Positions 1-63,002 of a stretch of DNA of 63,002 nt are shown here, piece after piece. The stretch's first letter is position 1. Each line of letters opens with the position of its first letter. The translations under genes and the position numbers were made by a program. Under the pieces are notes generated by a model. That model saw nothing but the letters and a program-made list of their open reading frames with translations. It was not told where the DNA came from and made no database searches. Location: the NCBI GenBank assembly GCA_012840075.1, contig DUMC01000110.1, positions 1-63,002 on the forward strand. The letters run 5' to 3'. Origin of the DNA: Clostridiaceae bacterium (lineage in GTDB: Bacteria; Bacillota; Clostridia; Acetivibrionales; DUMC01).

Positions 1-984
1 ATTTTCCCAGTCATGCTGGGGAATTTCATCAAAATGAAACTTGAAAGGAACCTCTTCTTTACTTTCAAGTTTCTCTTTTTGTATGGGGAAATTTTTCATG
101 TAAATGCAATCATTGTTTCTATTAAAAAGTTTTACATCTACACTTATATTTGAAGCAGGTCTTTTTCCGGAATTGAATAGTTTTCCCTCAAAGGTTAGAT
201 AATTGGTATCGCTGTCTATATAGTATTTTACATAAACAACTTGTACTTTTGTTTTAGGAAATTTAATTTCTCCTTCAAGGAAAATGGAATTTTTTTGTTC
301 ACTATTTGCATCTATAAGGTATTCCCTGTCTTTTTCCTGCCTGCCGTCAACCAGATCCTGAACGAGGGGGATAAGTCTATCTCTGTCTATAAGCGTTATT
401 GAGATATTATGTGCCTCATTAATTGCTTCAGGGTCAAAATAACTATTGGTTATTATAAGGCCTTGTTCACAATGGTAATAGTTTGCTATATACCTTAATT
501 GTCTGATGGTTTTCAGACCGATAAGATTTCCGGGCTCGCTTTTAATAGCCAATACGGCAATCTTTATATCTTTACGGTGAATAATTATATCTATATTGTT
601 TAAATTGTATAGAGGTACAAAAAGAATATCATATCCGAAATGAACAACAATCTGCTTAACCAAGGCTTTAAATTTTACAGGGTTTAAAGAATCTATATCC
701 AATAATTCGGAAGATTTATATGAATCTCTGATTCTGCTTAATACAATGGAATCTATATATCTTGAAAGCTGGATTTTTTTCTTAAGTTCCTTGGATTCAT
801 TGAGAAGATCATGTTTTGAATTTATATCATCAATGATTCTCTGGATTTTTTTGTCATCATATTTTTTGCGAAGATAATTCATCACACATCTTTTAACAGC
901 TTCCATATCACATTTTTCATTCGTATCAATATTCTGTTCCACATATATTTCTAGCAATTTTTCCCTTAAAGAAGAGGGCCTCAT
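1..984 (-). CDS. Mrr-like restriction-endonuclease-fold protein, partial (C-terminus outside window)
   Basis: The frame is open from an ATG at 984-982 to the window edge (328 codons, no stop), with an AGGAGG ribosome site just upstream. Residues 1-85 are helical and charged. Residues about 95-210 resemble the Mrr_cat/PF04471 fold: a helix ending in a GYD-type turn (VVHFGYDI), a strand with NNIDIII, then VLAIKSE at the place of the usual QxK motif, and later GLIITNSYFDPEAI, which matches the conserved G-x-hydrophobic-T segment of Mrr proteins. Asp and Lys are kept, but the Gln before Lys is Ala, so activity is uncertain. Residues about 255-320 look like a beta-sandwich of the FxLYD kind. It starts 43 nt after the Cys-rich gene and is probably the third gene of the SNF2 operon. 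Role: inferred DNA-binding or nuclease partner. Confidence 0.65.
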   Translation of the reverse strand, partial: MRPSSLREKLLEIYVEQNIDTNEKCDMEAVKRCVMNYLRKKYDDKKIQRIIDDINSKHDLLNESKELKKKIQLSRYIDSIVLSRIRDSYKSSELLDIDSLNPVKFKALVKQIVVHFGYDILFVPLYNLNNIDIIIHRKDIKIAVLAIKSEPGNLIGLKTIRQLRYIANYYHCEQGLIITNSYFDPEAINEAHNISITLIDRDRLIPLVQDLVDGRQEKDREYLIDANSEQKNSIFLEGEIKFPKTKVQVVYVKYYIDSDTNYLTFEGKLFNSGKRPASNISVDVKLFNRNNDCIYMKNFPIQKEKLESKEEVPFKFHFDEIPQHDWEN

Positions 985-1027
985 TTTTATTAATTCCTCC
1001 TGATGGTAATATTACTAATAAAACTGT

Positions 1028-3010
1028 TTAATTAAGCAGCTTTGACTTTAAAAATTCAAACCAGTTAATTCTCCTAACTGATATTATCTTCTTATTATTA
1101 TCAAATACTACCAAATATCCTCCCATAATATTTCTTGCATATAGTACATTTATTTCATTTGCTTGACCCAGGTAAAACTTCTTGTATTTCCCAATCTGTG
1201 GCACATGATCAATTATATGGCGGATTATCTCATGGTTTTTATCTATATGCTTGAGACTTTCACATGCTACGCATATACCGTTATCGTTGATACAGGACGG
1301 ACAGTACATTTCTCTGCAGAGCCTGCACTTAACACTGGGCGTACAAGTGCAATAGTCTTTACCGCAGGACTTGCAGTGATTAATATGTTCCGAACAATAC
1401 TTTTTATTACAGTTACTGCAGGTTTTTATGTGATCAGGACATAATACAATGTTACATAATGTACAATTTTGCAGTTCATCAAGGGCAAATATGCCATTAC
1501 ATTCATTACATTTACCTGCATGCTTTTCACATATTATTTTCTGGCTGTATTGGGATTTTAGTGCATGTTTTTCACAAAGCACATCATTGCATTTTGAACA
1601 ATAAAATGCGTGTTCATCGCAGTTAGTCGTATTGCATACCACACATTTATGAATATGATCCGAGCATACATATGAATTACAAGTGCTACAAGTATATGCA
1701 TGGTTGTTGCATATTGTATTATCGCATATATGACATATTTCGTAACAATCAATACAAAAAACATTTCCGCAGGTAGAACACCTATAACTATGAGAAGGAC
1801 AAACGACTGCACCACATGATGTGCACTGCGTAGTACAATCAGCGCAAACCAGTTCCCCACAAGTTGAGCAAATATAACTTTCATCATCACATACACTACA
1901 CATAATCTTATTACATGCACTACAAATATCCATGCAGCTTTTGCATATTACATGACCTTTATCACAAATTGCGCCTACGTCAATTTCTTCATTGCAGTCG
2001 GTACACCTAATATCTATGCGATTTAAGAATATTTCCGCTGGTATTTCTATTTCGTTATTGTTATTTTGTTGCTTAAAAATAAGATTTCGCAAATCTTTTA
2101 CAGTATGCAGCAATATCACATTAGTTAGATGGTAATCGCAGTTAATTGCATAACCTCTTAATTCTCTTTCACACAGCCTGAGTCCTTCTTCTTGCAATTC
2201 ATCAAGTTGCTCTAACGTACTCTTGGTATAATTTTCAATATATTCTTCTTCGTATTTATCAATTATTGATTTAATTTTATCTTTTAAAGTGTCTTCAATT
2301 TCTTTCTTAAAAACATCAAGCTGGTTTTTGACAGCCTTATGGGCTTCATGCCTTGCTATATTTAAGAAACTTTGGTATACTTTTTCATCTATAGGTGTTT
2401 GCACGGACGAATCTTTTAATTCTATGCCTGTAATTCCGTCAAAACATATATCTCTTATTGTTTTCTTTGTTTTCATATCGATGAGAACTGAAACGAACTT
2501 TTCAACTTTTTGACTGAGAGTGTAATCGTTAGATAATTCTACTAAGAAAATAAAGCATATTATGTCTAAAGGTTGGGATTTTTTTAAATCTCCAAGCTTT
2601 AAAAATTCTGCATTTAAAATAGTTGTATTGCAGGAATTATAGTAAGTGCAAAAATCACAGCACTTATTTTTATTTTCGCAAATATTAAAAAAGGGACAGA
2701 GATCACAGCAATCCTTGGGACAAAAAGCCAACCTTACAGTATCATCGTTATATATGGCATCGACTTCCGAATACCCACCGATCTGGGTACATTCTCTTAT
2801 CATATTATTAAGTGCGGCACTACCTTTTGCCAACAAGGTTATATCCTTATTTTCAGCAGCGACCCTGGCAATATAAGTGAAAGCTTCCTTTACTCCATTT
2901 GCATGTTTAACTACAAAATAGGTATTATGCTTTTCAATAATTGATGCGCCTTTTATATTAAAATAGCTTTCCACGAACTTATGAAGTTGCGTATCATAAA
3001 CTGTACTCAT
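1028..3010 (-). CDS. Cysteine/histidine-rich tandem zinc-binding repeat protein (660 aa), function unknown
   Basis: No named family is recognised. Residues 1-95 are a small alpha/beta region. Residues about 98-130 hold nine cysteines in a compact cluster (CPKDCCDLCPFF and following). Residues about 150-330 are mostly helical and coiled-coil-like. Residues about 332-585 form a long array of units of the form C-x2-C-x4-C-x2-[H/C]-x3. At least seven consecutive units have a period of exactly 15 residues (for example CSTCGNVFCIDC, CHICDNTICNNH, CSTCNSYVCSDH), which implies stacked zinc sites. A short C-terminal globular tail ends in a strand-rich stretch. No signal peptide or membrane segment is visible, so it is probably cytosolic. 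It lies 93 nt after the SNF2 helicase gene and 43 nt before the Mrr-like gene on the same strand. It may be the adaptor or nucleic-acid-recognition subunit of that module; this is inference. Confidence 0.8.
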   Translation of the reverse strand: MSTVYDTQLHKFVESYFNIKGASIIEKHNTYFVVKHANGVKEAFTYIARVAAENKDITLLAKGSAALNNMIRECTQIGGYSEVDAIYNDDTVRLAFCPKDCCDLCPFFNICENKNKCCDFCTYYNSCNTTILNAEFLKLGDLKKSQPLDIICFIFLVELSNDYTLSQKVEKFVSVLIDMKTKKTIRDICFDGITGIELKDSSVQTPIDEKVYQSFLNIARHEAHKAVKNQLDVFKKEIEDTLKDKIKSIIDKYEEEYIENYTKSTLEQLDELQEEGLRLCERELRGYAINCDYHLTNVILLHTVKDLRNLIFKQQNNNNEIEIPAEIFLNRIDIRCTDCNEEIDVGAICDKGHVICKSCMDICSACNKIMCSVCDDESYICSTCGELVCADCTTQCTSCGAVVCPSHSYRCSTCGNVFCIDCYEICHICDNTICNNHAYTCSTCNSYVCSDHIHKCVVCNTTNCDEHAFYCSKCNDVLCEKHALKSQYSQKIICEKHAGKCNECNGIFALDELQNCTLCNIVLCPDHIKTCSNCNKKYCSEHINHCKSCGKDYCTCTPSVKCRLCREMYCPSCINDNGICVACESLKHIDKNHEIIRHIIDHVPQIGKYKKFYLGQANEINVLYARNIMGGYLVVFDNNKKIISVRRINWFEFLKSKLLN

Positions 3011-3103
3011 GTTTCCTCCGTCTTTAATGTCGTACCTAAAATTTATAGATTAATCATGTTTGGATTGATAGATTAAACAGCTTTGATTTAATTATAAATT
3101 GCT

Positions 3104-5092
3104 TCAATCCAATATACTTTTTGAGAATTCTTCTCTTAGAGCATTTTGTTCTTTAATATAGTCCATACTTTGCCTTAATTCATCAAGTTCTTTTTCAATA
3201 TCCCTTCTCCTTGATGAACGCATGATAATTTCCATTATTGTTTCTTCAATACTGAAATCACCGTCTCTTATTTCTGAAAGGATAGTTTCAATTCCTCCTA
3301 TGGTCATTTTAAACAAATCAATTTTTTCAAATAAAACTTTTAATACATAGTCATCAATCGTATCTTTCATAACCAGATTGAAAATTGTTACATCCTTGTT
3401 TTGACCTCTTCTGTGTACTCTGCCGATTCTTTGCTCAATTTTCATCGGATTCCAGTGAAGGTCATAATTAATGACTATGCTGGCGTTTTGCAAGTTCAAA
3501 CCTTCAGCTGCAGCATCAGTAGCTACAATATACTGAATTTTACCGCGTCTGAATTCATCTATAAGGGATTGCCGTTCGAATCCTGAAAGACGGCCTTCAT
3601 ATACTCTGGCTTTTATATAGTTTTCATTTAAACTGTCACAGAGAAGATATGCAGTTTCCAGTCTCAAAGTGAATATTATTCCCTGTTGATGTGAAAGACT
3701 ACTTACTGTTTCAAGCAGTTTTTGAACTTTGGAATAAGTACCGATTTCCGAAGCCAGTTCTATAATCGGATCAATAAGGTAAGCTTCTTCAGGATTTTTC
3801 AACTTTCTGTTTTCCAAGCTCTTTATTAAAGCCCTTGGACTGCTGGAAAGAGATTGTTGTATTGTTATCAGTTCCTTCATTAGCAAATAGTTTACCTTTC
3901 TTTTAGGCAAAGAACTTGGTAAGCTTAATTTTCTGTCATTATTTAATGATAAAGACTTTTGAATTTTTAAGTCAATATTGGCATTTAGCTGGCTTTTATC
4001 AAAATTAAGGATCTTGTCAACCAACTGCATTCTTCCTGTTTGAGAAGAATTATTGTTATTGTCGTTATTTTTATCTACGCTGTTTTCATATATTTTTCTC
4101 ATGTATTTAATTACCGTATCATATAGCAAAAGTTCTTCTTTTGAACAGTTAATCCTGTGAGAATAAACGAATCTTTCCGTAAACGGTATCCCACTGTCTT
4201 TCCTCAGCGTACGAACCATTACCTTTGAAATTATTTTTTTCAGTTCATCTTTCATTTCCGGGCGGCATATTCTTCCGTAGCGATCATAAAAGTACTTGCT
4301 CTTAAAACTTTTTTCCGTTCCAAGGATTCCGGGGTATAACAAATCTACAAGGCTATAAATATCAGTAAGTTTATTACATAACGGTGTAGCAGTGCAAAGA
4401 AGCATATATCTTCTGTCTATAGCGCTTACAGCTTTACGCCTTTTAGAATTTGCGTTTATCAAAAGGTGGGCTTCATCCACTACAACCATATCCCATTGCC
4501 TGTTGGTAAATTTTTCAACATTTCTTGATAATTTATTAAAAGAAGTAATGATTCTATTACTGCTATAATCAAAATTATCATCCTCTGTGGTAATAAATTC
4601 CTCATCGAATTTTTCCTTTAGCTCTTCTTTCCATTGAAGTACAAGAGCTTTAGGAGTAATTATCAATATAGAGTGAATATTACCCCTAACAATATGTTCT
4701 TTCAAAATTAGACCTACCTCGATAGTTTTTCCAAGCCCGACTTCATCAGCCAATAATGCAATGCTGGATTTTTCCCTTAAAACGTTCAAGGCAACCTTTA
4801 ATTGGTAAGGGTAAGGTTCCAAGCGCCCGTCAAGGAGATCCAACGTTGATAAGTTATCTATTTTACCTGTCTTCATAAGGTTAGCTGCCATCAAACTTAG
4901 CTTCAACCAGTCGGAAGAATAGTTGCAACTACCCTTTTCAACTTTCGAAGTAATCTTATTATCATCATAGAAAGAACTATGGACAGGAACAAGATCAATG
5001 AGAAGTCCTGCATTATTGCTTCTTTGCTTTATACTTATTAATTTTTGGTTAGTAAATCTTGGTACTAAGCTTTCTTGGATGCTGACTTCCAT
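3104..5092 (-). CDS. SNF2-family (RapA/HepA-like) DNA helicase/translocase
   Basis: This 662-residue protein has the full superfamily 2 SNF2 motif set: Walker A DEVGLGKT at about 116-123, DEAH at about 206-209, motif III CTATP at about 233-237, and in the C-terminal lobe ATDAAAEGLNLQ (about 520-530) and QRIGRVHRRGQ (about 555-565). SNF2 enzymes translocate on double-stranded DNA using ATP. Short members like this one occur in bacteria as RapA-type remodelers or as motors of restriction and defence systems such as DISARM. No SWIM domain or methylase is attached. It is the first gene of a minus-strand trio with the Cys-rich array protein and the Mrr-like protein. That context favours a DNA-targeting role over RNA-polymerase recycling, but this is not proven. 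Confidence 0.9.
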   Translation of the reverse strand: MEVSIQESLVPRFTNQKLISIKQRSNNAGLLIDLVPVHSSFYDDNKITSKVEKGSCNYSSDWLKLSLMAANLMKTGKIDNLSTLDLLDGRLEPYPYQLKVALNVLREKSSIALLADEVGLGKTIEVGLILKEHIVRGNIHSILIITPKALVLQWKEELKEKFDEEFITTEDDNFDYSSNRIITSFNKLSRNVEKFTNRQWDMVVVDEAHLLINANSKRRKAVSAIDRRYMLLCTATPLCNKLTDIYSLVDLLYPGILGTEKSFKSKYFYDRYGRICRPEMKDELKKIISKVMVRTLRKDSGIPFTERFVYSHRINCSKEELLLYDTVIKYMRKIYENSVDKNNDNNNNSSQTGRMQLVDKILNFDKSQLNANIDLKIQKSLSLNNDRKLSLPSSLPKRKVNYLLMKELITIQQSLSSSPRALIKSLENRKLKNPEEAYLIDPIIELASEIGTYSKVQKLLETVSSLSHQQGIIFTLRLETAYLLCDSLNENYIKARVYEGRLSGFERQSLIDEFRRGKIQYIVATDAAAEGLNLQNASIVINYDLHWNPMKIEQRIGRVHRRGQNKDVTIFNLVMKDTIDDYVLKVLFEKIDLFKMTIGGIETILSEIRDGDFSIEETIMEIIMRSSRRRDIEKELDELRQSMDYIKEQNALREEFSKSILD

Positions 5093-5542
5093 TGAACTTT
5101 GCCCCCCATGTATTTCCTGTTTTCAATATAAATTCAAGTATTACTGTCATAACTGATCACACCGGTATACAAAAAATAAATATATAAAAGATAATAATTT
5201 TATCCAAACTAAACATTTATTTATATTTTAGCATTTATAAAGAATTATTTTTAATTAGTATAATAGACTGAATTCTGAACTCTTTTTGTACATATTATAC
5301 AAAAGTCGATGTTATATTTTTTTTGCGGCTGGTAATATTACAATTAGATTAAAAATTGATGAAAAAACAAGAAAAATAATGCATTTTGGTATAAATTGAT
5401 ATAAAATTTATAAAGTAAAATATGGTATTTTTAAGTTTTCTGATTTTTAATTATTAAAAATTGCCTGCATAAAAAGATACATTTTTATGTTTAGGAAAGA
5501 GAAATTTGCTCGGTTCAAAATCTATTTTTTTGAGGGAGATTT
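5093..5542. other. Divergent intergenic region, about 450 nt
   Basis: This AT-rich stretch separates the minus-strand SNF2 operon from the plus-strand amidase gene and must hold both promoters. I see no ORF, RNA gene or strong hairpin in it. The GAGGGAGAT ribosome site at about 5532-5540 belongs to the amidase gene. Confidence 0.5.
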
Positions 5543-7003
5543 ATGAGAAGACTAAAAAAGTTATTTGCCATCTTAATGAGTGTGATAATTATTACATCAT
5601 GCAGCTTAAGTCTATATGCTGACGCAAGCCCTTTATATGCATTTCTTCAGAGCATAGTGCATGTTATTTACGACGAATATGAGGTTGTTACCGTAACTTT
5701 TAATGCACATAGGGATATTAATGTTTTTCCGCTAACGTCACCAGATAGAATTGTGATTGATGTAAATTATTCATTGCTTAAAGGAAAACCACAGATCATC
5801 AGCGGTGGAAATTTGGTGAAATCCATTAGATACGCCCAGTATGATAAAAATATCGTAAGAGTGGTTCTCGATACAAACGGAAAGCAGGAATATCAAGTTA
5901 AACAGGAAAATAATATTATAAAGGTGTATGTTGGCAGTTTAAACAGCGGAAATAAAAACACAGCACAAAATAGCCAAGACAATGGCAGCCATGACAATAG
6001 CGAACAGCAATCCGAACGGCAATCTGACAGGGATCAGGACGGTCGTGGAGAAATAGCGGACAGAGGAGTTAGCAACAGAATCATCAATACTTCGATATCG
6101 AAAAATCTTTTTTATAACAATACAGGAGACAGGGTGTACTTATCTATAAAGGATTCCCTTCTTACAGAAGGGGGAGAGAATTACAAAAAGTTATATACAG
6201 AAAAATACAGTGATGACGGACTTACTTATACAATAACTTTTAGCAGTACGTTAGCAAAGCTTGATGCCGGAACTATAGAAATAAACGATAGATACCTGGA
6301 ATCAATAACTATAACAAAGACCCTGCTCCCTTTGCAAACCAGCATTAAATTCAAAGCCAAGGATAAATTCGTATATCACGTTATGGGAAGGACTCAGACA
6401 AAAGATACAAATATAACAATACTTAAGCCTGCATCATCAAATGATAAGCTTGTAGTTATTGATGCAGGACACGGAGGATCAGAACCAGGTGCAATATATA
6501 AAAACATGATAGAAAAGAATGTGAATCTCGATATAGCTTTAAAATTAAATGAGCTTTTGAAGAAAAACAATATCAACACATACATGATAAGGGAAGATGA
6601 CAGTTTTGTAGGTCTTTATGAAAGAGCTTATATAGCAAATAAGCTTAATGCGTCATTGTTTATAAGCATTCATAACAATGCACTGGAGAATAATCCATCA
6701 TTTGACGGTACAATGACATTGTATTCTATTAATAAAAAGGAAAGCAAACAATTTGATAGTTATGACTTTGCCAATATTTTGCAAAAAGGATTAATTAACG
6801 ATATAGATACAAAAGATAGAAATGTTAGAGAGAGAGATGACCTTGTTGTCCTGAGAATGACGGAAATGCCTGCGGCGTTGGTTGAAGTTGCTTTTATTAC
6901 CAATGCAAATGACAGAGCGAAATTACAAAGCGAAGAATTTAGACAAAAAGTTGCCCAATCTCTTTGCAATTCCATTATTAAAGCTCTTTCGGAAGTCAGA
7001 TGA
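5543..7003 (+). CDS. N-acetylmuramoyl-L-alanine amidase with AMIN domain
   Basis: This secreted zinc amidase would cleave the amide bond between N-acetylmuramic acid and L-alanine in peptidoglycan. Residues 1-27 are a signal peptide (MRRLKKLF, a hydrophobic stretch, then YADA). Residues about 40-135 match an AMIN domain, which binds the cell wall. A low-complexity Asn/Gln/Asp/Ser linker follows (about 138-170), then a second AMIN-like beta region, and from about residue 307 an Amidase_3 catalytic domain. The zinc ligands are visible in order: His and Glu in DAGHGG and MIEKNVNLD, His in SIHNN, and the catalytic Glu in ALVEVAF. The ribosome site is GAGGGAG. A terminator follows. It stands as a single gene. 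It could serve in growth or in sporulation and germination; the sequence does not decide. Confidence 0.93.
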   Translation: MRRLKKLFAILMSVIIITSCSLSLYADASPLYAFLQSIVHVIYDEYEVVTVTFNAHRDINVFPLTSPDRIVIDVNYSLLKGKPQIISGGNLVKSIRYAQYDKNIVRVVLDTNGKQEYQVKQENNIIKVYVGSLNSGNKNTAQNSQDNGSHDNSEQQSERQSDRDQDGRGEIADRGVSNRIINTSISKNLFYNNTGDRVYLSIKDSLLTEGGENYKKLYTEKYSDDGLTYTITFSSTLAKLDAGTIEINDRYLESITITKTLLPLQTSIKFKAKDKFVYHVMGRTQTKDTNITILKPASSNDKLVVIDAGHGGSEPGAIYKNMIEKNVNLDIALKLNELLKKNNINTYMIREDDSFVGLYERAYIANKLNASLFISIHNNALENNPSFDGTMTLYSINKKESKQFDSYDFANILQKGLINDIDTKDRNVRERDDLVVLRMTEMPAALVEVAFITNANDRAKLQSEEFRQKVAQSLCNSIIKALSEVR

Positions 7004-7062
7004 TATTTTTTTAATATTTTACAAATTAAATATTCATAAATATACCGGACATTCGTAAAGTG

Positions 7063-7106
7063 AAAAAAACCCTATTCATTGAAATGAAGTGAATAGGGTT
7101 TTTTTT
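7063..7106 (+). terminator. Rho-independent terminator after the amidase gene
   Basis: CCCTATTCA at 7070-7078 pairs with TGAATAGGG at 7090-7098, followed by eight T residues. A run of A before the left arm makes it potentially bidirectional. Confidence 0.9.
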
Positions 7107-7253
7107 AAAATTATCATTATTGCATGATTTTAAATGATTAGCAAACTCTTAATTTGTCTATAATTACAATGCAGCTTATATTATTTGAGTTTTTGGCTTT
7201 ATGCGGAAAAAAGCCCATAAAGAAGTTGATATAAACAGGAAGGTGAATTGTGA

Positions 7254-8645
7254 ATGTTGATGAAAAAAAAGGGTTTATTATTTACATGTCTGTTATTGAT
7301 TTTATTAGTATTATTTGTTATTATTTCAGGATGTAATAATGAATCAAGTTCTCAGACGGCCGGTAGTATCAACAACGGTAGTGATATTAATTACAAGATG
7401 AATGATGAGGATATAAATGAAAATGGTATTGAGGAAAATAACATTGATGAAGATACCAATGAAGAAAACAGGATTGAAAAAAATAGAATTGAAAAAGACA
7501 GAATTGAAGAAGTTACAATTGAAGAAAACCAAATGGAAGAAGACCACATTGTTGAGGGAAATAACGCTAATGAAAGTAAAATTACAAATACTGATGTGAA
7601 TAGAGAGGAAAAAGGGGAAGAAATTTTCAAAATGGAGAATACGGAAACGGAAATAAAAAGTGAGCAAGGAATTGCAGAAGATGAAACAGATTTATTTATT
7701 GAGATTTATTACCAGGATATAGAAGGTTTGATTATACCGGTGACCAGAAGAATACCTAAACAGCTAAGTGTTGCAAAATCTGCAATTTACGGGTTAATAG
7801 ATTCACCAATGAATCGGGAATCTATGGCTTATTACGGATTGATACCAATATTACCAAAAGGAACTGAATTTACAATAGACATAAAAGATAAAACTGCTAT
7901 AATAGATTTTAATAAAAAGATATTAGAATACAATAACGAAAAAACGGAAAAGAATATAGTTTCAGCGGTAATTTATACACTTACGCAGTTTGACAGTATT
8001 GAGAGAGTAAAAATACTTATTAACGGGTATGAAATTGATAAGATGAAGTTTGGCACTGATATATCTAAAGAATTAACAAGGGACGATATATTGATTAACG
8101 CTGAGGGGAAAAACGGTGTTTACCCCCGGGATGGAATGAAAAAACTGGACATTTATTTATTAAAAAATGTGAAAGGCATAAAAACGCCTGGAAATAATGG
8201 CTTTATTGAGATGAATGGAGAAAAATTGGATTATGATAGAATTTTTTTGGTTCCGATTTCAGTAGAATTTAGTAATAATGAAGACTTGAAAACTGATGAG
8301 AAGGTAGACATGATTATGAAGCTTTTAGCTACATATAAAGGTAGTAATGATGAAAAGCTGTTCTCAGCTTTAAACGAATCGATTGATGTAAACAACATTT
8401 TAATAAAAGGAGATTTGTTAACTATTGACCTTAGTATAGATTTAGGAAATTACGGCGGAAGCTTTAATGAGTATTACATGGTTAATCAAATATTGTACTC
8501 TATGAAACAGTTTAAAGAATTGAAAAAAATAAATATTTTAGTAGACGGGAGTGCGACAAGTCTACCTGAAGGTGCTGATTTTTCGCATCCTGTTTTATTT
8601 CCGTCCACTATAGGTAATTATATCGATGAGGAAGGGTATTATTAA
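7254..8645 (+). CDS. gerM: GerM-like sporulation/germination lipoprotein with two GerMN domains
   Basis: This is a lipoprotein with a Lys-rich n-region, a hydrophobic core and the lipobox ISGC at about residues 25-28. Residues about 48-110 are an Asn/Glu/Ile-rich linker made of imperfect five-residue units (NRIEK, DRIEE and similar). Two GerMN domains follow, at about 150-280 and 310-460; each has the LPKGTEFTIDIKD or ILIKGDLLTIDLS type strand and a later VKILINGYE or INILVDGSA strand. GerMN proteins act in spore cortex and septal peptidoglycan processes. ATG 7254 is chosen because AAGGTG lies 8 nt upstream; ATG 7260 is an alternative. Downstream rdgB and a YfcE-like gene reproduce the Bacillus gerM gene order, except that rph is missing. 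Confidence 0.85.
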   Translation: MLMKKKGLLFTCLLLILLVLFVIISGCNNESSSQTAGSINNGSDINYKMNDEDINENGIEENNIDEDTNEENRIEKNRIEKDRIEEVTIEENQMEEDHIVEGNNANESKITNTDVNREEKGEEIFKMENTETEIKSEQGIAEDETDLFIEIYYQDIEGLIIPVTRRIPKQLSVAKSAIYGLIDSPMNRESMAYYGLIPILPKGTEFTIDIKDKTAIIDFNKKILEYNNEKTEKNIVSAVIYTLTQFDSIERVKILINGYEIDKMKFGTDISKELTRDDILINAEGKNGVYPRDGMKKLDIYLLKNVKGIKTPGNNGFIEMNGEKLDYDRIFLVPISVEFSNNEDLKTDEKVDMIMKLLATYKGSNDEKLFSALNESIDVNNILIKGDLLTIDLSIDLGNYGGSFNEYYMVNQILYSMKQFKELKKINILVDGSATSLPEGADFSHPVLFPSTIGNYIDEEGYY

Positions 8646-8808
8646 GTAAAATTTATTTATTTTATGATTTTAAGATATATGAAATTTATTATTGATATAT
8701 GTGAATTTATTAGAATTTATTAATATTTATTTTTTTATTATTTTAATATTTTATATTATTTATTTATATTTATTATTTGGAGAAAGGGGAAAAGGTTTAA
8801 TTATTTAT

Positions 8809-9405
8809 ATGAAAAAGAAATTTATAGTAGCAACCAAAAATAAGGATAAATTGAATGAAATTAAAGAAATTATGGCTGATTTTGATTATGAAGTTTTATC
8901 AATGACAGATTTGGGTATCAATAAAGACATAGAAGAGACCGGAACAACCTTTGAGGAGAATGCGTTAATTAAGGCAAAAGCAGTCTGGGAATTAACAGGA
9001 GAGACAGTAATGGCGGATGATTCCGGACTGGAGGTAGAAGCATTAAACGGCGCTCCAGGCATTTATTCATCAAGGTTTGCCGGTCCAAATGCTACAGACA
9101 AAGAAAGAAATAACAAGCTGCTTGCTCTTTTAGAAGGAATACCTTTCGAAAAGAGAAAAGCAAGGTTTGTGTGTGCTATAGCCGTTGTATATCCTGATGG
9201 ATCAAACTTTGTTGTTAAAGGTACTTGCGACGGTTACATTGCCTTTAAACCGGAAGGAAGCAACGGGTTTGGATATGATCCGTTATTTTATATACCTGAG
9301 TTTGGTATGACTACAGCTCAAATGGATCCAAAGAAAAAACATAGTATAAGTCATAGAGGGAGAGCATTACAAAAAATGGTTAATATGCTTAAGCAAAATG
9401 GATAA
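8809..9405 (+). CDS. rdgB: Inosine/xanthosine triphosphate pyrophosphatase (RdgB/HAM1 family)
   Basis: The 198-residue protein starts MKKKFIVATKNKDK, the typical N-terminus of HAM1-family house-cleaning nucleotidases, which hydrolyse (d)ITP and XTP to monophosphates. Family blocks seen: TGTTFEENALIKA (about 53-65), MADDSGLEVEALNG (about 70-83), GIYSSRFAG, GSNGFGYDPLFY near residue 150 and KHSISHRGRAL near the end. The frame extends upstream to 8692, but those codons encode an unrelated hydrophobic stretch. ATG 8809 has a purine-rich GGAGAAAGGGG site and gives the normal family length. It lies between gerM and the phosphodiesterase gene, 23 nt before the latter, in an apparent operon. Confidence 0.95.
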   Translation: MKKKFIVATKNKDKLNEIKEIMADFDYEVLSMTDLGINKDIEETGTTFEENALIKAKAVWELTGETVMADDSGLEVEALNGAPGIYSSRFAGPNATDKERNNKLLALLEGIPFEKRKARFVCAIAVVYPDGSNFVVKGTCDGYIAFKPEGSNGFGYDPLFYIPEFGMTTAQMDPKKKHSISHRGRALQKMVNMLKQNG

Positions 9406-9428
9406 AAGGAAGGGTATAAGAGGTCAAA

Positions 9429-9908
9429 ATGAAGATATTGGTTATTAGTGATACACACGGTGATATTAGCAATGCAAGACGAGCAATAAAGCAAAATAGA
9501 GATATAGATTTGATTATTCATTTGGGGGATTATTTTAGGGATGCTGAAAATATTAAAAAAGAATTTCCATATATACCTATAGAATATATATATGGTAACA
9601 GTGATTTTTTAGTAAACGGTACTCCGGCAGAAAAGTTATTGGAGATTGAAGGAAAGCGCTTTTTTCTTACACATGGGCACAAATATTCAGTTAAATGGGA
9701 TTATAGCAGGCTTTTTATAAAAGCAAAAGAGGTTGGAGCTGATATTCTGTTATTTGGACATACTCATATTGCTGATATAGTAGAAAATGAGCATTGTTCC
9801 CTCGTAAATCCGGGAAGCATAAGCGACTCAAGGAGTAGTTTGGGCGAATCTTACGCTCTGATAGATATAACTGGTGGCAAGGTGCAAATGCGTTTATGTT
9901 ATATATGA
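9429..9908 (+). CDS. YfcE/MJ0936-family metallophosphoesterase
   Basis: This is a short 159-residue calcineurin-like phosphoesterase (Metallophos_2). All metal-binding motifs are present: DTHGD at 8-12, GDYFRDAE near 36, YGNSDF near 60, THGHKY near 81 and GHTHIAD near 114. YfcE-type enzymes hydrolyse phosphodiesters in vitro with manganese; the natural substrate is unsettled. It corresponds in position to ysnB of Bacillus, directly after rdgB. No terminator is evident immediately after it. Confidence 0.9.
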   Translation: MKILVISDTHGDISNARRAIKQNRDIDLIIHLGDYFRDAENIKKEFPYIPIEYIYGNSDFLVNGTPAEKLLEIEGKRFFLTHGHKYSVKWDYSRLFIKAKEVGADILLFGHTHIADIVENEHCSLVNPGSISDSRSSLGESYALIDITGGKVQMRLCYI

Positions 9909-9970
9909 GGGAACATTGCACCTTAAAATATAAAGCACCTTAGAATATAAAAAATTTTTTAATTTACTTG

Positions 9971-9999
9971 TTGACAAAATATCTCATACCTTGTATAAT
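9971..9999 (+). promoter_or_regulatory. Consensus sigma-A promoter for the tRNA pair
   Basis: TTGACA (9971-9976) and TATAAT (9994-9999) match the vegetative consensus perfectly with a 17-bp spacer. The expected start is near 10006, about 30 nt before tRNA-Gly. Confidence 0.93.
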
Positions 10000-10035
10000 A
10001 AAAAAGTCGACAGATGATAGGAAAAAGGCGACGAT

Positions 10036-10109
10036 GCGGGTGTAGTTCAATGGTAGAACATCAGCCTTCCAAGCTGATTGCGAGGGTTCGATTCCCTTCA
10101 CCCGCTCCA
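10036..10109 (+). tRNA. tRNA-Gly (TCC)
   Basis: The cloverleaf folds fully: acceptor GCGGGTG pairs with CACCCGC, the anticodon loop is CTTCCAA with anticodon TCC, and the T arm contains GGTTCGATTCC. CCA is encoded at 10107-10109. Confidence 0.97.
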
Positions 10110-10113
10110 ATTT

Positions 10114-10190
<77 letters not shown>

Positions 10191-10193
10191 GAT

Positions 10194-10228
10194 AAAAACT
10201 TACAGCCAAGCAGGTTGTAAGTTTTTTT
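10194..10228 (+). terminator. Terminator of the tRNA-Gly/tRNA-Arg transcript
   Basis: AACTTACA (10197-10204) pairs with TGTAAGTT (10216-10223) and is followed by a T run. Confidence 0.88.
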
Positions 10229-10244
10229 ATGCCTATAAAAAGTG

Positions 10245-10281
10245 ATAAAAAAAGGTGTCAATTTTAAATTGACACCTTTTT
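10245..10281. terminator. Bidirectional terminator between converging units
   Basis: AAAAAGGTGTCAATTT and its perfect complement AAATTGACACCTTTTT form a strong hairpin with A/T tails on both sides. It would stop the minus-strand 607-residue gene and any read-through from the tRNA unit. Confidence 0.88.
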
Positions 10282-10328
10282 ACTTAACAACCTGACATAA
10301 ACTTTTAATATTCTCAATTAAGTTGTGC

Positions 10329-12152
10329 TTATTCTTCAACCCATTCAAATTGGTATTCAATTTCATAGCTTGGCAGTAAGTTTACTACTTCAAATTCATA
10401 ACCGCCAAACTCTTTGGTCATGATAGTATCAACAGCTTCAACTATTTCTCTGTTTTCTAACATTGAAACAATTTCATTCTTGAATTCATTGATATCTTTA
10501 TTGATTTGTTTCACAACTTCTATGTTCTTAGCAACTGATGATGGATCGAAGTCTTCTGTAAGAGCTATGATGTCAGCTTGATAGAGATCCAGATCATCTA
10601 TAACCCTTCTAAATTCTGCATATGAACCTTCCGGTAATGTTGCAATGAAGTCTCTGCTGAACTGACCGAAACCTTCAAAGTAAGCTACGAGATCTTTTAT
10701 AAGTTGCGTATCTATTTGTGAAACAGAATCGATTATCAGCTCTTTAAAGTCATCTGTTTGGGCAATATAATCAAGAGCTAAATCAGCATATTCATCAATC
10801 ATTGAAGTATCAATTTCAGAAACTGTTGAAGCTATAGAATCCAATGTTTCATTATAGAGGTCCAGATATTCATGATACATTGCCAGGTACTCGTCTATAG
10901 TATCAGCGATATCTTCAAATGTATCTGTTGGGATGAAGCCTGCTAATAAATTGATGAGTCTGGTATTTCTGAAGATCTTGTTCTGAAGAGTTGCAACCGT
11001 ATTCTCTATTGTATCAAGAGAATCTGCAGAGAAACTGAGAGATGCAAATGTTTCTCCCAATTCATCGGTCATATCGAGGATTTCTTCGTACATTCCGTAG
11101 TATTCTTCATACATAGCATAGTATTCTTCAGCAAGAGCTACATACTCATCAATTTGTTCAGCAGGTAAGAACATTTCAAGCAGATTTCTTAATTCAGGGT
11201 CATAAACTATCTTGTTAAATGTTTCTTCTACTGAACCATAATATCTTATAACACTCAAAGGAGCGGTAAGTTCGGAAACGGTTTCTTCAACCTCTTTTTG
11301 TATAGCTGCAACTGTTGGCTCAAAAGGTTTTGTATAGACTGAAAAATCTTCAGTCAATGCTATTTGTATAATACCGTTTACAAGCTCACCATTGTTCAGT
11401 ACGAAGTCAACAAGCTCGTTAACCTTAGCATCGGAAAGTATAGCTGTTGAATCAAGAACATCAGTTATGAAGTTATTTATTAGTACGTGTTGAGTGTTTT
11501 TGAACTTATCGATTTCGCTTAAAATTTGATTTCTATACTCCAGTGCCATGCTCTTGATAGCATCAGGTTTGAGTTCTACATATGCTGTCAGATAACCTGA
11601 ACCAAATTGAACATCTTTTACAGTGAAAATATCCGGCAAGTCGAAATCTGCATAATTAAATGAAAATGACATTTGATCCAACGGTACCTGGTTGGCTATG
11701 AATCCAGGTGCTTTTTTCTTTCCTAAGAGTAAATCGGAGGCTGAAATACTTATACCGTCATCTGCAAGCTGAACGTTAACTTTGGCGCTAATCGGTATAT
11801 TTATAGAGCCATATTTTGCATTAATGTAAATTCTTTGATCTTTTGTGTTGAATAAAATTTCTTTAATTGAGAAATTGTTAGGAAGTGCTATGTCAAGGTT
11901 TTCAAAATTATCTTTAATTAATGAGTTTATTAAATCCTGGTTAAGTGTTATTTCTACCGTCTTAGTTGCTGCATTGTAGTATGTATATTTAGTAACAATT
12001 TCTTTTACCAGGTCTTCGGGTTGGACATACACAAAGCTGCAATCATAAGTAGAATTATGAATACTTAAAACGGTTCCAACACCGACCCCGATAATAACCA
12101 GGACTACTGCTGCTATTATTATTCCTATTAGCAGACCTTTTTTAATAGCCAT
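10329..12152 (-). CDS. Membrane-anchored extracytoplasmic protein with YpmS-like N-terminal domain and helical repeats, function unknown
   Basis: The 607-residue protein begins with one transmembrane anchor (MAIKKGLLIGIIIAAVVLV) and an otherwise acidic exterior portion. Residues about 55-190 resemble the YpmS/DUF2140 beta fold: VEITLNQDLINSLI, then a strand with IYINAKYGSINIPIS, then ISISASDLLLGKK. That assignment is tentative. The remainder is helical. Two related units of about 75 residues, starting near 324 (NLLEMFLPAEQ) and 399 (NLLAGFIPTD), each end in Tyr/Met/Glu-rich helices such as YYAMYEEYYGMYEE and YLAMYHEYLDLY. The ribosome site is AGGTG. It is a single-gene unit, with its own promoter at 12441-12469, a long structured leader and a terminator. 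No function is assigned. Confidence 0.75.
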   Translation of the reverse strand: MAIKKGLLIGIIIAAVVLVIIGVGVGTVLSIHNSTYDCSFVYVQPEDLVKEIVTKYTYYNAATKTVEITLNQDLINSLIKDNFENLDIALPNNFSIKEILFNTKDQRIYINAKYGSINIPISAKVNVQLADDGISISASDLLLGKKKAPGFIANQVPLDQMSFSFNYADFDLPDIFTVKDVQFGSGYLTAYVELKPDAIKSMALEYRNQILSEIDKFKNTQHVLINNFITDVLDSTAILSDAKVNELVDFVLNNGELVNGIIQIALTEDFSVYTKPFEPTVAAIQKEVEETVSELTAPLSVIRYYGSVEETFNKIVYDPELRNLLEMFLPAEQIDEYVALAEEYYAMYEEYYGMYEEILDMTDELGETFASLSFSADSLDTIENTVATLQNKIFRNTRLINLLAGFIPTDTFEDIADTIDEYLAMYHEYLDLYNETLDSIASTVSEIDTSMIDEYADLALDYIAQTDDFKELIIDSVSQIDTQLIKDLVAYFEGFGQFSRDFIATLPEGSYAEFRRVIDDLDLYQADIIALTEDFDPSSVAKNIEVVKQINKDINEFKNEIVSMLENREIVEAVDTIMTKEFGGYEFEVVNLLPSYEIEYQFEWVEE

Positions 12153-12184
12153 TAAAACACCTCCAAGTTAATAAAACACATCAG

Positions 12185-12330
12185 TGAACTGTCTCCCATT
12201 CACGAAGACATCCCTGTTTCATCGATACATTACCTGCTATCTCCACAGGTATTAGTCAGGATTATTCAAATCCTGCTTTTTAAAATCCGCACCTTATTGA
12301 AGATGCGGTTATACCACATTACCCCCCCTT
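12185..12330 (-). ncRNA. Candidate structured 5' leader (possible riboswitch or cis-RNA), no class recognised
   Basis: Read on the minus strand, this leader has a G6 run followed by successive hairpins: CCGCATC with GGTGCGG (7 bp), CAGGATT with AATCCTG (7 bp), ACCTG with CAGGT (5 bp), and a final region where TGTCT/AGACA and GTGAA/TTCAC are competing stems. It is GC-richer than the flanking DNA and ends about 30 nt before the start codon of the 607-residue gene. I compared it mentally with T-box, SAM, TPP, lysine, glycine, cobalamin, c-di-GMP, c-di-AMP, THF, ZTP and purine consensus cores and found no match. Confidence 0.5.
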
Positions 12331-12353
12331 TCAGATTTAGTTTTATGTAATTA

Positions 12354-12374
12354 TAAGTGAACTATGTTCACTTA
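12354..12374. promoter_or_regulatory. Perfect inverted repeat, operator or leader hairpin
   Basis: TAAGTGAAC and GTTCACTTA are perfect 9-bp arms about 3 nt apart, lying between the promoter at 12441-12469 and the structured leader. It could be an operator just downstream of the start site or the first hairpin of the leader. Confidence 0.5.
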
Positions 12375-12440
12375 TCTTACATCCAAAGTTAACGAATTAT
12401 GTACTGAATTATTAGACATTTCAATATTTTACTCATGCTT

Positions 12441-12469
12441 ATTTTAGCAATATTTAGTTACAGTGTCAA
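12441..12469 (-). promoter_or_regulatory. Sigma-A promoter for the 607-residue gene
   Basis: On the minus strand TTGACA (12469-12464) and TAAAAT (12446-12441) are spaced by 17 bp. The predicted start near 12434 gives an untranslated leader of about 280 nt. Confidence 0.75.
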
Positions 12470-12724
12470 TATGTTAATTACAAACTTATTACAACTTAAT
12501 TACAGTTAATATTTATAAATAATATTAGTTAAAACGGTTTGGTTTTTATGACCAAGATGTTAAAATAATTCTAATGAAGGGAAGTTTACTATATTTATAT
12601 TATTATTTATGTGTTTTTATGTTAAATTTATTTTATTTTTTGATAACATCTTGATTGATTATTGTTAATTATGATCAAAATATTTATTTTAAATTTATTT
12701 AAAATAAACTAACTAAGCTACAGA
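12470..12724. other. AT-rich gap, nothing further seen
   Basis: About 250 nt of very AT-rich sequence between the promoter of the 607-residue gene and the terminator of the acyl-CoA synthetase gene. I see no ORF or RNA. Confidence 0.4.
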
Positions 12725-12780
12725 GAAAAAGTATTGCTGCATAAACTTAAATAATATTAGTAAGTTTATGCAGCAATACT
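12725..12780 (-). terminator. Strong terminator of the acyl-CoA synthetase operon
   Basis: A perfect 20-bp inverted repeat (12730-12749 and 12761-12780) with an 11-nt loop precedes a T run on the minus strand. Confidence 0.9.
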
Positions 12781-12789
12781 ATAGATGTA

Positions 12790-14469
12790 TTATTGCCTTT
12801 CTTTATCTTTTTGACGGATTTCAACCCGTCTGATCTTTCCGCTTATAGTTTTAGGAAGTTCGTCAACAAATTCAATGATTCTTGGATATTTATACGGAGC
12901 GGTTACTCGCTTTACGTGATCTTGTAATTCTTTTTTCAAATCGTCACTGGGTTTATACCCTTTTGTAAGTACAACAGTAGCTTTTACTACTTGACCTCTT
13001 ATGGGATCAGGTGCTCCCGTTATGGCGCACTCGAGAACGGCAGGATGTTCAAGGAGAGCACTTTCAACTTCAAAAGGTCCGATTCTGTATCCGGAGCTTT
13101 TTATTACGTCATCAGCCCTTCCTACAAACCAAAAATAACCGTCTTCATCTTTCCATGCCAGGTCACCTGTGTAGTAGATATCATCATGCCATGTTTTGCT
13201 TGTTAATTCGGGATCAAGATAGTAGCCGTCAAACATACCCAAAGGCTTTCTTTTACCGGTTCTAATTACTATTTGGCCTTCTTCCCCAACTTCGCATGGG
13301 TTTCCGTCTTCGTCTATAATATCAACATCATAACCAGGTGCGGGTTTTCCCATTGAACCCGGTTTTGGTTCCATCCAAGGAAAAGTTGCTATTGTAACGG
13401 TTAATTCTGTTTGTCCGTATCCTTCCCTCAGTTTTAATCCCGTTGCTTTAAAAAACTGATGATAAACTTCAGGATTCAATGGTTCACCGGCAACTACACA
13501 ATATTTAAGCTTGCTTAAGTTATATTTGCTGAGATCTTCTCTGATTAGAAACCTATAAATAGTGGGCGGTGCACAAAATGTTGTAACACCGTATTTTACC
13601 ATTACATCCAGTAAATTTTTCGGAACGAACTTGTCGTAATCGTAAACAAATACGGCACTTCCGCAAATCCACTGACCGTATATTTTACCCCACACTGCTT
13701 TAGCCCAGCCGGTATCTGCAACGGTAAGGTGTAAGCCCCCGTTCTCAACATTTTGCCAGTATTTAGCAGTTACAATATGCCCAAGTGGATAGGTAAAGTT
13801 ATGTTGTACCATTTTAGGCATTCCAGTAGTACCTGATGTAAAGTATAAAAGGGAAATATCGCTGTTTTTTGTAGCTTTATCACCCGTAGGTCTTTCAAAA
13901 TACGGTGAAGCATTATTGATACCATCATTAAAATCTATCCAACCTTCTCTGTTTCCATTAACAAGTATTTTATATTTCAAGGTAGGAGACTGTATAAGTG
14001 AGTCTTCTATATGCATTATTACTTCATCTTCGGCTATTGCTACTATTGCTTTAATATTTGCGGCATTATTCCTATATATAATGTCTTTTGCGGTTAGAAG
14101 GTGAGTAGCAGGTATGGCAACAGCTCCGATCCTGTGCAATGCCAATAAACAAAACCAAAATTCATAGCGCCTTTTTAATATAAGCATTACAGGATCTCCT
14201 TTTTTAATTCCAACAGAAGTAAAAAAGTTTGCAGTCCTGTTGCTGTATTCTCTTATCTGTCCAAATGTAAATATGGCTTCATTTCCTTTATCATCACACC
14301 AGACCATTGCAATTTTGTCAGGGTCTTCAAGCGCTATTTCGTCTACTATATCATAAGCAAAATTAAAATTTTCAGGCACGTTTAACTTAAATTGTTTCAC
14401 AAATTCTTCGTGACTGGAAATATTACCCGATGAAGGTATATTAAATCTGTCAATAAATTTTTGCAACAT
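12790..14469 (-). CDS. AMP-forming acyl-CoA synthetase (acetyl-CoA synthetase-like, medium-chain ACSM type)
   Basis: This 559-residue ANL-superfamily enzyme would activate a carboxylic acid with ATP and CoA. Diagnostic motifs: [10 protein letters not shown] near residue 212 (phosphate loop), GEPLNPE near 327, YGQTE near 353, [20 protein letters not shown] near 430, the hinge segment [15 protein letters not shown], and the C-terminal lysine in [10 protein letters not shown] that catalyses adenylation. Similarity to ACSM-type proteins suggests short or medium-chain acids, but the substrate cannot be fixed here. A ribosome site AAGGAG lies upstream of ATG 14469. It follows the XRE-cupin gene by 121 nt on the same strand, a pairing frequent in Clostridia, so that protein probably regulates it. 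Confidence 0.92.
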
Positions 14470-14590
14470 AGGTCATGATCTCTCCTTAACTTCAACTTCT
14501 GTAAATAGTAAATAAAATTAATTAAGCTAAATTAATAAGTAAAATCAATTAAAACCAATTAATTGTTTTGTCACAAATAGTTTTATGCAT

Positions 14591-15148
14591 TTATTGCATA
14601 ATGATGGCTAAAAACTTTGCAGGTTTGTTTCCCAGGGCTTTCATTTTATGTTTGATAGAGGAGTCAAAAAACAAGGAATCTCCTTCTTTAAGAACAAGCT
14701 CGTGATCATCAATGGTAATTTTTAATTCTCCTTCTATTACATAATTAAACTCCTGCCCGGGATGGGTGTTATAACTTGCTGATTCGAATTCCGAACATGG
14801 TTCCACTGTGACCAGAAATGGCTCAAATTTTTTGTTTATGAAGTTATAAGCCAGGCTTTGGTATTTGTAATCCTTTCTTCTTTCGACACTTACACCTTTT
14901 CCTTTTCTGACGAGGCAATAGGTTTGCAGCTTAGGATTTTCTCCTGTAAGAATGGCGGTTAATTCCACATCAAACCTGTTGGCTATTTTATAAAGAAGAC
15001 TTACAGGTATATCAACTTCACCGCTTTCATATTCTTCATACTTATCTTTTGGTATACCTAATTCATTAGCCAAGGTTTCAGCGGAAATACCGTATATTTC
15101 TCTAAGGTCCTTTATCCTCATGGCAATTTGTTTAATTTGTTCGGACAT
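14591..15148 (-). CDS. XRE-family regulator with C-terminal cupin domain
   Basis: This is a 185-residue two-domain regulator. Residues about 8-62 form a helix-turn-helix of the Xre type (LREIYGISAETLANELGIPK). Residues about 110-180 form a Cupin_2 barrel with HPGQEFNYVIEG and LKEGDSLFFDSSIKH as the two cupin motifs. Such proteins sense a small ligand and control a neighbouring transport or acyl-CoA synthetase gene. It lies upstream of the synthetase gene on the minus strand and diverges from the deacetylase gene at 15473. Confidence 0.92.
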   Translation of the reverse strand: MSEQIKQIAMRIKDLREIYGISAETLANELGIPKDKYEEYESGEVDIPVSLLYKIANRFDVELTAILTGENPKLQTYCLVRKGKGVSVERRKDYKYQSLAYNFINKKFEPFLVTVEPCSEFESASYNTHPGQEFNYVIEGELKITIDDHELVLKEGDSLFFDSSIKHKMKALGNKPAKFLAIIMQ

Positions 15149-15314
15149 ATAAACACCCTTTCATTAAAATTAAAAATAATGGTATATTAGTCGTTTTTAA
15201 CATCTTGAATCAATGTTCTTATTTAATTTATTTTAATCTATTGTACTTATCCATTTTAACAAAAATTTATAAAAGTTTGTCATGTTTTTAACATTAAGTA
15301 AAAATAAAAAATAT

Positions 15315-15336
15315 TGCGTAAATATTTTTACGCAAA
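15315..15336. promoter_or_regulatory. Perfect palindrome in the divergent control region
   Basis: TTGCGTAAA and TTTACGCAA are perfect 9-bp arms with a 4-nt centre, in the 324-nt gap between the XRE-cupin gene and the deacetylase gene. It is a plausible operator for a dimeric regulator. The rest of the gap is AT-rich and shows nothing else. Confidence 0.45.
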
Positions 15337-15472
15337 AATGGTGATTCTGTTACATTCACTTTTTCTCTTAAAACTTTTTTTCACATAAAACGAATGTTCC
15401 CATGCATATAAATTCAGCAGTAGAAATATATTTGTCTTAGCAGTAACTTTTTTTTGTAAATGGAGGCAGGTT

Positions 15473-16246
15473 ATGAGAATATATGTTTTCAAATTAAAGA
15501 ATGTAATTATATGCATTTCGCTTGTTATATTATGCACGATAATTTTTTCACTAATTGGCATAACGGGGATAAAAGCAATAGGAGTAGCTGCAATAAGCAG
15601 GGATTTGCCGATTTATAGTGTTGAAACAAAAGAAAAGAAAGCATCCATAACTTTCGATTGTGCCTGGGGAGCTGATGATATACCAAGCATTTTAGATACC
15701 TTAGAAAAAGAGAATGTTAAAGCTACTTTTTTCATAGTAGGGTTATGGGCTGAAAAATTTCCTGAAACTGTTAAATTAATAGCTAATAAAGGTCACGATA
15801 TTGCAAACCATTCGTACTCTCACATAAGACTGGGAGCTGTAGACAATCAAAGGATAAAAGAGGAGATTGTTAAATGTAACCAGGTACTTGAAAAGCTGAC
15901 AGGGAATAAGGTAGAGCTTTTCAGAGCTCCATACGGCGACTACAACAATTCTGTGGTGGCGATAGCGAGAAAAGAAGGATGCTATACTATCCAATGGAAT
16001 TTAGACAGCTTAGACTGGCGGCCAAATATTACTCAAGAGGAGATAATAAATCGCGTAACGAAAAGAATAGAACCAGGATCTATCATTTTATTTCACAATG
16101 ATACACCTCATACTGCAAAACTTTTACCTGCAATTATAGCAACACTAAAAAAGGAAGGGTATAGTTTTGTTCCTGTGTCAGAATTGATTATGAGGGATAA
16201 TTATTATATTGATAATGAAGGAAGACAAAAGAGGAAAGGGTTGTAG
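15473..16246 (+). CDS. Polysaccharide deacetylase, PdaB-like sporulation type
   Basis: The 257-residue protein has one N-terminal membrane or signal segment (about 10-38) and a NodB-homology domain. Family motifs are visible: TFDCAW near 61-66 (first Asp pair), HSYSH near 110 (zinc histidines), RAPYGDYN near 148, LDSLDW near 175 and ILFHN near 200. The TFDCAWGADD form with DxxxD is typical of the PdaB/YlxY sporulation branch that modifies peptidoglycan. In the first motif the second residue of the usual DDG is Cys, as in that branch. The start is ATG 15473 with GGAGGCAGG upstream. It is monocistronic as far as seen. Confidence 0.88.
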   Translation: MRIYVFKLKNVIICISLVILCTIIFSLIGITGIKAIGVAAISRDLPIYSVETKEKKASITFDCAWGADDIPSILDTLEKENVKATFFIVGLWAEKFPETVKLIANKGHDIANHSYSHIRLGAVDNQRIKEEIVKCNQVLEKLTGNKVELFRAPYGDYNNSVVAIARKEGCYTIQWNLDSLDWRPNITQEEIINRVTKRIEPGSIILFHNDTPHTAKLLPAIIATLKKEGYSFVPVSELIMRDNYYIDNEGRQKRKGL

Positions 16247-16460
16247 AAAAAGTCTATAGAAAAGCATAGCAAAAACTCTTCTATAAAATTTAAAAAAGGG
16301 AAATTGTTACCGCATGTTAAAAAAGAAATATTATGATTATGGATGGTAAGAAAAAGATATCAAAATTGTAATAAAAAAAAAATATAATACTATAATTAAG
16401 ACCTAAAAATGCTTTAAAATTGAATAAATCAAAATGCTAAAGAAAAGAATGGAGATTAAA

Positions 16461-17675
16461 ATGCAAAAATATAAACTTAATGGGGAGACAATTGATTCTG
16501 TAGAATTGAAAGCGCTGTGTATAAGCAGGGGAATTAAGGTCAGCAATAAGGTTTATAAGGAGATGGGCAAGAATTACAGGGTATATCCGGATCCCTTAAA
16601 ATGTAATTGTATGATTTTACCTGATGGAACAATTGTACAAATGACAGACCTGCAATTTCATTTTAAGTATCTAAAGAGTGCACTTTCCTGGGACTCCATT
16701 AAACAGGTGAAGTATTTTTCACAGATGAACACTCCTTTCAGTTTGGATTTAGATGATAGCGGTAAGCCTACCCTATATTACAATAAAGAAATTGTTACTG
16801 AGGTAAGCTTTCCTGAATCTACACAATTTTACAAACAGAAAACATCTTCAGGGTTGCCTTTTCTTGGAAATGCAGTTATTCAGGGAAGGCAGTGGCTGGC
16901 ATTTCAATGCCTGTGGCCATGCGATTATGCTTGTGCCGGGCAATCTTGCGAGTTTTGTTATTTTGGAGGTGTATTTGAAAACCTTGCAAAGCGTAAAAAG
17001 CCTCTACCTAAAATACCAACTCCGATGGATGTGGCTGAAATTGTTTACTATGCCGTTATTGAGACCGGTTACTGCGACAGCATTCAGATTACCGGTGGAT
17101 CTACATTCAATCATGACAAAGAAAGAGAATTGATCGAAAGTTATTTACAAGCCATAAATAAGATGGTTGGCAGAGAAAATATCAAGGGAGAGATATTATT
17201 GTATATTACCCCTCCCAAAACACCGGATGGAGTTGATAATTATTTCAAGCTTGGTGCAGACAGGATAGCTTGCAGCATAGAAGTTTGGGATGAAAAGCTG
17301 GCTACAATAATAACTCCGGGAAAGATTAACATTACAACAAGGCAGAGACACTTGGATGTTCTTGAGTTTATTGCTGAAAAATACGGACCAAATAAAGCAT
17401 TCAGTAATTTTATTATAGGTCTTGAGCCGTACGAAAGCTTAATGGAAGGAGCGGAGTATTTAGCCTCAAAAGGTATTATACCTACAGCATCAGTATGGAT
17501 ACCATTTGGACGGCCTGTTATGGGTAGTATGAAAGCACCCGACCTTGAGTTTTTCCGCAATGTTAAACAAGGTTTTGCGGAATTATATAAAAAGTATGGA
17601 CTCGAACCTGCAGGAGCTTCAGGAATAAATGTATGTATTGAAAGGGATATTTGGAGATATGTAAATAATACATAA
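16461..17675 (+). CDS. Radical-SAM-like protein with atypical cysteine spacing
   Basis: The 404-residue protein is not assigned to a named subfamily. Near residues 148-161 it has four cysteines spaced C-x3-C-x4-C-x2-C-Y (PCDYACAGQSCEFCYFGG). The last pair, CEFCY, looks like the end of the canonical CxxxCxFC cluster, but the first spacing is four, not three. A later QITGGSTF is consistent with the GGE/SAM-binding strand, and ACSIEVWDE and SVWIPFGRP fit later barrel strands. An N-terminal region of about 140 residues precedes the barrel. ATG 16461 is preferred because GGAG lies 6 nt upstream; an in-frame ATG at 16434 adds nine residues without a ribosome site. It appears to be a single gene followed by a terminator. 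Confidence 0.75.
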   Translation: MQKYKLNGETIDSVELKALCISRGIKVSNKVYKEMGKNYRVYPDPLKCNCMILPDGTIVQMTDLQFHFKYLKSALSWDSIKQVKYFSQMNTPFSLDLDDSGKPTLYYNKEIVTEVSFPESTQFYKQKTSSGLPFLGNAVIQGRQWLAFQCLWPCDYACAGQSCEFCYFGGVFENLAKRKKPLPKIPTPMDVAEIVYYAVIETGYCDSIQITGGSTFNHDKERELIESYLQAINKMVGRENIKGEILLYITPPKTPDGVDNYFKLGADRIACSIEVWDEKLATIITPGKINITTRQRHLDVLEFIAEKYGPNKAFSNFIIGLEPYESLMEGAEYLASKGIIPTASVWIPFGRPVMGSMKAPDLEFFRNVKQGFAELYKKYGLEPAGASGINVCIERDIWRYVNNT

Positions 17676-17753
17676 CATAATGCTAAATAAAAGATAAAAA
17701 ATGATTTTTATAAAAAATTTATAAAAAAATTGTAATAAGAAATGATTCCTATA

Positions 17754-17806
17754 AATAAACCCGCAAAGTAGGCAAAATACGTATTCTTTGCGGGTTTATT
17801 ATTTTT
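17754..17806. terminator. Bidirectional terminator between radical-SAM-like gene and metQ
   Basis: AATAAACCCGCAAAG (17754-17768) pairs perfectly with CTTTGCGGGTTTATT (17786-17800). It serves converging genes on both strands. Confidence 0.88.
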
Positions 17807-17862
17807 ACTTTTCATTAGTTTTATTTAGATTTTAAACATAATATGGTTTGTCGAAACTAAAA

Positions 17863-18807
17863 TTAAAATACCGGAACCACCGCACCGTTATAAGTTTCTT
17901 CTATAAATTGTTTGACTTTTTCGCTTCGTAAAGCTTCGATAAGAGCTAATATTGCCGGATTATTTTCATTTCCTTCTTTTACACATATTATATTTGCATA
18001 TGTTTGCGCAGCAGCTGAATCTTTTTCTTCGATGGCAAGTGCATCTTTAGAAGCATTAAGACCGGCTTGAATCGCATAGTTTCCGTTTATAACGGCAAGA
18101 TCAACATCTTGCAAGGAAAGAGGAATCTGGGCTGCTTCCAGTTCTTTAATAACCAATTTTTTAGGATTTTCTTCAATATCAAGGATTGTTGCAGTAAAGC
18201 CCACATCCTTCTTCAGCTTAATCAATCCTTGAGCTTCAAGAAGCATTAATGCCCTTGCTTCATTGGTACCGTCATTAGGCACTGCAATTACTGCACCTTC
18301 TTTGACGTCTCCCAAAGAAGAGGTTTTACCTGCATATATGCCTAATGGTTCATAGTGAATAGCGGCAACAGATACTAGATTAGTACCGTTATCCTTATTA
18401 AATTGATCAAGATAAGGTTTATGTTGGAAGTAATTAGCATCCAATTCACCGTTTTCAACATTAATGTTAGGTTGTATATAATCTGTAAATTCAATAATTT
18501 CAAGTTCAATGTTCTTTTCTGCAAGAATATCCTTAACAACGGCAAGGATTTCAGCATGAGGCGTTACACTGGCACCTACTTTAAGAACTATAGGTTCATC
18601 TGAGTTAGTAGATTCCGAATTGCCAGTTTGTGAATTATTCGTCCCGGTGTTGTTATTTTCATTCGTCCCGGCAGTTGAGCTATCGTTATTTTTACCGGAT
18701 GTAGTTCCGGTTTGAGAACAACCTGCAAACAGTACAATTATAAATACGATTGTTAATATGATTGATAATAAAGATAAAACTTTTCTCAAAGATAAATTCT
18801 TTCTCAT
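17863..18807 (-). CDS. metQ: Methionine-binding lipoprotein MetQ (NlpA family)
   Basis: The 314-residue solute-binding lipoprotein has a signal segment ending in the lipobox FAGC near residue 30, then a Ser/Thr/Asn/Gly-rich linker. The NlpA body follows from about residue 75: VLKVGASVTPHAEIL, then DANYFQHKPYLDQFN, IAVPNDGTNEARALMLLE and the C-terminal VVPVF. It captures methionine outside the cell for the MetNI transporter. It is the third gene of the operon metN-metI-metQ, after a 119-nt gap, and the whole unit is downstream of a T-box with an ATG specifier, which supports methionine as substrate. Confidence 0.95.
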   Translation of the reverse strand: MRKNLSLRKVLSLLSIILTIVFIIVLFAGCSQTGTTSGKNNDSSTAGTNENNNTGTNNSQTGNSESTNSDEPIVLKVGASVTPHAEILAVVKDILAEKNIELEIIEFTDYIQPNINVENGELDANYFQHKPYLDQFNKDNGTNLVSVAAIHYEPLGIYAGKTSSLGDVKEGAVIAVPNDGTNEARALMLLEAQGLIKLKKDVGFTATILDIEENPKKLVIKELEAAQIPLSLQDVDLAVINGNYAIQAGLNASKDALAIEEKDSAAAQTYANIICVKEGNENNPAILALIEALRSEKVKQFIEETYNGAVVPVF

Positions 18808-18926
18808 TGTTTAATTCTCCCTTCCTTTATTATTTTTTTAGTTATTAATTTTTCAAATCTAAAATTTTGTATTTTTGATTTTTTAATTGAATATTTTTTT
18901 CTATATGATGAAGGAGTTGAATATTG

Positions 18927-19589
18927 TTATTTTATACGTTTATCACTTTTTCTTGAAATAAAGTCTCCAATTTCCTGGAAAATCTGTACTATCAGAACAA
19001 GGATTGCAACCATCACCAGCATTATATCTGTTTTGGAACGATAATAACCGTAATTTATGGCTATCGTACCTAATCCTCCACCGCCTACAAAACCGGACAT
19101 GGCAGAATAACTTAATATGGTAGTTGTGGCTATAGCTGCTCCGGTAATAAGAGATGGTTTTGCTTCAGGAATCATAACTTTATATACAATTTGGAAGGTG
19201 GTTGCTCCCATAGACAATGATGCTTCTATTACGCCTTTGTCCACCTCTTTTAAGGAGCTTTCTACCAACCGGGCTATGAATGGTGCTGATGCTATAACTA
19301 GGGGAACAATAGTAGCAGTGGATCCAATTGTCGTACCAACAATAGCCCTGGTTATAGGCATTACTGCGACAAGAAGGATTATAAATGGGACTGAACGCAA
19401 GATATTGACAATACCACCTATAATTCTGTTGACAACAGGACTAGGCTTTATTCCTTCTTTATCAGTTATGACCAGAATAATACCAATTGGTAAACCAAAG
19501 ACATAGGCTAATGTTGTAGAAATTACCGTCATATACAAGGATTCCAGGAATCCCTGGGCCACAAGTAAAAACATTTCACTGCTAAACAT
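18927..19589 (-). CDS. metI: Methionine ABC transporter permease MetI
   Basis: The 220-residue permease has five hydrophobic segments and the EAA loop (EASLSMGATTFQIVYKVMIPEAKPS). ATG 19589 is chosen because AGGAGGGG lies 7 nt upstream of it; an ATG 18 nt further up contains that ribosome site in its own codons. The start overlaps the end of metN by 8 nt, so the two are probably translationally coupled. Confidence 0.95.
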   Translation of the reverse strand: MFSSEMFLLVAQGFLESLYMTVISTTLAYVFGLPIGIILVITDKEGIKPSPVVNRIIGGIVNILRSVPFIILLVAVMPITRAIVGTTIGSTATIVPLVIASAPFIARLVESSLKEVDKGVIEASLSMGATTFQIVYKVMIPEAKPSLITGAAIATTTILSYSAMSGFVGGGGLGTIAINYGYYRSKTDIMLVMVAILVLIVQIFQEIGDFISRKSDKRIK

Positions 19590-20637
19590 GGAATTTCCCC
19601 TCCTCATAAGTGAGATTTACGCTATCCAGATAAGATAGCATCATTCGTACGGTTTCCGGGTCTTCCGGAAGTTTAAGTATCATCTGGCCGAAAACCTTGC
19701 CGTCAATGTTTTTGGTATTAGCAAATACAATATTTACAGGTGCTTTTGATTTCAAAATCATATTTGCTATAATAGGTTCATCCGCAGATTTACCGTCGAA
19801 AACAATCCGCAATAGTCTGCCTGTAACTTTGATTTCTTCAGAATATCCGCTTGCTGAAAAAATCAGTTTTCTGGCAGCCTGGGTTTTTGGATGACGGAAT
19901 ACTTCGTCAACCGTGCCGATTTCTTCTATACGGCTGTTGGCTATTATAGCTACCCGGTTACATATCTGCTCTATTACCTTCATTTCGTGGGTAATTATTA
20001 CCACTGTTAAACCGAGCTTATTATTAAGCTCCTTTAAAAGCTCCAGGATGGACTGAGTTGTGTTTGGATCCAAGGCGCTGGTTGCTTCATCACACAGCAA
20101 AACCTTTGGATTAGTTGCAAGGGCTCGAGCGATGGCAACACGCTGCTTTTGACCTCCTGATAATTGTGAAGGATAAGAATTCTCTTTATCAGCCAGTCCT
20201 ACTGTTTCTAGCAGCTGTTTTGCTCTTATCCTGGCTTCTTTGCGAGGTACACCGGCAAGTTCGAGAGGAAAACAAACATTGCCAAGGGCTGTTCGCTGCA
20301 TCAGCAGGTTAAAACTCTGGAAAATCATGCCGATTGAACGTCGTACATGCTGCAGTTCACGCCCGGAAAGTAATGTAATATCCCTACCGTCAAATATTAT
20401 ATTGCCGGTCGTGGGCTTTTCCAGAAGATTTATGCATCTGACCAGTGTGCTTTTCCCTGCACCGGAAAGCCCGATGATTCCAAATATCTCCCCTCTGTTA
20501 ATTGATATATTAATGTTATCAAGAACAGTTACAGCACTGTCACCATTGCCGAAAACCTTTTTTAAATTAATGATTTGAATTATTGGATTATCAGTAACCA
20601 TATTTTTCTCAGCCACTTTATATTTTTCTCCTTCCAT
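19582..20637 (-). CDS. metN: Methionine ABC transporter ATPase MetN
   Basis: The 351-residue ATPase shows Walker A GLSGAGKST (about 57-65), the Q-loop in IFQSFNLL, signature LSGGQKQR, Walker B VLLCDEATSALD and the H-loop THEM. Residues about 265-345 form a C-terminal NIL domain, which in MetN binds methionine and inhibits transport when methionine is plentiful. It is the first gene after the T-box terminator. ATG 20637 has a weak AAAAGG site; GTG 20616 behind GGAAGGAG at a long spacing is possible. Confidence 0.95.
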   Translation of the reverse strand: MEGEKYKVAEKNMVTDNPIIQIINLKKVFGNGDSAVTVLDNINISINRGEIFGIIGLSGAGKSTLVRCINLLEKPTTGNIIFDGRDITLLSGRELQHVRRSIGMIFQSFNLLMQRTALGNVCFPLELAGVPRKEARIRAKQLLETVGLADKENSYPSQLSGGQKQRVAIARALATNPKVLLCDEATSALDPNTTQSILELLKELNNKLGLTVVIITHEMKVIEQICNRVAIIANSRIEEIGTVDEVFRHPKTQAARKLIFSASGYSEEIKVTGRLLRIVFDGKSADEPIIANMILKSKAPVNIVFANTKNIDGKVFGQMILKLPEDPETVRMMLSYLDSVNLTYEEGKFHV

Positions 20638-20663
20638 CCTTTAGGGGCAGAACTGATAATAGG

Positions 20664-21047
20664 CATAAAAAAATCGCCCCTAATAATTTTTATCAAGGAC
20701 GATAGAATGATCATCGTGGTACCACCTTGCTTCGTCTGTACCTCGCGATACAGACCTCACGAAGTACGGATATATTATTAAATATATCGATACTTCTGCA
20801 CTGTCACGGGTGCTCCCGTCGCAACCTGTGCACTAAATACAAGTTTATACTGATTAATTCCTAATAATGTCCAATTTCAATCCTCATATTGCTCAATAAA
20901 ATTTTTGGTTTTTACTTGTACTTAATGCAGTCGGATGCGCAGCTCCAAGACCATGTTCGGCAAAGCCTTCCGTACCCCTTCTCACCAACGGGGCTCTCTG
21001 TGACGTATCTCTTTGCTTACTCTTCTTTTCATCGCCTTTGATCGGTA
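20664..21047 (-). promoter_or_regulatory. T-box leader of metNIQ, methionine specifier
   Basis: On the minus strand this carries the T-box core AAGGTGGTACCACG (plus-strand 20715-20728) and a terminator in which ATCGTCCT pairs with AGGGGCGAT before a T run (20667-20703). In stem I the sequence CCGAAC is followed by ATG (plus-strand 20952-20954), the expected specifier position and a methionine codon. Uncharged tRNA-Met would prevent termination and turn on methionine uptake. Confidence 0.93.
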
Positions 21048-21141
21048 TTCAATATTAAATTTTTACTTTTAAAGATTAAATTTTCTTTAGTTTATAACAT
21101 ACAAAAATTTTTGTCAAGAGGTAAAAAAAAATTAAAAGCAC

Positions 21142-21170
21142 TTGATTATTTTATTAATATACAATAAAAT
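21142..21170 (+). promoter_or_regulatory. Putative sigma-A promoter of the dcw cluster
   Basis: TTGATT (21142-21147) and TAAAAT (21165-21170) with a 17-bp spacer lie just before the MraZ-type repeats. Confidence 0.6.
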
Positions 21171-21176
21171 TACATA

Positions 21177-21214
21177 TAGGTGGAGTGAAGTGGTATAAAG
21201 TGGATAGAAGTGGA
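21177..21214 (+). promoter_or_regulatory. MraZ-type operator: four direct GTGG repeats with 10-bp period
   Basis: TGG triplets occur at 21181, 21191, 21201 and 21211, each within [A/G]GTGG; three of the four have AAGTGG. The exact 10-bp period places them on one face of DNA. MraZ is known to bind short G-rich direct repeats upstream of its own gene, and these start at the predicted transcription start, so autoregulation of the dcw operon is the natural reading. Confidence 0.75.
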
Positions 21215-21255
21215 AGATAGTATGTTCAGCATGAGTTATAAATGAGGTGGAGTTT

Positions 21256-21687
21256 TTGTTTTATGGTGAGTACCTGCACTCGTTAGATGCCAAAGGAAGA
21301 ATGATAGTCCCGGCTAAATTCAGGGAGGAACTTGGTGAGAAATTTATTCTCACAAAAGGACTTGATGAGTGCTTGTTTGCTTATTCATTAGAAGAATGGA
21401 GCAACCTGGAGCAAAAACTCAAAACCCTTCCTTTCACCGATAAGGATGTAAGAGCCTTTGTAAGATTTTTCTTTGCTGGTGCTAATGAATGTGAATTGGA
21501 CAAGCAGGGTAGAATATTAATACCTCAAAATTTAAGAGATTATGCGAAATTGGAAAAAGAACTTTATGTAATCGGAGTATCAACAAGAGTTGAAATTTGG
21601 GACAAGAATAAGTGGGAAGAATACTGCAGGGGAGACAATATGAGCCCTGATAAAATTGCAGAAAAGATGGCAATGCTTGGTATATAA
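21256..21687 (+). CDS. mraZ: Transcriptional regulator MraZ
   Basis: This 143-residue protein has two SpoVT/AbrB-like halves, each with the DxKGR motif: [14 protein letters not shown] near 10-23 and [14 protein letters not shown] near 82-95. It is the DNA-binding regulator of the division and cell-wall cluster. TTG 21256 gives the family-typical start MFYGEY and has AGGTGG 5 nt upstream. GTG 21247 is in frame but would use that ribosome site as coding sequence. Confidence 0.94.
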
Positions 21688-21749
21688 ACTTGGTACATAA
21701 ATTAGTACAAAAATAAGTGGAAAAAAGAAAGAATGGCAGGTTTTAAAGA

Positions 21750-22697
21750 GTGGAGTTTTTTCATAAACCGGTATTGCTTGATGAATGTATTGAAATGCTT
21801 AATATTAAAGCAGACGGAATTTACATTGACGGAACAATAGGCGGTGGAGGACATTCATCCGAAATTTTGAAGAAACTTGGAAAAGACGGAATTTTAATAG
21901 GAATTGACAGAGATTCGTATGCTCTTGAAACTGCGAAAAAAAGACTTTACTCAATATTAACGGAGCAAAAAGCAAAAATAATATTAGTACACGCTAACTT
22001 CAAGGATATTAGGCAAATTATAGAAAAAAATGATATTACTGAAGTTGACGGAATACTTTTAGACCTTGGAGTATCTTCCCATCAATTTGATGAACCTGAA
22101 AGAGGGTTCAGTTATCAAGATGACGGTCCGCTTGATATGAGGATGGACAGGAACCAGAAATTGACAGCAGAGGAAGTAGTAAATGAATACCGAGAAGAGG
22201 ATTTATGCAGAATTATAAGGGAGTACGGAGAAGAAAAGTGGGCTTCACGAATAGCTTCTTTTATAGTAAAAGCGAGAGCACAGCAAAGGATAAAGACTAC
22301 CGGTGAGCTGGTGGAAATAATTAAAGCGGCAATACCTGCGGCAGCAAGAAGAGAAGGACCGCATCCGGCAAAAAGGACTTTTCAGGCTATTAGAATTGAA
22401 GTTAATAACGAGTTGGGAATTTTGGCCGAAACGGTTAAAGAAGCATTTTCGGTTTTAAAATCGGGAGGAAGATTATGTATTATAAGCTTTCACTCCCTTG
22501 AAGACAGAATAGTCAAAAACGAATATCGGAAGTTAGTAAATCCATGTACTTGTCCTGGAGATTTTCCAATATGTGTATGCGGTAAAAAACCGGTTGCAAG
22601 ACTGGTTAACCGAAAACCGATACTTCCGGGAAAAGAAGAGATAGATTCAAACCCCAGGGCAAGGAGTGCAAAGTTAAGGGTATTAGAAAAACTATGA
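21750..22697 (+). CDS. rsmH: 16S rRNA (cytosine1402-N4)-methyltransferase RsmH (MraW)
   Basis: The 315-residue methyltransferase begins with the standard [15 protein letters not shown]-binding GTIGGGGHS is near 29-37, and [42 protein letters not shown]-type [11 protein letters not shown] and [13 protein letters not shown] follow in family order. It methylates C1402 of 16S rRNA. The start is GTG 21750. It follows mraZ by 62 nt in the dcw order. Confidence 0.96.
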
Positions 22698-23042
22698 CAA
22701 CAATGCAAAAATCTTTAAAGATAAATTTTATACATTTTTACACAGAAGAAAAAATATGGAAATATACAAAAGACAAAATCCTTAAATTGATATGAAGATA
22801 TGCAAAAGACGAATAAGTGTGAAGATATACGAAAGATAAAACCGGAAAAATATAAAATACAAAAGAAGAATTTTAGAATGTACAAAAGATAAAAACTTTT
22901 AAACTTTTAATTGTTTAGACTTTAATTTTTTTACATACTTCATACAATATTGAAAATTATTACCATGACTTAAAAAGGGTAGGTCTAAGTTTATAAATCA
23001 AATTTCATAGAAATGTGATATGTTCCCATAGGGGTGAATACA
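22698..23042 (+). repeat. Intergenic region with five degenerate direct repeats
   Basis: Between rsmH and ftsL a short A-rich motif of the form A-T/G-A/G-CAAAAGA-C/T-A/G-AA recurs near 22765, 22799, 22826, 22857 and 22880 at irregular spacing. No ORF with a ribosome site is present. It may be a degenerate regulatory or low-complexity tract. Confidence 0.4.
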
Positions 23043-23534
23043 TTGGTACAAAAGAGAAATAGTTATGTGTACGGTTCAACTGCAGAAAAAATTGAATATG
23101 ATGTATATGAACATAATGAGGTACTAAAGGAAAAAAAGAAATACAGAGCCAACAGGCTCATTAAAGCAAGAATGGTAGCGGAGATTTTGCTGATTTTTAC
23201 TCTTGGTCTTATCTTGATGTATAGGTATGCTCAAATTGCAGATATTAACTTCAAAATTAGCAGCAAGGAAAGACAATATGAAGAGCTAAGAAATGAAAAC
23301 TCAAGATTGAAAGTCGCAATAGAAAATGCAACAAATTTATCAAAAATAACACAGATTGCACAAGAAGAGTTAGGAATGCAAAAACCGGATAAATATCAAA
23401 TCGTGTACATAGAAGTTCCTAAGACAAGTTTTACGGTTACCTCAGAACAATACAAGGAAGATGTAGAAAAAGATACGACATTTCTGGCCAAATTGGTTAA
23501 TAAAATAGAAATGTTTTTGAATTTATTTGGTTAA
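23043..23534 (+). CDS. ftsL: Cell division protein FtsL-like
   Basis: The 163-residue bitopic membrane protein has a basic cytoplasmic tail of about 45 residues, one transmembrane segment (MVAEILLIFTLGLILMYRYA), then a leucine-zipper-like coiled coil (ISSKERQYEELRNENSRLKVAIENA) and the QEELGMQKPDKYQIVYI element typical of FtsL/DivIC-type septum initiators. It would bridge DivIB and the septal synthase. TTG 23043 lies 6 nt after AGGGGTG and is preferred; GTG 23034 lies inside that site. Identity rests on position and architecture, as sequence conservation in this family is low. Confidence 0.85.
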   Translation: MVQKRNSYVYGSTAEKIEYDVYEHNEVLKEKKKYRANRLIKARMVAEILLIFTLGLILMYRYAQIADINFKISSKERQYEELRNENSRLKVAIENATNLSKITQIAQEELGMQKPDKYQIVYIEVPKTSFTVTSEQYKEDVEKDTTFLAKLVNKIEMFLNLFG

Positions 23535-23833
23535 AGGAAGATTTGAATATTATAAGTAAAATTTTAACTTTAATTATAATTAAGGTTAAATTATGTATTA
23601 TTCATACGAATCATTGGGATAAAGCTGTGAGCAAATTTGCTGTAAACAGAAGTATATTTTTAAATACTTGGAATATTTGTTGTTAGTATTTAATATAATT
23701 TAACGTAAAAAAATTTAAAAAGTCAAAAAGTCAAATATGTATATGCAAATTTTTAGGCCGTGAAAATATTCACTGCCTTTAATTTTATGGATATAAATTA
23801 GGACGAGGATTTTAATTTTGGGGGTATTTTTCT
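23535..23833. other. Intergenic gap of about 300 nt in the dcw cluster
   Basis: AT-rich sequence between ftsL and spoVD. I see no ORF. GGGGGT at 23820-23825 is the spoVD ribosome site. A local promoter for spoVD is possible but not clear. Confidence 0.4.
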
Positions 23834-26023
23834 ATGGCCGGACCTGGATTGCAGACCAAAAAAAGATTATTGGCGGTTTTGGTTTTATTCTTCCTTGTAT
23901 TCATATATTTAGCAGGACACACCGGATATATCCAATTAGTTCAAGGACAGACTTTAAAAAATATGGCATATGAACAACAAACCAGGGGAAGAGTAATAAC
24001 TCCCAAAAGAGGAACAATTTACGACAGAAACGGAAAAGAACTTGCAATAAGTGCATCCGTTGATACAATAGTGGTGAATCCCAAGGATATTTCAAGATAT
24101 GAAGGAATGGGAGAGAAAATAGCTGAAAAACTTAGCGAAATTCTTGAAATGGATAAAGAAACCATTCTAAAGAAAGTTAATCGCAACACTTGGTATGAAA
24201 TCATTAAAGCTAAAGTTGACAAATCCGTTGGAGATCAAGTGAGGCAATGGATAAAGGAAGAAGACATAAAAGGCGTTTATGTGGATGAAGATTCCAAGAG
24301 ATTTTACCCTCATGGCAACCTGGCGTGCCACGTTATAGGATTTGTTGGCACGGACAACTATGGTTTGGATGGGATTGAAGCGGTCATGGAAAAATATCTG
24401 AAAGGGGAGCCTGGGAGGATTCTAAGTGAGTTGGACGCAGGAGGAAGAACGATGCCATATACTCCTGAAAGGCGTATAGAGGCTAAGGAAGGTCTTAATG
24501 TCGTGTTGACAATAGATGAAACAATACAATATTTAGCAGAGAAAGCAATTGAAAAGGCAATAGAAGACAATAATGTATTAAACGGAGCAGTAGCAATAGT
24601 TATGGATCCTAGAAACGGTGATATTTTAGCACTTGTTTCAAAGCCGGATTATGACCTTAATAATCCTTTTGCTCCTCCTGTTGGTATAGAAGGCGTTGAT
24701 CCGGAAACTTGGAAAGGTTATACCGAGGAAGATGTAAAGATACTCCAGGAAACTGTATGGAGAAACAAGGCCGTGGCAGATACATATGAACCGGGTTCGA
24801 CTTTCAAGGCGATAACAGCAGCAGCAGGATTAGAAGAAGGAGCTATACAACCTGATACTCCGGTTAACGATAGACCCGTAAAAGTCAGTGGTTGGACTAT
24901 AAGCTGCTGGAGACCCAATATCCATGGTGATGAAACTTTCGCAGAAAGCGTATATAATTCATGTAATCCTGTTTTTGTAAAAGTAGCACAAAGTTTAGGC
25001 ATTGAAAAATTTTACAGTTATGTCAGAGCTTTTGGATTTTATGATAAAACCGGAATCCAGCTTCCGGGTGAAGCTAAATCGATTATACATGATAATCCAA
25101 AAGAAATAGACATGGCGGTTGCATCCTTCGGTCAGAGATTTCAAATTACACCTATTCAATTAATTACAGCTTATTGTGCTATCGCAAACGGTGGTTATTT
25201 GATGAAACCACGCTTAGTAAAAGAATTAAGAGATTCTCAAGGAAATATTGTTAAAACCTTTGAACCTGAAGTGATAAGGCAGGTAATTTCCAGGGAAACA
25301 TCCGGCACTTTAAGGCAGATACTTGAGGGGGTAGTTTCTGAGGGAACAGGAAGAAATGCATATGTTAAAGGGTATAGAGTTGCCGGAAAAACCGGTACGT
25401 CTGAAACTACGGATACAAAACAGACAGGAAGGTATATTGCATCATTTTCAGCCTTTGCACCTGCTGATAACCCCGTAATCAACGTATTAGTTATCCTTGA
25501 CCATCCTACGGGAGATTCCCATACAGGGGGATTAATTGCCGCCCCTGTAGCCCAGGGTCTCATAGAAGATATATTGAATTATCTTGGTGTGGAAAAAAGA
25601 TATACTGAAAAAGATAAGGAAGCAATAAAAGTACCCGTTAGTGTTCCTGAGGTTAGAAACCTAAAACTTAGTGAAGCTAAAGCATTATTAAATGAACAAG
25701 GATTGGAATATATGGTGGAAGGTGATGGCAATAATAAAGATATTGTTGTTGTTGATCAAATGCCAAAACCTGGGGCTGTAATTCCTAAAGATTCTGTAGT
25801 AATATTATATACATACAAGCCTGAAAGCGAAGAAACCGTTAAAGTTCCTAACCTTCTCAACAAAACGGTTTATGAGGCAACTAAGGCTTTGAATAGTATA
25901 GGTTTAAACATTAATGTAATTGGTGACGGAATTGTAGTAAAACAATATATTGACCCCGGAACAGAGGTAGTAAAAGGAACCGTAATTGATGTAGAGTTTA
26001 TACATACAGACAACGTAGAATAA
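23834..26023 (+). CDS. spoVD: Class B penicillin-binding protein with PASTA domains (SpoVD/FtsI type)
   Basis: The 729-residue transpeptidase has a short cytoplasmic tail, one membrane anchor (about 12-32), a dimerisation domain starting at RGRVITPKRGTIYDRNG, and a transpeptidase domain with SxxK in PGSTFK near 320, SxN as YNSCNP near 378 and KTGTSET near 520. Two PASTA domains close the protein (about 600-660 and 665-728). It cross-links peptidoglycan at the septum or spore cortex. It is the only class B PBP in this cluster, so it may serve both division and sporulation; the PASTA tail resembles SpoVD. Confidence 0.95.
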   Translation: MAGPGLQTKKRLLAVLVLFFLVFIYLAGHTGYIQLVQGQTLKNMAYEQQTRGRVITPKRGTIYDRNGKELAISASVDTIVVNPKDISRYEGMGEKIAEKLSEILEMDKETILKKVNRNTWYEIIKAKVDKSVGDQVRQWIKEEDIKGVYVDEDSKRFYPHGNLACHVIGFVGTDNYGLDGIEAVMEKYLKGEPGRILSELDAGGRTMPYTPERRIEAKEGLNVVLTIDETIQYLAEKAIEKAIEDNNVLNGAVAIVMDPRNGDILALVSKPDYDLNNPFAPPVGIEGVDPETWKGYTEEDVKILQETVWRNKAVADTYEPGSTFKAITAAAGLEEGAIQPDTPVNDRPVKVSGWTISCWRPNIHGDETFAESVYNSCNPVFVKVAQSLGIEKFYSYVRAFGFYDKTGIQLPGEAKSIIHDNPKEIDMAVASFGQRFQITPIQLITAYCAIANGGYLMKPRLVKELRDSQGNIVKTFEPEVIRQVISRETSGTLRQILEGVVSEGTGRNAYVKGYRVAGKTGTSETTDTKQTGRYIASFSAFAPADNPVINVLVILDHPTGDSHTGGLIAAPVAQGLIEDILNYLGVEKRYTEKDKEAIKVPVSVPEVRNLKLSEAKALLNEQGLEYMVEGDGNNKDIVVVDQMPKPGAVIPKDSVVILYTYKPESEETVKVPNLLNKTVYEATKALNSIGLNINVIGDGIVVKQYIDPGTEVVKGTVIDVEFIHTDNVE

Positions 26024-26044
26024 CGTAGAATAAAACGGGACGCT

Positions 26045-26113
26045 TTCCTACATTACAAGGGGACACCCCTCAACGTAAAAGGAATACCTCTAACTCGAGC
26101 GAGGAGTGTCCCC
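26045..26113. repeat. REP-like palindromic element, copy 1
   Basis: A 69-bp element with a long hairpin, GGGGACACCCCT pairing with AGGAGTGTCCCC around a 35-nt loop. It matches 31285-31353 with about five differences and lies between spoVD and murE. Confidence 0.85.
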
Positions 26114-26144
26114 CTATATTAAACCAACCAAAGGAGGTATGTTT

Positions 26145-27605
26145 GTGAAACTATACGAATTACTAGACGGCATTAATTATCAATTAATAAAAGGAGATAT
26201 AAATCAAGAGATAACAGATATAGCGTACGATTCGAGGAAAGTTAAGAAAGGCTCTTTATTTGTATGTATTGAAGGTACTGTTGTGGACGGACATTCTTTT
26301 ATACCTGAAGCTGTAGAAAACGGGGCGGCTGCTTTGCTTGTACAGAAAGACGTAACGGTAGATGATGATAATGTTGCTATCGTGAAAGTTGAAAATACAA
26401 GATACGGACTTGCTTTTGTTTCAGACTGTTTTTACAACCACCCGTCAAGAAATATTAATTTGATAGGTATAACAGGTACAAAAGGGAAAACTACCTGTAC
26501 ATATATGGTTAAATATATAATGGAAGAAGCAAGTAGAAAAACGGGATTGATCGGGACAATACAGAATATGATCGGCGATGAAATTCTTTATGCTGAGAGG
26601 ACTACCCCGGAGTCTTATGATCTTCAAACTTTATTCTCGGAAATGATTAAGAAAGGTGCGAACGATGTTGTAATGGAAGTTTCATCCCAAGGTCTTCAGC
26701 TTCATAGAGTAAGTTGCTGTGATTTTAAAATCGGCGTTTTTACAAATCTTTATAAAGATCATATTTCACCATTAGAACATAAAGACATGGAAGAATACTT
26801 AAATGCAAAAATCAAATTATTTAAGATGTGCAAAACCGGTTTAGTTAATATAGATAGCGATTATGGACAAAGGGTAATAGATGAAGCCGAATGTCCGGTT
26901 TATACTTTCGGAATAGAAAAAGATTGCGATATAAAAGCAAGTAACATAATCAAGCATCCAAGCAGCGTAGAATTTGATGTAGTAACACCATGGTTCAGTG
27001 GGCACATTAATGTAAACATTCCGGGCAAATTTACAGTATATAATGCATTAGCTGCCATAGGAGTTTGTGGTATTTCAGGTATTCCTTTTGAACATATTAA
27101 AAACGGCTTGAATAAGGTTAAGGTTCCGGGTAGAGCAGAGTCTGTTGAAACAAACAGGGATTTTACGGTTATAGTAGATTATGCTCATACTGCTGACAGT
27201 CTTGAAAATATTTTAAACACAATAAAAGATTTTGCAAAAGGCAGGGTTATAAGTGTTTTTGGTTGCGGAGGTAATAAGGACAGGGGAAGAAGATTTGGTA
27301 TGGGAGAAGTATCCGGAAGACTTGCTGACTTTACCATTATAACATCAGATAACCCAAGGTCCGAAGATCCTTTAGCTATAATGAATGATATAGAAACCGG
27401 AATAAAAAAGACTGATGGTAAATATATAAAAATAGTAGATAGAAGAGAAGCAATAAAATATGCAATTGAACATGCCCTGCCTAATGATGTAATAGTTATA
27501 GCAGGTAAGGGACATGAGACTTACCAAATATTCAAAGATAAGACCATACATTTCGATGATAGAGAAGTTGTCAGAGAGATATTAAATGAAATTAATAATA
27601 AATGA
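26145..27605 (+). CDS. murE: UDP-N-acetylmuramoyl-tripeptide synthetase MurE (meso-DAP type)
   Basis: The 486-residue Mur ligase adds the third stem residue in the cytoplasm. Visible motifs: TGTKGKTT (ATP loop, near 107), MEVSSQGL near 180, YAHTADSL near 345, GCGGNKDRGRR near 375 and the DNPRSEDP signature near 406, which marks meso-diaminopimelate as substrate. GTG 26145 has a perfect AAAGGAGG site 7 nt upstream. An in-frame start at 26106 would reach into the palindromic repeat and is rejected. Confidence 0.96.
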   Translation: MKLYELLDGINYQLIKGDINQEITDIAYDSRKVKKGSLFVCIEGTVVDGHSFIPEAVENGAAALLVQKDVTVDDDNVAIVKVENTRYGLAFVSDCFYNHPSRNINLIGITGTKGKTTCTYMVKYIMEEASRKTGLIGTIQNMIGDEILYAERTTPESYDLQTLFSEMIKKGANDVVMEVSSQGLQLHRVSCCDFKIGVFTNLYKDHISPLEHKDMEEYLNAKIKLFKMCKTGLVNIDSDYGQRVIDEAECPVYTFGIEKDCDIKASNIIKHPSSVEFDVVTPWFSGHINVNIPGKFTVYNALAAIGVCGISGIPFEHIKNGLNKVKVPGRAESVETNRDFTVIVDYAHTADSLENILNTIKDFAKGRVISVFGCGGNKDRGRRFGMGEVSGRLADFTIITSDNPRSEDPLAIMNDIETGIKKTDGKYIKIVDRREAIKYAIEHALPNDVIVIAGKGHETYQIFKDKTIHFDDREVVREILNEINNK

Positions 27606-27688
27606 GATTAATAAAAGGCGAAATTATCTATTTTTTACTTATGAACAAAGGAGCATGGTGGGAAGATAAGATAACGGAGGAGTAAGCC

Positions 27689-29110
27689 ATGAAGAGGCTA
27701 ACATGTAAAGAAATTTTGCAGGCTACTGGTGGAAAACTAGTATCCGGTTACCCGGAACAGGAAATTCTTGATATAAGTACGGATTCAAGAACAATTAAAG
27801 CCGGGAGTTTGTTTATTCCAATTAAAGGTGAGAGATTTGACGGGCATGATTTCATTAAAAATGCACTGGAGAAGGGGGCTGCCGGTACCTTAACCAATAA
27901 AGATTTGTGTGAAGTAGAATATGGAAAAGATGAGTATAAAGACAGGATAATGATAAAAGTAGATGACACTTTAAAAGCTCTCAGGGATATAGCTGCATAC
28001 TATAGAAAGAAATTTTCAATTCCTTTTATTGGGATAACCGGAAGTGTAGGAAAAACCAGTACCAAGGATATGATTGCTTCTGTATTGTCCCAGGAGTATA
28101 ATGTCTTGAAAACTCAAGGAAATTATAATAATGAAATCGGTGTTCCTTTAACGATTTTCAACCTGGATGATCATCACCAGGTTGGTGTTATAGAAATGGG
28201 AATGAGTAATTTTGGGGAAATAAGCAGGCTTACTTCCATTGTTCTGCCTAAGGTTGCCGTTATAACCAATATTGGCATTTCCCACATAGAAAAACTAGGA
28301 TCCAGACAGAATATTCTGAAAGCCAAAATGGAAATCTTTGAAGGATTATCCAGGGACGGCTTAATTGTTTTAAATGGAGATGATAATTTATTATACGGTC
28401 TTAAAGGATTTCTAAATTACAGAACTGTTTATTACGGAATGGATGAGGGATTGGATTACCAAGCATATAATATACAGAATGCAGGAGAAGGCGGTATTTA
28501 TTTTGATATAAATGTGAAAAATTCCGAATATAAGGTTCATGTGCCTCTTCCTGGTGTACATAATGTATATAATGCTCTGGCAGCCATAGCAGTGGGCTTG
28601 GAAATGGGTATTGAGATGGAAAACATTATAAAAGGAATTAATGAGTTTGTGCCGGAAAAAATGCGCTTAAATATAATAAAAGTCGGCAGTATAAAGGTAA
28701 TTAATGATGCTTACAATGCTAACCCCCAGTCAATGGAAGCAGCTCTTAGGGTATTAAAGGATATTGGTAATGCACAAAGACGTATTGCTGTATTAGGAGA
28801 CATACTTGAGTTAGGAGATTGGGCAAAAAAAGCTCATCTTGAAATAGGAAAACTTGCTTTTACTTTGGAAATAGATTACATTATAACCGTTGGCAATAAT
28901 GCTGCATATATTGCAGAAGGTGCAATACTTGCAGGAATTTCTCCTAAAAGGGTCAGACATTTTCCTGATAACCGCTCAGCTATAGAATTTCTGGAAACTT
29001 TCGTTAAGAAAGGTGATGCTATATTAATAAAAGGATCCAGGGGGATGAAGATGGAAGAAATAGCCGAACAAATGATAATAAGAGGTGAAACACTTGAGAG
29101 GACAATTTAA
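27689..29110 (+). CDS. murF: UDP-N-acetylmuramoyl-tripeptide-D-alanyl-D-alanine ligase MurF
   Basis: The 473-residue Mur ligase joins D-Ala-D-Ala to the UDP-MurNAc-tripeptide. GITGSVGKTSTKDM near 110 is the ATP loop; TQGNYNNEIGVPLT and GVIEMGMSNFGEI are MurF-specific blocks; NDAYNANPQSM near 340 and VLGDILELG follow. ATG 27689 is preceded by GGAGGAG. It overlaps mraY by 17 nt. Confidence 0.96.
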   Translation: MKRLTCKEILQATGGKLVSGYPEQEILDISTDSRTIKAGSLFIPIKGERFDGHDFIKNALEKGAAGTLTNKDLCEVEYGKDEYKDRIMIKVDDTLKALRDIAAYYRKKFSIPFIGITGSVGKTSTKDMIASVLSQEYNVLKTQGNYNNEIGVPLTIFNLDDHHQVGVIEMGMSNFGEISRLTSIVLPKVAVITNIGISHIEKLGSRQNILKAKMEIFEGLSRDGLIVLNGDDNLLYGLKGFLNYRTVYYGMDEGLDYQAYNIQNAGEGGIYFDINVKNSEYKVHVPLPGVHNVYNALAAIAVGLEMGIEMENIIKGINEFVPEKMRLNIIKVGSIKVINDAYNANPQSMEAALRVLKDIGNAQRRIAVLGDILELGDWAKKAHLEIGKLAFTLEIDYIITVGNNAAYIAEGAILAGISPKRVRHFPDNRSAIEFLETFVKKGDAILIKGSRGMKMEEIAEQMIIRGETLERTI

Positions 29111-30092
29111 TTTATCAATACAGGTAAGTGCATTTATTTTTACCTTTGTACTGGCGTTAATAGCAGGTCCGATATTAATACCGGTTTTGAGAAGACTGAA
29201 AGTCGGCCAAACAGTGAGAGATGACGGACCGGCTACTCACCTTAAGAAAAGCGGTACTCCTACTATGGGAGGGATTATATTTTTAATCCCTATAGCCATA
29301 GTTTGTGCATATTTTTCTATTAAGCAGTATTCTGAGATAATTCCGTTATTAATAACAACACTGGGGTTTGGAACTATTGGTTTTATTGATGATTTTATCA
29401 AGGTAGTATTAAGAAGGAAAGACGGACTCCTTTGGGATCAGAAAATGTTCGGACTGCTTATTGTTTCTGTGACATTTACTATATATGCAGTAAGAACGGG
29501 AATTCTGAATACTGAAATTATTGTTCCTTTTAAAGGGATGGATTATACTGTGTCTCTGCCCATGTGGTTTTTTGTTCCTTTTACTATTTTTGTTCTTCTT
29601 GCCACAACAAATGCAGTAAACCTTACGGATGGTGTTGATGGTTTAGCGGCAGGTATTACTTTAATTATCATGGTATTTTTTACTATAGTAGCAATGACAA
29701 GAAGTGAATGGGATTATTTGAAAATTTTTTCAGCTACAGTTGCAGGCGGATGCCTTGGATTTTTAGCTTTTAATATACACCCTGCAAAGGTCTTCATGGG
29801 AGATACGGGTTCTTTAGCCCTTGGAGGGGCAGTGAGTGCAATTTCCATACTAATGAAGATGCCCTGGATTATTTTAGTGGCAGGTTTTATTTTTGTTGTT
29901 GAAGTTTTATCGGATATTATTCAGGTGGCATACTATAAACGTACGAAGAAAAGAATTTTTAAAATGGCTCCAATACATCATCATTTTGAACTTTCCGGGT
30001 GGAAAGAAACAAAAGTGGTTTTTGTATTTTGGACTGTTACTGTTATATGTTGCATGATTGCTTTGTTAACCTTGAGACTGAAGTTCTTTTAA
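29094..30092 (+). CDS. mraY: Phospho-N-acetylmuramoyl-pentapeptide-transferase MraY
   Basis: This 332-residue polytopic enzyme makes lipid I from UDP-MurNAc-pentapeptide and undecaprenyl phosphate. Family blocks: GTPTMGG near 57, GFIDDFIKV near 95, NAVNLTDGVDGLA near 175, MGDTGSLALGG near 230 and the MAPIHHHFELSGW loop near 287. About ten membrane segments are evident. TTG 29094 lies 6 nt after AGAGGTG; GTG 29085 is within that site. It overlaps the end of murF. Confidence 0.95.
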   Translation: MRGQFNLSIQVSAFIFTFVLALIAGPILIPVLRRLKVGQTVRDDGPATHLKKSGTPTMGGIIFLIPIAIVCAYFSIKQYSEIIPLLITTLGFGTIGFIDDFIKVVLRRKDGLLWDQKMFGLLIVSVTFTIYAVRTGILNTEIIVPFKGMDYTVSLPMWFFVPFTIFVLLATTNAVNLTDGVDGLAAGITLIIMVFFTIVAMTRSEWDYLKIFSATVAGGCLGFLAFNIHPAKVFMGDTGSLALGGAVSAISILMKMPWIILVAGFIFVVEVLSDIIQVAYYKRTKKRIFKMAPIHHHFELSGWKETKVVFVFWTVTVICCMIALLTLRLKFF

Positions 30093-30143
30093 TTGAAGAA
30101 TTTTTAATATAGGGGAATTATAATAGCTGGGGGATTTATATAT

Positions 30144-31247
30144 ATGCAGAGAAGAAAACCTTTTGATTTCTGGTTGTTTATGACCGTACTTATTTTACTA
30201 TCCATCGGAATAATAACTGTTTTTAGCGCAAGTGCCCCTTTTTCACACAGCACATATCAGGACATTTATTATATATTAAAAAGGCAGTTAGCATATGCAG
30301 CGATAGGAATAGTTGCAATGCTAATTACCATGAATATTGATTACAGAATATTTTCAAAATTTGCAACATTATTTTTGATTGTCAGTATCTGCCTGTTAAT
30401 AGCTGTATTTATTCCGGGCATTGGAATAAATGAAAACGGGGCAACCAGATGGATTAGATATCCTATCAGATTCCAACCTTCCGAGGTCGCCAAGATTGCT
30501 ATTATAATTTATTTTTCGCATAGTTTATCGAAGCGGAAAACCCCTTTGAACTCATTTTTTAAAGATTTGCTGCCCTATCTTATCATCATGGGCATTTTTG
30601 CGGCATTGATGTTAAGGCAACCTCATTTAAGCGGTACCCTTATTCTATTGTCTTTGGCTACAATTATACTATTCTGTGCAGGTGCCAAAATTAAGCATTT
30701 TTTAGCCATGTTTATTCCTGCAGGAATAGCTTTTGCGGCGTTAATAACTTTTGTTCCTTACATGAGACGTAGGATTCTTTCTTTCAGGGATCCTTTCAGC
30801 GATATGCAGGGAGACGGTTACCAGGTAGTTCAATCTCTCTACGCCATAGGGTCAGGAGGGCTTTTTGGAAGAGGATTGGGAAAAAGTATGCAGAAATTTC
30901 TCTATCTTCCTTATCCACATAATGACTTTATCTTTTCTGTATTAGCTGAAGAGTTAGGATTTTTAGGTGTTTTAACTGTAATGCTGCTATTTGTTATTTT
31001 TACCTGGAGGGGAATTAAAATAGCAATGTGTGCTCCTGATACGTTTGGAAGCTTGGTAGCAGTAGGTATAACCTCATTAATAACCGTGCAGACCTTACTC
31101 AATATAGCCGTTGTTACAGCCGCTATGCCTCCTACAGGTGTATCTCTCCCGCTTTTTAGCTACGGAGGCACATCTTTAATATTAACGATGGCTTCTATCG
31201 GGATTCTTCTAAATATCTCCAGGTACGCGAATTATTCCAGGATATAA
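30144..31247 (+). CDS. spoVE: SEDS peptidoglycan glycosyltransferase, FtsW/SpoVE family
   Basis: The 367-residue membrane protein has about ten hydrophobic segments and the SEDS hallmarks: NGATRWIRYPIRFQPSEVAK near 93-112, GDGYQVVQSLYAIGSGGLFGRGLGKS near 225-250, PHNDFIFSVLAEELGF near 258-273 and PPTGVSLPLFSYGGTS near 327-342. SEDS proteins polymerise glycan strands together with class B PBPs, here presumably the SpoVD-type protein. As the only SEDS gene in the cluster it could equally be called ftsW. No murD lies between it and mraY, where Bacillus has it. Confidence 0.93.
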   Translation: MQRRKPFDFWLFMTVLILLSIGIITVFSASAPFSHSTYQDIYYILKRQLAYAAIGIVAMLITMNIDYRIFSKFATLFLIVSICLLIAVFIPGIGINENGATRWIRYPIRFQPSEVAKIAIIIYFSHSLSKRKTPLNSFFKDLLPYLIIMGIFAALMLRQPHLSGTLILLSLATIILFCAGAKIKHFLAMFIPAGIAFAALITFVPYMRRRILSFRDPFSDMQGDGYQVVQSLYAIGSGGLFGRGLGKSMQKFLYLPYPHNDFIFSVLAEELGFLGVLTVMLLFVIFTWRGIKIAMCAPDTFGSLVAVGITSLITVQTLLNIAVVTAAMPPTGVSLPLFSYGGTSLILTMASIGILLNISRYANYSRI

Positions 31248-31446
31248 AGGGGATACTCCACATTACATGGATTACATGGGGACATTCCTACATTACAAGG
31301 GGACACCCCTCAACGTGAAAGGAATACCTCTCACTCTAGAAAGGAGTGTCCCCTTGCAATAACTCAGAGAAGTGTGTCCCCTCAATCAAAAGGGGACATT
31401 TCTCACTCGAGAGAAATGCCCATAATTAAGAGAGGTGTGTCCCCTT
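31248..31446. repeat. Array of REP-like palindromes (includes copy 2 at 31285-31353)
   Basis: Between spoVE and murG several GGGGACA units occur in both orientations. The segment 31285-31353 is a near copy of 26045-26113. A second hairpin near 31390-31422 (GGGGACATTTCTC with GAGAAATGCCC) follows, with further GTGTCCCC half-units near 31373 and 31437. The region is GC-richer than its surroundings. Such palindromes resemble REP sequences mobilised by IS200/IS605-type (RAYT) proteins; no such gene is in the window. Confidence 0.8.
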
Positions 31447-31471
31447 ACCTTAACTACAGGAGGCGAACAAC

Positions 31472-32566
31472 TTGAAAGTAATAATAGCAGGCGGGGGAAC
31501 AGCAGGACATATAAATCCCGGTCTTGCAATTGCAAATGAAATAAAAGCCAGAAAACCTGATTCTGAAATTATATTTATCGGTACCAAGAAAGGTCTTGAA
31601 ACTAATCTTGTTCCCAGGGAAGGTTATAAGCTGGAGCTTATAAAAGTTATGGGCTTTAGGAGAAAAATTAGTTTCGATAACATTAAAGCCATAATGGAGT
31701 TAATGCAGAGTTTTAATCAGGTGAGAAAGATAATAAAAGAATTTAAGCCTGATATTGTTATAGGAACGGGAGGGTATGTTTGCGGACCTGTTCTTTTAGT
31801 TGCTTCATTGATGAAAATCCCGACTTTGATTCATGAACAAAATGTATTCCCGGGACTTACAAATAGGATTTTATCCAGATTTGTGGACATAGTTGCCGTC
31901 AATTTCAAGGAAACGGAGAAGTATTTAAAACATGCAAAAAGAATTGTCCATACGGGAAACCCTATAAGAAAGGAGTTTTTAAACAGCATAAAAGATAAAA
32001 GTGCTGCAACGGACGGAAAAAAAACAAGACCCCTTGTCGTAATTTTCGGCGGAAGCAGGGGAGCGGAGAACATTAATAAATCTGTAGCAGAACTCATTTT
32101 GAACTACGGAAATCAATGTAAGTTTGATATCATATTTGCAACCGGTACGGCTCATTATGAGGAAATAACAAAAAGGCTGGGAAATAAAATACCGGAAAAT
32201 ATACAAGTTGTTCCGTATATATATAATATGGCGAAAATTATGGCATCTGCTGACTTGGCAGTTTGTAGAGCAGGAGCTATAACTTTAAGTGAATTAACAG
32301 TCATGGGTGTTCCGTCCATATTAATACCTTCTCCATATGTTGCGGACAACCATCAAGAATATAACGCAAGAACACTGGAAAAGAAAGGTGCTTGTGTTGT
32401 TATCCTTGAAAAAGATTTAAACGGAAAAATATTATATGAGCAAATAAGAGATTTGTTAACAAATAGGGCACAATTAAATAAAATGAAGGCAAATGCAAAA
32501 AGAATGGGAATAATAAATGCAGGAGAAAAAATCTGGGAGTTGATATTAGAAAGGATCAGAATTTAA
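31472..32566 (+). CDS. murG: UDP-GlcNAc:lipid I N-acetylglucosaminyltransferase MurG
   Basis: The 364-residue glycosyltransferase makes lipid II at the inner membrane face. GGGTAGHINPGLAIA near 7-21, GTGGYVCGPVLLVA near 100, HEQNVFPG near 123, FGGSRGAENIN near 195 and the UDP-binding RAGAITLSEL near 268 plus PSPYVADNHQEYNA near 290 are all present. TTG 31472 is preceded by AGGAGG at an 8-nt spacing. Confidence 0.96.
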   Translation: MKVIIAGGGTAGHINPGLAIANEIKARKPDSEIIFIGTKKGLETNLVPREGYKLELIKVMGFRRKISFDNIKAIMELMQSFNQVRKIIKEFKPDIVIGTGGYVCGPVLLVASLMKIPTLIHEQNVFPGLTNRILSRFVDIVAVNFKETEKYLKHAKRIVHTGNPIRKEFLNSIKDKSAATDGKKTRPLVVIFGGSRGAENINKSVAELILNYGNQCKFDIIFATGTAHYEEITKRLGNKIPENIQVVPYIYNMAKIMASADLAVCRAGAITLSELTVMGVPSILIPSPYVADNHQEYNARTLEKKGACVVILEKDLNGKILYEQIRDLLTNRAQLNKMKANAKRMGIINAGEKIWELILERIRI

Positions 32567-32572
32567 ATAATC

Positions 32573-32727
32573 TACTTAAAAGGTAGAAGAGGTTAAGCTT
32601 GCTCTCATGGTACACCTTAACTCAATAATTCGAGCCTGACCTCACAATAATACCTGCCCCCATGGTATCCATGGTAACGCTTGACCCCGTGGTAACACTT
32701 TTCGCTGCATTGCATAATATGGTAATG
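32573..32727. repeat. GC-richer repeat-like intergenic segment
   Basis: The murG-murA gap contains repeated CATGGTA and GTGGTAAC words and short palindromes (near 32605, 32665-32680 and 32690-32700). It has no ORF, and its base composition is unlike the neighbouring gaps. It looks like a second family of small dispersed palindromes, but only this copy is in the window. Confidence 0.4.
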
Positions 32728-32743
32728 TGTGCGAGGTGTTATT

Positions 32744-34003
32744 ATGAGTAAAATGGTAATACACGGTGGTCAAAAGTTAAAAGGAGAGGTACAGGTTGAA
32801 GGTTCCAAAAATGCTGTTTTGCCTATTTTGACAGCAACATTATTAAATAGTGGTATAAGTGTTATTAAAAATTGTCCAAGGTTAAGAGATGTGGATGTAA
32901 CATTAAAAATACTAACGAAGCTTGGATGCAAAGTAAAATTTGAAGGGGATACGGTGATAATAGATTCTTCCACTATTAATAGCACTGATATACCTGTAGA
33001 TCTGGCAACTGAAATGAGATCTTCCATAATTTTTGTCGGCCCGATGTTATCAAGGTGCAAGAAAGTTAAGATTAGTTTTCCGGGTGGATGTGAAATCGGA
33101 CCAAGACCCATAGATTTGCATATTAAAGCTTTAAGAAGCATGGGTGCTAAAATACTTGATATACAGGGTGGAATTATTTACTTTAATGCCGATAGATTAG
33201 TTGGGACGGATATACATTTAAGCTACCCAAGCGTAGGAGCAACGGAAAACGCTATGCTAGCTTCGGTTTTTGCAGAAGGAGAAACATATATACATAATGC
33301 TGCAAAAGAACCGGAGATTATTGATTTGCAAAACTTTTTAAGAGCAATGGGAGCAAAGGTTACGGGAGCAGGTACAGGAGTGATTCATGTCGAGGGAGTA
33401 GGAAGAAAGCTAAACGATGTGGAATATACCATTATGCCGGACCGGATAGTCGCTGGAACATATATGATAGCAACTGCAATGACAGGTGGGGAAACAGTAA
33501 TAAAAAATATCATACCTGAGTATATAAGTTCAATAACTTCAATTCTTATTGAAGCAGGGTCTGACATTAGTATTAGCAGAAATGAATTGAAAATTTCCGG
33601 TCCTAAAAGAAACAAAGCAATAGACATCGTCAGGACATTACCATACCCGGGATTTCCAACAGACATGCAAGCTCCGCTTGTTTCATTGTTAAGTATTGCT
33701 GACGGTACCAGTATTGTTATTGAAACGGTATTTGAAAACAGGTTTAAGCATGTAGACGAACTTATGAAGATGGGAGCTAATATAACTGTTGAAGGAAGAA
33801 TTGCAGTAATTAGAGGAGTTAATAAACTTCATGGTGCAACCATATATGCCAGAGATTTGCGAGGGGCAGCTTCATTAGTACTTGCAGGACTGGTTGCTGA
33901 AGGAGAAACAATTGTAGAGAATATTTATCATCTTGACAGAGGATATGAAAGAATGGATGCTAAACTGACACAGTTAGGTGCAATGATACAAAGAAAAGAT
34001 TAG
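32744..34003 (+). CDS. murA: UDP-N-acetylglucosamine 1-carboxyvinyltransferase MurA
   Basis: The 419-residue enzyme catalyses the first committed step of peptidoglycan synthesis. The start MSKMVIHGG and EGSKNAVLP near 20 are typical. The loop with the catalytic cysteine is FPGGCEIGPRP near 113-123, so the fosfomycin target Cys is retained. PDRIVAGTY near 230 and FPTDMQAPL near 304 match family blocks. ATG 32744 has GAGGTG 5 nt upstream; an upstream GTG at 32729 is rejected. The gene occupies the place where Bacillus has murB. Confidence 0.95.
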   Translation: MSKMVIHGGQKLKGEVQVEGSKNAVLPILTATLLNSGISVIKNCPRLRDVDVTLKILTKLGCKVKFEGDTVIIDSSTINSTDIPVDLATEMRSSIIFVGPMLSRCKKVKISFPGGCEIGPRPIDLHIKALRSMGAKILDIQGGIIYFNADRLVGTDIHLSYPSVGATENAMLASVFAEGETYIHNAAKEPEIIDLQNFLRAMGAKVTGAGTGVIHVEGVGRKLNDVEYTIMPDRIVAGTYMIATAMTGGETVIKNIIPEYISSITSILIEAGSDISISRNELKISGPKRNKAIDIVRTLPYPGFPTDMQAPLVSLLSIADGTSIVIETVFENRFKHVDELMKMGANITVEGRIAVIRGVNKLHGATIYARDLRGAASLVLAGLVAEGETIVENIYHLDRGYERMDAKLTQLGAMIQRKD

Positions 34004-34053
34004 GACTAAAAATATTAGGAAATAAATATTAGGGTAAAAATAGGGATAAAAAT

Positions 34054-34875
34054 ATGCAAAGGAAGAAAAGTGCAGCTTTAGATACATCGGATAATAAAAC
34101 AAAGAGAAACAGGATAAAAATTGAAATTATATTTGTGTTATTGTTATTTGTCATCGTTCTTTTTATGTTTATAATGTCACCGATATTTAATATTTCAGAT
34201 ATAATTGTAGATGGCAGCAGTCATTATACTGCGCAGGAAATAATAAATGCTTCAGGGATTTCAATAGGAGAAAACGGCTTTAAAAACATCGGTGGCAATT
34301 ATAAACATTACATTTTATTTAGGTATGGACAAGCTGAGAAAAATATAATATCATCACTGCCTTATGTAAAAGATGTGGTAGTAAAGTATATAATTCCTAA
34401 TAAAGTAATAATAAATATAGAAGAAAGAGAACCGGTAGTATTAATACCTTACTTAGGTACATACCTGCTGACAGACAGACATGGCTATGTGGTTGAAACC
34501 GTCAGCAATCCTGAGGAGTATAATTTCCCTAAAATAAAAGGTTTGAAATTTTCAGGTTATGAAATAGGGCAACCGCTGGAAATCGTGAATGAAAAAAACT
34601 TTGAAGACCTAATATTATTAATTGATACATTGACTAATGAAGATAAAAGTGATAACTTTAAAATTACAGAATTAATTAATAGCATAGATATAAGTGACAA
34701 AAATAACATACACTTAACAATAGATTACAGGTTAGCGGTAAATTTTGGGAGCATTGAACAGATAGATTATAAAATAAAATCCTTAAAACAAATATTTAAT
34801 AAAGGTATCGGAAAAGATGAGAAAGGATTTTTAGATTTTGCAACGGGACCTTATCCGGTGTTTATACCAAACTAA
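34054..34875 (+). CDS. divIB: Cell division protein DivIB/FtsQ
   Basis: The 273-residue bitopic protein has a basic N-terminus, one transmembrane segment (about 25-46), and a POTRA domain beginning FNISDIIVDGSSHYTAQEI near 48-66 with the later YVKDVVVKYIIPNKVIINIEEREPV block, both standard for FtsQ/DivIB. It forms a divisome subcomplex with FtsL. It lies between murA and sbp, as in other Firmicutes. Confidence 0.92.
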   Translation: MQRKKSAALDTSDNKTKRNRIKIEIIFVLLLFVIVLFMFIMSPIFNISDIIVDGSSHYTAQEIINASGISIGENGFKNIGGNYKHYILFRYGQAEKNIISSLPYVKDVVVKYIIPNKVIINIEEREPVVLIPYLGTYLLTDRHGYVVETVSNPEEYNFPKIKGLKFSGYEIGQPLEIVNEKNFEDLILLIDTLTNEDKSDNFKITELINSIDISDKNNIHLTIDYRLAVNFGSIEQIDYKIKSLKQIFNKGIGKDEKGFLDFATGPYPVFIPN

Positions 34876-34913
34876 GCCGTGGGTTTATTTATTTTTAAGG
34901 AGGCTTTTTTCAT

Positions 34914-35264
34914 ATGATCCCGATTATAGGGTTGATTTTAGGATTAATAATAGGAATTTTCGTTCCTTATAATATACCGCAGCAATATTCCAATTACGCA
35001 GCAGTGGCAATATTAGCTGCACTAGATAGTGTTTTCGGCGGAGTAGTTGCTTCAATGCAGGGAAATTTTGATATGAAAATTTTCCTGTCCGGCTTTTTCG
35101 GAAATGCCCTTTTGGCTGCAGGTCTGGCTTACATAGGTGACCAATTGGGAATACAAATTTATCTAGCTGCTATTTTTGCTTTTGGTAACAGGTTATTTTT
35201 AAATTTTGGTGTCATTAGGAGGTATGTGTTGAATAAAATTACGAAAAAAGATAAAATAAACTAG
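34914..35264 (+). CDS. sbp: Small basic membrane protein Sbp (DUF1290)
   Basis: The 116-residue protein has three hydrophobic segments and the DUF1290 blocks LILGLIIGIFVPYNIPQQY, AILAALDSVFGG and FGNALLAAGLAYIGDQLG. It is regularly found between divIB and ftsA in Firmicutes; its function is not established. AAGGAGG lies 9 nt before ATG 34914. Confidence 0.93.
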   Translation: MIPIIGLILGLIIGIFVPYNIPQQYSNYAAVAILAALDSVFGGVVASMQGNFDMKIFLSGFFGNALLAAGLAYIGDQLGIQIYLAAIFAFGNRLFLNFGVIRRYVLNKITKKDKIN

Positions 35265-35420
35265 TAAAAGACATTGTTGTTAAACATAAGACAAATTTTA
35301 ACAGTCAAAACACTATAAGTAAAACACTATAAAAAACATTAAATATACGATAATTTTTTTAGAATATGCGATAATTTTTTAGGGAAAAACTGTAGCTTAA
35401 TTTTCATGAGGGGGAAAAAT

Positions 35421-36665
35421 GTGAAGGATGTAATTGTTAGTATAGATATTGGTACTACAAAAGTTTGTACCATAATCGGCATGGTTAATAAAATAGGTCA
35501 ATTAGAAATATATGGTAAGGGATATGTACCTTGCAACAGTGTAAAAAAGGGAGTAATAGTTGATATTGAGGCTACTTCTGAAGCGATAAAGCTTTCGGTT
35601 GAAAAGGCAGAGGAAGAAGCCGGTTTTAAGGTAGGATCTGCGTATGTAAATATCTACGGCCTCCATACTACCATACTAAATGAAAAATTGGGAATTGAGC
35701 TTTCTGATGAAGGTAGTAAGACTATTTCTACAGATGATCTTGATAGGTTATACGATAAATTTGAAAGAATACCTGTTCCCTCAGGAAGCCAAATTATTGA
35801 CATAATACCCAGAGAATTTGTTATAGACGGATATGATAGTATAAAAGATCCAATTGGAATGTCAGGTTCTTATTTGGAAATGGATGCGGATATTATAGCG
35901 GGAAAGTACATATCGGTACAAAACATTATCAAAAGTGTAGAGAGAGCCGGCTTGGAAGTAGACGGTATTATAATGGGAACTTATGCATTGTCTGAATTAG
36001 CTTTGACACCTGAAGAAATGGAGCAGGGTGTATTACTGATTGATGTAGGAGGCGGCATAACGGATATATCAGCTTATAAGAACGGTATAATTCAGATGTA
36101 TGATTCTTTGCCGGTGGGAGGCGAACATATAACAAATGATATTTCAATAGGATTGAATATTTCCACAATGGAAGCGGAGAAGATAAAGAAGCAATATGAA
36201 CTAGCTTTGACAGATTTAATAAAGAATGACCAGGAAATTTCCATATATGATGTTAAGGAACAAACATACAAATCTGTTAGAATTTCACAAGTAATTGAAA
36301 TAATAGAAGCAAGAACAACGGAAATATTGTCACTGAGTAAAAGTATAGTTGAAAAGTATATGGAGCCGGAGGATTTAGCTTCAGGTATTGTTTTGACTGG
36401 TGGAGGTATTTCTTACCTTAACGGATGTAAACAAATTGCAAATGAGGTATTTGGTTTACCGGTAAGAGTGGCTGCATATAGAAGCAGTGAAGGTTTGTTA
36501 AAGGCAGAATATGCAACGGCTGCCGGTATTATAAAATATGTTAATTCAAAGAACAAAAGGAACAGTATAGCATTTAGCAGTCCTGAGAAAGATACAGTTG
36601 TAAAAGTAAAAAAGGAAGGGTTTTTGGAAAAGTTCATTGGAATTATAAGAAGAATTTTTTTCTAG
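35421..36665 (+). CDS. ftsA: Cell division protein FtsA
   Basis: This 414-residue actin-family protein tethers FtsZ to the membrane. VSIDIGTTKVCTIIG near 6-20 (phosphate 1), the SHS2/1C domain with IDIIPREFVIDG near 125, LIDVGGGITDI near 203 (phosphate 2) and VLTGGGISYLNG near 324 (adenosine) are present. The C-terminal helix FLEKFIGIIRRIFF is amphipathic, as needed for membrane attachment. GTG 35421 has GAGGGGG 6 nt upstream; an in-frame ATG at 35406 lies upstream of that site. Confidence 0.95.
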   Translation: MKDVIVSIDIGTTKVCTIIGMVNKIGQLEIYGKGYVPCNSVKKGVIVDIEATSEAIKLSVEKAEEEAGFKVGSAYVNIYGLHTTILNEKLGIELSDEGSKTISTDDLDRLYDKFERIPVPSGSQIIDIIPREFVIDGYDSIKDPIGMSGSYLEMDADIIAGKYISVQNIIKSVERAGLEVDGIIMGTYALSELALTPEEMEQGVLLIDVGGGITDISAYKNGIIQMYDSLPVGGEHITNDISIGLNISTMEAEKIKKQYELALTDLIKNDQEISIYDVKEQTYKSVRISQVIEIIEARTTEILSLSKSIVEKYMEPEDLASGIVLTGGGISYLNGCKQIANEVFGLPVRVAAYRSSEGLLKAEYATAAGIIKYVNSKNKRNSIAFSSPEKDTVVKVKKEGFLEKFIGIIRRIFF

Positions 36666-36916
36666 ATTTTACAAAACACACAAATATGATAAATTATCGT
36701 AATAAATAAATATAGCAATTAGTAAATACACTATTGCACTAGTTTGGATAATAATATATTATTTATTTATAAGGTTATTTATTTACAGTAACATAAAAAA
36801 ATGTAAAAGTCTTGTCTTATTTTTTAAACCGGTATTTGTGAATTTTGTATGCTTGGAATGACATAATGATATTTATTTAACTTAATACGAAAGAAAAGTG
36901 TAAGGGGGAAGTTTAA
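36666..36916. other. ftsA-ftsZ intergenic gap
   Basis: About 250 nt of AT-rich DNA. It probably contains a separate ftsZ promoter, but I cannot pick one with confidence. GGGGGA near 36904 is the ftsZ ribosome site. Confidence 0.35.
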
Positions 36917-38017
36917 GTGCTGGAATTTGATGTTGAGATGGAACATTTCGCTCAGATAAAGGTTGTAGGAATTGGTGGAGGAGGAAACAATGCCGTTAAC
37001 AGAATGGTAGAAGCCGGTCTCAAGGGAGTTGAGTTTATTGCCATAAATACCGATAAACAAGCATTGCTTTTGTCAAAAGCTAATTCGAAAATACAGATAG
37101 GAGAAAAACTTACCAAAGGGCTAGGCGCAGGAGCAAATCCTGAAATAGGTGAAAAGGCAGCAAATGAAAGCAAAGAAGAGATCAGCCAGGCTTTAAAAGG
37201 TGCGGATATGGTGTTTATAACAGCCGGAATGGGTGGAGGTACAGGTACAGGAGCAGCACCTATAGTAGCCCAAATAGCAAAGGAAATGGGTATACTCACA
37301 GTAGGTGTAGTTACTAAGCCTTTTACATTTGAAGGTAGAAAAAGGGCACAATTCGCTGAAAGAGGGATTGAAAACCTGAAAGCTGCTGTAGATACATTGG
37401 TGACTATTCCAAATGACAGATTATTGCAGATAGCAGAAAAAAAGACTACAATAGTTGAGGCTTTTAAGCTGGCTGATGATGTGTTAAGACAGGGAGTTCA
37501 GGGAATATCAGATCTAATTACAATCCCTGGATTAATTAATCTTGATTTTGCAGATGTAAAAACAATTATGCTAAATACGGGACTCGCTCATATGGGAATC
37601 GGAAGAGCTTCGGGTGAAGGTAGAGCAGAAGAAGCTACAAAGAAAGCAATTGAAAGTCCTTTGTTGGAAACTTCAATTGAAGGAGCTAAGGGTGTGTTGT
37701 TGAATATAACCGGTGGCACCGATCTTGGATTATTTGAAGTGGACGTAGCTGCCAGCCTTATTGAAAAGTCTGCTGATCCTGATGCCAATATAATAATTGG
37801 TGCTGTAATAGATGAAAAACTTGGTGACGAGATTGTAATCACCGTTATTGCAACAGGTTTTGAAAAGTCACCGGTAATTAAAAAACAGGATAAAACATCA
37901 TCACCGCTTGATAAAAACAAAAAACCTCCTTTAAATGATAAGTTACGTACAAACATAGATGTAACGGAAGATGAACTGGATATACCTACTTTCTTGAGAA
38001 GAAACAGGTTTAAATAA
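36917..38017 (+). CDS. ftsZ: Cell division protein FtsZ
   Basis: The 366-residue tubulin homologue shows [15 protein letters not shown] near 16-30, NTDKQAL near 44, the GTP signature GGGTGTG near 106-112, the T7-loop region [11 protein letters not shown] near 209, and the conserved tail [12 protein letters not shown] that binds FtsA and SepF. The start is GTG 36917 with AGGGGGA upstream. It is the last gene of the dcw cluster here. Confidence 0.97.
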
Positions 38018-38634
38018 ACTTAAGCTAAAAGCTTATTAGTGAAATTTTGTTAATTAAAACTTATCATTAAAATTTATTAATAAGAAAAGAATTGGGAAAC
38101 AAAATATATATAAATAAATTATAAAATAAATAAATTATAAATTAAAGAAATATCGGTAAGATATGTCCTCATATTGAAATTATATATTTATTAGGAATCT
38201 TTAAATTATAATATTTATTTGACTTCAAAGAAAGGCACTCTTATGATTAGTTTTGATCGGATTGCGATTCTTTTACATAGAGTGCTTTTTTGGATGCCTG
38301 CCTGCAGTTAACAGAGTCATTTGGTTAACATAGTAATCTTCTACAATAACATAATCGCATCTAACAAATAACAATACAATAACATAATTCTAACAAATAA
38401 CGACATTACCTCCCATTATAATATATGGATGTTGTTAGAGATTTTGACAAAAAAATTAAAACTGCAAATATATAATTAAGAATAAGTATATTTGTTAAAT
38501 ACGTTGAGCAAGTTTAATTCAAAAAATAAAACTAAAATTAAAAAAATTTCTAAATGTGTTATATATGCATAAAGTATTGAATATATGTAATATTAGGGAT
38601 TGTCTATTTAAATGTAGATTGTGAGGTTATATCT
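38018..38634. other. ftsZ-spoIIGA intergenic region, about 600 nt
   Basis: This long AT-rich gap holds a probable ftsZ terminator (38232-38292), a pair of imperfect direct repeats (38342-38372 and 38375-38401, TACAATAACATAAT followed by CTAACAAATAAC) and, presumably, the sporulation promoter of spoIIGA. I could not find a convincing Spo0A box. No ORF with a ribosome site is present. Confidence 0.45.
38232..38292 (+). terminator. Possible terminator after ftsZ
   Basis: GCACTCT (38235-38241) pairs with AGAGTGC (38279-38285), followed by TTTTTT. The loop of about 37 nt is long, so this is less certain than other terminators here. Confidence 0.5.
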
Positions 38635-39531
38635 GTGGAGATATATTTGGATGTTCTTGTGTTGGAAAACATAGTCATGAATTATCTTATTCTATGGACT
38701 ACTAGCAAAATACTGAGAACGAAGACATCCAATTTACGTCTTTTTATAGGAGCTTTATTAGGAGCGTTATACGCTGCTTTCCTCATTGTAAAACCGCAAT
38801 TTCGTCTTTATTACACTGCCACGGCTACTTTTATTTTGTCTTTAGTTATGGTTGCGGTAACTTTTTCACCTGAAAAACTTGGCAGTTTTATAAAAACCTT
38901 AGTTGTGTTTTATCTTTCAACTTTTGTTTTTGCAGGGGCGACTTTTGCCTTTTTCTATTTGAACAACCGGAATACCTTTATCAAGAACGGATTATTGTAT
39001 GTTTTTTGGGATTCAAAGTGGACAGCTGTTCTTCTTTCTATAATAACTTCGATAATTATTATTAAAGTGTTTATTGAGATTGTTCAACAAAAATTCTTTA
39101 AGGAAAAGCTCATAACCCATTTAAAGGTTATTTTTGATAATAAGGAAATAAGCGTTTCAGCATTGATAGATACAGGGAATTCTCTGCAGGATCCAATTTC
39201 AAATATGCCTGTAATAATTGTTGAATTCTCTGCAATAAAAGAAATATTACCTTCGGAAATATGCAGTATTTTTGAACAAGTAGAGGAACAAGACTTCTCC
39301 AAACTGGCAAGTATGTTATATAACTCTAATTGGTTTAACAGATTTAGATTGATACCTTTTAATTCTCTAGGCAAAGAAAATGGCATGCTTATAGGTTTTA
39401 AACCTGATTACGTAGTTATCGGGGAAGATTCTGAGAGAAAAGATGTGAAAGATGTGGTAATTGCCATATACAATAAAGTACTTTCCAAAACAAAAAGCTA
39501 CAAGGCATTGCTGGGACCGGACCTGTTGTAG
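38635..39531 (+). CDS. spoIIGA: Sporulation sigma-E factor-processing peptidase SpoIIGA
   Basis: This 298-residue membrane aspartic protease is made in the mother cell. The first 150 residues form five hydrophobic segments (start MEIYLDVLVLENIVMNYLIL, as in the family). The cytosolic half carries SALIDTGNSLQDP near 178-190, with the catalytic Asp in DTGN, and later IPFNSLGKENGMLIGFKPD. It cleaves pro-sigma-E and lies immediately upstream of sigE, as in Bacillus. The start is GTG 38635. Confidence 0.95.
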   Translation: MEIYLDVLVLENIVMNYLILWTTSKILRTKTSNLRLFIGALLGALYAAFLIVKPQFRLYYTATATFILSLVMVAVTFSPEKLGSFIKTLVVFYLSTFVFAGATFAFFYLNNRNTFIKNGLLYVFWDSKWTAVLLSIITSIIIIKVFIEIVQQKFFKEKLITHLKVIFDNKEISVSALIDTGNSLQDPISNMPVIIVEFSAIKEILPSEICSIFEQVEEQDFSKLASMLYNSNWFNRFRLIPFNSLGKENGMLIGFKPDYVVIGEDSERKDVKDVVIAIYNKVLSKTKSYKALLGPDLL

Positions 39532-39609
39532 GAAAGTATTTGGAAATTAATATTTTCAATTGCCATCATCCTGTGAAGTTAACAAGACGATAGGAGGAGA
39601 GGGATTACA

Positions 39610-40413
39610 ATGTTGATAATTAAAAATGAGAAAAGGGAGAATAATAATGCATGGACAAAAAAAATGAAAGTAGAGCCAAAAAGAAATAAATTTAACAAGA
39701 TTAAGTTCATATTATATGTAAAATGCATACGTGCTCTTACGAAAATAGGATTATATTCCAAACAATTTATTTATTATATTGGCGGAAGTGAAGCCCTACC
39801 TCCACCGCTGACTGATGATGAAGAGAATTATCTTTTGGAACGATTAGGTAAAAGTGATTATGGAGTAAAGAAAATACTTATTGAAAGAAATTTAAGACTG
39901 GTGGTGTATATAGCAAAAAAATTCGAGAACACCGGAGTAGGAGTTGAGGATTTGGTTTCAATCGGAACAATAGGTCTTATAAAGGCCATTAATACATTCA
40001 AACCGTCCAAAAACATAAAATTAGCCACTTATGCTTCCAGATGTATTGAAAATGAAATATTAATGTATCTTAGGAGAAATAATAAAACAAAAACGGAAAT
40101 ATCAATTGATGAGCCTTTGAATACGGATTGGGACGGAAATGAATTGCTTTTATCCGATATATTGGGAACTGATAATGACGTAATTCACAGAACTCTTGAA
40201 GATGAAATTGATAAGGAATTGTTAAATGCAGCACTCAAAAAGCTTTCCTCAAGGGAAAAGAAGATAATGGAGTTAAGGTTTGGTCTTATAAACGGAGTTG
40301 AAAAAACCCAAAAAGAAGTTGCTGATATGTTGGGAATATCGCAATCATATATATCAAGACTTGAGAAAAGGATAATAGGGAGGTTAAGGAAAGAGATTAA
40401 CAGAATGGTTTAA
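39610..40413 (+). CDS. sigE: RNA polymerase sporulation sigma factor SigE (pro-sigma-E)
   Basis: The 267-residue sigma-70-family factor directs early mother-cell transcription. [13 protein letters not shown] near 55-67 is the sequence just after the pro-region. Region 2 blocks ([50 protein letters not shown]) and region 4 ([23 protein letters not shown]) match SigE closely. The pro-region before YYIGG is about 58 residues against about 30 in Bacillus subtilis from memory. ATG 39610 is supported by AGGAGGAGAGGG just upstream; internal ATG 39664 would give a normal-length pro-region but has no close ribosome site. Confidence 0.95.
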
Positions 40414-40492
40414 AAAAGTCATTTGCATAATTCAAATTAACTTGTCAAGGCCATTTCGCAAAATTTTGTTTGTTCTAATAAAATTAAATTTC

Positions 40493-40521
40493 GTATAAAA
40501 AAACCTTCCGTGGCAATAATG
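40493..40521 (+). promoter_or_regulatory. Forespore-type (sigma-F/sigma-G) promoter of sigG
   Basis: GTATA (40493-40497) and GGCAATAAT (40512-40520) fit the sigma-F/G consensus GYATA and GGnnAnAnT, with a 14-nt spacer, one shorter than usual. The predicted start near 40527 lies inside the following hairpin. Confidence 0.6.
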
Positions 40522-40554
40522 ATATTGACAGAATTCATTGCCGGGAGGGTTTTA
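40497..40554 (+). promoter_or_regulatory. Hairpin sequestering the sigG ribosome site
   Basis: AAAACCTTCC and GGCAAT on the left (about 40498-40518) pair with ATTGCC and GGGAGGGTTTT on the right (about 40537-40553), about 17 pairs including wobbles. The right arm contains GGGAGGG, the sigG ribosome site. Read-through RNA from sigE would fold it away, whereas RNA from the local promoter lacks the left arm. It may also act as a terminator. Confidence 0.65.
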
Positions 40555-40555
40555 A

Positions 40556-41329
40556 ATGCATACCAACAAGGTGGAAATATGTGGCGTAAATACATCAAAA
40601 CTGCCAGTGCTAACAAATGAGCAAAAGAAAGAACTATTTGAGAGAATGCATAAAGGAGATAGCTCGGCAAGAGAAGAATTTATAAAAGGGAACTTAAGAT
40701 TGGTTTTAAGTGTAATACAAAGATTCAACAATAGAGGAGAATATGTTGATGACCTATTCCAGGTTGGATGTATAGGATTAATTAAAGCAATAGATAATTT
40801 TGACGTATCACATAATGTAAAATTTTCCACTTATGCAGTTCCAATGATTATCGGAGAAATAAGAAGATATTTAAGGGATAATAACTCAATCAGAGTAAGC
40901 CGTTCATTGAGAGATATAGCGTATAAAGCATTACAAGTTAAAGAAAGACTCACAAATGAAAATTCCAGAGAGCCTACCGTAGCTGAAATTGCAAAAGAAC
41001 TTAAAATACCAAAAGAAGATGTAGTTATGGCCCTTGATGCAATTCAGGAGCCGATTTCACTCTTTGAAGCCATATATCATGACGGTGGGGATGCTATATT
41101 TGTGATGGATCAGGTAAGTGATGAAAAGTGCAATGACGAAAATTGGATTGAAGAAATTTCATTAAGAGAAGCCATGCACAAATTAAATGACAGAGAAAAG
41201 CTGATACTCAATTTAAGGTTTTTTGAAGGGCGAACGCAAATGGAAGTTGCAGAAGAAATCGGGATTTCGCAAGCACAGGTATCAAGACTTGAGAAAACTG
41301 CACTTCTTCATATAAAAAAACATATATGA
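40556..41329 (+). CDS. sigG: RNA polymerase sporulation sigma factor SigG
   Basis: The 257-residue late forespore sigma factor starts MHTNKVEICGVNTSKLPVL, which is diagnostic of SigG. Region 2 (GNLRLVLSVIQRFNNRGEYVDDLFQVGCIGLIKAIDNF, quoted in parts, then FSTYAVPMIIGEIRRYLRD) and region 4 (RTQMEVAEEIGISQAQVSRLEK) are intact. It follows sigE by 142 nt. Its own forespore promoter and the ribosome-site hairpin suggest that translation is delayed until transcription starts locally. Confidence 0.96.
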   Translation: MHTNKVEICGVNTSKLPVLTNEQKKELFERMHKGDSSAREEFIKGNLRLVLSVIQRFNNRGEYVDDLFQVGCIGLIKAIDNFDVSHNVKFSTYAVPMIIGEIRRYLRDNNSIRVSRSLRDIAYKALQVKERLTNENSREPTVAEIAKELKIPKEDVVMALDAIQEPISLFEAIYHDGGDAIFVMDQVSDEKCNDENWIEEISLREAMHKLNDREKLILNLRFFEGRTQMEVAEEIGISQAQVSRLEKTALLHIKKHI

Positions 41330-41330
41330 T

Positions 41331-41367
41331 AAAGGGTGCATGAATTTAAAATGCACCCTTTATTTAT
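41331..41367 (+). terminator. Terminator after sigG
   Basis: AAAGGGTGCAT pairs with ATGCACCCTTT (about 41331-41341 and 41351-41361), followed by an AT-rich tail. Confidence 0.85.
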
Positions 41368-41423
41368 ATAAACAATTGGACAACAACAAAAACATGATAT
41401 AAAATAGTATTTAGGTATTTTAT

Positions 41424-41460
41424 TGCTCTAATATATATAAAATATATTAGAGCATTTTGT
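41424..41460 (+). terminator. Second hairpin before the YlmC/YmxH gene
   Basis: TGCTCTAATATAT pairs with ATATATTAGAGCA (41424-41436, 41442-41454) and TTTTGTT follows. It could be a terminator or an attenuator in the leader of the next gene. Confidence 0.55.
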
Positions 41461-41481
41461 TAATTTGTTGAGGTGATAGCT

Positions 41482-41742
41482 TTGAGCCGCACAATAGATC
41501 TAAAGCAGAAGGAAGTAATTAATATTTCTGACGGAAGAAGAATTGGTTTTGTAAACGATGTTGAATTTGATTTGGACAGCGGTAAAATAGATGCAATTGT
41601 TATTCCTGCCAGCGGTCGCTTATTCGGTTTGATCGGAAAAGAAGAGGAATTTGTAATTCCCTGGGAAAAAATAAGAAAAATAGGTGAAGATATTATATTG
41701 GTTGACCTTGACGAGCGCTTTATTAAAAAATATTTTACTTGA
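41482..41742 (+). CDS. YlmC/YmxH-family sporulation protein (PRC-barrel)
   Basis: The 86-residue protein consists of one PRC-barrel domain: KEVINISDGRRIGFVNDVEFD, then GKIDAIVIPA and EEFVIPWEKIRKIGEDIILVD. Members of this family are conserved in sporulating Firmicutes, often near sigG or spore genes, and have no established activity. TTG 41482 is preferred because GAGGTG lies 6 nt upstream; GTG 41473 lies within that site. Confidence 0.9.
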   Translation: MSRTIDLKQKEVINISDGRRIGFVNDVEFDLDSGKIDAIVIPASGRLFGLIGKEEEFVIPWEKIRKIGEDIILVDLDERFIKKYFT

Positions 41743-41833
41743 TATGTAACGATTAACAAAGCACGAAATTGAAAATTAATATATAAAATACTTTAGAAAA
41801 AAACATGGTTAGAGAAAATAAGGAGATGGGAAT

Positions 41834-42292
41834 ATGAAGTGCCCATATTGCGGTCACGGGGAGGATAAAGTTATAGATTCAAGACCCACAGATGAAGGGA
41901 CTGCAATAAGAAGAAGAAGAGAATGCCTGAAATGTTCAAGGCGTTTTACTACATATGAAAAAATAGAGACAATTCCTATAATGGTTATTAAAAAAGACAA
42001 GAGACGGGAACCTTTTAAAAGAGAAAAAATTTTAAACGGTTTGATGAGGGCTTGCGAGAAGAGACCTGTTTCCATAACCCAATTAGAGAGCATAGCGGAT
42101 GAAATTGAAAGTTATTTGTATAATTCAACACAAAAGGAAATTACTTCAAGAGAAATAGGAGAGATGGTAATGGCAAAGCTTAAAGAAATCGATGAGGTGG
42201 CATATGTCCGTTTCGCTTCGGTATATAGACAATTTACTGATTTAAATATTTTTATGCGTGAATTAAGAAAAATTTTAGATGAGAAAAAATGA
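41834..42292 (+). CDS. nrdR: Transcriptional repressor NrdR
   Basis: The 152-residue protein has the zinc ribbon [15 protein letters not shown] with the second pair [12 protein letters not shown] (residues 3-42) and an ATP-cone domain from about residue 49 ([29 protein letters not shown]). NrdR represses ribonucleotide reductase genes according to the bound adenine nucleotide. No nrd gene is in the window. Its location after sigG and ymxH-like genes is common in Clostridia. Confidence 0.96.
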
Positions 42293-42423
42293 ATTAAATT
42301 AACAATTTGTTAACAAAATTTATATTTTTTTGTGCTAAAATAAAAGTTATGTATAAAAGTGAAGTAACTTTTGTCTTAAGTCCCTCCTGATGAATTATAA
42401 TGTTTAAGGGAGAGGGATAGAAG

Positions 42424-42771
42424 ATGTTTGGAGTTACGGAAAAGAAAATAGAGAAGTGGAAAATAAAGAACAATGCGAAAAAAATTGCTGAAGCAATGAA
42501 CCATAAAAATAAAAATATAAGATTAGCTGCAATAAAAGCCGGAGCAGAGCTGAAAGACGATAGCGTGTTTAATACTTTGGTAGCTTTGCTGAAAGATCCT
42601 GATCCTGAAATAAGAGCATGCTCTGCAGAATCACTTGGTAAATTGGGAAGACCAAGTGCACAGGAACATTTAAAACTGGTTTCTGAAACTGACAGTGATA
42701 AAAATGTGAGAGAAAAAGCTCTTGAAGCAATGAGAAGCATTATTGCACACAAGACTAAAATTGGCAGCTAG
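42424..42771 (+). CDS. Small HEAT-repeat protein
   Basis: This 115-residue helical protein contains two to three HEAT/PBS-lyase-type repeats: NIRLAAIKAGAELKDDSVFNTLVALLKD and EIRACSAESLGKLGRPSAQEHLKLV, here quoted in part, then VREKALEAMRSII. A basic N-terminal helix precedes them. Such repeats mediate protein binding; the partner is unknown. AGGGAGAGGG before ATG 42424 is a good ribosome site. Confidence 0.8.
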   Translation: MFGVTEKKIEKWKIKNNAKKIAEAMNHKNKNIRLAAIKAGAELKDDSVFNTLVALLKDPDPEIRACSAESLGKLGRPSAQEHLKLVSETDSDKNVREKALEAMRSIIAHKTKIGS

Positions 42772-43096
42772 GATGAAATAAATGTATCTTTAAATTTATT
42801 TTATTTATATATTACTTTTTTGACATAATGTAACTGATATAGTTGGTGGTTTTATATTATATTATTTTAATGTTTATACTTATTTATACTTAATCTAATG
42901 TCATTTTATTATGTATTTACATTGGGTTTGTTTAATTATATATTAATTAAATGAATAAGTTTAAAGATACATTTAATTTGAAACATTGTTAAACAAAGAT
43001 TAACTCTCAGGAGGGACAAAAGGCAATTTTTTCTAAGATTACATATTAAATTAATATATGTAAATAACATAAAAATATTGAAAATTTTTACATTTA
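42772..43096. other. AT-rich gap before the comM leader
   Basis: About 325 nt, extremely AT-rich. A segment near 43008-43022 (TCAGGAGGGACAAAAG) is an inverted copy, with a short gap, of sequence near 42368-42390 upstream of the HEAT-repeat gene. No ORF is seen behind this ribosome-site-like sequence. Confidence 0.35.
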
Positions 43097-43146
43097 GGTT
43101 ATAATGTAAATATGGATGTATATGCAACGGTATTTACATTATAACC
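43097..43146 (+). promoter_or_regulatory. Perfect 16-bp inverted repeat upstream of comM
   Basis: GGTTATAATGTAAATA (43097-43112) and TATTTACATTATAACC (43131-43146) are perfect arms with an 18-nt loop that contains GGATGTAT. It also overlaps a possible -10 TATAAT. It may be an operator or the first hairpin of a leader. Confidence 0.6.
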
Positions 43147-43150
43147 AAGC

Positions 43151-43207
43151 AAATACATCCTTCCGATATTATGGTCTATAAGCTTGGTACGAAAGGATGT
43201 ATTTTTT
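43151..43207 (+). terminator. Terminator-like hairpin immediately before comM
   Basis: AAATACATCCTTCCG (43151-43165) pairs with CGAAAGGATGTATTT (43190-43204) with one mismatch, and a T6 run (43202-43207) abuts the ATG. The right arm includes AAAGGA, the likely ribosome site. ATACATCC on the left arm can alternatively pair with GGATGTAT in the loop of the preceding inverted repeat, so this may be an attenuator. Confidence 0.6.
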
Positions 43208-44734
43208 ATGCTATCGAAAATTAAAAGCTGTGGTTTAAAAGGTATTGAAGGGTTTATTATTAATGTAGAAACTGATATAAGCAACGGTATACCTGCTTTT
43301 GACTTAGTAGGTCTTGGTGATGTTGCAGTAAGAGAAGCTAAAGAACGAGTACGTTCAGCAATTAAAAATACAGGATACGAATTTCCTACGAGGAGAATCA
43401 CAGTCAATCTTGCCCCGGCTAATTTGAGAAAAGAAGGATCTGCTCTTGACTTGCCAATTGCAATGGGAATACTTGCCGCCACCGGCCAAGTTGACAGCTC
43501 ACTGATTGATGATTACATGATTATAGGCGAGCTTTCATTAGACGGTCAGATTAAAGGTATAAACGGCGTTCTTTCAATGGTTTTGTGTGCTTGCCAAGAA
43601 GGTATTAGAAATGTGATATTACCTAAAGAAAATGCTGATGAAGCTGCAGTAATTGAAAATGCAAACATTTATCCTGCCGAGCACCTTGAGGATGTCATTC
43701 TTCACGTTAATGGACACAGAAGTATCAAGAGGCATACTGTTGATGTCAAATGTTTATTTGATATAAAAGAGCAATTTTATGAAAATGATTTCTCTGAAGT
43801 TTGCGGGCAGGAAAATGTTAAAAGGGTCTTAGAGATAGCAGCTGCAGGATCTCATAGTTGTCTGATCATGGGAATACCGGGATCGGGAAAAACCATGCTG
43901 GCCAGAAGGTTGCCTTCAATTCTTCCCCCTTTAACTTTTGATGAAGCACTTCAAGTCACCAGGATACACAGCATAGCCGGTTATTTGCCGCCAAAAACAT
44001 CGTTAATAACAACAAGACCTTTCAGAAGTCCACACCATACTATTTCAGCTACAAGTCTTATAGGTGGAGGCAAGTATCCAAAGCCGGGTGAAATAAGCCT
44101 TGCCCATTATGGAGTACTTTTTCTTGATGAAGTTTTCGAATTTGATAAACATACGCTGGAAGCAATGCGGCAGCCTCTTGAAGACGGTGTGGTTACGATT
44201 TCACGGCTTAACGGAAGTATTACATATCCTGCTGAAATTACATTGATTCTTACAGGGAATCCATGTCCATGCGGATATAGAACTGACGAAACGAAAAAAT
44301 GCACTTGTTCCTACAATGAAATTCAAAATTATTTAAGCAAACTCAGTGGACCGCTACTTGATAGGATTGACTTGTATGTGGAGGCTATGCCCGTTAAATA
44401 CAAAGAATTGAATTCCATAGGTAATGGTGAAAATTCTTCTCAAATAAGGCAAAGAGTAATAAGAGCCAGAGATATCCAACTGGAAAGGTATAAAGGATAT
44501 AAGATTTTTTCTAATTCACAGCTTTCCGGGGCTTTAATAAAAAAATTCTGTAAATTGGATTCTAAAGGAAACGCATTGTTAAAAAATGCATTTGAAAAAT
44601 TTAATTTAAGTGCCAGGGCATACAACAGGATACTGAAAGTAGCAAGAACAATTGCCGATCTTGATGAAAGTGCAGACATAAAATCATTCCATATTGCAGA
44701 GGCTATTCAATATAGAGTGACTTCACTTAGATGA
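43208..44734 (+). CDS. comM: YifB/ComM-family Mg-chelatase-like AAA+ ATPase
   Basis: The 508-residue protein has an N-terminal S5-fold ChlI/LonC-like domain (MLSKIKSCGLKGIEG, ITVNLAPANLRKEGSALDLPI), an AAA+ core with Walker A MGIPGSGKTMLARR near 216-229 and Walker B GVLFLDEVFEFD near 298-309, and a C-terminal Mg_chelatase_C domain. It has the zinc-like cysteines CPCGY and CTCSY near 350-370 seen in this family. Homologue ComM is a hexameric helicase that extends heteroduplex during natural transformation. ATG 43208 gives the family N-terminus; TTG 43184 would add eight residues from the hairpin. Confidence 0.92.
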   Translation: MLSKIKSCGLKGIEGFIINVETDISNGIPAFDLVGLGDVAVREAKERVRSAIKNTGYEFPTRRITVNLAPANLRKEGSALDLPIAMGILAATGQVDSSLIDDYMIIGELSLDGQIKGINGVLSMVLCACQEGIRNVILPKENADEAAVIENANIYPAEHLEDVILHVNGHRSIKRHTVDVKCLFDIKEQFYENDFSEVCGQENVKRVLEIAAAGSHSCLIMGIPGSGKTMLARRLPSILPPLTFDEALQVTRIHSIAGYLPPKTSLITTRPFRSPHHTISATSLIGGGKYPKPGEISLAHYGVLFLDEVFEFDKHTLEAMRQPLEDGVVTISRLNGSITYPAEITLILTGNPCPCGYRTDETKKCTCSYNEIQNYLSKLSGPLLDRIDLYVEAMPVKYKELNSIGNGENSSQIRQRVIRARDIQLERYKGYKIFSNSQLSGALIKKFCKLDSKGNALLKNAFEKFNLSARAYNRILKVARTIADLDESADIKSFHIAEAIQYRVTSLR

Positions 44735-44954
44735 AATATGTATCTTGGCAAAATTTTCTTCCGTAAATAAGATGAATATTAGGTTACGATAATAAATCCT
44801 AAATTGCAACGATAAATACATCTTCCGCAAAATCTTCTGCATAAAAATCCTTGACATTACCTTATCGTTAAGTTATATTTGAATATAATAATTGCTAATA
44901 TCAAGAAAAATTGATATTTTAATAAATAAAAAAATGCATATAGATGAAAAACGA

Positions 44955-45385
44955 TGAACAAGAGGAGTAGGCAGGGTGCTGGCTCACAGAGAGGAAAGAT
45001 CAGCGGGTGGAAGTCTTTCCGAGTTTCAGTATGCCGAAGGTAGCTTGGGAGTTCTACGGCTGAACTTTATAATAATGAACCCTTGAACTTTTATATTTGA
45101 ATTTTTTATTTTTATTTCTGCAAGTTTAAAGTTCAGAATTGTTAACGGCAACTATGTTGTTAATTATATTAAGTATGAAACGTGGTTAGCGGTAGTAAGG
45201 GGATTATTATAGACAGTAGGCTGTAGCGGCTAAAATCCGTTATGTCTTCGAGTTGCCCTTAGGGTTGATGCATCATTTATCATATTATGCAGGTTAATTG
45301 TTGCTCAAACCGGAAAGGGAAGTTTGGTGGTAACGCGGAAGATACAGCCTTTCGTCCAATATTTGGATGAAAGGCTTTTATAATT
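44955..45385 (+). promoter_or_regulatory. T-box leader of valS, valine (GTA) specifier
   Basis: Stem I begins near 44955 and contains CCGAAG followed by GTA (45040-45042), the same specifier context as in the methionine T-box here and a valine codon. The core GGTGGTAACGCGG is at about 45325-45338 and departs slightly from the usual ACCGCGG form. The terminator pairs AGCCTTTCGTCC (45346-45357) with GGATGAAAGGCT (45365-45376), followed by T-rich sequence. Uncharged tRNA-Val would allow read-through into valS. Confidence 0.92.
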
Positions 45386-45625
45386 TTATTATTATAATAT
45401 CTTTAGATAAATGTATATTTAAGGTGTATTTAATATGAAGAAATATTGGCCGGAGATGACGTTGCAATAATAGCAATACTACAGTGTTTAAGATAAAAAA
45501 ATCTAATGTTTAAAGTTAATTTAGTTGAGAGATTAAGAGAATTTAAATTTGAGTAAGGCTAAAGCCTAAATTAAGAGTGATTAAAAGTAAAACATGAAAA
45601 ATAATTGCAACAGGAGGTAATTTTT
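45386..45625. other. Gap between the T-box terminator and valS
   Basis: About 240 nt of AT-rich sequence follow the terminator. I see no ORF or additional RNA structure. AGGAGG at 45612-45617 is the valS ribosome site. Confidence 0.4.
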
Positions 45626-48280
45626 ATGGCAGGCACGAGTCATATACTGGAAAAAACATATGATCCAAAACAGGTAGAGGATAGATTGTACAAAGAATGG
45701 ATGGATAATGGATATTTTCATGCCGTCATTGATAAAAATAAAAAACCTTTTACAATTGTAATACCACCGCCGAATATCACAGGTCAACTTCACATGGGAC
45801 ACGCTCTTGACAATACTTTGCAGGATATCCTGATCAGGTGGAAGAGAATGCAAGGTTATTGTGCCTTATGGCTTCCGGGAACTGACCATGCAAGTATTGC
45901 AACTGAAGCAAAAATTGTTGAAGCATTGGCAAAAGAAGGACTTACCAAGGAAATGATCGGGCGTGAAAAATTCCTTGAGAGAGCATGGAAATGGAAAGAA
46001 CATTATGGTAACAGGATTGTTGAACAATTAAAGAAACTTGGCAGTTCTTGCGACTGGGAAAGAGAACGTTTTACAATGGACGAAGGGCTTTCTGAAGCAG
46101 TAAAGGAAGTTTTTATTAGGTTGTATGAAAAAGGTTTAATTTATCGGGGCGAAAGGATTATAAACTGGTGCCCGAAGTGCAATACTTCAATATCAGACGC
46201 AGAAGTTGAATATGAGGAGAAGCAAGGTCATCTTTGGTACATTAAATACCCCATAAAAGACAGCAATGAATATGTGGTTGTAGCCACCACAAGGCCGGAA
46301 ACCATGCTGGGAGATACTGCCGTTGCAGTTCATCCTGAAGACGACAGATATAAACATTTAATAGGAAAAGCCGCTATATTGCCTCTTATGAACAGGGAAA
46401 TTCCTATAATTGCTGATGATTTTGTAGAAAAAGAATTTGGTACGGGAGCGGTTAAAATTACTCCGGCGCACGACCCAAATGACTTTGAAGCCGGGTTAAG
46501 ACATAATTTGCCGCAAATTAAAGTTATTGACAACAACGCAACAATGAATGAAAATGCCGGGCCATATGCAGGTATGGACAGATACGAAGCACGGCAGCAA
46601 ATAGTAAAGGACTTGGAGAATCTTGGGCTTTTATTAAAAATTGAAGATCATACCCATAATGTAGGAGAATGCTATCGCTGTGGGACGGTAATAGAGCCTC
46701 TGATATCCAAACAGTGGTTCGTATACATGAAACCACTAGCAGAACCTGCTATAGAAGTCGTTAAAAACGGTACCGTTAAATTTGTTCCGGAAAGATTTGC
46801 AAAGATCTATTTTAATTGGATGGAAAATATACAAGACTGGTGTATTTCAAGGCAACTATGGTGGGGTCACAGAATACCCGCATATTACTGCCAAGATTGT
46901 AATCATATGATGGTTTTAAGAGAAGCTCCTGAAAAATGTGAAAAATGCGGAAGCAATAACATTGTTCAGGATGAAGATACGCTTGATACATGGTTTAGTT
47001 CTGCTCTATGGCCGTTTTCAACTCTTGGCTGGCCAAAACAAACTGAAGATTTGGAATATTTCTATCCTACAGATGTGCTGGTAACCGGTTATGATATAAT
47101 ATTTTTCTGGGTTGCGAGAATGATATTCTCAGCTCTTGAGCACATGAAAAAAGAGCCTTTTAGGTATGTATTCATACACGGTATTGTGAGAGATGCTTTA
47201 GGAAGAAAAATGAGCAAATCCCTTGGGAATGGAATAGATCCTCTTGAAGTAATAGAACAATACGGGACTGATGCATTAAGATTTGCTCTTGTTACAGGAA
47301 TATCCCCGGGTAATGATTTAAGATTTTCAACCGAAAAAGTTGAAGCCGGAAGGAATTTTGCTAATAAAATTTGGAATGCCGCAAGATTTGTCCTGATGAA
47401 CTTTGATGAAGAGCTTGATTTTTCAAAAGTTGATCAAGATAAATTTGAAATGTCCGATAAGTGGATATTGAGCAGGATAAACAAATTGTCGAAAGAAGTT
47501 ACTGAAAATCTAGACAAATTTGAATTGGGTATAGCTTTGCAGAAAATTTATGATTTTGTATGGGAAGAATTCTGCGATTGGTATATTGAAATGGTAAAAC
47601 CCAGACTTTATAACAGAGAACATCCGTCAAGGCTTGAAGCACAGTATGTACTAAATTACGTACTCAAAAATGCCATGAAGCTGCTCCATCCTTTTATGCC
47701 GTTTGTAACGGAGGAAATATACAAACACCTTATAATAGATGATCCCAGCATCATGATTTCTAAATGGCCCGAATATAATGAAAAATACAATTTCCCTCAG
47801 GACGAGGAGAATATGACCTTTATCATGGATGCTACAAGAGGTATCAGGAATATAAGAGCAGAAATGAATGTACCGCCCTCTAAGAGGTCAAAGGTTGTAT
47901 TTGTTACCCAGGATGAAGAGAAGAAGAAAATTATCCGAGAAGGTTCATATTTCCTTGAAAAACTTGCATGGGCCTCTGAAATTTTAATACAGGAGGATAA
48001 AACCGGCATATCAAGTAATGCTGCAAGCGCAATCTTGCCGGGAGCAGAAGTATACATCCCGTTGGAGGAGCTAATAGATATTGAAAAGGAAATTGAAAGA
48101 CTTGAGAAGGAAAAAGCTAATCTGAAAAAAGAACTTGAAAGGGTAAACAATAAGCTTAATAATCCCAATTTCGTTGCAAAAGCTCCTGAAAAAGTAGTTG
48201 AAGAAGAAAGAATGAAAAAGGTGAAATATCAAGAGATGTATGACAGGATTGTTGAAAGGATAAAAGGATTGAGAGGATAA
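45626..48280 (+). CDS. valS: Valyl-tRNA synthetase
   Basis: This 884-residue class I synthetase has the HIGH-type motif [14 protein letters not shown] near 46-59, [14 protein letters not shown] near 78, the editing (CP1) domain with [20 protein letters not shown] near 217-236, [12 protein letters not shown] near 275, a zinc-like CQDCNHMM and CEKCGSN pair near 426-446, and the KMSKS motif [14 protein letters not shown] near 527. The C-terminal coiled coil ([19 protein letters not shown]) is typical of ValRS. ATG 45626 has AGGAGG at an optimal spacing. The T-box matches the assignment. Confidence 0.97.
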
Positions 48281-48303
48281 GCTGATTTAGAGAACAGTGA
48301 ATG

Positions 48304-48341
48304 AAAATACCCGCTGTAGTTGATACAGCGGGTATTTTTTA
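48304..48341 (+). terminator. Terminator after valS
   Basis: AAATACCCGCTGTA pairs with TACAGCGGGTATTT, followed by T residues. Confidence 0.92.
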
Positions 48342-48464
48342 TGACTCATGAACTTTATTAAAGAAAATCAAGGCATAACAGCATGCTTACGAAGGTAGGA
48401 TTTGCTTTTCAAATGACGTTCATTTTAGGTTTGCAATGCAAAAGAAGTTAAAAGCACGGCATAC

Positions 48465-48493
48465 TTGAATAAGAGAATATAGGCTGGTATACT
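48465..48493 (+). promoter_or_regulatory. Sigma-A promoter upstream of the accessory island
   Basis: TTGAAT (48465-48470) and TATACT (48488-48493) are separated by 17 bp, about 140 nt before the deacetylase gene. Confidence 0.7.
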
Positions 48494-48636
48494 AAAAATA
48501 TTAAGTATTGATGAGCATACAAATTATACAAAAGCCGCTTTCTTAAAGAATAACTACAACATAGTTTTTTTTAGTTGCAGAAATGCAATTAGATATAATA
48601 CACTATAATTATTATTTAAAAAGGGAGGGGATCTTG

Positions 48637-49497
48637 ATGCAAAAAGATTTTAGTTTTATAGATATTAATACAAAAGAAACTTCGGATAATATAGAATTAA
48701 TCTTTCCAAACTGGGATAAGGAGAATGAAAAAGTTTGTGTATTTAGTCCTCATGATGACGATGCCTTAATAGGAGCAGGATATGCAATTAAAGCTGCTCA
48801 AAAGAATAATGCCGATGTCTACATATTCATATTTTGTAGCGGAAATGCAGGTTACAGTATACCCGAACAAAAGGATGAAATTGTTGAAATACGTAAGCGT
48901 GAAACTATAAGTGCTTACGGCGCATTAGGAATACCGGAAGAGAACATAGTAAGATTTGAATATCCCGATTTTAGTGCTATTCAAAATATAGGATGGTTTC
49001 TTAACAATGAGACTGAAGGAAGTTTTAAAAAAGTCATTTCAACTTTAAGAAAACTTAAAATCACAAGAATCCTTGTTCCTAACCATTACAGAGAGCATAT
49101 AGATCATTACGCTGTTAATCTTATCGGCTCTTTTGACAGTCCTCAAGCAGGTGACCCGATAGTAGTAGATTGGGGAGAACCATGCACGGTTAAGAGCGTT
49201 CTTGAATACTCCGTATGGGCTGATTTTTCTCCGGAGGATGCTCTTGTTAACAGTAGGAATACTGCGCTCAGAGCAAATCGTTTGATTGCGGTTAGCAGTG
49301 AAATTGAAAAGACCGTACAAAAAAGTATTTCTTGTTATGTTTCTCAGGGTGAAATAATAAAGGGTCTTGTTAAATCAAGGGAGGAACGTCTTTGTCAGAA
49401 TGGGATGTATATTGAACCTTACATATTTTTTGATCCGAGACCGAAACTTAACTTTGAGCCGTATAAAGAATTTGTAGCGAAATATGTAAAACCATAA
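48637..49497 (+). CDS. PIG-L/LmbE-family deacetylase-like protein
   Basis: The 286-residue protein resembles LmbE/PIG-L zinc de-N-acetylases, which remove acetyl groups from amino sugars. The first motif, FSPHDDDALIGAGY near 37-50, corresponds to the family HPDDE motif but has Ala in place of the last Glu. The second, NHYREHIDHYAV near 148-159, supplies further metal histidines. ATG 48637 has AAGGGAGGGG upstream; an upstream in-frame start at 48583 has none. It is the first gene of the island and precedes the transporter genes. Its substrate is unknown. Confidence 0.83.
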   Translation: MQKDFSFIDINTKETSDNIELIFPNWDKENEKVCVFSPHDDDALIGAGYAIKAAQKNNADVYIFIFCSGNAGYSIPEQKDEIVEIRKRETISAYGALGIPEENIVRFEYPDFSAIQNIGWFLNNETEGSFKKVISTLRKLKITRILVPNHYREHIDHYAVNLIGSFDSPQAGDPIVVDWGEPCTVKSVLEYSVWADFSPEDALVNSRNTALRANRLIAVSSEIEKTVQKSISCYVSQGEIIKGLVKSREERLCQNGMYIEPYIFFDPRPKLNFEPYKEFVAKYVKP

Positions 49498-49581
49498 AAC
49501 TTGTTCTTATTCTAAATTAATCAATAGAAACTTTACAATGTTGTTTATTCTCATTATTTAAGTACTAATCATCATTATTAA

Positions 49582-50310
49582 AGTATTTTAAAGTATTTTT
49601 CCAAATTCCAAATACTTAACGGGTATTTTTATAATATAGTTTTTATATTGCTGAATATGTTTCTGGCAGTATCACTTTCTCTGCTGTTAAATGAACTCCA
49701 TAGTAAAAAACTTGCAAAAGTACTGCAGACTATATTCATCATGCCCCATTTTTTATCCATGACGGTTGTATCAATTGTAGTTTTTGCTTTTTTAAGTGTT
49801 AATAACGGGTTACTAAATAACATATTAGAGTTGTTAGGATATTCCAGGCACAATTGGTACATGGAACGTAAATTTTGGCCGCTGTTTTTAGTGCTTGTAA
49901 ATGCCTGGAAACATGTTGGGTATTCAGCAGTAGTGTACTTAGCCTCTATTTCAAGTATATCGGAAGAGTATTACGAAGCTGCGATTATTGATGGTGCAAA
50001 TAAATTACAACAAGCTTGGTATATAACAATTCCCCATCTTAGGACGATGATGACTATATTATTAATTCTTTCCGTCGGTGGTATATTCAGAGGGGATTTT
50101 GGACTTTTCTATACCGTTCCTCAGGATAATGGTGTTTTGTATCCTGTTACTGATGTGATAGACACATATATATATAGATCTATGAGAGTATTAAATAACG
50201 TTGGTATGGCAACTGCGGCAGGTCTTTATCAATCAGTCGTTGGTTTCATACTGGTTTTGACTACCAATAAAATAGTGAATAAAATTTCACCTGAATATGC
50301 TATGTTTTAG
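49582..50310 (+). pseudogene. N-terminally truncated ABC sugar permease (LplB/CUT1 type)
   Basis: From TTG 49648 the frame encodes 220 residues of a binding-protein-dependent permease, including the EAA loop YYEAAIIDGANKLQQAWYITIPHL. Intact relatives, such as the one at 58948, have about 325 residues. Family-like sequence continues upstream in frame (about 49582-49647, ending FYNIVFILLNMFLAVSLSLLLNEL) to a stop codon at 49579. The first membrane segment and about 75 residues are missing. No ribosome site precedes any start codon. It sits where a first permease gene of an Lpl-type operon belongs, before an intact second permease gene. I read it as a 5'-truncated, probably inactive gene. Confidence 0.75.
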
Positions 50311-50364
50311 CAGTTATACAATGTTTTAGCCGTTGATTTTATTCGATAGAAAGGGGCTAGTTAA

Positions 50365-51279
50365 ATGGCAAAAAAGAAAAGAAGTTTTAATCAAATATCC
50401 ACAGGGTGGAATATTGTGATATCTGCTATGCTGATAATAGCTTCGCTTTTTGTTGTACTTCCTCTGCTTTTGGTTGTAATAATATCATTTTCAAGTGCAG
50501 AGAGCATAGCTTTGCACGGTTACACGTTTTTGCCCTCAGAGTTTTCTTTAGCTGCCTATAAAAACTTAATGAAGACCGGAACCCAGATAAAGAATTCATA
50601 TATAATCACAATTTTTTATACCATTACCGGAACAGTTCTTAGTTTGGCGGTTATGTCTATGTTTGCATATGTATTAGCCCAAAAAAGATTTCCTGCCAGA
50701 AAAGGTTTGACTTTTTATGCATTCTTTACAATGCTGTTTTCCGGAGGACTTGTACCTTCGTATATATTGAATGTGCGATATCTTCATCTTGATGATACCA
50801 TATGGATATTCATACTACCTTCATTAGTCAGTGCATACTATGTTATTATATTGCGAACTTTCATACAAACAACTATACCAGATACATTGTTCGAAGCTGC
50901 AATAATAGACGGTGCAAATGACTTTACTATTTTTTGCAAAATAGTTCTTCCGCTTTTTAAGGCAGGTCTTGCTACAATCGGTTTGTTCAATGTGGTCAAC
51001 CGGTGGAATGATTGGTTTACCGGGATGCTTTACATAGAGAATCCAAAACTTATTCCACTCCAAACAATGCTGCAAAAGATTCAAAGGAATATTGAATTCA
51101 TAAAACAGAATGCAGAGTTTGCGGATACTGCCATGGGATTGGAGCTGCTCAGATCAATGCCGACTGAGAGCACGCGAATGGCTATTACAATAATCGCAGT
51201 AGTTCCGATACTTTTTGCATATCCGTTTTTTCAAAGATACTTCATCAAGGGGTTGACTATTGGAAGTATAAAAGGTTGA
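50365..51279 (+). CDS. ABC transporter permease, LplC/YtcP (CUT1) type
   Basis: The 304-residue permease is of full family length with six hydrophobic segments, the EAA loop LFEAAIIDGANDFTIFCKIVLPL and the conserved C-terminus PFFQRYFIKGLTIGSIKG. It would form a heterodimeric channel with an LplB-type partner, whose local gene is truncated. GAAAGGGG precedes ATG 50365. As usual for Lpl-type systems, no ATPase gene is nearby; a shared MsmX-like ATPase elsewhere is expected from family knowledge. Confidence 0.92.
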   Translation: MAKKKRSFNQISTGWNIVISAMLIIASLFVVLPLLLVVIISFSSAESIALHGYTFLPSEFSLAAYKNLMKTGTQIKNSYIITIFYTITGTVLSLAVMSMFAYVLAQKRFPARKGLTFYAFFTMLFSGGLVPSYILNVRYLHLDDTIWIFILPSLVSAYYVIILRTFIQTTIPDTLFEAAIIDGANDFTIFCKIVLPLFKAGLATIGLFNVVNRWNDWFTGMLYIENPKLIPLQTMLQKIQRNIEFIKQNAEFADTAMGLELLRSMPTESTRMAITIIAVVPILFAYPFFQRYFIKGLTIGSIKG

Positions 51280-51348
51280 TAGGTTTTTATCGATAGTGCA
51301 ATAACCACCTAAAGGTGGGAAAACATAAATAACTAGAGGAGGGTATAT

Positions 51349-52953
51349 ATGAAAAAGGGTTTTTTGAGCAAACTATTAGTATTGTTAATCATTTCAGCAT
51401 TAGTAATTTCCGGATGTCAAGGAACCGGTTCTACCGGAAAATCCACAACTGAAGAAACAAAAACTGGTAGTCCAACTGAAGCTCCTGATTCAAGTCTTGA
51501 ACATGTAGAGCTTGTTTGGTATAGCGGAGTTGACCATATAAGACCTGATCAGGACATGGTATGGAGTGAAATTAACAAATACCTGAAAGAACGAATCAAT
51601 GTAACTCTCGACTACCACTTTTTTGCAATGGCTGATTATGCGGACAGGATACCTACAGTTATAAATGCAGGACAATACATGGACATTCTCTTTATGGGAG
51701 CAAGGTATGATTTTGTCAGTCATGCACAAAGAGGAGCTTTTTATCCTCTTGAAGATTTAATCGATAAATATTTGCCGAAGACAAAGGCAATTTTGCCAAA
51801 AGGTGCATGGGAAGCCGTAACTGTTGACGGGCATATTTACGGAGTACCTCCTTATAAAGATCTAGCAGACCGTTGGAGCTTCTTATATAATAAAACAATG
51901 ACTGATAAGTACAACCTTAAGGTTCCGGGACCCGGCGAATGGAGTACCTTCTGGGATATGATACCGCTTCTGTATGAAGCTAAAGCTGCAAGGGATGCGG
52001 ATGAACCGGAATTGGCAAAATATCCGATCATGGGTGTAGTAAATGTAGTAAACAGGTATTATCCTTATGAAACCCTTTATAGCCTGGCTGTGGCTAACAT
52101 ACCTGGAATTGAAGCATATGAAGGACAAGGAAGCGGAGAAACGGTTTTCAATCTTTATGCTACAAAAGAGTACAGAGAGGTTTGTAAGACAATTAAGAAA
52201 CTGGTAGATGAAGGAATTTTCCCATATGATGCTAAAAACTTTGACCCAGATAAAGCATTGGTAAATGCCGGAAAACTTTTAGGTTCATTTGCAGGCGGAT
52301 ATATTGAAATAAGACCGGATATGTTTGTAGGAAGAGAAACAGGACTTACTACTTCAAAGTTGGTTGTAATGACTACAAATTATGTTCAGTCAGGTATGCA
52401 ATCATTATCCAGCCAAACTAAGCATCCTGAACGTGCACTGATGTTCCTGGAGCTTCTGAATACTGATAAAACCCTTGCAAACATGGTACGTTTCGGTCTG
52501 GAGGGTCAGCATTATCTCTATAACGATGAGGGAAGGCTTGATATAACCATAAGCCCGCGCAATGGAGGAGTAACAAATTATATGGAATATGGTTATTATT
52601 ACTGGTATGGATGGCAATTTGGTAATATCCTTGCAGGCGATACTCCTTCATTCGTTTCAACAAAATTCCCGCAATTGCTTAAAGAACTCAACGATAATGC
52701 AATACAGGATACTAACTTAGGTTTTGTTGTTGATACTGCCCCAATTGCAAATGAAATTGCTGCATGTGCAAATGTTATTGCTGAGTATGACTCCGATACT
52801 TATTTAAGAAGCGGTATGGTTGAAGATGTAGATAAGGCCATCGATGAATTCCTCGCAAAACTCGAAGCTAACGGGGCGCAAAAAATCATAGATGAGATTC
52901 AACGTCAGCTTAATGACTGGAGAGCTTCAGTAGGAAAGCCGGTCAAAAAATAA
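51349..52953 (+). CDS. Extracellular solute-binding lipoprotein, LplA type with DUF3502-like C-terminus
   Basis: The 534-residue lipoprotein has a lipobox ISGC near 20-23 and a Ser/Thr-rich linker. The body shows family-1 solute-binding features: ELVWYSGVD-like first strand, YTDILFMG-type segment (GQYMDILFMGARYDF), FYPLEDLIDKY and IYGVPPYKDLADRWSFLYNK. Residues about 400-534 resemble the DUF3502 extension found in LplA-type binding proteins. It probably captures an oligosaccharide or glycoside; the ligand is not known. AGAGGAGGG precedes ATG 51349, and a terminator follows. Confidence 0.9.
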   Translation: MKKGFLSKLLVLLIISALVISGCQGTGSTGKSTTEETKTGSPTEAPDSSLEHVELVWYSGVDHIRPDQDMVWSEINKYLKERINVTLDYHFFAMADYADRIPTVINAGQYMDILFMGARYDFVSHAQRGAFYPLEDLIDKYLPKTKAILPKGAWEAVTVDGHIYGVPPYKDLADRWSFLYNKTMTDKYNLKVPGPGEWSTFWDMIPLLYEAKAARDADEPELAKYPIMGVVNVVNRYYPYETLYSLAVANIPGIEAYEGQGSGETVFNLYATKEYREVCKTIKKLVDEGIFPYDAKNFDPDKALVNAGKLLGSFAGGYIEIRPDMFVGRETGLTTSKLVVMTTNYVQSGMQSLSSQTKHPERALMFLELLNTDKTLANMVRFGLEGQHYLYNDEGRLDITISPRNGGVTNYMEYGYYYWYGWQFGNILAGDTPSFVSTKFPQLLKELNDNAIQDTNLGFVVDTAPIANEIAACANVIAEYDSDTYLRSGMVEDVDKAIDEFLAKLEANGAQKIIDEIQRQLNDWRASVGKPVKK

Positions 52954-52988
52954 CAGAGTTGGAGCTTTATCTAAAACATAACGTATGA

Positions 52989-53022
52989 AGATGTAGATAG
53001 TTTACACTATCTACATTTTTAT
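52989..53022 (+). terminator. Terminator after the solute-binding protein gene
   Basis: ATGTAGATAGT pairs with ACTATCTACAT around a 4-nt loop, followed by a T-rich run. Confidence 0.85.
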
Positions 53023-53030
53023 TTTTTAGT

Positions 53031-53059
53031 TTGATTCAAGTTATATTTTGTTGTAAAAT
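53031..53059 (+). promoter_or_regulatory. Sigma-A promoter of the AraC-family gene
   Basis: TTGATT (53031-53036) and TAAAAT (53054-53059) have a 17-bp spacer, 40 nt before the start codon at 53099. Confidence 0.65.
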
Positions 53060-53098
53060 GTTACTTGATAGAAATTTAATCTTTCACGGGGGAATAAT

Positions 53099-53968
53099 AT
53101 GCCTCTTCTTGATTTTAACCTGTTATGGATATCAAGATGCATTTATCCTGCAAAACATGTGGTCAAGACAAACCAGCATGACTACTACCAAATGGTTTTT
53201 GTACTAGGTGGAGAAGGTGTCATATCTATCAGTGACGAAAAGTATAATACCAGCATTAACCAGTTATATATATTCAAGCCAAATGTTAGACATAGGATGG
53301 TAGCATCCGAATATAAGCCGTTATCAACTGTGGAACTAAAGTTTTATTGTAACAATGCAATAACTGAAAATTTGATTGATCAGCTGCCTTCTTTTATCAA
53401 GGATACAGGTAATTATATCAGAACGGCTTTTGTTAATATTATTGAAGAGATAAAAACACAGGACGTTTTTACAGAGCATTTAATAAAAGCTTTATTGACT
53501 CAAATAATTTTGAATTTAGTGCGCTTATCAAATAAAAACAAAGTACCGTATTCAGATAATCATCCGGATAGGATTAGCTTTACAGAAAGTAATTCTAAGA
53601 ATAGCAATGAACCATTGGATAAAGTTGTAGATTATATCAGAAGAAACTATTTTTTGGAAATAAAATTGAATTATTTAGCAGAAATGGTCCATCTAAGTCC
53701 CGTTTATTTTTGTTCCATTTTCAAAGAAAAATACGGAATCACTCCAATTCAATACTTAAAGAGCGTGCGCCATGAAAATGCGAAAAATTTACTAATTACT
53801 ACTAACGATTCTATAACTGCAATAGCTGAAAAAGTCGGTTTTCAATCTGTGCATTATTTTTCAAGAGTATTTAAACTAATCGAAGGAATTACCCCAAATG
53901 AATACCGTAAGCGTTTTAAGGATTATATTATCAAAGATTTTAAAGGCGACATGACTGATTTTTCATAA
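53099..53968 (+). CDS. AraC-family transcriptional regulator with cupin sensor domain
   Basis: The 289-residue regulator has an N-terminal cupin-like ligand domain (about 20-90: HDYYQMVFVLGGEGVISI and IFKPNVRHRM) and two C-terminal helix-turn-helix motifs from about residue 180 (LNYLAEMVHLSPVYFCSIFKEKYGITPIQYL; AIAEKVGFQSVHYFSRVFK, quoted in part). Regulators of this form usually activate neighbouring sugar uptake and breakdown genes. It has its own promoter and lies between the transporter genes and the nitrilase pair. Confidence 0.92.
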   Translation: MPLLDFNLLWISRCIYPAKHVVKTNQHDYYQMVFVLGGEGVISISDEKYNTSINQLYIFKPNVRHRMVASEYKPLSTVELKFYCNNAITENLIDQLPSFIKDTGNYIRTAFVNIIEEIKTQDVFTEHLIKALLTQIILNLVRLSNKNKVPYSDNHPDRISFTESNSKNSNEPLDKVVDYIRRNYFLEIKLNYLAEMVHLSPVYFCSIFKEKYGITPIQYLKSVRHENAKNLLITTNDSITAIAEKVGFQSVHYFSRVFKLIEGITPNEYRKRFKDYIIKDFKGDMTDFS

Positions 53969-54109
53969 TGCGATGGAGGAATCATCAGTAAGAATTATGT
54001 AACATATAGGTAAAGAATCATTTATTAGGATTATTCAGAAAACCATTGATTATAAATTATATTATAAATTAATATAAATTAATACATTGAGTAAAAGAGA
54101 GGGATTATT

Positions 54110-55060
54110 ATGGCAAGATATGTGAAGGTCAGTGTCTTAGGAAGAAAAGAACCTTTTTCGGTTGATGTTAATAGTGGTTACACTAAAGCAGTAGACGAAA
54201 TGTTAAAATGCTTACAAAAGGAGATTGAATTAGTGTTGCCTGAAAGGCCTGACCTTATTGTTCTTCCTGAGGCTTGCGACAGACCTGTAAATCTCCCGAC
54301 AAGCCAGCGAAAGGATTATTACCTTGAAAGAGGCACAAGAATCCTTGATTTTTACCGGCAAGTAGCCAAGGATAACAACTGCAACATCGCGTATTCTGCT
54401 ATCAGGAATGTACCTGACGGGACTTTTAGAAATTCTACTATTATGATAAACAGAGAAGGTAAAATTGACGGGATTTATAATAAGAACCATGTAGTTCATG
54501 GAGAATATACAAATGGAGGTATTTATTGCGGAACGAATGCACCAATCATTAATTGTGATTTTGGCAAAGTAGGATGTGCTATATGCTTTGATTTGAATTT
54601 TGAACCTCTCAGGAAAAAATATGAAAAACAAAGGCCGGAGATGATTATCTTCAGTTCAAATTACCATGGAGGAATAATGCAAAATTACTGGGCGTATTCA
54701 TGCCGTTGCTATTTTGTTGCTGCTTTTGGGTACGGTGAAAGCACAATTGTATCCCCGGTAGGTGAGACAATCGCAAGAAGCACTAACTACTTCAGTTATT
54801 TTACAAAAACAATAAATCTCGATTATGCCATAGCTCACCTTGATTATAATTGGGAAAAACTAAAAAGTATGAAAAGAAAGTACGGTCCCGGTGTCACTAT
54901 ACATGATCCCGGTCATCTCGGTTCTGTATTGATTACAAGCGAAATTGACGGAATTAGCGCAATGGATATGGTAAAGGAATTCGAAATAGAACTTCTTGAT
55001 GACTATTTCAAACGTTCTTTAGAATTCCATGAGAGTATCAGGGCTGAAGACTTCGCCTAA
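54110..55060 (+). CDS. Carbon-nitrogen hydrolase (nitrilase superfamily), paralogue 1
   Basis: The 316-residue protein has the Glu-Lys-Cys catalytic triad of nitrilase-superfamily enzymes: LPEACD near 61-66, IYNKNHVV near 123-130 with the Lys, and GCAICFDLNFEPL near 157-169 with the Cys. It should hydrolyse an amide or nitrile bond; the substrate is not known. No signal peptide is seen, so it is probably cytosolic. It is followed after 23 nt by a close paralogue, and the two share the distinctive C-terminal YDPGHLGSVLI/HDPGHLGSVLI and KEFE(I/L)ELLDDYF blocks. Confidence 0.92.
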   Translation: MARYVKVSVLGRKEPFSVDVNSGYTKAVDEMLKCLQKEIELVLPERPDLIVLPEACDRPVNLPTSQRKDYYLERGTRILDFYRQVAKDNNCNIAYSAIRNVPDGTFRNSTIMINREGKIDGIYNKNHVVHGEYTNGGIYCGTNAPIINCDFGKVGCAICFDLNFEPLRKKYEKQRPEMIIFSSNYHGGIMQNYWAYSCRCYFVAAFGYGESTIVSPVGETIARSTNYFSYFTKTINLDYAIAHLDYNWEKLKSMKRKYGPGVTIHDPGHLGSVLITSEIDGISAMDMVKEFEIELLDDYFKRSLEFHESIRAEDFA

Positions 55061-55083
55061 GAAACTAAGAAAGGAGAATAACT

Positions 55084-56043
55084 ATGTCCAGATATGTAAA
55101 AATAAGCACTTTAGGAAGAGCTCCGTTAACCCTTGCTGAAATCGGAGATAACATAAATGATATAGTAGAAATAGTAGAAAAAGTAAAAAAAATATGGCAA
55201 TACGAACTTGAGAAAGTATTGTCGGATAAGCCGGATTTAATTGTATTACCTGAATGTTGTGACTCAGTTTTTGGTCTTAATGACGATAAAAAAGAGGAAT
55301 ATGAAAAGATTAAGGGAAGTCAAATAAGAGATTTTTTTGCGAAAGTGGCAAAGGAAAACAACTGCTACATAGCATACTCGGCTTCAAGGTGTTTACCGGA
55401 CGGAACCAAAAGGAATTCTACACAATTGATTGACAGAAAAGGTAATATAGCAGGCATATATAATAAAAACCATGTGACTATAGATGAAAATGAAGAAAAC
55501 GGAACTCTTTACGGAGCGGATGCCAAGGTTATACATTGCGATTTTGGAAGAATGGCTTGTATTATTTGTTTTGATCTTAATTACGATGAATTGAGACAAA
55601 AATACATACCCCAAAAACCTGAGGTTATAATATTTTCATCCTTATATCACGGAGGATTGATGCAGAGGTACTGGGCATACTCATGCCGTTCTTATTTCGT
55701 GGGATGTGTAGCAGGTGATGAAAATACAATTATTTCACCTGTCGGGGAAGTAGTAGCACGAAGTACCAATTATTTCAATTATTTGACTCATACAATAAAT
55801 CTAGACTATATAGTATGTCACTTGGATTATAATATGCCGAAGTTACAAGCTGTTAAGAAAAAGTACGGAAGAAAAGTAAGTATATATGACCCCGGTCATT
55901 TAGGGTCTGTACTAATATCCAGCGAAACAGAAGAGTTCACGGCTATGGATATTGCAAAAGAGTTTGAACTGGAATTACTCGATGATTATTTTGAAAGATG
56001 TCGGAAACATAGAAGCTTACCCGGTAAGGTTGAAAAAATCTAA
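55084..56043 (+). CDS. Carbon-nitrogen hydrolase (nitrilase superfamily), paralogue 2
   Basis: This 319-residue tandem paralogue of the preceding gene keeps the triad LPECCD near 59-64, IYNKNHVT near 126-133 and MACIICFDLNYDEL near 158-171. It shares the same gene-end blocks, including YDPGHLGSVLISSE and KEFELELLDDYF. The two proteins look alike over their full length and so come from a local duplication; divergence at the N-terminus (an extra helical stretch NDIVEIVEKVKKIW here) may reflect different substrates or a heteromer. AAAGGAGAA precedes ATG 55084. Confidence 0.92.
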   Translation: MSRYVKISTLGRAPLTLAEIGDNINDIVEIVEKVKKIWQYELEKVLSDKPDLIVLPECCDSVFGLNDDKKEEYEKIKGSQIRDFFAKVAKENNCYIAYSASRCLPDGTKRNSTQLIDRKGNIAGIYNKNHVTIDENEENGTLYGADAKVIHCDFGRMACIICFDLNYDELRQKYIPQKPEVIIFSSLYHGGLMQRYWAYSCRSYFVGCVAGDENTIISPVGEVVARSTNYFNYLTHTINLDYIVCHLDYNMPKLQAVKKKYGRKVSIYDPGHLGSVLISSETEEFTAMDIAKEFELELLDDYFERCRKHRSLPGKVEKI

Positions 56044-56221
56044 ATGGCAAATGAATATGCATAACAAGCGAAGAGTGTCTATTGCCTACATACATGATAA
56101 AAGCATAAATGATAAGTTGCAATTTATATCAAAATTCTGTATAATTAATTTACATCTTTACTTTTTTTACTGTTTTATCGCTAAGAGAATTATATGCATA
56201 ATTTATTTTATGAGGTATATT

Positions 56222-58713
56222 ATGCTGCTACATAGATTTGGTTCTGGCAACTTGTATAACAGAATAAAAAATTTAAAAGATAAAATATGTGAAATGGTTA
56301 AGTTTAGAAAGTATAGAAAAAATGTATTTTATACTTTTCTTTTTTCTTATTTAATAATTCTTTGCATTTCCTTAATTGCAGGGAGTTTAATTTATAGTAA
56401 TGTCTTTCACATAGTGGAAAACCAGGTTAAGGAGTCGAATTTATATCTTTATTGGAGCAATGTAAGGATATTGTTGATGAAAAAATTGGGGAAATTGACA
56501 GAATCATTACCCAACTGTCATTAAATGACAAGATAATTTCTCTGTTAAAAATATCTAATGACTTCACTGGGAATGAGTATTATAAATTATGGGAAATAAG
56601 CAAAGATCTTTTACCCTACACAGTTTCAAGCGACTTTATGAAATATATGTTTTTATATTTTAGAAATTCAAATGTCATTCTTTCTCCTGTGTGGGGAAGT
56701 TATAAACTCAATGTTTTTTTTGAAAATACAGTCAAACATGATAAGATTACTTACGAAGATTGGAGTGTAAACATCAGTGATAAAAATATAATAAAAAAAG
56801 TATTGCCCTCACTTATGCTTAAATTTGTTAATGAAGAAAAGCCAATGCTTACATATATACACAGAATAACATGCAATAATCCTGTCAATGACGGAAAAAT
56901 TATTGTTTTCATTGATAATAGCCAGATTAATAAACTTCTAAGTAGGATTAATTTAGATGGAGGAGGATGGATTTCTGTCCTGGATGCAGAAGGTGTACCT
57001 TTAATTAATGCAGGGAAAATACCTACCGAACTTAGCGATTTCAACTTTCTCCATAACTATTTTTCAGCAAGAAAGGGCTATTTTGAACACAATTTTATAG
57101 ATTCGAAAATGTTTGTAACATATACTACTTCATCATATAACGGGTGGATTTATATAGCGGCAGTGCCTAAAAACATAATAATGGCTAAAGTTGCTCATGT
57201 AAAAAGGATAACAATTATTTTAACCTTTTTATATTTGGTTAGTGGGTTAATTATAGCATACTTGTTGGCATATAGGAACACTAAACCCGTTAAGGGTTTA
57301 ATTGAAAAAATAAAGAGTATTTTTAGTGAGAATTTTCAAAACGGAAAAAATGAATATGAAATTATAGAATCCACAATATCTAGAATAGTTTCTAAAAATG
57401 AACAGTTATATCAAATTATTGAGAATCAAAAGCCTATCTTGAAATCTGCATTTATTAAAAGATTAATAAATGGCGAGTTTTCAAATATGGATGAATTAAA
57501 TGCTTTTATGTTAAATGCGGATATTATGTTAGCTAACGGTAAATTTTTGGTTGTTATTTTACAAATAACGGGATATGGAGAAATAATTGATGACAGCATT
57601 TTAAAAGAGTTAAATAAAGCACGGGCAATTATAAGCAACATAGAAATAGAAAATAAAATTCTTTCATATGATCTTAATGAAAAAAGCATAGTATTGATTT
57701 TTAGATATGGTGAGCATGACTTAGATGAGAAAATAAAAGAGCATTGCGAACAAACAATAAAAATTCTAAATGAAAAATTGATAACTTATTACAACATTAA
57801 ATGCATTTTTGCTTTTGGAGATATTTGCAACAGCATATTGGACATATATAGTTCTTACAACAAGGCATATATTACTATGGATGCCATAAAAGTAAAAAAT
57901 TATGTTAGAAATAATAAAAGCAGTAATCTTGGTAATGATGTCAATATGCTTTTTGATGCTGTAAGTGTAAATGGCAATAATGATTCTGATGCAATAAACG
58001 GTGAGGAAATACCTTTAATAAGCTGGTACGAGGAAATACCGGATAAAATATCCGCATATTTTTATCCGGAAAAAATAGAAAAAAGAATAATAAAACTTGT
58101 AAAAGCCGGAGAAGTGCTGGAACTGGAAAAAGTACTGCAATATATTTATTATGAAAACTTCTCAAGGAGAAATCTTGACAAAGCTGAACTGGACAATTTT
58201 TTGAATGAATTAAATAACACATATATCAAAACCAGGCACACATTGAACTTGCTTGAAGATGTAAGTATGGATAGAAAATTCGAAGAGATTACAGACATTA
58301 AAAATTCAATAAACAAAATAGAATTATTTTATAAAATTCAACATAGATTTGTAGAGTTATGCAGAAAAGCGGACGAGGAAAGAAAAGAAAGAAATAATGA
58401 GTTAAGTAAAAGAATAATTGAGTATATTGACAGCAATTACTCTAATCCTAATTTATCTCTTCAAATGATGGCTGATTATTTTGGTTTGAATGATGTATAT
58501 ATGTCTCGCTTTTTCAAAAAACATATTGGTGAGAATTTTTCGGTTTACCTGGAAAAGGTGCGTATAAAAAAAGCTGCTTATATGTTGAGAAAACAAAATT
58601 ATTCAATTGATACAATATCAAAAATGGTAGGCTATAACAATGCCGTATCTTTCAGAAGAGCATTTAAGAAGGTAATCGGTGCCAATCCTTCGGAATATAA
58701 AATGAAAATATAA
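56222..58713 (+). pseudogene. Membrane-bound sensor AraC-family regulator (YesN-like), frameshifted in the N-terminal domain
   Basis: Two overlapping frames together make one protein. Frame one, from ATG 56222 (GAGGT 5 nt upstream), gives a basic tail and a membrane segment NVFYTFLFSYLIILCISLIAG, then VFHIVENQVKESNLYL. Frame two, from about 56452, continues LEQCKDIVDEKIGEIDRIITQ to a second membrane segment (about 57205-57270) and a C-terminal AraC helix-turn-helix (ending SFRRAFKKVIGANPSEYKMKI). Relatives read continuously across this point. The break near 56445-56454 corresponds to one base lost or two gained, with no slippery heptamer. Frame two alone (753 residues) lacks the first membrane anchor. 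A real mutation or a sequencing error could explain it. Confidence 0.75.
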
Positions 58714-58947
58714 TTGAGTTGATAAAAACAAAATGTAAAAATGATACACATCTATACCATTAATTATTTCATTCTATAAATAAAGGTTAAGATTTGTATT
58801 AAATAGCAAGATATATATTATTCAAAAGTAGAGTAATGTATCAAATAGCAAATTTTGTGTCTTTAAATAGCCGTAATAACTTCCCTATAATATAACTGGT
58901 TGTTAGATATATTCATGTAGCTAAAGGAAAGGTGGTTTACTTATTTA
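58714..58947. other. Gap before the second transporter unit
   Basis: About 230 nt of AT-rich DNA. It may hold the promoter controlled by the AraC-type sensor. AGGTGG near 58931 is the ribosome site of the next gene, at a rather long spacing from its ATG. Confidence 0.35.
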
Positions 58948-59925
58948 ATGCCTATAATAAACTCAGCTAAGAGCAGCAACTTGAAAAATTCAATGAATGC
59001 TCTATCTAGTAAAAAGAAAAAATCTTTAGGCGAAAGATTTAAAAATACTCTTTCATTACAATTAATGGTTTTAATACCAATGATGATGTTTATTATTTTC
59101 CAATACATACCTATATATGGTATTGTAATAGCTTTTCAAGATTTTTCTCTAAGAAAAGGATTTTTTGGAAGTGAATGGGTAGGACTTAAAAACATTATTG
59201 GTTTTATAACAAATCCTGTATTCCCAAAATTATTAAGAAATAATTTTCTATTGGGGCTGTTTGGTATATTGACTTCCACACCATCAGCGATTTTACTGGC
59301 TTTGTTAATTAATGAAGTTCAACGTAAATATTTTAAAAAGGTAGTACAAGTCATTACGTGTTTACCTAATTTTCTTTCGACAGTAACAGTTGTAAGTATG
59401 ATTTATTTGCTGTTTTCACCAAGAAACGGTGTTGTTAATTTGCTTCTTGGAAAGTTTTTCGGTATAGATCCTGTTTATTTTACGGCCAGTACGAAATGGT
59501 ACAGACCCCTGTTCATAGGTAGCAATATATGGCAACATGCAGGATTTTCATCTATATATTATCTTGCAGCATTGTCAAGTATAGATCCAGGGTTATATGA
59601 AGCCGCTTGTATAGATGGAGCAACAAGATTACAGAGAATCTGGTATATCAATATCCCTCATTTATTGCCAACAGCAGCCATGTTGTTCATACTGAGCATG
59701 GGCGGAGTTTTAAATGTTGATACAAGCAAGGCAATCCTCATGTATAATCCTATGAATTCGGAAGTGTCGGATATAATTGGTACTTATACATACAGAAGAG
59801 GATTACTTGAAAGAGAATACAGTTTAGGTGCTTCAGTAGGTCTGATTATGAATATTGTTAACTTCGTAAGCCTGGTTGTATTTAATTGGATTTCCAGAAA
59901 AACAGTAAAGCAAAGCATATGGTAA
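58948..59925 (+). CDS. ABC transporter permease, LplB (CUT1) type, intact
   Basis: The 325-residue permease is of normal length, with a basic tail, a first membrane segment starting LQLMVLIPMMMFIIFQYIPIYG, five more segments, the EAA loop LYEAACIDGATRLQRIWYINIPHL and the conserved KAILMYNPMNSEVSDIIGTYTYRRG region. It is the intact counterpart of the truncated permease at 49582-50310. Its natural partner, the following gene, is a fusion. Confidence 0.92.
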   Translation: MPIINSAKSSNLKNSMNALSSKKKKSLGERFKNTLSLQLMVLIPMMMFIIFQYIPIYGIVIAFQDFSLRKGFFGSEWVGLKNIIGFITNPVFPKLLRNNFLLGLFGILTSTPSAILLALLINEVQRKYFKKVVQVITCLPNFLSTVTVVSMIYLLFSPRNGVVNLLLGKFFGIDPVYFTASTKWYRPLFIGSNIWQHAGFSSIYYLAALSSIDPGLYEAACIDGATRLQRIWYINIPHLLPTAAMLFILSMGGVLNVDTSKAILMYNPMNSEVSDIIGTYTYRRGLLEREYSLGASVGLIMNIVNFVSLVVFNWISRKTVKQSIW

Positions 59926-60025
59926 TCAAGTTTTGAGAATTAATAACTTTTTACACCTGTACCATTAGTTTTTATTATTGGAAAGAAAAGTGATTACAGT
60001 ATATAGATATAAAGGGTGGTTGAAT

Positions 60026-61651
60026 GTGGTAAAAGATACATCGTTGTCATCAAAAATTTTGGATATTTTTGTATATACTTCATTGTTAATAATTTTAGCA
60101 ATAACATTGCTTCCCATATTAAATGTAATGTCAATATCGCTTAGCAGCAGTAAAGCAGTGTTCTATAACCAGGTTACTTTTTATCCGGTTGGATTAAATT
60201 TTGAAGCATATAAAAACATTTTCGGCGGAAAAACCGTTCCAAGGGCTTTTTTGAATTCAACAATATACTCAGTAACCGGAACTGTTATAAGTGTAATGCT
60301 GAATGCATCAATTGCATATCCAATGTCAAAAAAGGATTTACCTTTAAAAAAGCTTTACTGGGCTATTCTCATCATACCTATGTACATTAGCGGAGGAATG
60401 ATCCCAAGTTTCATATTAATAAGGTCATTGGGATTATATGACACAATGTGGGCATTAATACTGCCAGGTGCTATAGGAACAGGTACAATTATAGTGATGA
60501 GAACATTTTTCATGGGGCTTCCTGATGAACTTGAAGAAGCGGCTACTATAGACGGAGCCGGGCATATGACAATTTTTCTTAGAATAATTCTACCTCTAAG
60601 CAAACCAATACTGGCAACAATGGGGCTGTTTGCTTTTGTCGGACATTGGAATAACTATTTTGGTCCTCTTATATATATTCAAACACAAAGTAAAAATCCT
60701 ATCCAAGTTATTTTGCAGCAAATAATCATGCAGGAACAATTTGCACAAGATTTAATGAAACAGGGGATAGCAGGTGCTGACCTTTTGGAGACCATATCAG
60801 GATCAGGTTCTGAATATGATAGCGTAGTATGGGTTTATAAAAAATCCGTTTTTGATTCTTTAGGGCTGGAACCACCAAAAACCGTTGATGAAATGTATGA
60901 AACGCTGATGAAAATTAAACAGGAAAAAGTTAAGGATTTAATATTTTCACACAGATATAATGTTTTACTTTCTTTATTTATAGCCTTTGGAACAACATCC
61001 GGTTCTTGGGTAAATCCGATTACGAATAAATTCGAATTCGGGGTTGAAACTCCTGAGTTCAGGGAGGCACTGAAGTTCGCCAGAAAGTTATATAAATCCG
61101 GTTTATTGGCTCAGGATTTCCCAACATGGACACAGACTCAATTCGATACTGCTGTCGGCAAAAACCAGATAGTATATGCTTATGCATACGCTAACAGTCC
61201 TGACGGATGGGAAAAACTTGAGGCAGAAACCGACCCGAATTCCGATTGGGAGATGTCCCCATATTATCTTAAAGCTGATGAAAACAAGCCTGCAGTATTT
61301 ATAAAAGAACAACCATGGTTTTCTTGGGGTATAGCTATTACAGATAAGACACCTGATGAAAAGATGGAACGAATTGCCGAAATGATAGACTGGTTTAGTA
61401 CAAGAGAAGGAAATGACTTTTTATGGTTTGGTCCGGAAGGTGTAACTTATGATATAATCGATGACTATTATGTATTTAAAGAAGGTTATAGAGATCCTAA
61501 GGATCCAACCGGTCATACGGCTCTTATGTGGGCACCTTTCCAAGAGGAAGGTTTCTTAATAAACACCATAGCATATTCTAATTACATAGTATATTCGCAG
61601 ACAGAACTTGGGTACGGACCTGCTAAACCAATGGCAAAAAGTGTACATTGA
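60026..61651 (+). CDS. Chimeric ORF: LplC-type permease fused in frame to the C-terminal half of a solute-binding protein
   Basis: Residues 1 to about 255 are a normal LplC-type permease with the EAA loop ELEEAATIDGAGHMTIFLRI. The expected last membrane segment and the PFFQRYF...GAVKG end are absent. From about residue 256-262 (near 60795-60810) the sequence becomes extracytoplasmic solute-binding protein: YDSVVWVYKKSVFDSLGLEP, then PEFREALKFARKLYKSGLL and WFSWGIAITDKTPDEKMERIAEMI, without signal peptide or N-terminal lobe. The usual gene order is permease then binding protein, so an in-frame deletion across both genes explains it. The product is unlikely to work as a transporter. GTG 60026 has AAAGGGTGG 6 nt upstream; TTG 59978 is less likely. 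Confidence 0.85.
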   Translation: MVKDTSLSSKILDIFVYTSLLIILAITLLPILNVMSISLSSSKAVFYNQVTFYPVGLNFEAYKNIFGGKTVPRAFLNSTIYSVTGTVISVMLNASIAYPMSKKDLPLKKLYWAILIIPMYISGGMIPSFILIRSLGLYDTMWALILPGAIGTGTIIVMRTFFMGLPDELEEAATIDGAGHMTIFLRIILPLSKPILATMGLFAFVGHWNNYFGPLIYIQTQSKNPIQVILQQIIMQEQFAQDLMKQGIAGADLLETISGSGSEYDSVVWVYKKSVFDSLGLEPPKTVDEMYETLMKIKQEKVKDLIFSHRYNVLLSLFIAFGTTSGSWVNPITNKFEFGVETPEFREALKFARKLYKSGLLAQDFPTWTQTQFDTAVGKNQIVYAYAYANSPDGWEKLEAETDPNSDWEMSPYYLKADENKPAVFIKEQPWFSWGIAITDKTPDEKMERIAEMIDWFSTREGNDFLWFGPEGVTYDIIDDYYVFKEGYRDPKDPTGHTALMWAPFQEEGFLINTIAYSNYIVYSQTELGYGPAKPMAKSVH

Positions 61652-61749
61652 ATAGATAAATGTTACTACAATCAGGGAAATAAAACAAGACAAATCAGGA
61701 ATGCTGAAAGATATAAAAATATATCAAAAAAACAGAAAGGAAGTTGACA

Positions 61750-62736
61750 GTGACAAACAGGAAAAGAATTATAAACACATTGAACTTTAAAAAGCCGGAA
61801 GACAGGCTGCCTGTAATCGAATGGGCACCTTTATGGGATAAAACGGTTGAGAGATGGAAACGGGAAGGTCTTCCTGAAAAGTTTGAAGGGGAAGAAATAA
61901 AAAATTACTTGGGTTTGGATTCTTTGACAAGAATAAGATTAAGCCCGGTCAAAAAGACATTTAATAATTATGGTTTTAAAGTTTCAGATATGGATAGTTA
62001 CAAAAGAGCAAAAGAGCACTTATATCCTGATGATATTATAAAACAAAGAAAGGAAAGCTTGAAAATTATAGAAGAAAAACAAAAAGCAGGGGAGACTGCG
62101 GCTTGGCTTGCAATTGATGGTTTTTTCTGGTTTCCTAGAACATTATATGGAATAGAAGAACACTTTTATGCCTTCTATGATTACCCGGAGGTTATGCATG
62201 AAATAAATAATGATTTATGTAATTACATTATCAGTGTAATAGAAGAACTATGCGAAATTACAGTTCCTGTATTTATGGCATTTAATGAAGATATGGCATA
62301 TAACCATGGACCGATGTTATCTAAAGCATTATTTGATGAATTTTTACTTCCTTACTATAAAAGAGTTATACCGGTATTGAAAAAATTTAGTATTATTCCT
62401 TTTATTGATTGTGACGGGTTTATTGAGGATATGATACCTTGGTTTATTGAAGCCGGCATAGAAGGTGTACTTCCCCTTGAGCGAAAAGCAGGTGTTGATG
62501 TTGTAAGAATAAGGAATAAGTATCCTGAATTTAAAATGATAGGCGCTTATGATAAAATGGTTATGAGCAAAGGAGAAGATGAAATGAGAAAAGAATTTGA
62601 AAGGTTACTGCCGGTGATGAAATCAGGTGGCTTTATACCATCCTGTGACCATCAAACCCCCCCGGAAGTTTCCCTGGAAAATTACATGACATACATAAGA
62701 TTACTTAAGGAATATTGTATAAAAGCAGTTAACTGA
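61750..62736 (+). CDS. Uroporphyrinogen decarboxylase (URO-D)-family protein
   Basis: The 328-residue TIM-barrel protein begins TNRKRIINTLNFKKPEDRLPV, a common opening of URO-D/MtaA-like proteins, and ends with GGFIPSCDHQTPPEVSLENYMTYI, typical of non-haem URO-D-family proteins found in carbohydrate loci. No haem genes are nearby. MtaA and CmuA relatives transfer methyl groups to or from corrinoids, but no corrinoid protein is seen here, so the reaction is unknown. GTG 61750 has AAAGGAAG 6 nt upstream. A terminator follows. Confidence 0.85.
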   Translation: MTNRKRIINTLNFKKPEDRLPVIEWAPLWDKTVERWKREGLPEKFEGEEIKNYLGLDSLTRIRLSPVKKTFNNYGFKVSDMDSYKRAKEHLYPDDIIKQRKESLKIIEEKQKAGETAAWLAIDGFFWFPRTLYGIEEHFYAFYDYPEVMHEINNDLCNYIISVIEELCEITVPVFMAFNEDMAYNHGPMLSKALFDEFLLPYYKRVIPVLKKFSIIPFIDCDGFIEDMIPWFIEAGIEGVLPLERKAGVDVVRIRNKYPEFKMIGAYDKMVMSKGEDEMRKEFERLLPVMKSGGFIPSCDHQTPPEVSLENYMTYIRLLKEYCIKAVN

Positions 62737-62805
62737 ATTAAAGTTACAATAGGCTCTATTCAAACATTAATTAAAAATTAAAATTTTCGATAAATGTGTC
62801 CCCAA

Positions 62806-62862
62806 AAAATAGCCAAGAGGTACGTTCTAATGCAAACATTATATGCCTCTTGGCAATTTTTC
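62806..62862. terminator. Terminator at the end of the island
   Basis: GCCAAGAGG (62812-62820) pairs with CCTCTTGGC (62846-62854), with A and T runs outside both arms, so it can act in both directions. Confidence 0.8.
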
Positions 62863-62877
62863 TTTATAAATTATAAA

Positions 62878-63002
62878 CAGGACTTACGCAAATAATTTGA
62901 AAGTTTCATATATCGGCACATTGAAAACCTAATATTGTCCTAAAGGTTGTTGGTACAGGGTTTCCAAGATTTACAGCTGTATTATGTAAACCGTTTTTGT
63001 TA
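62878..63002. mobile_element. Possible edge of an insertion sequence
   Basis: CAGGACTTACGCAAA near 62879 resembles terminal sequences of some transposase-bearing elements, and the remaining 120 nt are non-coding. The element, if real, lies outside the window. Confidence 0.25.

What the first reader, a model, noticed from the sequence alone, without database searches (positions are those of the whole stretch)
1..5092. Three-gene module: SNF2 helicase, tandem zinc-array protein and Mrr-like nuclease-fold protein
The sequence shows three same-strand genes with gaps of 93 and 43 nt. The first is an SNF2 motor with all motifs, the second a 660-residue protein with a 15-residue-period Cys/His array, and the third an Mrr_cat-like protein. 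A dsDNA motor, a multi-zinc adaptor and a nuclease-like fold form the parts list of a DNA-targeting or defence system, and I know no named system with this exact set. It lies between housekeeping regions, as defence cargo often does.
Basis: partly seen in the sequence, partly recalled or inferred. Interest (0 to 1): 0.75.

Follow-up and report, generated by a model that had tools for sequence, protein, structure and literature searches.

The report
SNF2 motor with zinc-solenoid partner
This bacterial gene trio encodes a DNA-translocating motor, a partner protein carrying a long chain of tiny zinc-binding repeats, and a nuclease-shaped protein that has probably lost its cutting site; the same trio sits on plasmids of salt-loving archaea, so it is a real but functionally unexplored machine.

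Summary
In detail: SNF2 (3104-5092), a 660-aa zinc-array protein (1028-3010) and an Mrr-fold protein (1-984, cut by the contig end) lie on one strand in tight order. The trio is conserved: the same order occurs in three other genomes of the class (one of another family; one with broken genes) and on three haloarchaeal plasmids. But genes 1-2 are not a new pair. They are a diverged YqhH-YqhG pair (a RapA/HepA-like motor and an uncharacterised partner): 19 of 20 YqhG loci checked have an SNF2 gene alongside, two genomes show the pair as one reading frame, and one genome has a Pfam-positive YqhG ending in the same array. New is the elaboration: a 15-residue-period zinc solenoid, about 16 units here and about 42-54 in two archaea, ligand-depleted in one fusion, plus an Mrr-fold third gene whose QxK active-site pair is lost in 6 of 7 module copies. 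I read it as a nucleoprotein-clearing or DNA-surveillance motor complex with a pseudonuclease, not a restriction system relying on this Mrr to cut. A defence role is possible (plasmid-borne in archaea) but unshown. In the clostridial genomes it sits among ordinary genes and is under purifying selection.

The parts
3104..5092 (-). Gene 1: SNF2 ATPase of the YqhH (RapA/HepA-like) kind, 662 aa
   Evidence: Pfam PF00176/PF00271; motif strings; phmmer 1e-83 to the SNF2 frame beside a full-length YqhG (L038)
1028..3010 (-). Gene 2: YqhG-like head + zinc array + tail protein, 660 aa
2021..3010 (-). YqhG-like head (about residues 1-330), with long helices towards its end
   Evidence: hhalign to 18 YqhG-type partners E 2e-8 over 145 columns, score 64.2 against a column-shuffle maximum of 22.1; Pfam YqhG 14.3 bits, below its cut-off of 25
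2630..2710 (-). Extra Cys cluster in the head (residues 101-127), kept in G002 and G017, absent in G441
   Evidence: alignments
1262..2005 (-). Zinc-binding solenoid, residues 336-583, about 16 units (248/15) of CxxC-x4-Cxx[H/C]-x3
   Evidence: periodicity; AlphaFold pLDDT 81-92 per block over residues 411-530, but 38-51 over 331-390; many unit Cys invariant in 4 of 4 aligned proteins
1031..1213 (-). C-terminal tail domain (about residues 600-660), four strands and a helix
   Evidence: model, pLDDT 76-81 per block for residues 591-650; weak similarity to the archaeal tails, prob 27, E 7e-4
1..984 (-). Gene 3: helical N-terminal part + Mrr-fold pseudonuclease + C-terminal beta domain; 3' end cut by the contig end
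364..696 (-). Mrr_cat domain with the first Asp kept (D132) and QxK replaced (L145-A-I147)
   Evidence: fold matches MspJI, AspBHI, AF1548
31..246 (-). C-terminal beta-rich domain of gene 3 (residues 247-318), possibly FxLYD-like
   Evidence: NCBIfam FxLYD 13.9 bits, below its cut-off of 23; model strands
5093..5542 (.). A+T-rich intergenic region between gene 1 and the divergent amidase gene, presumed to hold the module's promoter
   Evidence: no ORF of 80 aa or more; promoter-like sites in 1-7100 hardly exceed shuffles, 43 against 36.0 (sd 5.8)

Best explanation
The module is an elaborated YqhH-YqhG complex. Shown by sequence: a RapA/HepA-like SNF2 ATPase with intact motor motifs; a partner with a YqhG-like head, a 15-residue-period zinc solenoid of about 16 units and a small tail domain; and an Mrr-fold protein whose QxK active-site pair is lost. 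Inferred: the motor translocates on dsDNA. The YqhG head docks on the motor, since the two occur as one reading frame in two genomes. The solenoid is a stiff arm or binding surface that carries the tail and the Mrr-fold subunit away from the motor. The Mrr-fold subunit grips DNA or a DNA-bound complex rather than cutting, much as RapA carries a degenerate restriction-endonuclease-fold domain after its SNF2 motor. The net effect would be to remodel or clear nucleoprotein complexes (stalled RNA polymerase or foreign nucleoprotein) from DNA. The third subunit appears exchangeable: an Mrr-fold protein here, a Helicase_C_3 protein or a coiled-coil protein at related loci.
For: Pair identity: 39 of 249 phylum genomes have a YqhG match at E<=0.1, 25 over the Pfam cut-off; of the 20 best loci, 19 hold an SNF2 frame alongside, and 19 of 20 wider, largely overlapping regions do. 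G441's partner is YqhG over the cut-off (43.8 bits) continuing into the same Cys array. The window head aligns to YqhG with score 64.2 against a column-shuffle maximum of 22.1. SNF2-partner single frames in G715 (1798 aa) and G771 (1069 aa). Solenoid as structure: array length varies from 229 to 809 aa in seven proteins; G715 keeps the 15-residue period (31 of 40 spacings) while most metal ligands are gone. Pseudonuclease: QxK lost in 6 of 7 module Mrr copies, kept in E. coli Mrr. RapA's degenerate REase-like domain: PMC12839542, passages. Bt yqhH: ATPase and helicase activity in vitro, and deletion lowers survival after 30 min UV: PMC10054049, abstract and section 2.10.
Against: No function is known to me for YqhG or the array, and no physical interaction has been shown. 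The window head alone is below Pfam's YqhG cut-off, and window head against archaeal heads gave no direct signal (prob 1.4). The Halocatena Mrr keeps GVD...QAK, so at least one member may cut. In the clostridial copies a K or R lies one residue after the aligned K position, so a shifted reading (A-x-K) would keep the Lys but still lack the Gln/Glu. The archaeal copies are plasmid-borne, which fits defence as well. In Bt the UV effect was not seen at 60 min and total helicase activity did not change. In B. subtilis, hepA (yqhH) loss alone had no reduced viability at the H2O2/MMS doses used (PMC7385302).
Confidence: 0.55

Rival explanations
1. Defence system: the SNF2 motor scans or remodels invading DNA, the zinc solenoid and tail recognise it, and the Mrr-fold subunit (active in some members) or a recruited host nuclease acts on it.
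For: Sporadic occurrence (own genome and G017 as true matches among 391 class genomes); 3 of 3 plasmid matches carry the trio; Halocatena Mrr active-site residues intact; in Halorhabdus and Haloferax the trio is preceded by a divergent ResIII-type helicase gene (Pfam E 1.7e-22 and 1e-21), with UvrD genes and transposases, and in Haloferax a PD-(D/E)XK nuclease gene, further off; the best PADLOC matches of the SNF2 are DrmD, BrxH and HmaA, with ZorD also listed.
Against: No PADLOC model matches gene 2 of the window (E up to 1) or of Halocatena (E up to 1e-5); SNF2 scores 243 against a DISARM DrmD cut-off of 950; no methylase or defence neighbour recognised by eye in the clostridial loci; pseudonuclease in the window; gene 2 absent from phage records and viral-contig scans.
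Confidence: 0.3
2. Dedicated transcription factor complex: a RapA-like RNA polymerase recycler, in which the solenoid and the Mrr-fold (Rpb5-like) subunit contact RNA polymerase.
For: RapA is the best solved-structure sequence match of the SNF2 (E 8.7e-35); the Mrr-fold model also matches Rpb5 weakly (E 0.009-0.02); PMC7385302 calls YqhH HepA or RapA and lists it among translocases that interact with RNAP (passages).
Against: RapA model score 146 against a cut-off of 576; the window protein lacks RapA's extra length (662 against 968 aa); an Rpb5 match may reflect only a shared fold.
Confidence: 0.3
3. Zinc storage or metal-sensing protein placed by chance beside an SNF2 gene.
For: 51 Cys and 12 His in 248 residues.
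Against: Repeated linkage to SNF2 and single-frame fusions; a ligand-depleted array with the same period.
Confidence: 0.03

Closest known systems
YqhH-YqhG pair (PF11079; B. subtilis YqhH also called HepA/RapA)
   Same: Adjacent SNF2 ATPase and partner; head homology by profile comparison; G441 is an intermediate with both YqhG and array. B. subtilis is the control genome with YqhG over the cut-off.
E. coli RapA
   Same: Swi2/Snf2 motor; RapA is described as carrying a degenerate REase-like domain after the motor (PMC12839542, passages).
   Different: RapA is one 968-aa chain (L083); the NCBIfam RapA model is far below cut-off; very long branch in the SNF2 tree.
DISARM DrmD, BREX BrxH, Dpd DpdE helicases
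   Same: Related SNF2 motors.
   Different: DrmD and DpdE scores are far below the NCBIfam cut-offs; no partner genes of those systems recognised nearby by eye.
Zorya ZorD
   Same: Combines SWI2/SNF2 helicase and Mrr-like nuclease (PADLOC description).
   Different: ZorD is one chain acting with ZorAB (recalled); here separate genes, no ZorAB recognised, QxK lost in most copies.
Mrr / MspJI-type modification-dependent restriction enzymes
   Same: Fold family.
   Different: QxK lost in 6 of 7 module copies.

Membership tests
YqhH-YqhG pair | SNF2 gene adjacent to a YqhG-related gene | tested here: met
   Adjacency in the window; YqhG homology of the head by hhalign E 2e-8 with shuffle control; SNF2 alongside at 19 of the 20 best YqhG loci
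YqhG, Pfam PF11079 | Score over Pfam's gathering cut-off of 25 bits | tested here: not met
   14.3 bits for the window; the array-bearing relative G441 scores 43.8. So a diverged relative, not a Pfam-level member
RapA | NCBIfam NF003426 cut-off of 576 bits | tested here: not met
   146 bits
DISARM | DrmD equivalog score (cut-offs 950 and 610) plus drmA/B/C and methylase (gene set recalled) | tested here: not met
   243 and 190 bits; partner genes not recognised among the ORFs of L011 and L012 (by eye)
Dpd (DpdE) | DpdE equivalog cut-off of 500 | tested here: not met
   184 bits
Zorya | ZorA/ZorB beside ZorD | tested here: inconclusive
   None recognised by reading the flanking ORFs; not scanned family by family
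Mrr restriction endonuclease | PD-(D/E/Q)xK catalytic residues | tested here: not met
   D132 kept, Q and K replaced (L145, I147) in the window; also lost in G002, G017, G001, Halorhabdus, Haloferax; kept in Halocatena and E. coli Mrr. Activity itself not testable here
Mrr_cat, Pfam PF04471 | Score over the gathering cut-off of 21 bits | tested here: met
   58.2 bits
Pbe (CxC/DndE) defence | pbeABCD gene set | tested here: inconclusive
   The helicase beside two archaeal trios matches PbeA models over its helicase part; no PbeB-D match at E<=1e-5 in the 8 proteins scanned; most neighbours not scanned

The most novel reading that the evidence does not exclude
A previously undescribed, cross-domain SNF2 / zinc-solenoid / pseudonuclease machine in which an expandable 15-residue zinc solenoid (about 15 to 54 units, in one fusion largely stripped of its metal ligands) acts as a variable-length arm between a dsDNA translocase and a nuclease-fold gripper. 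In haloarchaea it has become a mobile anti-element system. Because the SNF2 tree rejects one clade of trio carriers, the same trio composition would have been reached at least twice, or kept from an ancestor and repeatedly lost.
Probability: 0.3. Interest if true: 0.85.

Novelty: new variant of a known kind. Interest (0 to 1): 0.7.

Why it matters
YqhH-YqhG is a recurrent SNF2 pair whose partner has, as far as my searches show, no known function. Linking it to zinc-solenoid and Mrr-fold versions, to single-frame fusions and to archaeal plasmids gives a concrete, testable hypothesis for what YqhG does (a motor-bound adaptor). A protein repeat that varies more than threefold in length and can shed its metal ligands while keeping its period would be an unusual natural scaffold. 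The pairing of an SNF2 motor with a degenerate restriction-enzyme fold is also described for RapA and BrxHII, so this may be a general way for such motors to grip DNA.

Tried and rejected
Gene 2 hits G064, G145 and G154 in the class search were read and rejected as chance: the matched stretches lie in frames that are not those of the evident genes, two with stops. Solved-structure sequence search with gene 2 found only E>0.02 matches, mostly zinc-binding proteins, and Foldseek found none at E<=0.001 (best PINCH LIM, 7.6e-3). The solved-structure sequence search with gene 3 found no nuclease (best E 0.054). hhalign of the window Mrr group to E. coli Mrr alone was uninformative (prob 1), although the multiple alignment places the active site. 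One of six Foldseek matches of gene 3 at E<=0.001 was an unrelated glycosidase. The first genome-contig scan found nothing; the second, with an alignment, gave two named records. Gene 2 has no tblastn match at 1e-5 in 50,697 phage records and no confirmed relative in the viral-contig scans; gene 3 has none in plasmids by tblastn, although the archaeal plasmids carry a diverged Mrr. The G659 and G682 hits are Cys-rich but no SNF2 was found in the stretches held, so they are not counted as pairs. In one search one Mrr comparator (G261) was the wrong frame and G134 was not extracted; the others (G201, G086) had been picked by a pattern that requires [EQ]xK, so they are not used as evidence. Four hhalign runs failed, so up to four of the 60 shuffle scores repeat the run before. 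A further test holding the six trio carriers plus G441 together was also rejected (p-AU 8e-57). Haloarchaeal chromosomes could not be searched; searches centred on G441's class and G017's order reached one genome each. 'yqhG' in the E. coli papers of the listing, and probably in PMC12646430, is a different gene of the same name (judged from listings only). Papers: searches listed no title or shown abstract describing an SNF2 / zinc-array / Mrr trio; PMC12839542, PMC13092281, PMC10853773 and PMC6459918 were seen as passages only.
Full report
WHAT IS THERE. Genes 1-3 lie on the minus strand at 3104-5092, 1028-3010 and 1-984 with gaps of 93 and 43 nt. The window starts at the end of its contig, so gene 3 is cut and nothing further left is readable. 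Gene 1 is an SNF2 ATPase (PF00176 3.4e-37, PF00271 3.5e-26) with the helicase motif strings in order. Gene 2 has 51 Cys and 12 His in residues 336-583; 32 Cys pairs fall at lag 15 against a shuffled mean of 10.0 and maximum of 19. Gene 3 matches Mrr_cat, 1.1e-15. Codon-position differences are highest at third positions in all three (gene 3 against G002: 0.25, 0.15, 0.52), as for proteins under purifying selection.

THE TRIO IS CONSERVED. Gene 2 was found in 3 of 3 genomes of the window's family, the window's own included, and as a true match in the own genome and G017 among 391 class genomes; three further hits were chance. G002 and G017 have the same three genes in the same order, and G001 has them too with its first two genes broken into pieces. 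Identity to the window in G002/G017 is 80/71% for SNF2, 63/47% for gene 2 and 67/43% for gene 3. In the window's family the module faces the same right-hand genes (amidase, GerMN-type, RdgB, phosphoesterase; with one extra gene next to SNF2 in G001 and G002, names by eye). In G017 the site is different.

IT ALSO OCCURS IN ARCHAEA. tblastn of gene 2 against 72,556 plasmid records matched 3, all haloarchaeal: Halorhabdus tiamatea, Halocatena salina and Haloferax lucentense. In 3 of 3 an SNF2 gene lies upstream and a 'restriction endonuclease' gene (Mrr_cat) downstream. Their array proteins are 1095, 676 and about 1243 residues, with arrays of 632, 243 and 809 aa, that is roughly 42, 16 and 54 units at 15 residues each. 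Phage records (0 of 50,697) and viral contigs gave nothing. Three related haloarchaeal plasmids (Haloarcula, Halorientalis, Natrinema) have an SNF2-plus-partner pair whose partner is under 400 aa.

GENES 1 AND 2 ARE A DIVERGED YqhH-YqhG PAIR. Pfam's YqhG model touches the window's head weakly (14.3 bits, cut-off 25). In the phylum, 39 of 249 genomes match YqhG at E<=0.1, 25 over the cut-off. Of the 20 best loci, 19 hold an SNF2 frame alongside; the other (L043) begins 54 bases from a contig end. Of 20 wider regions, largely the same loci, 19 do; the exception is a weak YqhG hit in G496. G441 supplies the bridge: a YqhG over the cut-off (43.8 bits) that continues into the same Cys array. Profile comparison of the window head to 18 YqhG partners gives E 2e-8 and score 64.2; the best of 60 column-shuffle readings is 22.1, up to four of which are repeats because runs failed. 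Archaeal heads match YqhG at E 7e-13 and a Nostoc plasmid partner at 1e-7. Window head against archaeal heads gave no direct signal (prob 1.4, same call), so that link runs through YqhG. In a phylum search with the array alignment, 15 of 398 genomes match: the window, G441, ten whose YqhG-like protein ends in a short zinc cluster beside (or, in G771, in frame with) SNF2, the G715 fusion, and two Cys-rich proteins with no SNF2 seen.

FUSIONS AND THE NATURE OF THE ARRAY. G715 has one 1798-aa frame of SNF2, a YqhG-like part and repeats; G771 has a 1069-aa frame of SNF2 and YqhG-like part with zinc cluster. These support a physical complex. In G715 the repeat keeps the 15-residue period (31 of 40 spacings between pattern hits). 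In 32 stacked units the second Cys position is T/S in 31 (the search pattern allowed only T, S or C there) and the third ligand position, which the pattern left free, is Leu in 21 and Cys in none of the five commonest residues. A repeat that can shed ligands while keeping its period is best read as a structural solenoid, not a metal store. AlphaFold places the window array at pLDDT 81-92 per block over residues 411-530, although the head and the first array units are poorly modelled (mean 51 overall, two sequences, no zinc in the model). No solved structure matches it at E<=0.001.

THE Mrr-FOLD SUBUNIT. The model (mean pLDDT 62, blocks of the Mrr core 53-87) matches MspJI, AspBHI and AF1548 by Foldseek at low TM-score. 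In the alignment with E. coli Mrr the first Asp is kept, but the QxK pair is replaced in the window (L-A-I), G002, G017, G001, Halorhabdus and Haloferax; Halocatena keeps it. So 6 of 7 module copies look catalytically dead. In the clostridial copies a K or R follows one residue later, so the exact register is open, but no Gln/Glu is in place either way. Third genes vary: G441 has a Helicase_C_3 protein (7.3e-23), and three genomes of family f122 share an unrelated 481-495-codon protein (two of the three scanned, no Pfam match).

PHYLOGENY. In the SNF2 tree of 45 rows the window, G002 and G017 form one clade (100/99). The three archaeal trio carriers are a clade within a six-row archaeal clade that includes three pair carriers, the ten short-cluster rows form a clade (99/99), and 22 rows without zinc, including those beside full-length YqhG, form another (99/97). 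Holding the six trio carriers together is rejected, p-AU 1e-5 (43 rows, without G715 and RapA). The trio was therefore gained at least twice, or was ancestral and often lost, unless partner genes moved separately; the tree cannot tell which.

FUNCTION. I found no experiment on the trio. For the parent pair, Bt yqhH has ATPase and helicase activity in vitro and its deletion lowers survival after 30 min UV, though not after 60 min (PMC10054049, abstract and section 2.10). B. subtilis hepA/yqhH loss did not suppress PcrA-depletion lethality; with MMS it lowered survival in the PcrA-degron background (PMC7385302, passages and one section). RapA and BrxHII are described as carrying degenerate or inactive REase-fold domains after the motor (PMC12839542, passages). 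I therefore favour a motor-adaptor-gripper that clears or remodels DNA-bound complexes, with defence as the main rival because the archaeal forms are plasmid-borne and two of three have helicase genes close by.

NOVELTY. The pair is known; the zinc-solenoid/Mrr trio was not found described in the searches named in Tried and rejected. I rate it a new variant of a known kind.

Noticed in passing
L086:6217-9945 (Haloferax lucentense pSVX82-3, NZ_CP104744.1): A 1243-codon array frame has no gene in the PLSDB table; three short hypothetical genes are listed on the opposite strand instead.
   Followed up: partly
L108:2126-7519 (G715:C57): 1798-aa SNF2-YqhG-repeat frame in which the 15-residue repeat has lost most metal ligands.
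   Followed up: partly
L109, L111, L112, L114; G454, G534, G621, G645: Several genomes carry two YqhH-type SNF2 genes, one beside a YqhG-like protein with a terminal zinc cluster; in G454 and G534 the two pairs lie about 25 kb apart on one contig.
   Followed up: partly
L117:5943-7385, L116:7810-9294, L118:5941-7395: A conserved 481-495-codon protein follows the zinc-cluster YqhG in three genomes; looks like a coiled coil with membrane helices by eye; two of three scanned, no Pfam match.
   Followed up: partly
L084:12338-13021 and L086:10968-11861: A further protein without Pfam match, alike in the two plasmids by eye, follows the trio; a divergent ResIII helicase and a small hypothetical gene precede it in both.
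   Followed up: partly
L014:326-3994 (G000:C169): The window's genome has a second Mrr_cat gene (4.2e-35) followed by a 909-codon SNF2/helicase frame whose start looks like phospholipase D by eye; a possible separate defence locus.
   Followed up: no
L013:19-5105 (G001:C250): SNF2 and array genes are broken into pieces in this genome; whether by real decay or assembly error cannot be told.
   Followed up: no
L087:1-10746 (Haloarcula sp. CBA1115 plasmid): The SNF2-partner pair lies near DUF499 and DUF1156 genes; the latter matches HmaB models (2.1e-36).
   Followed up: partly
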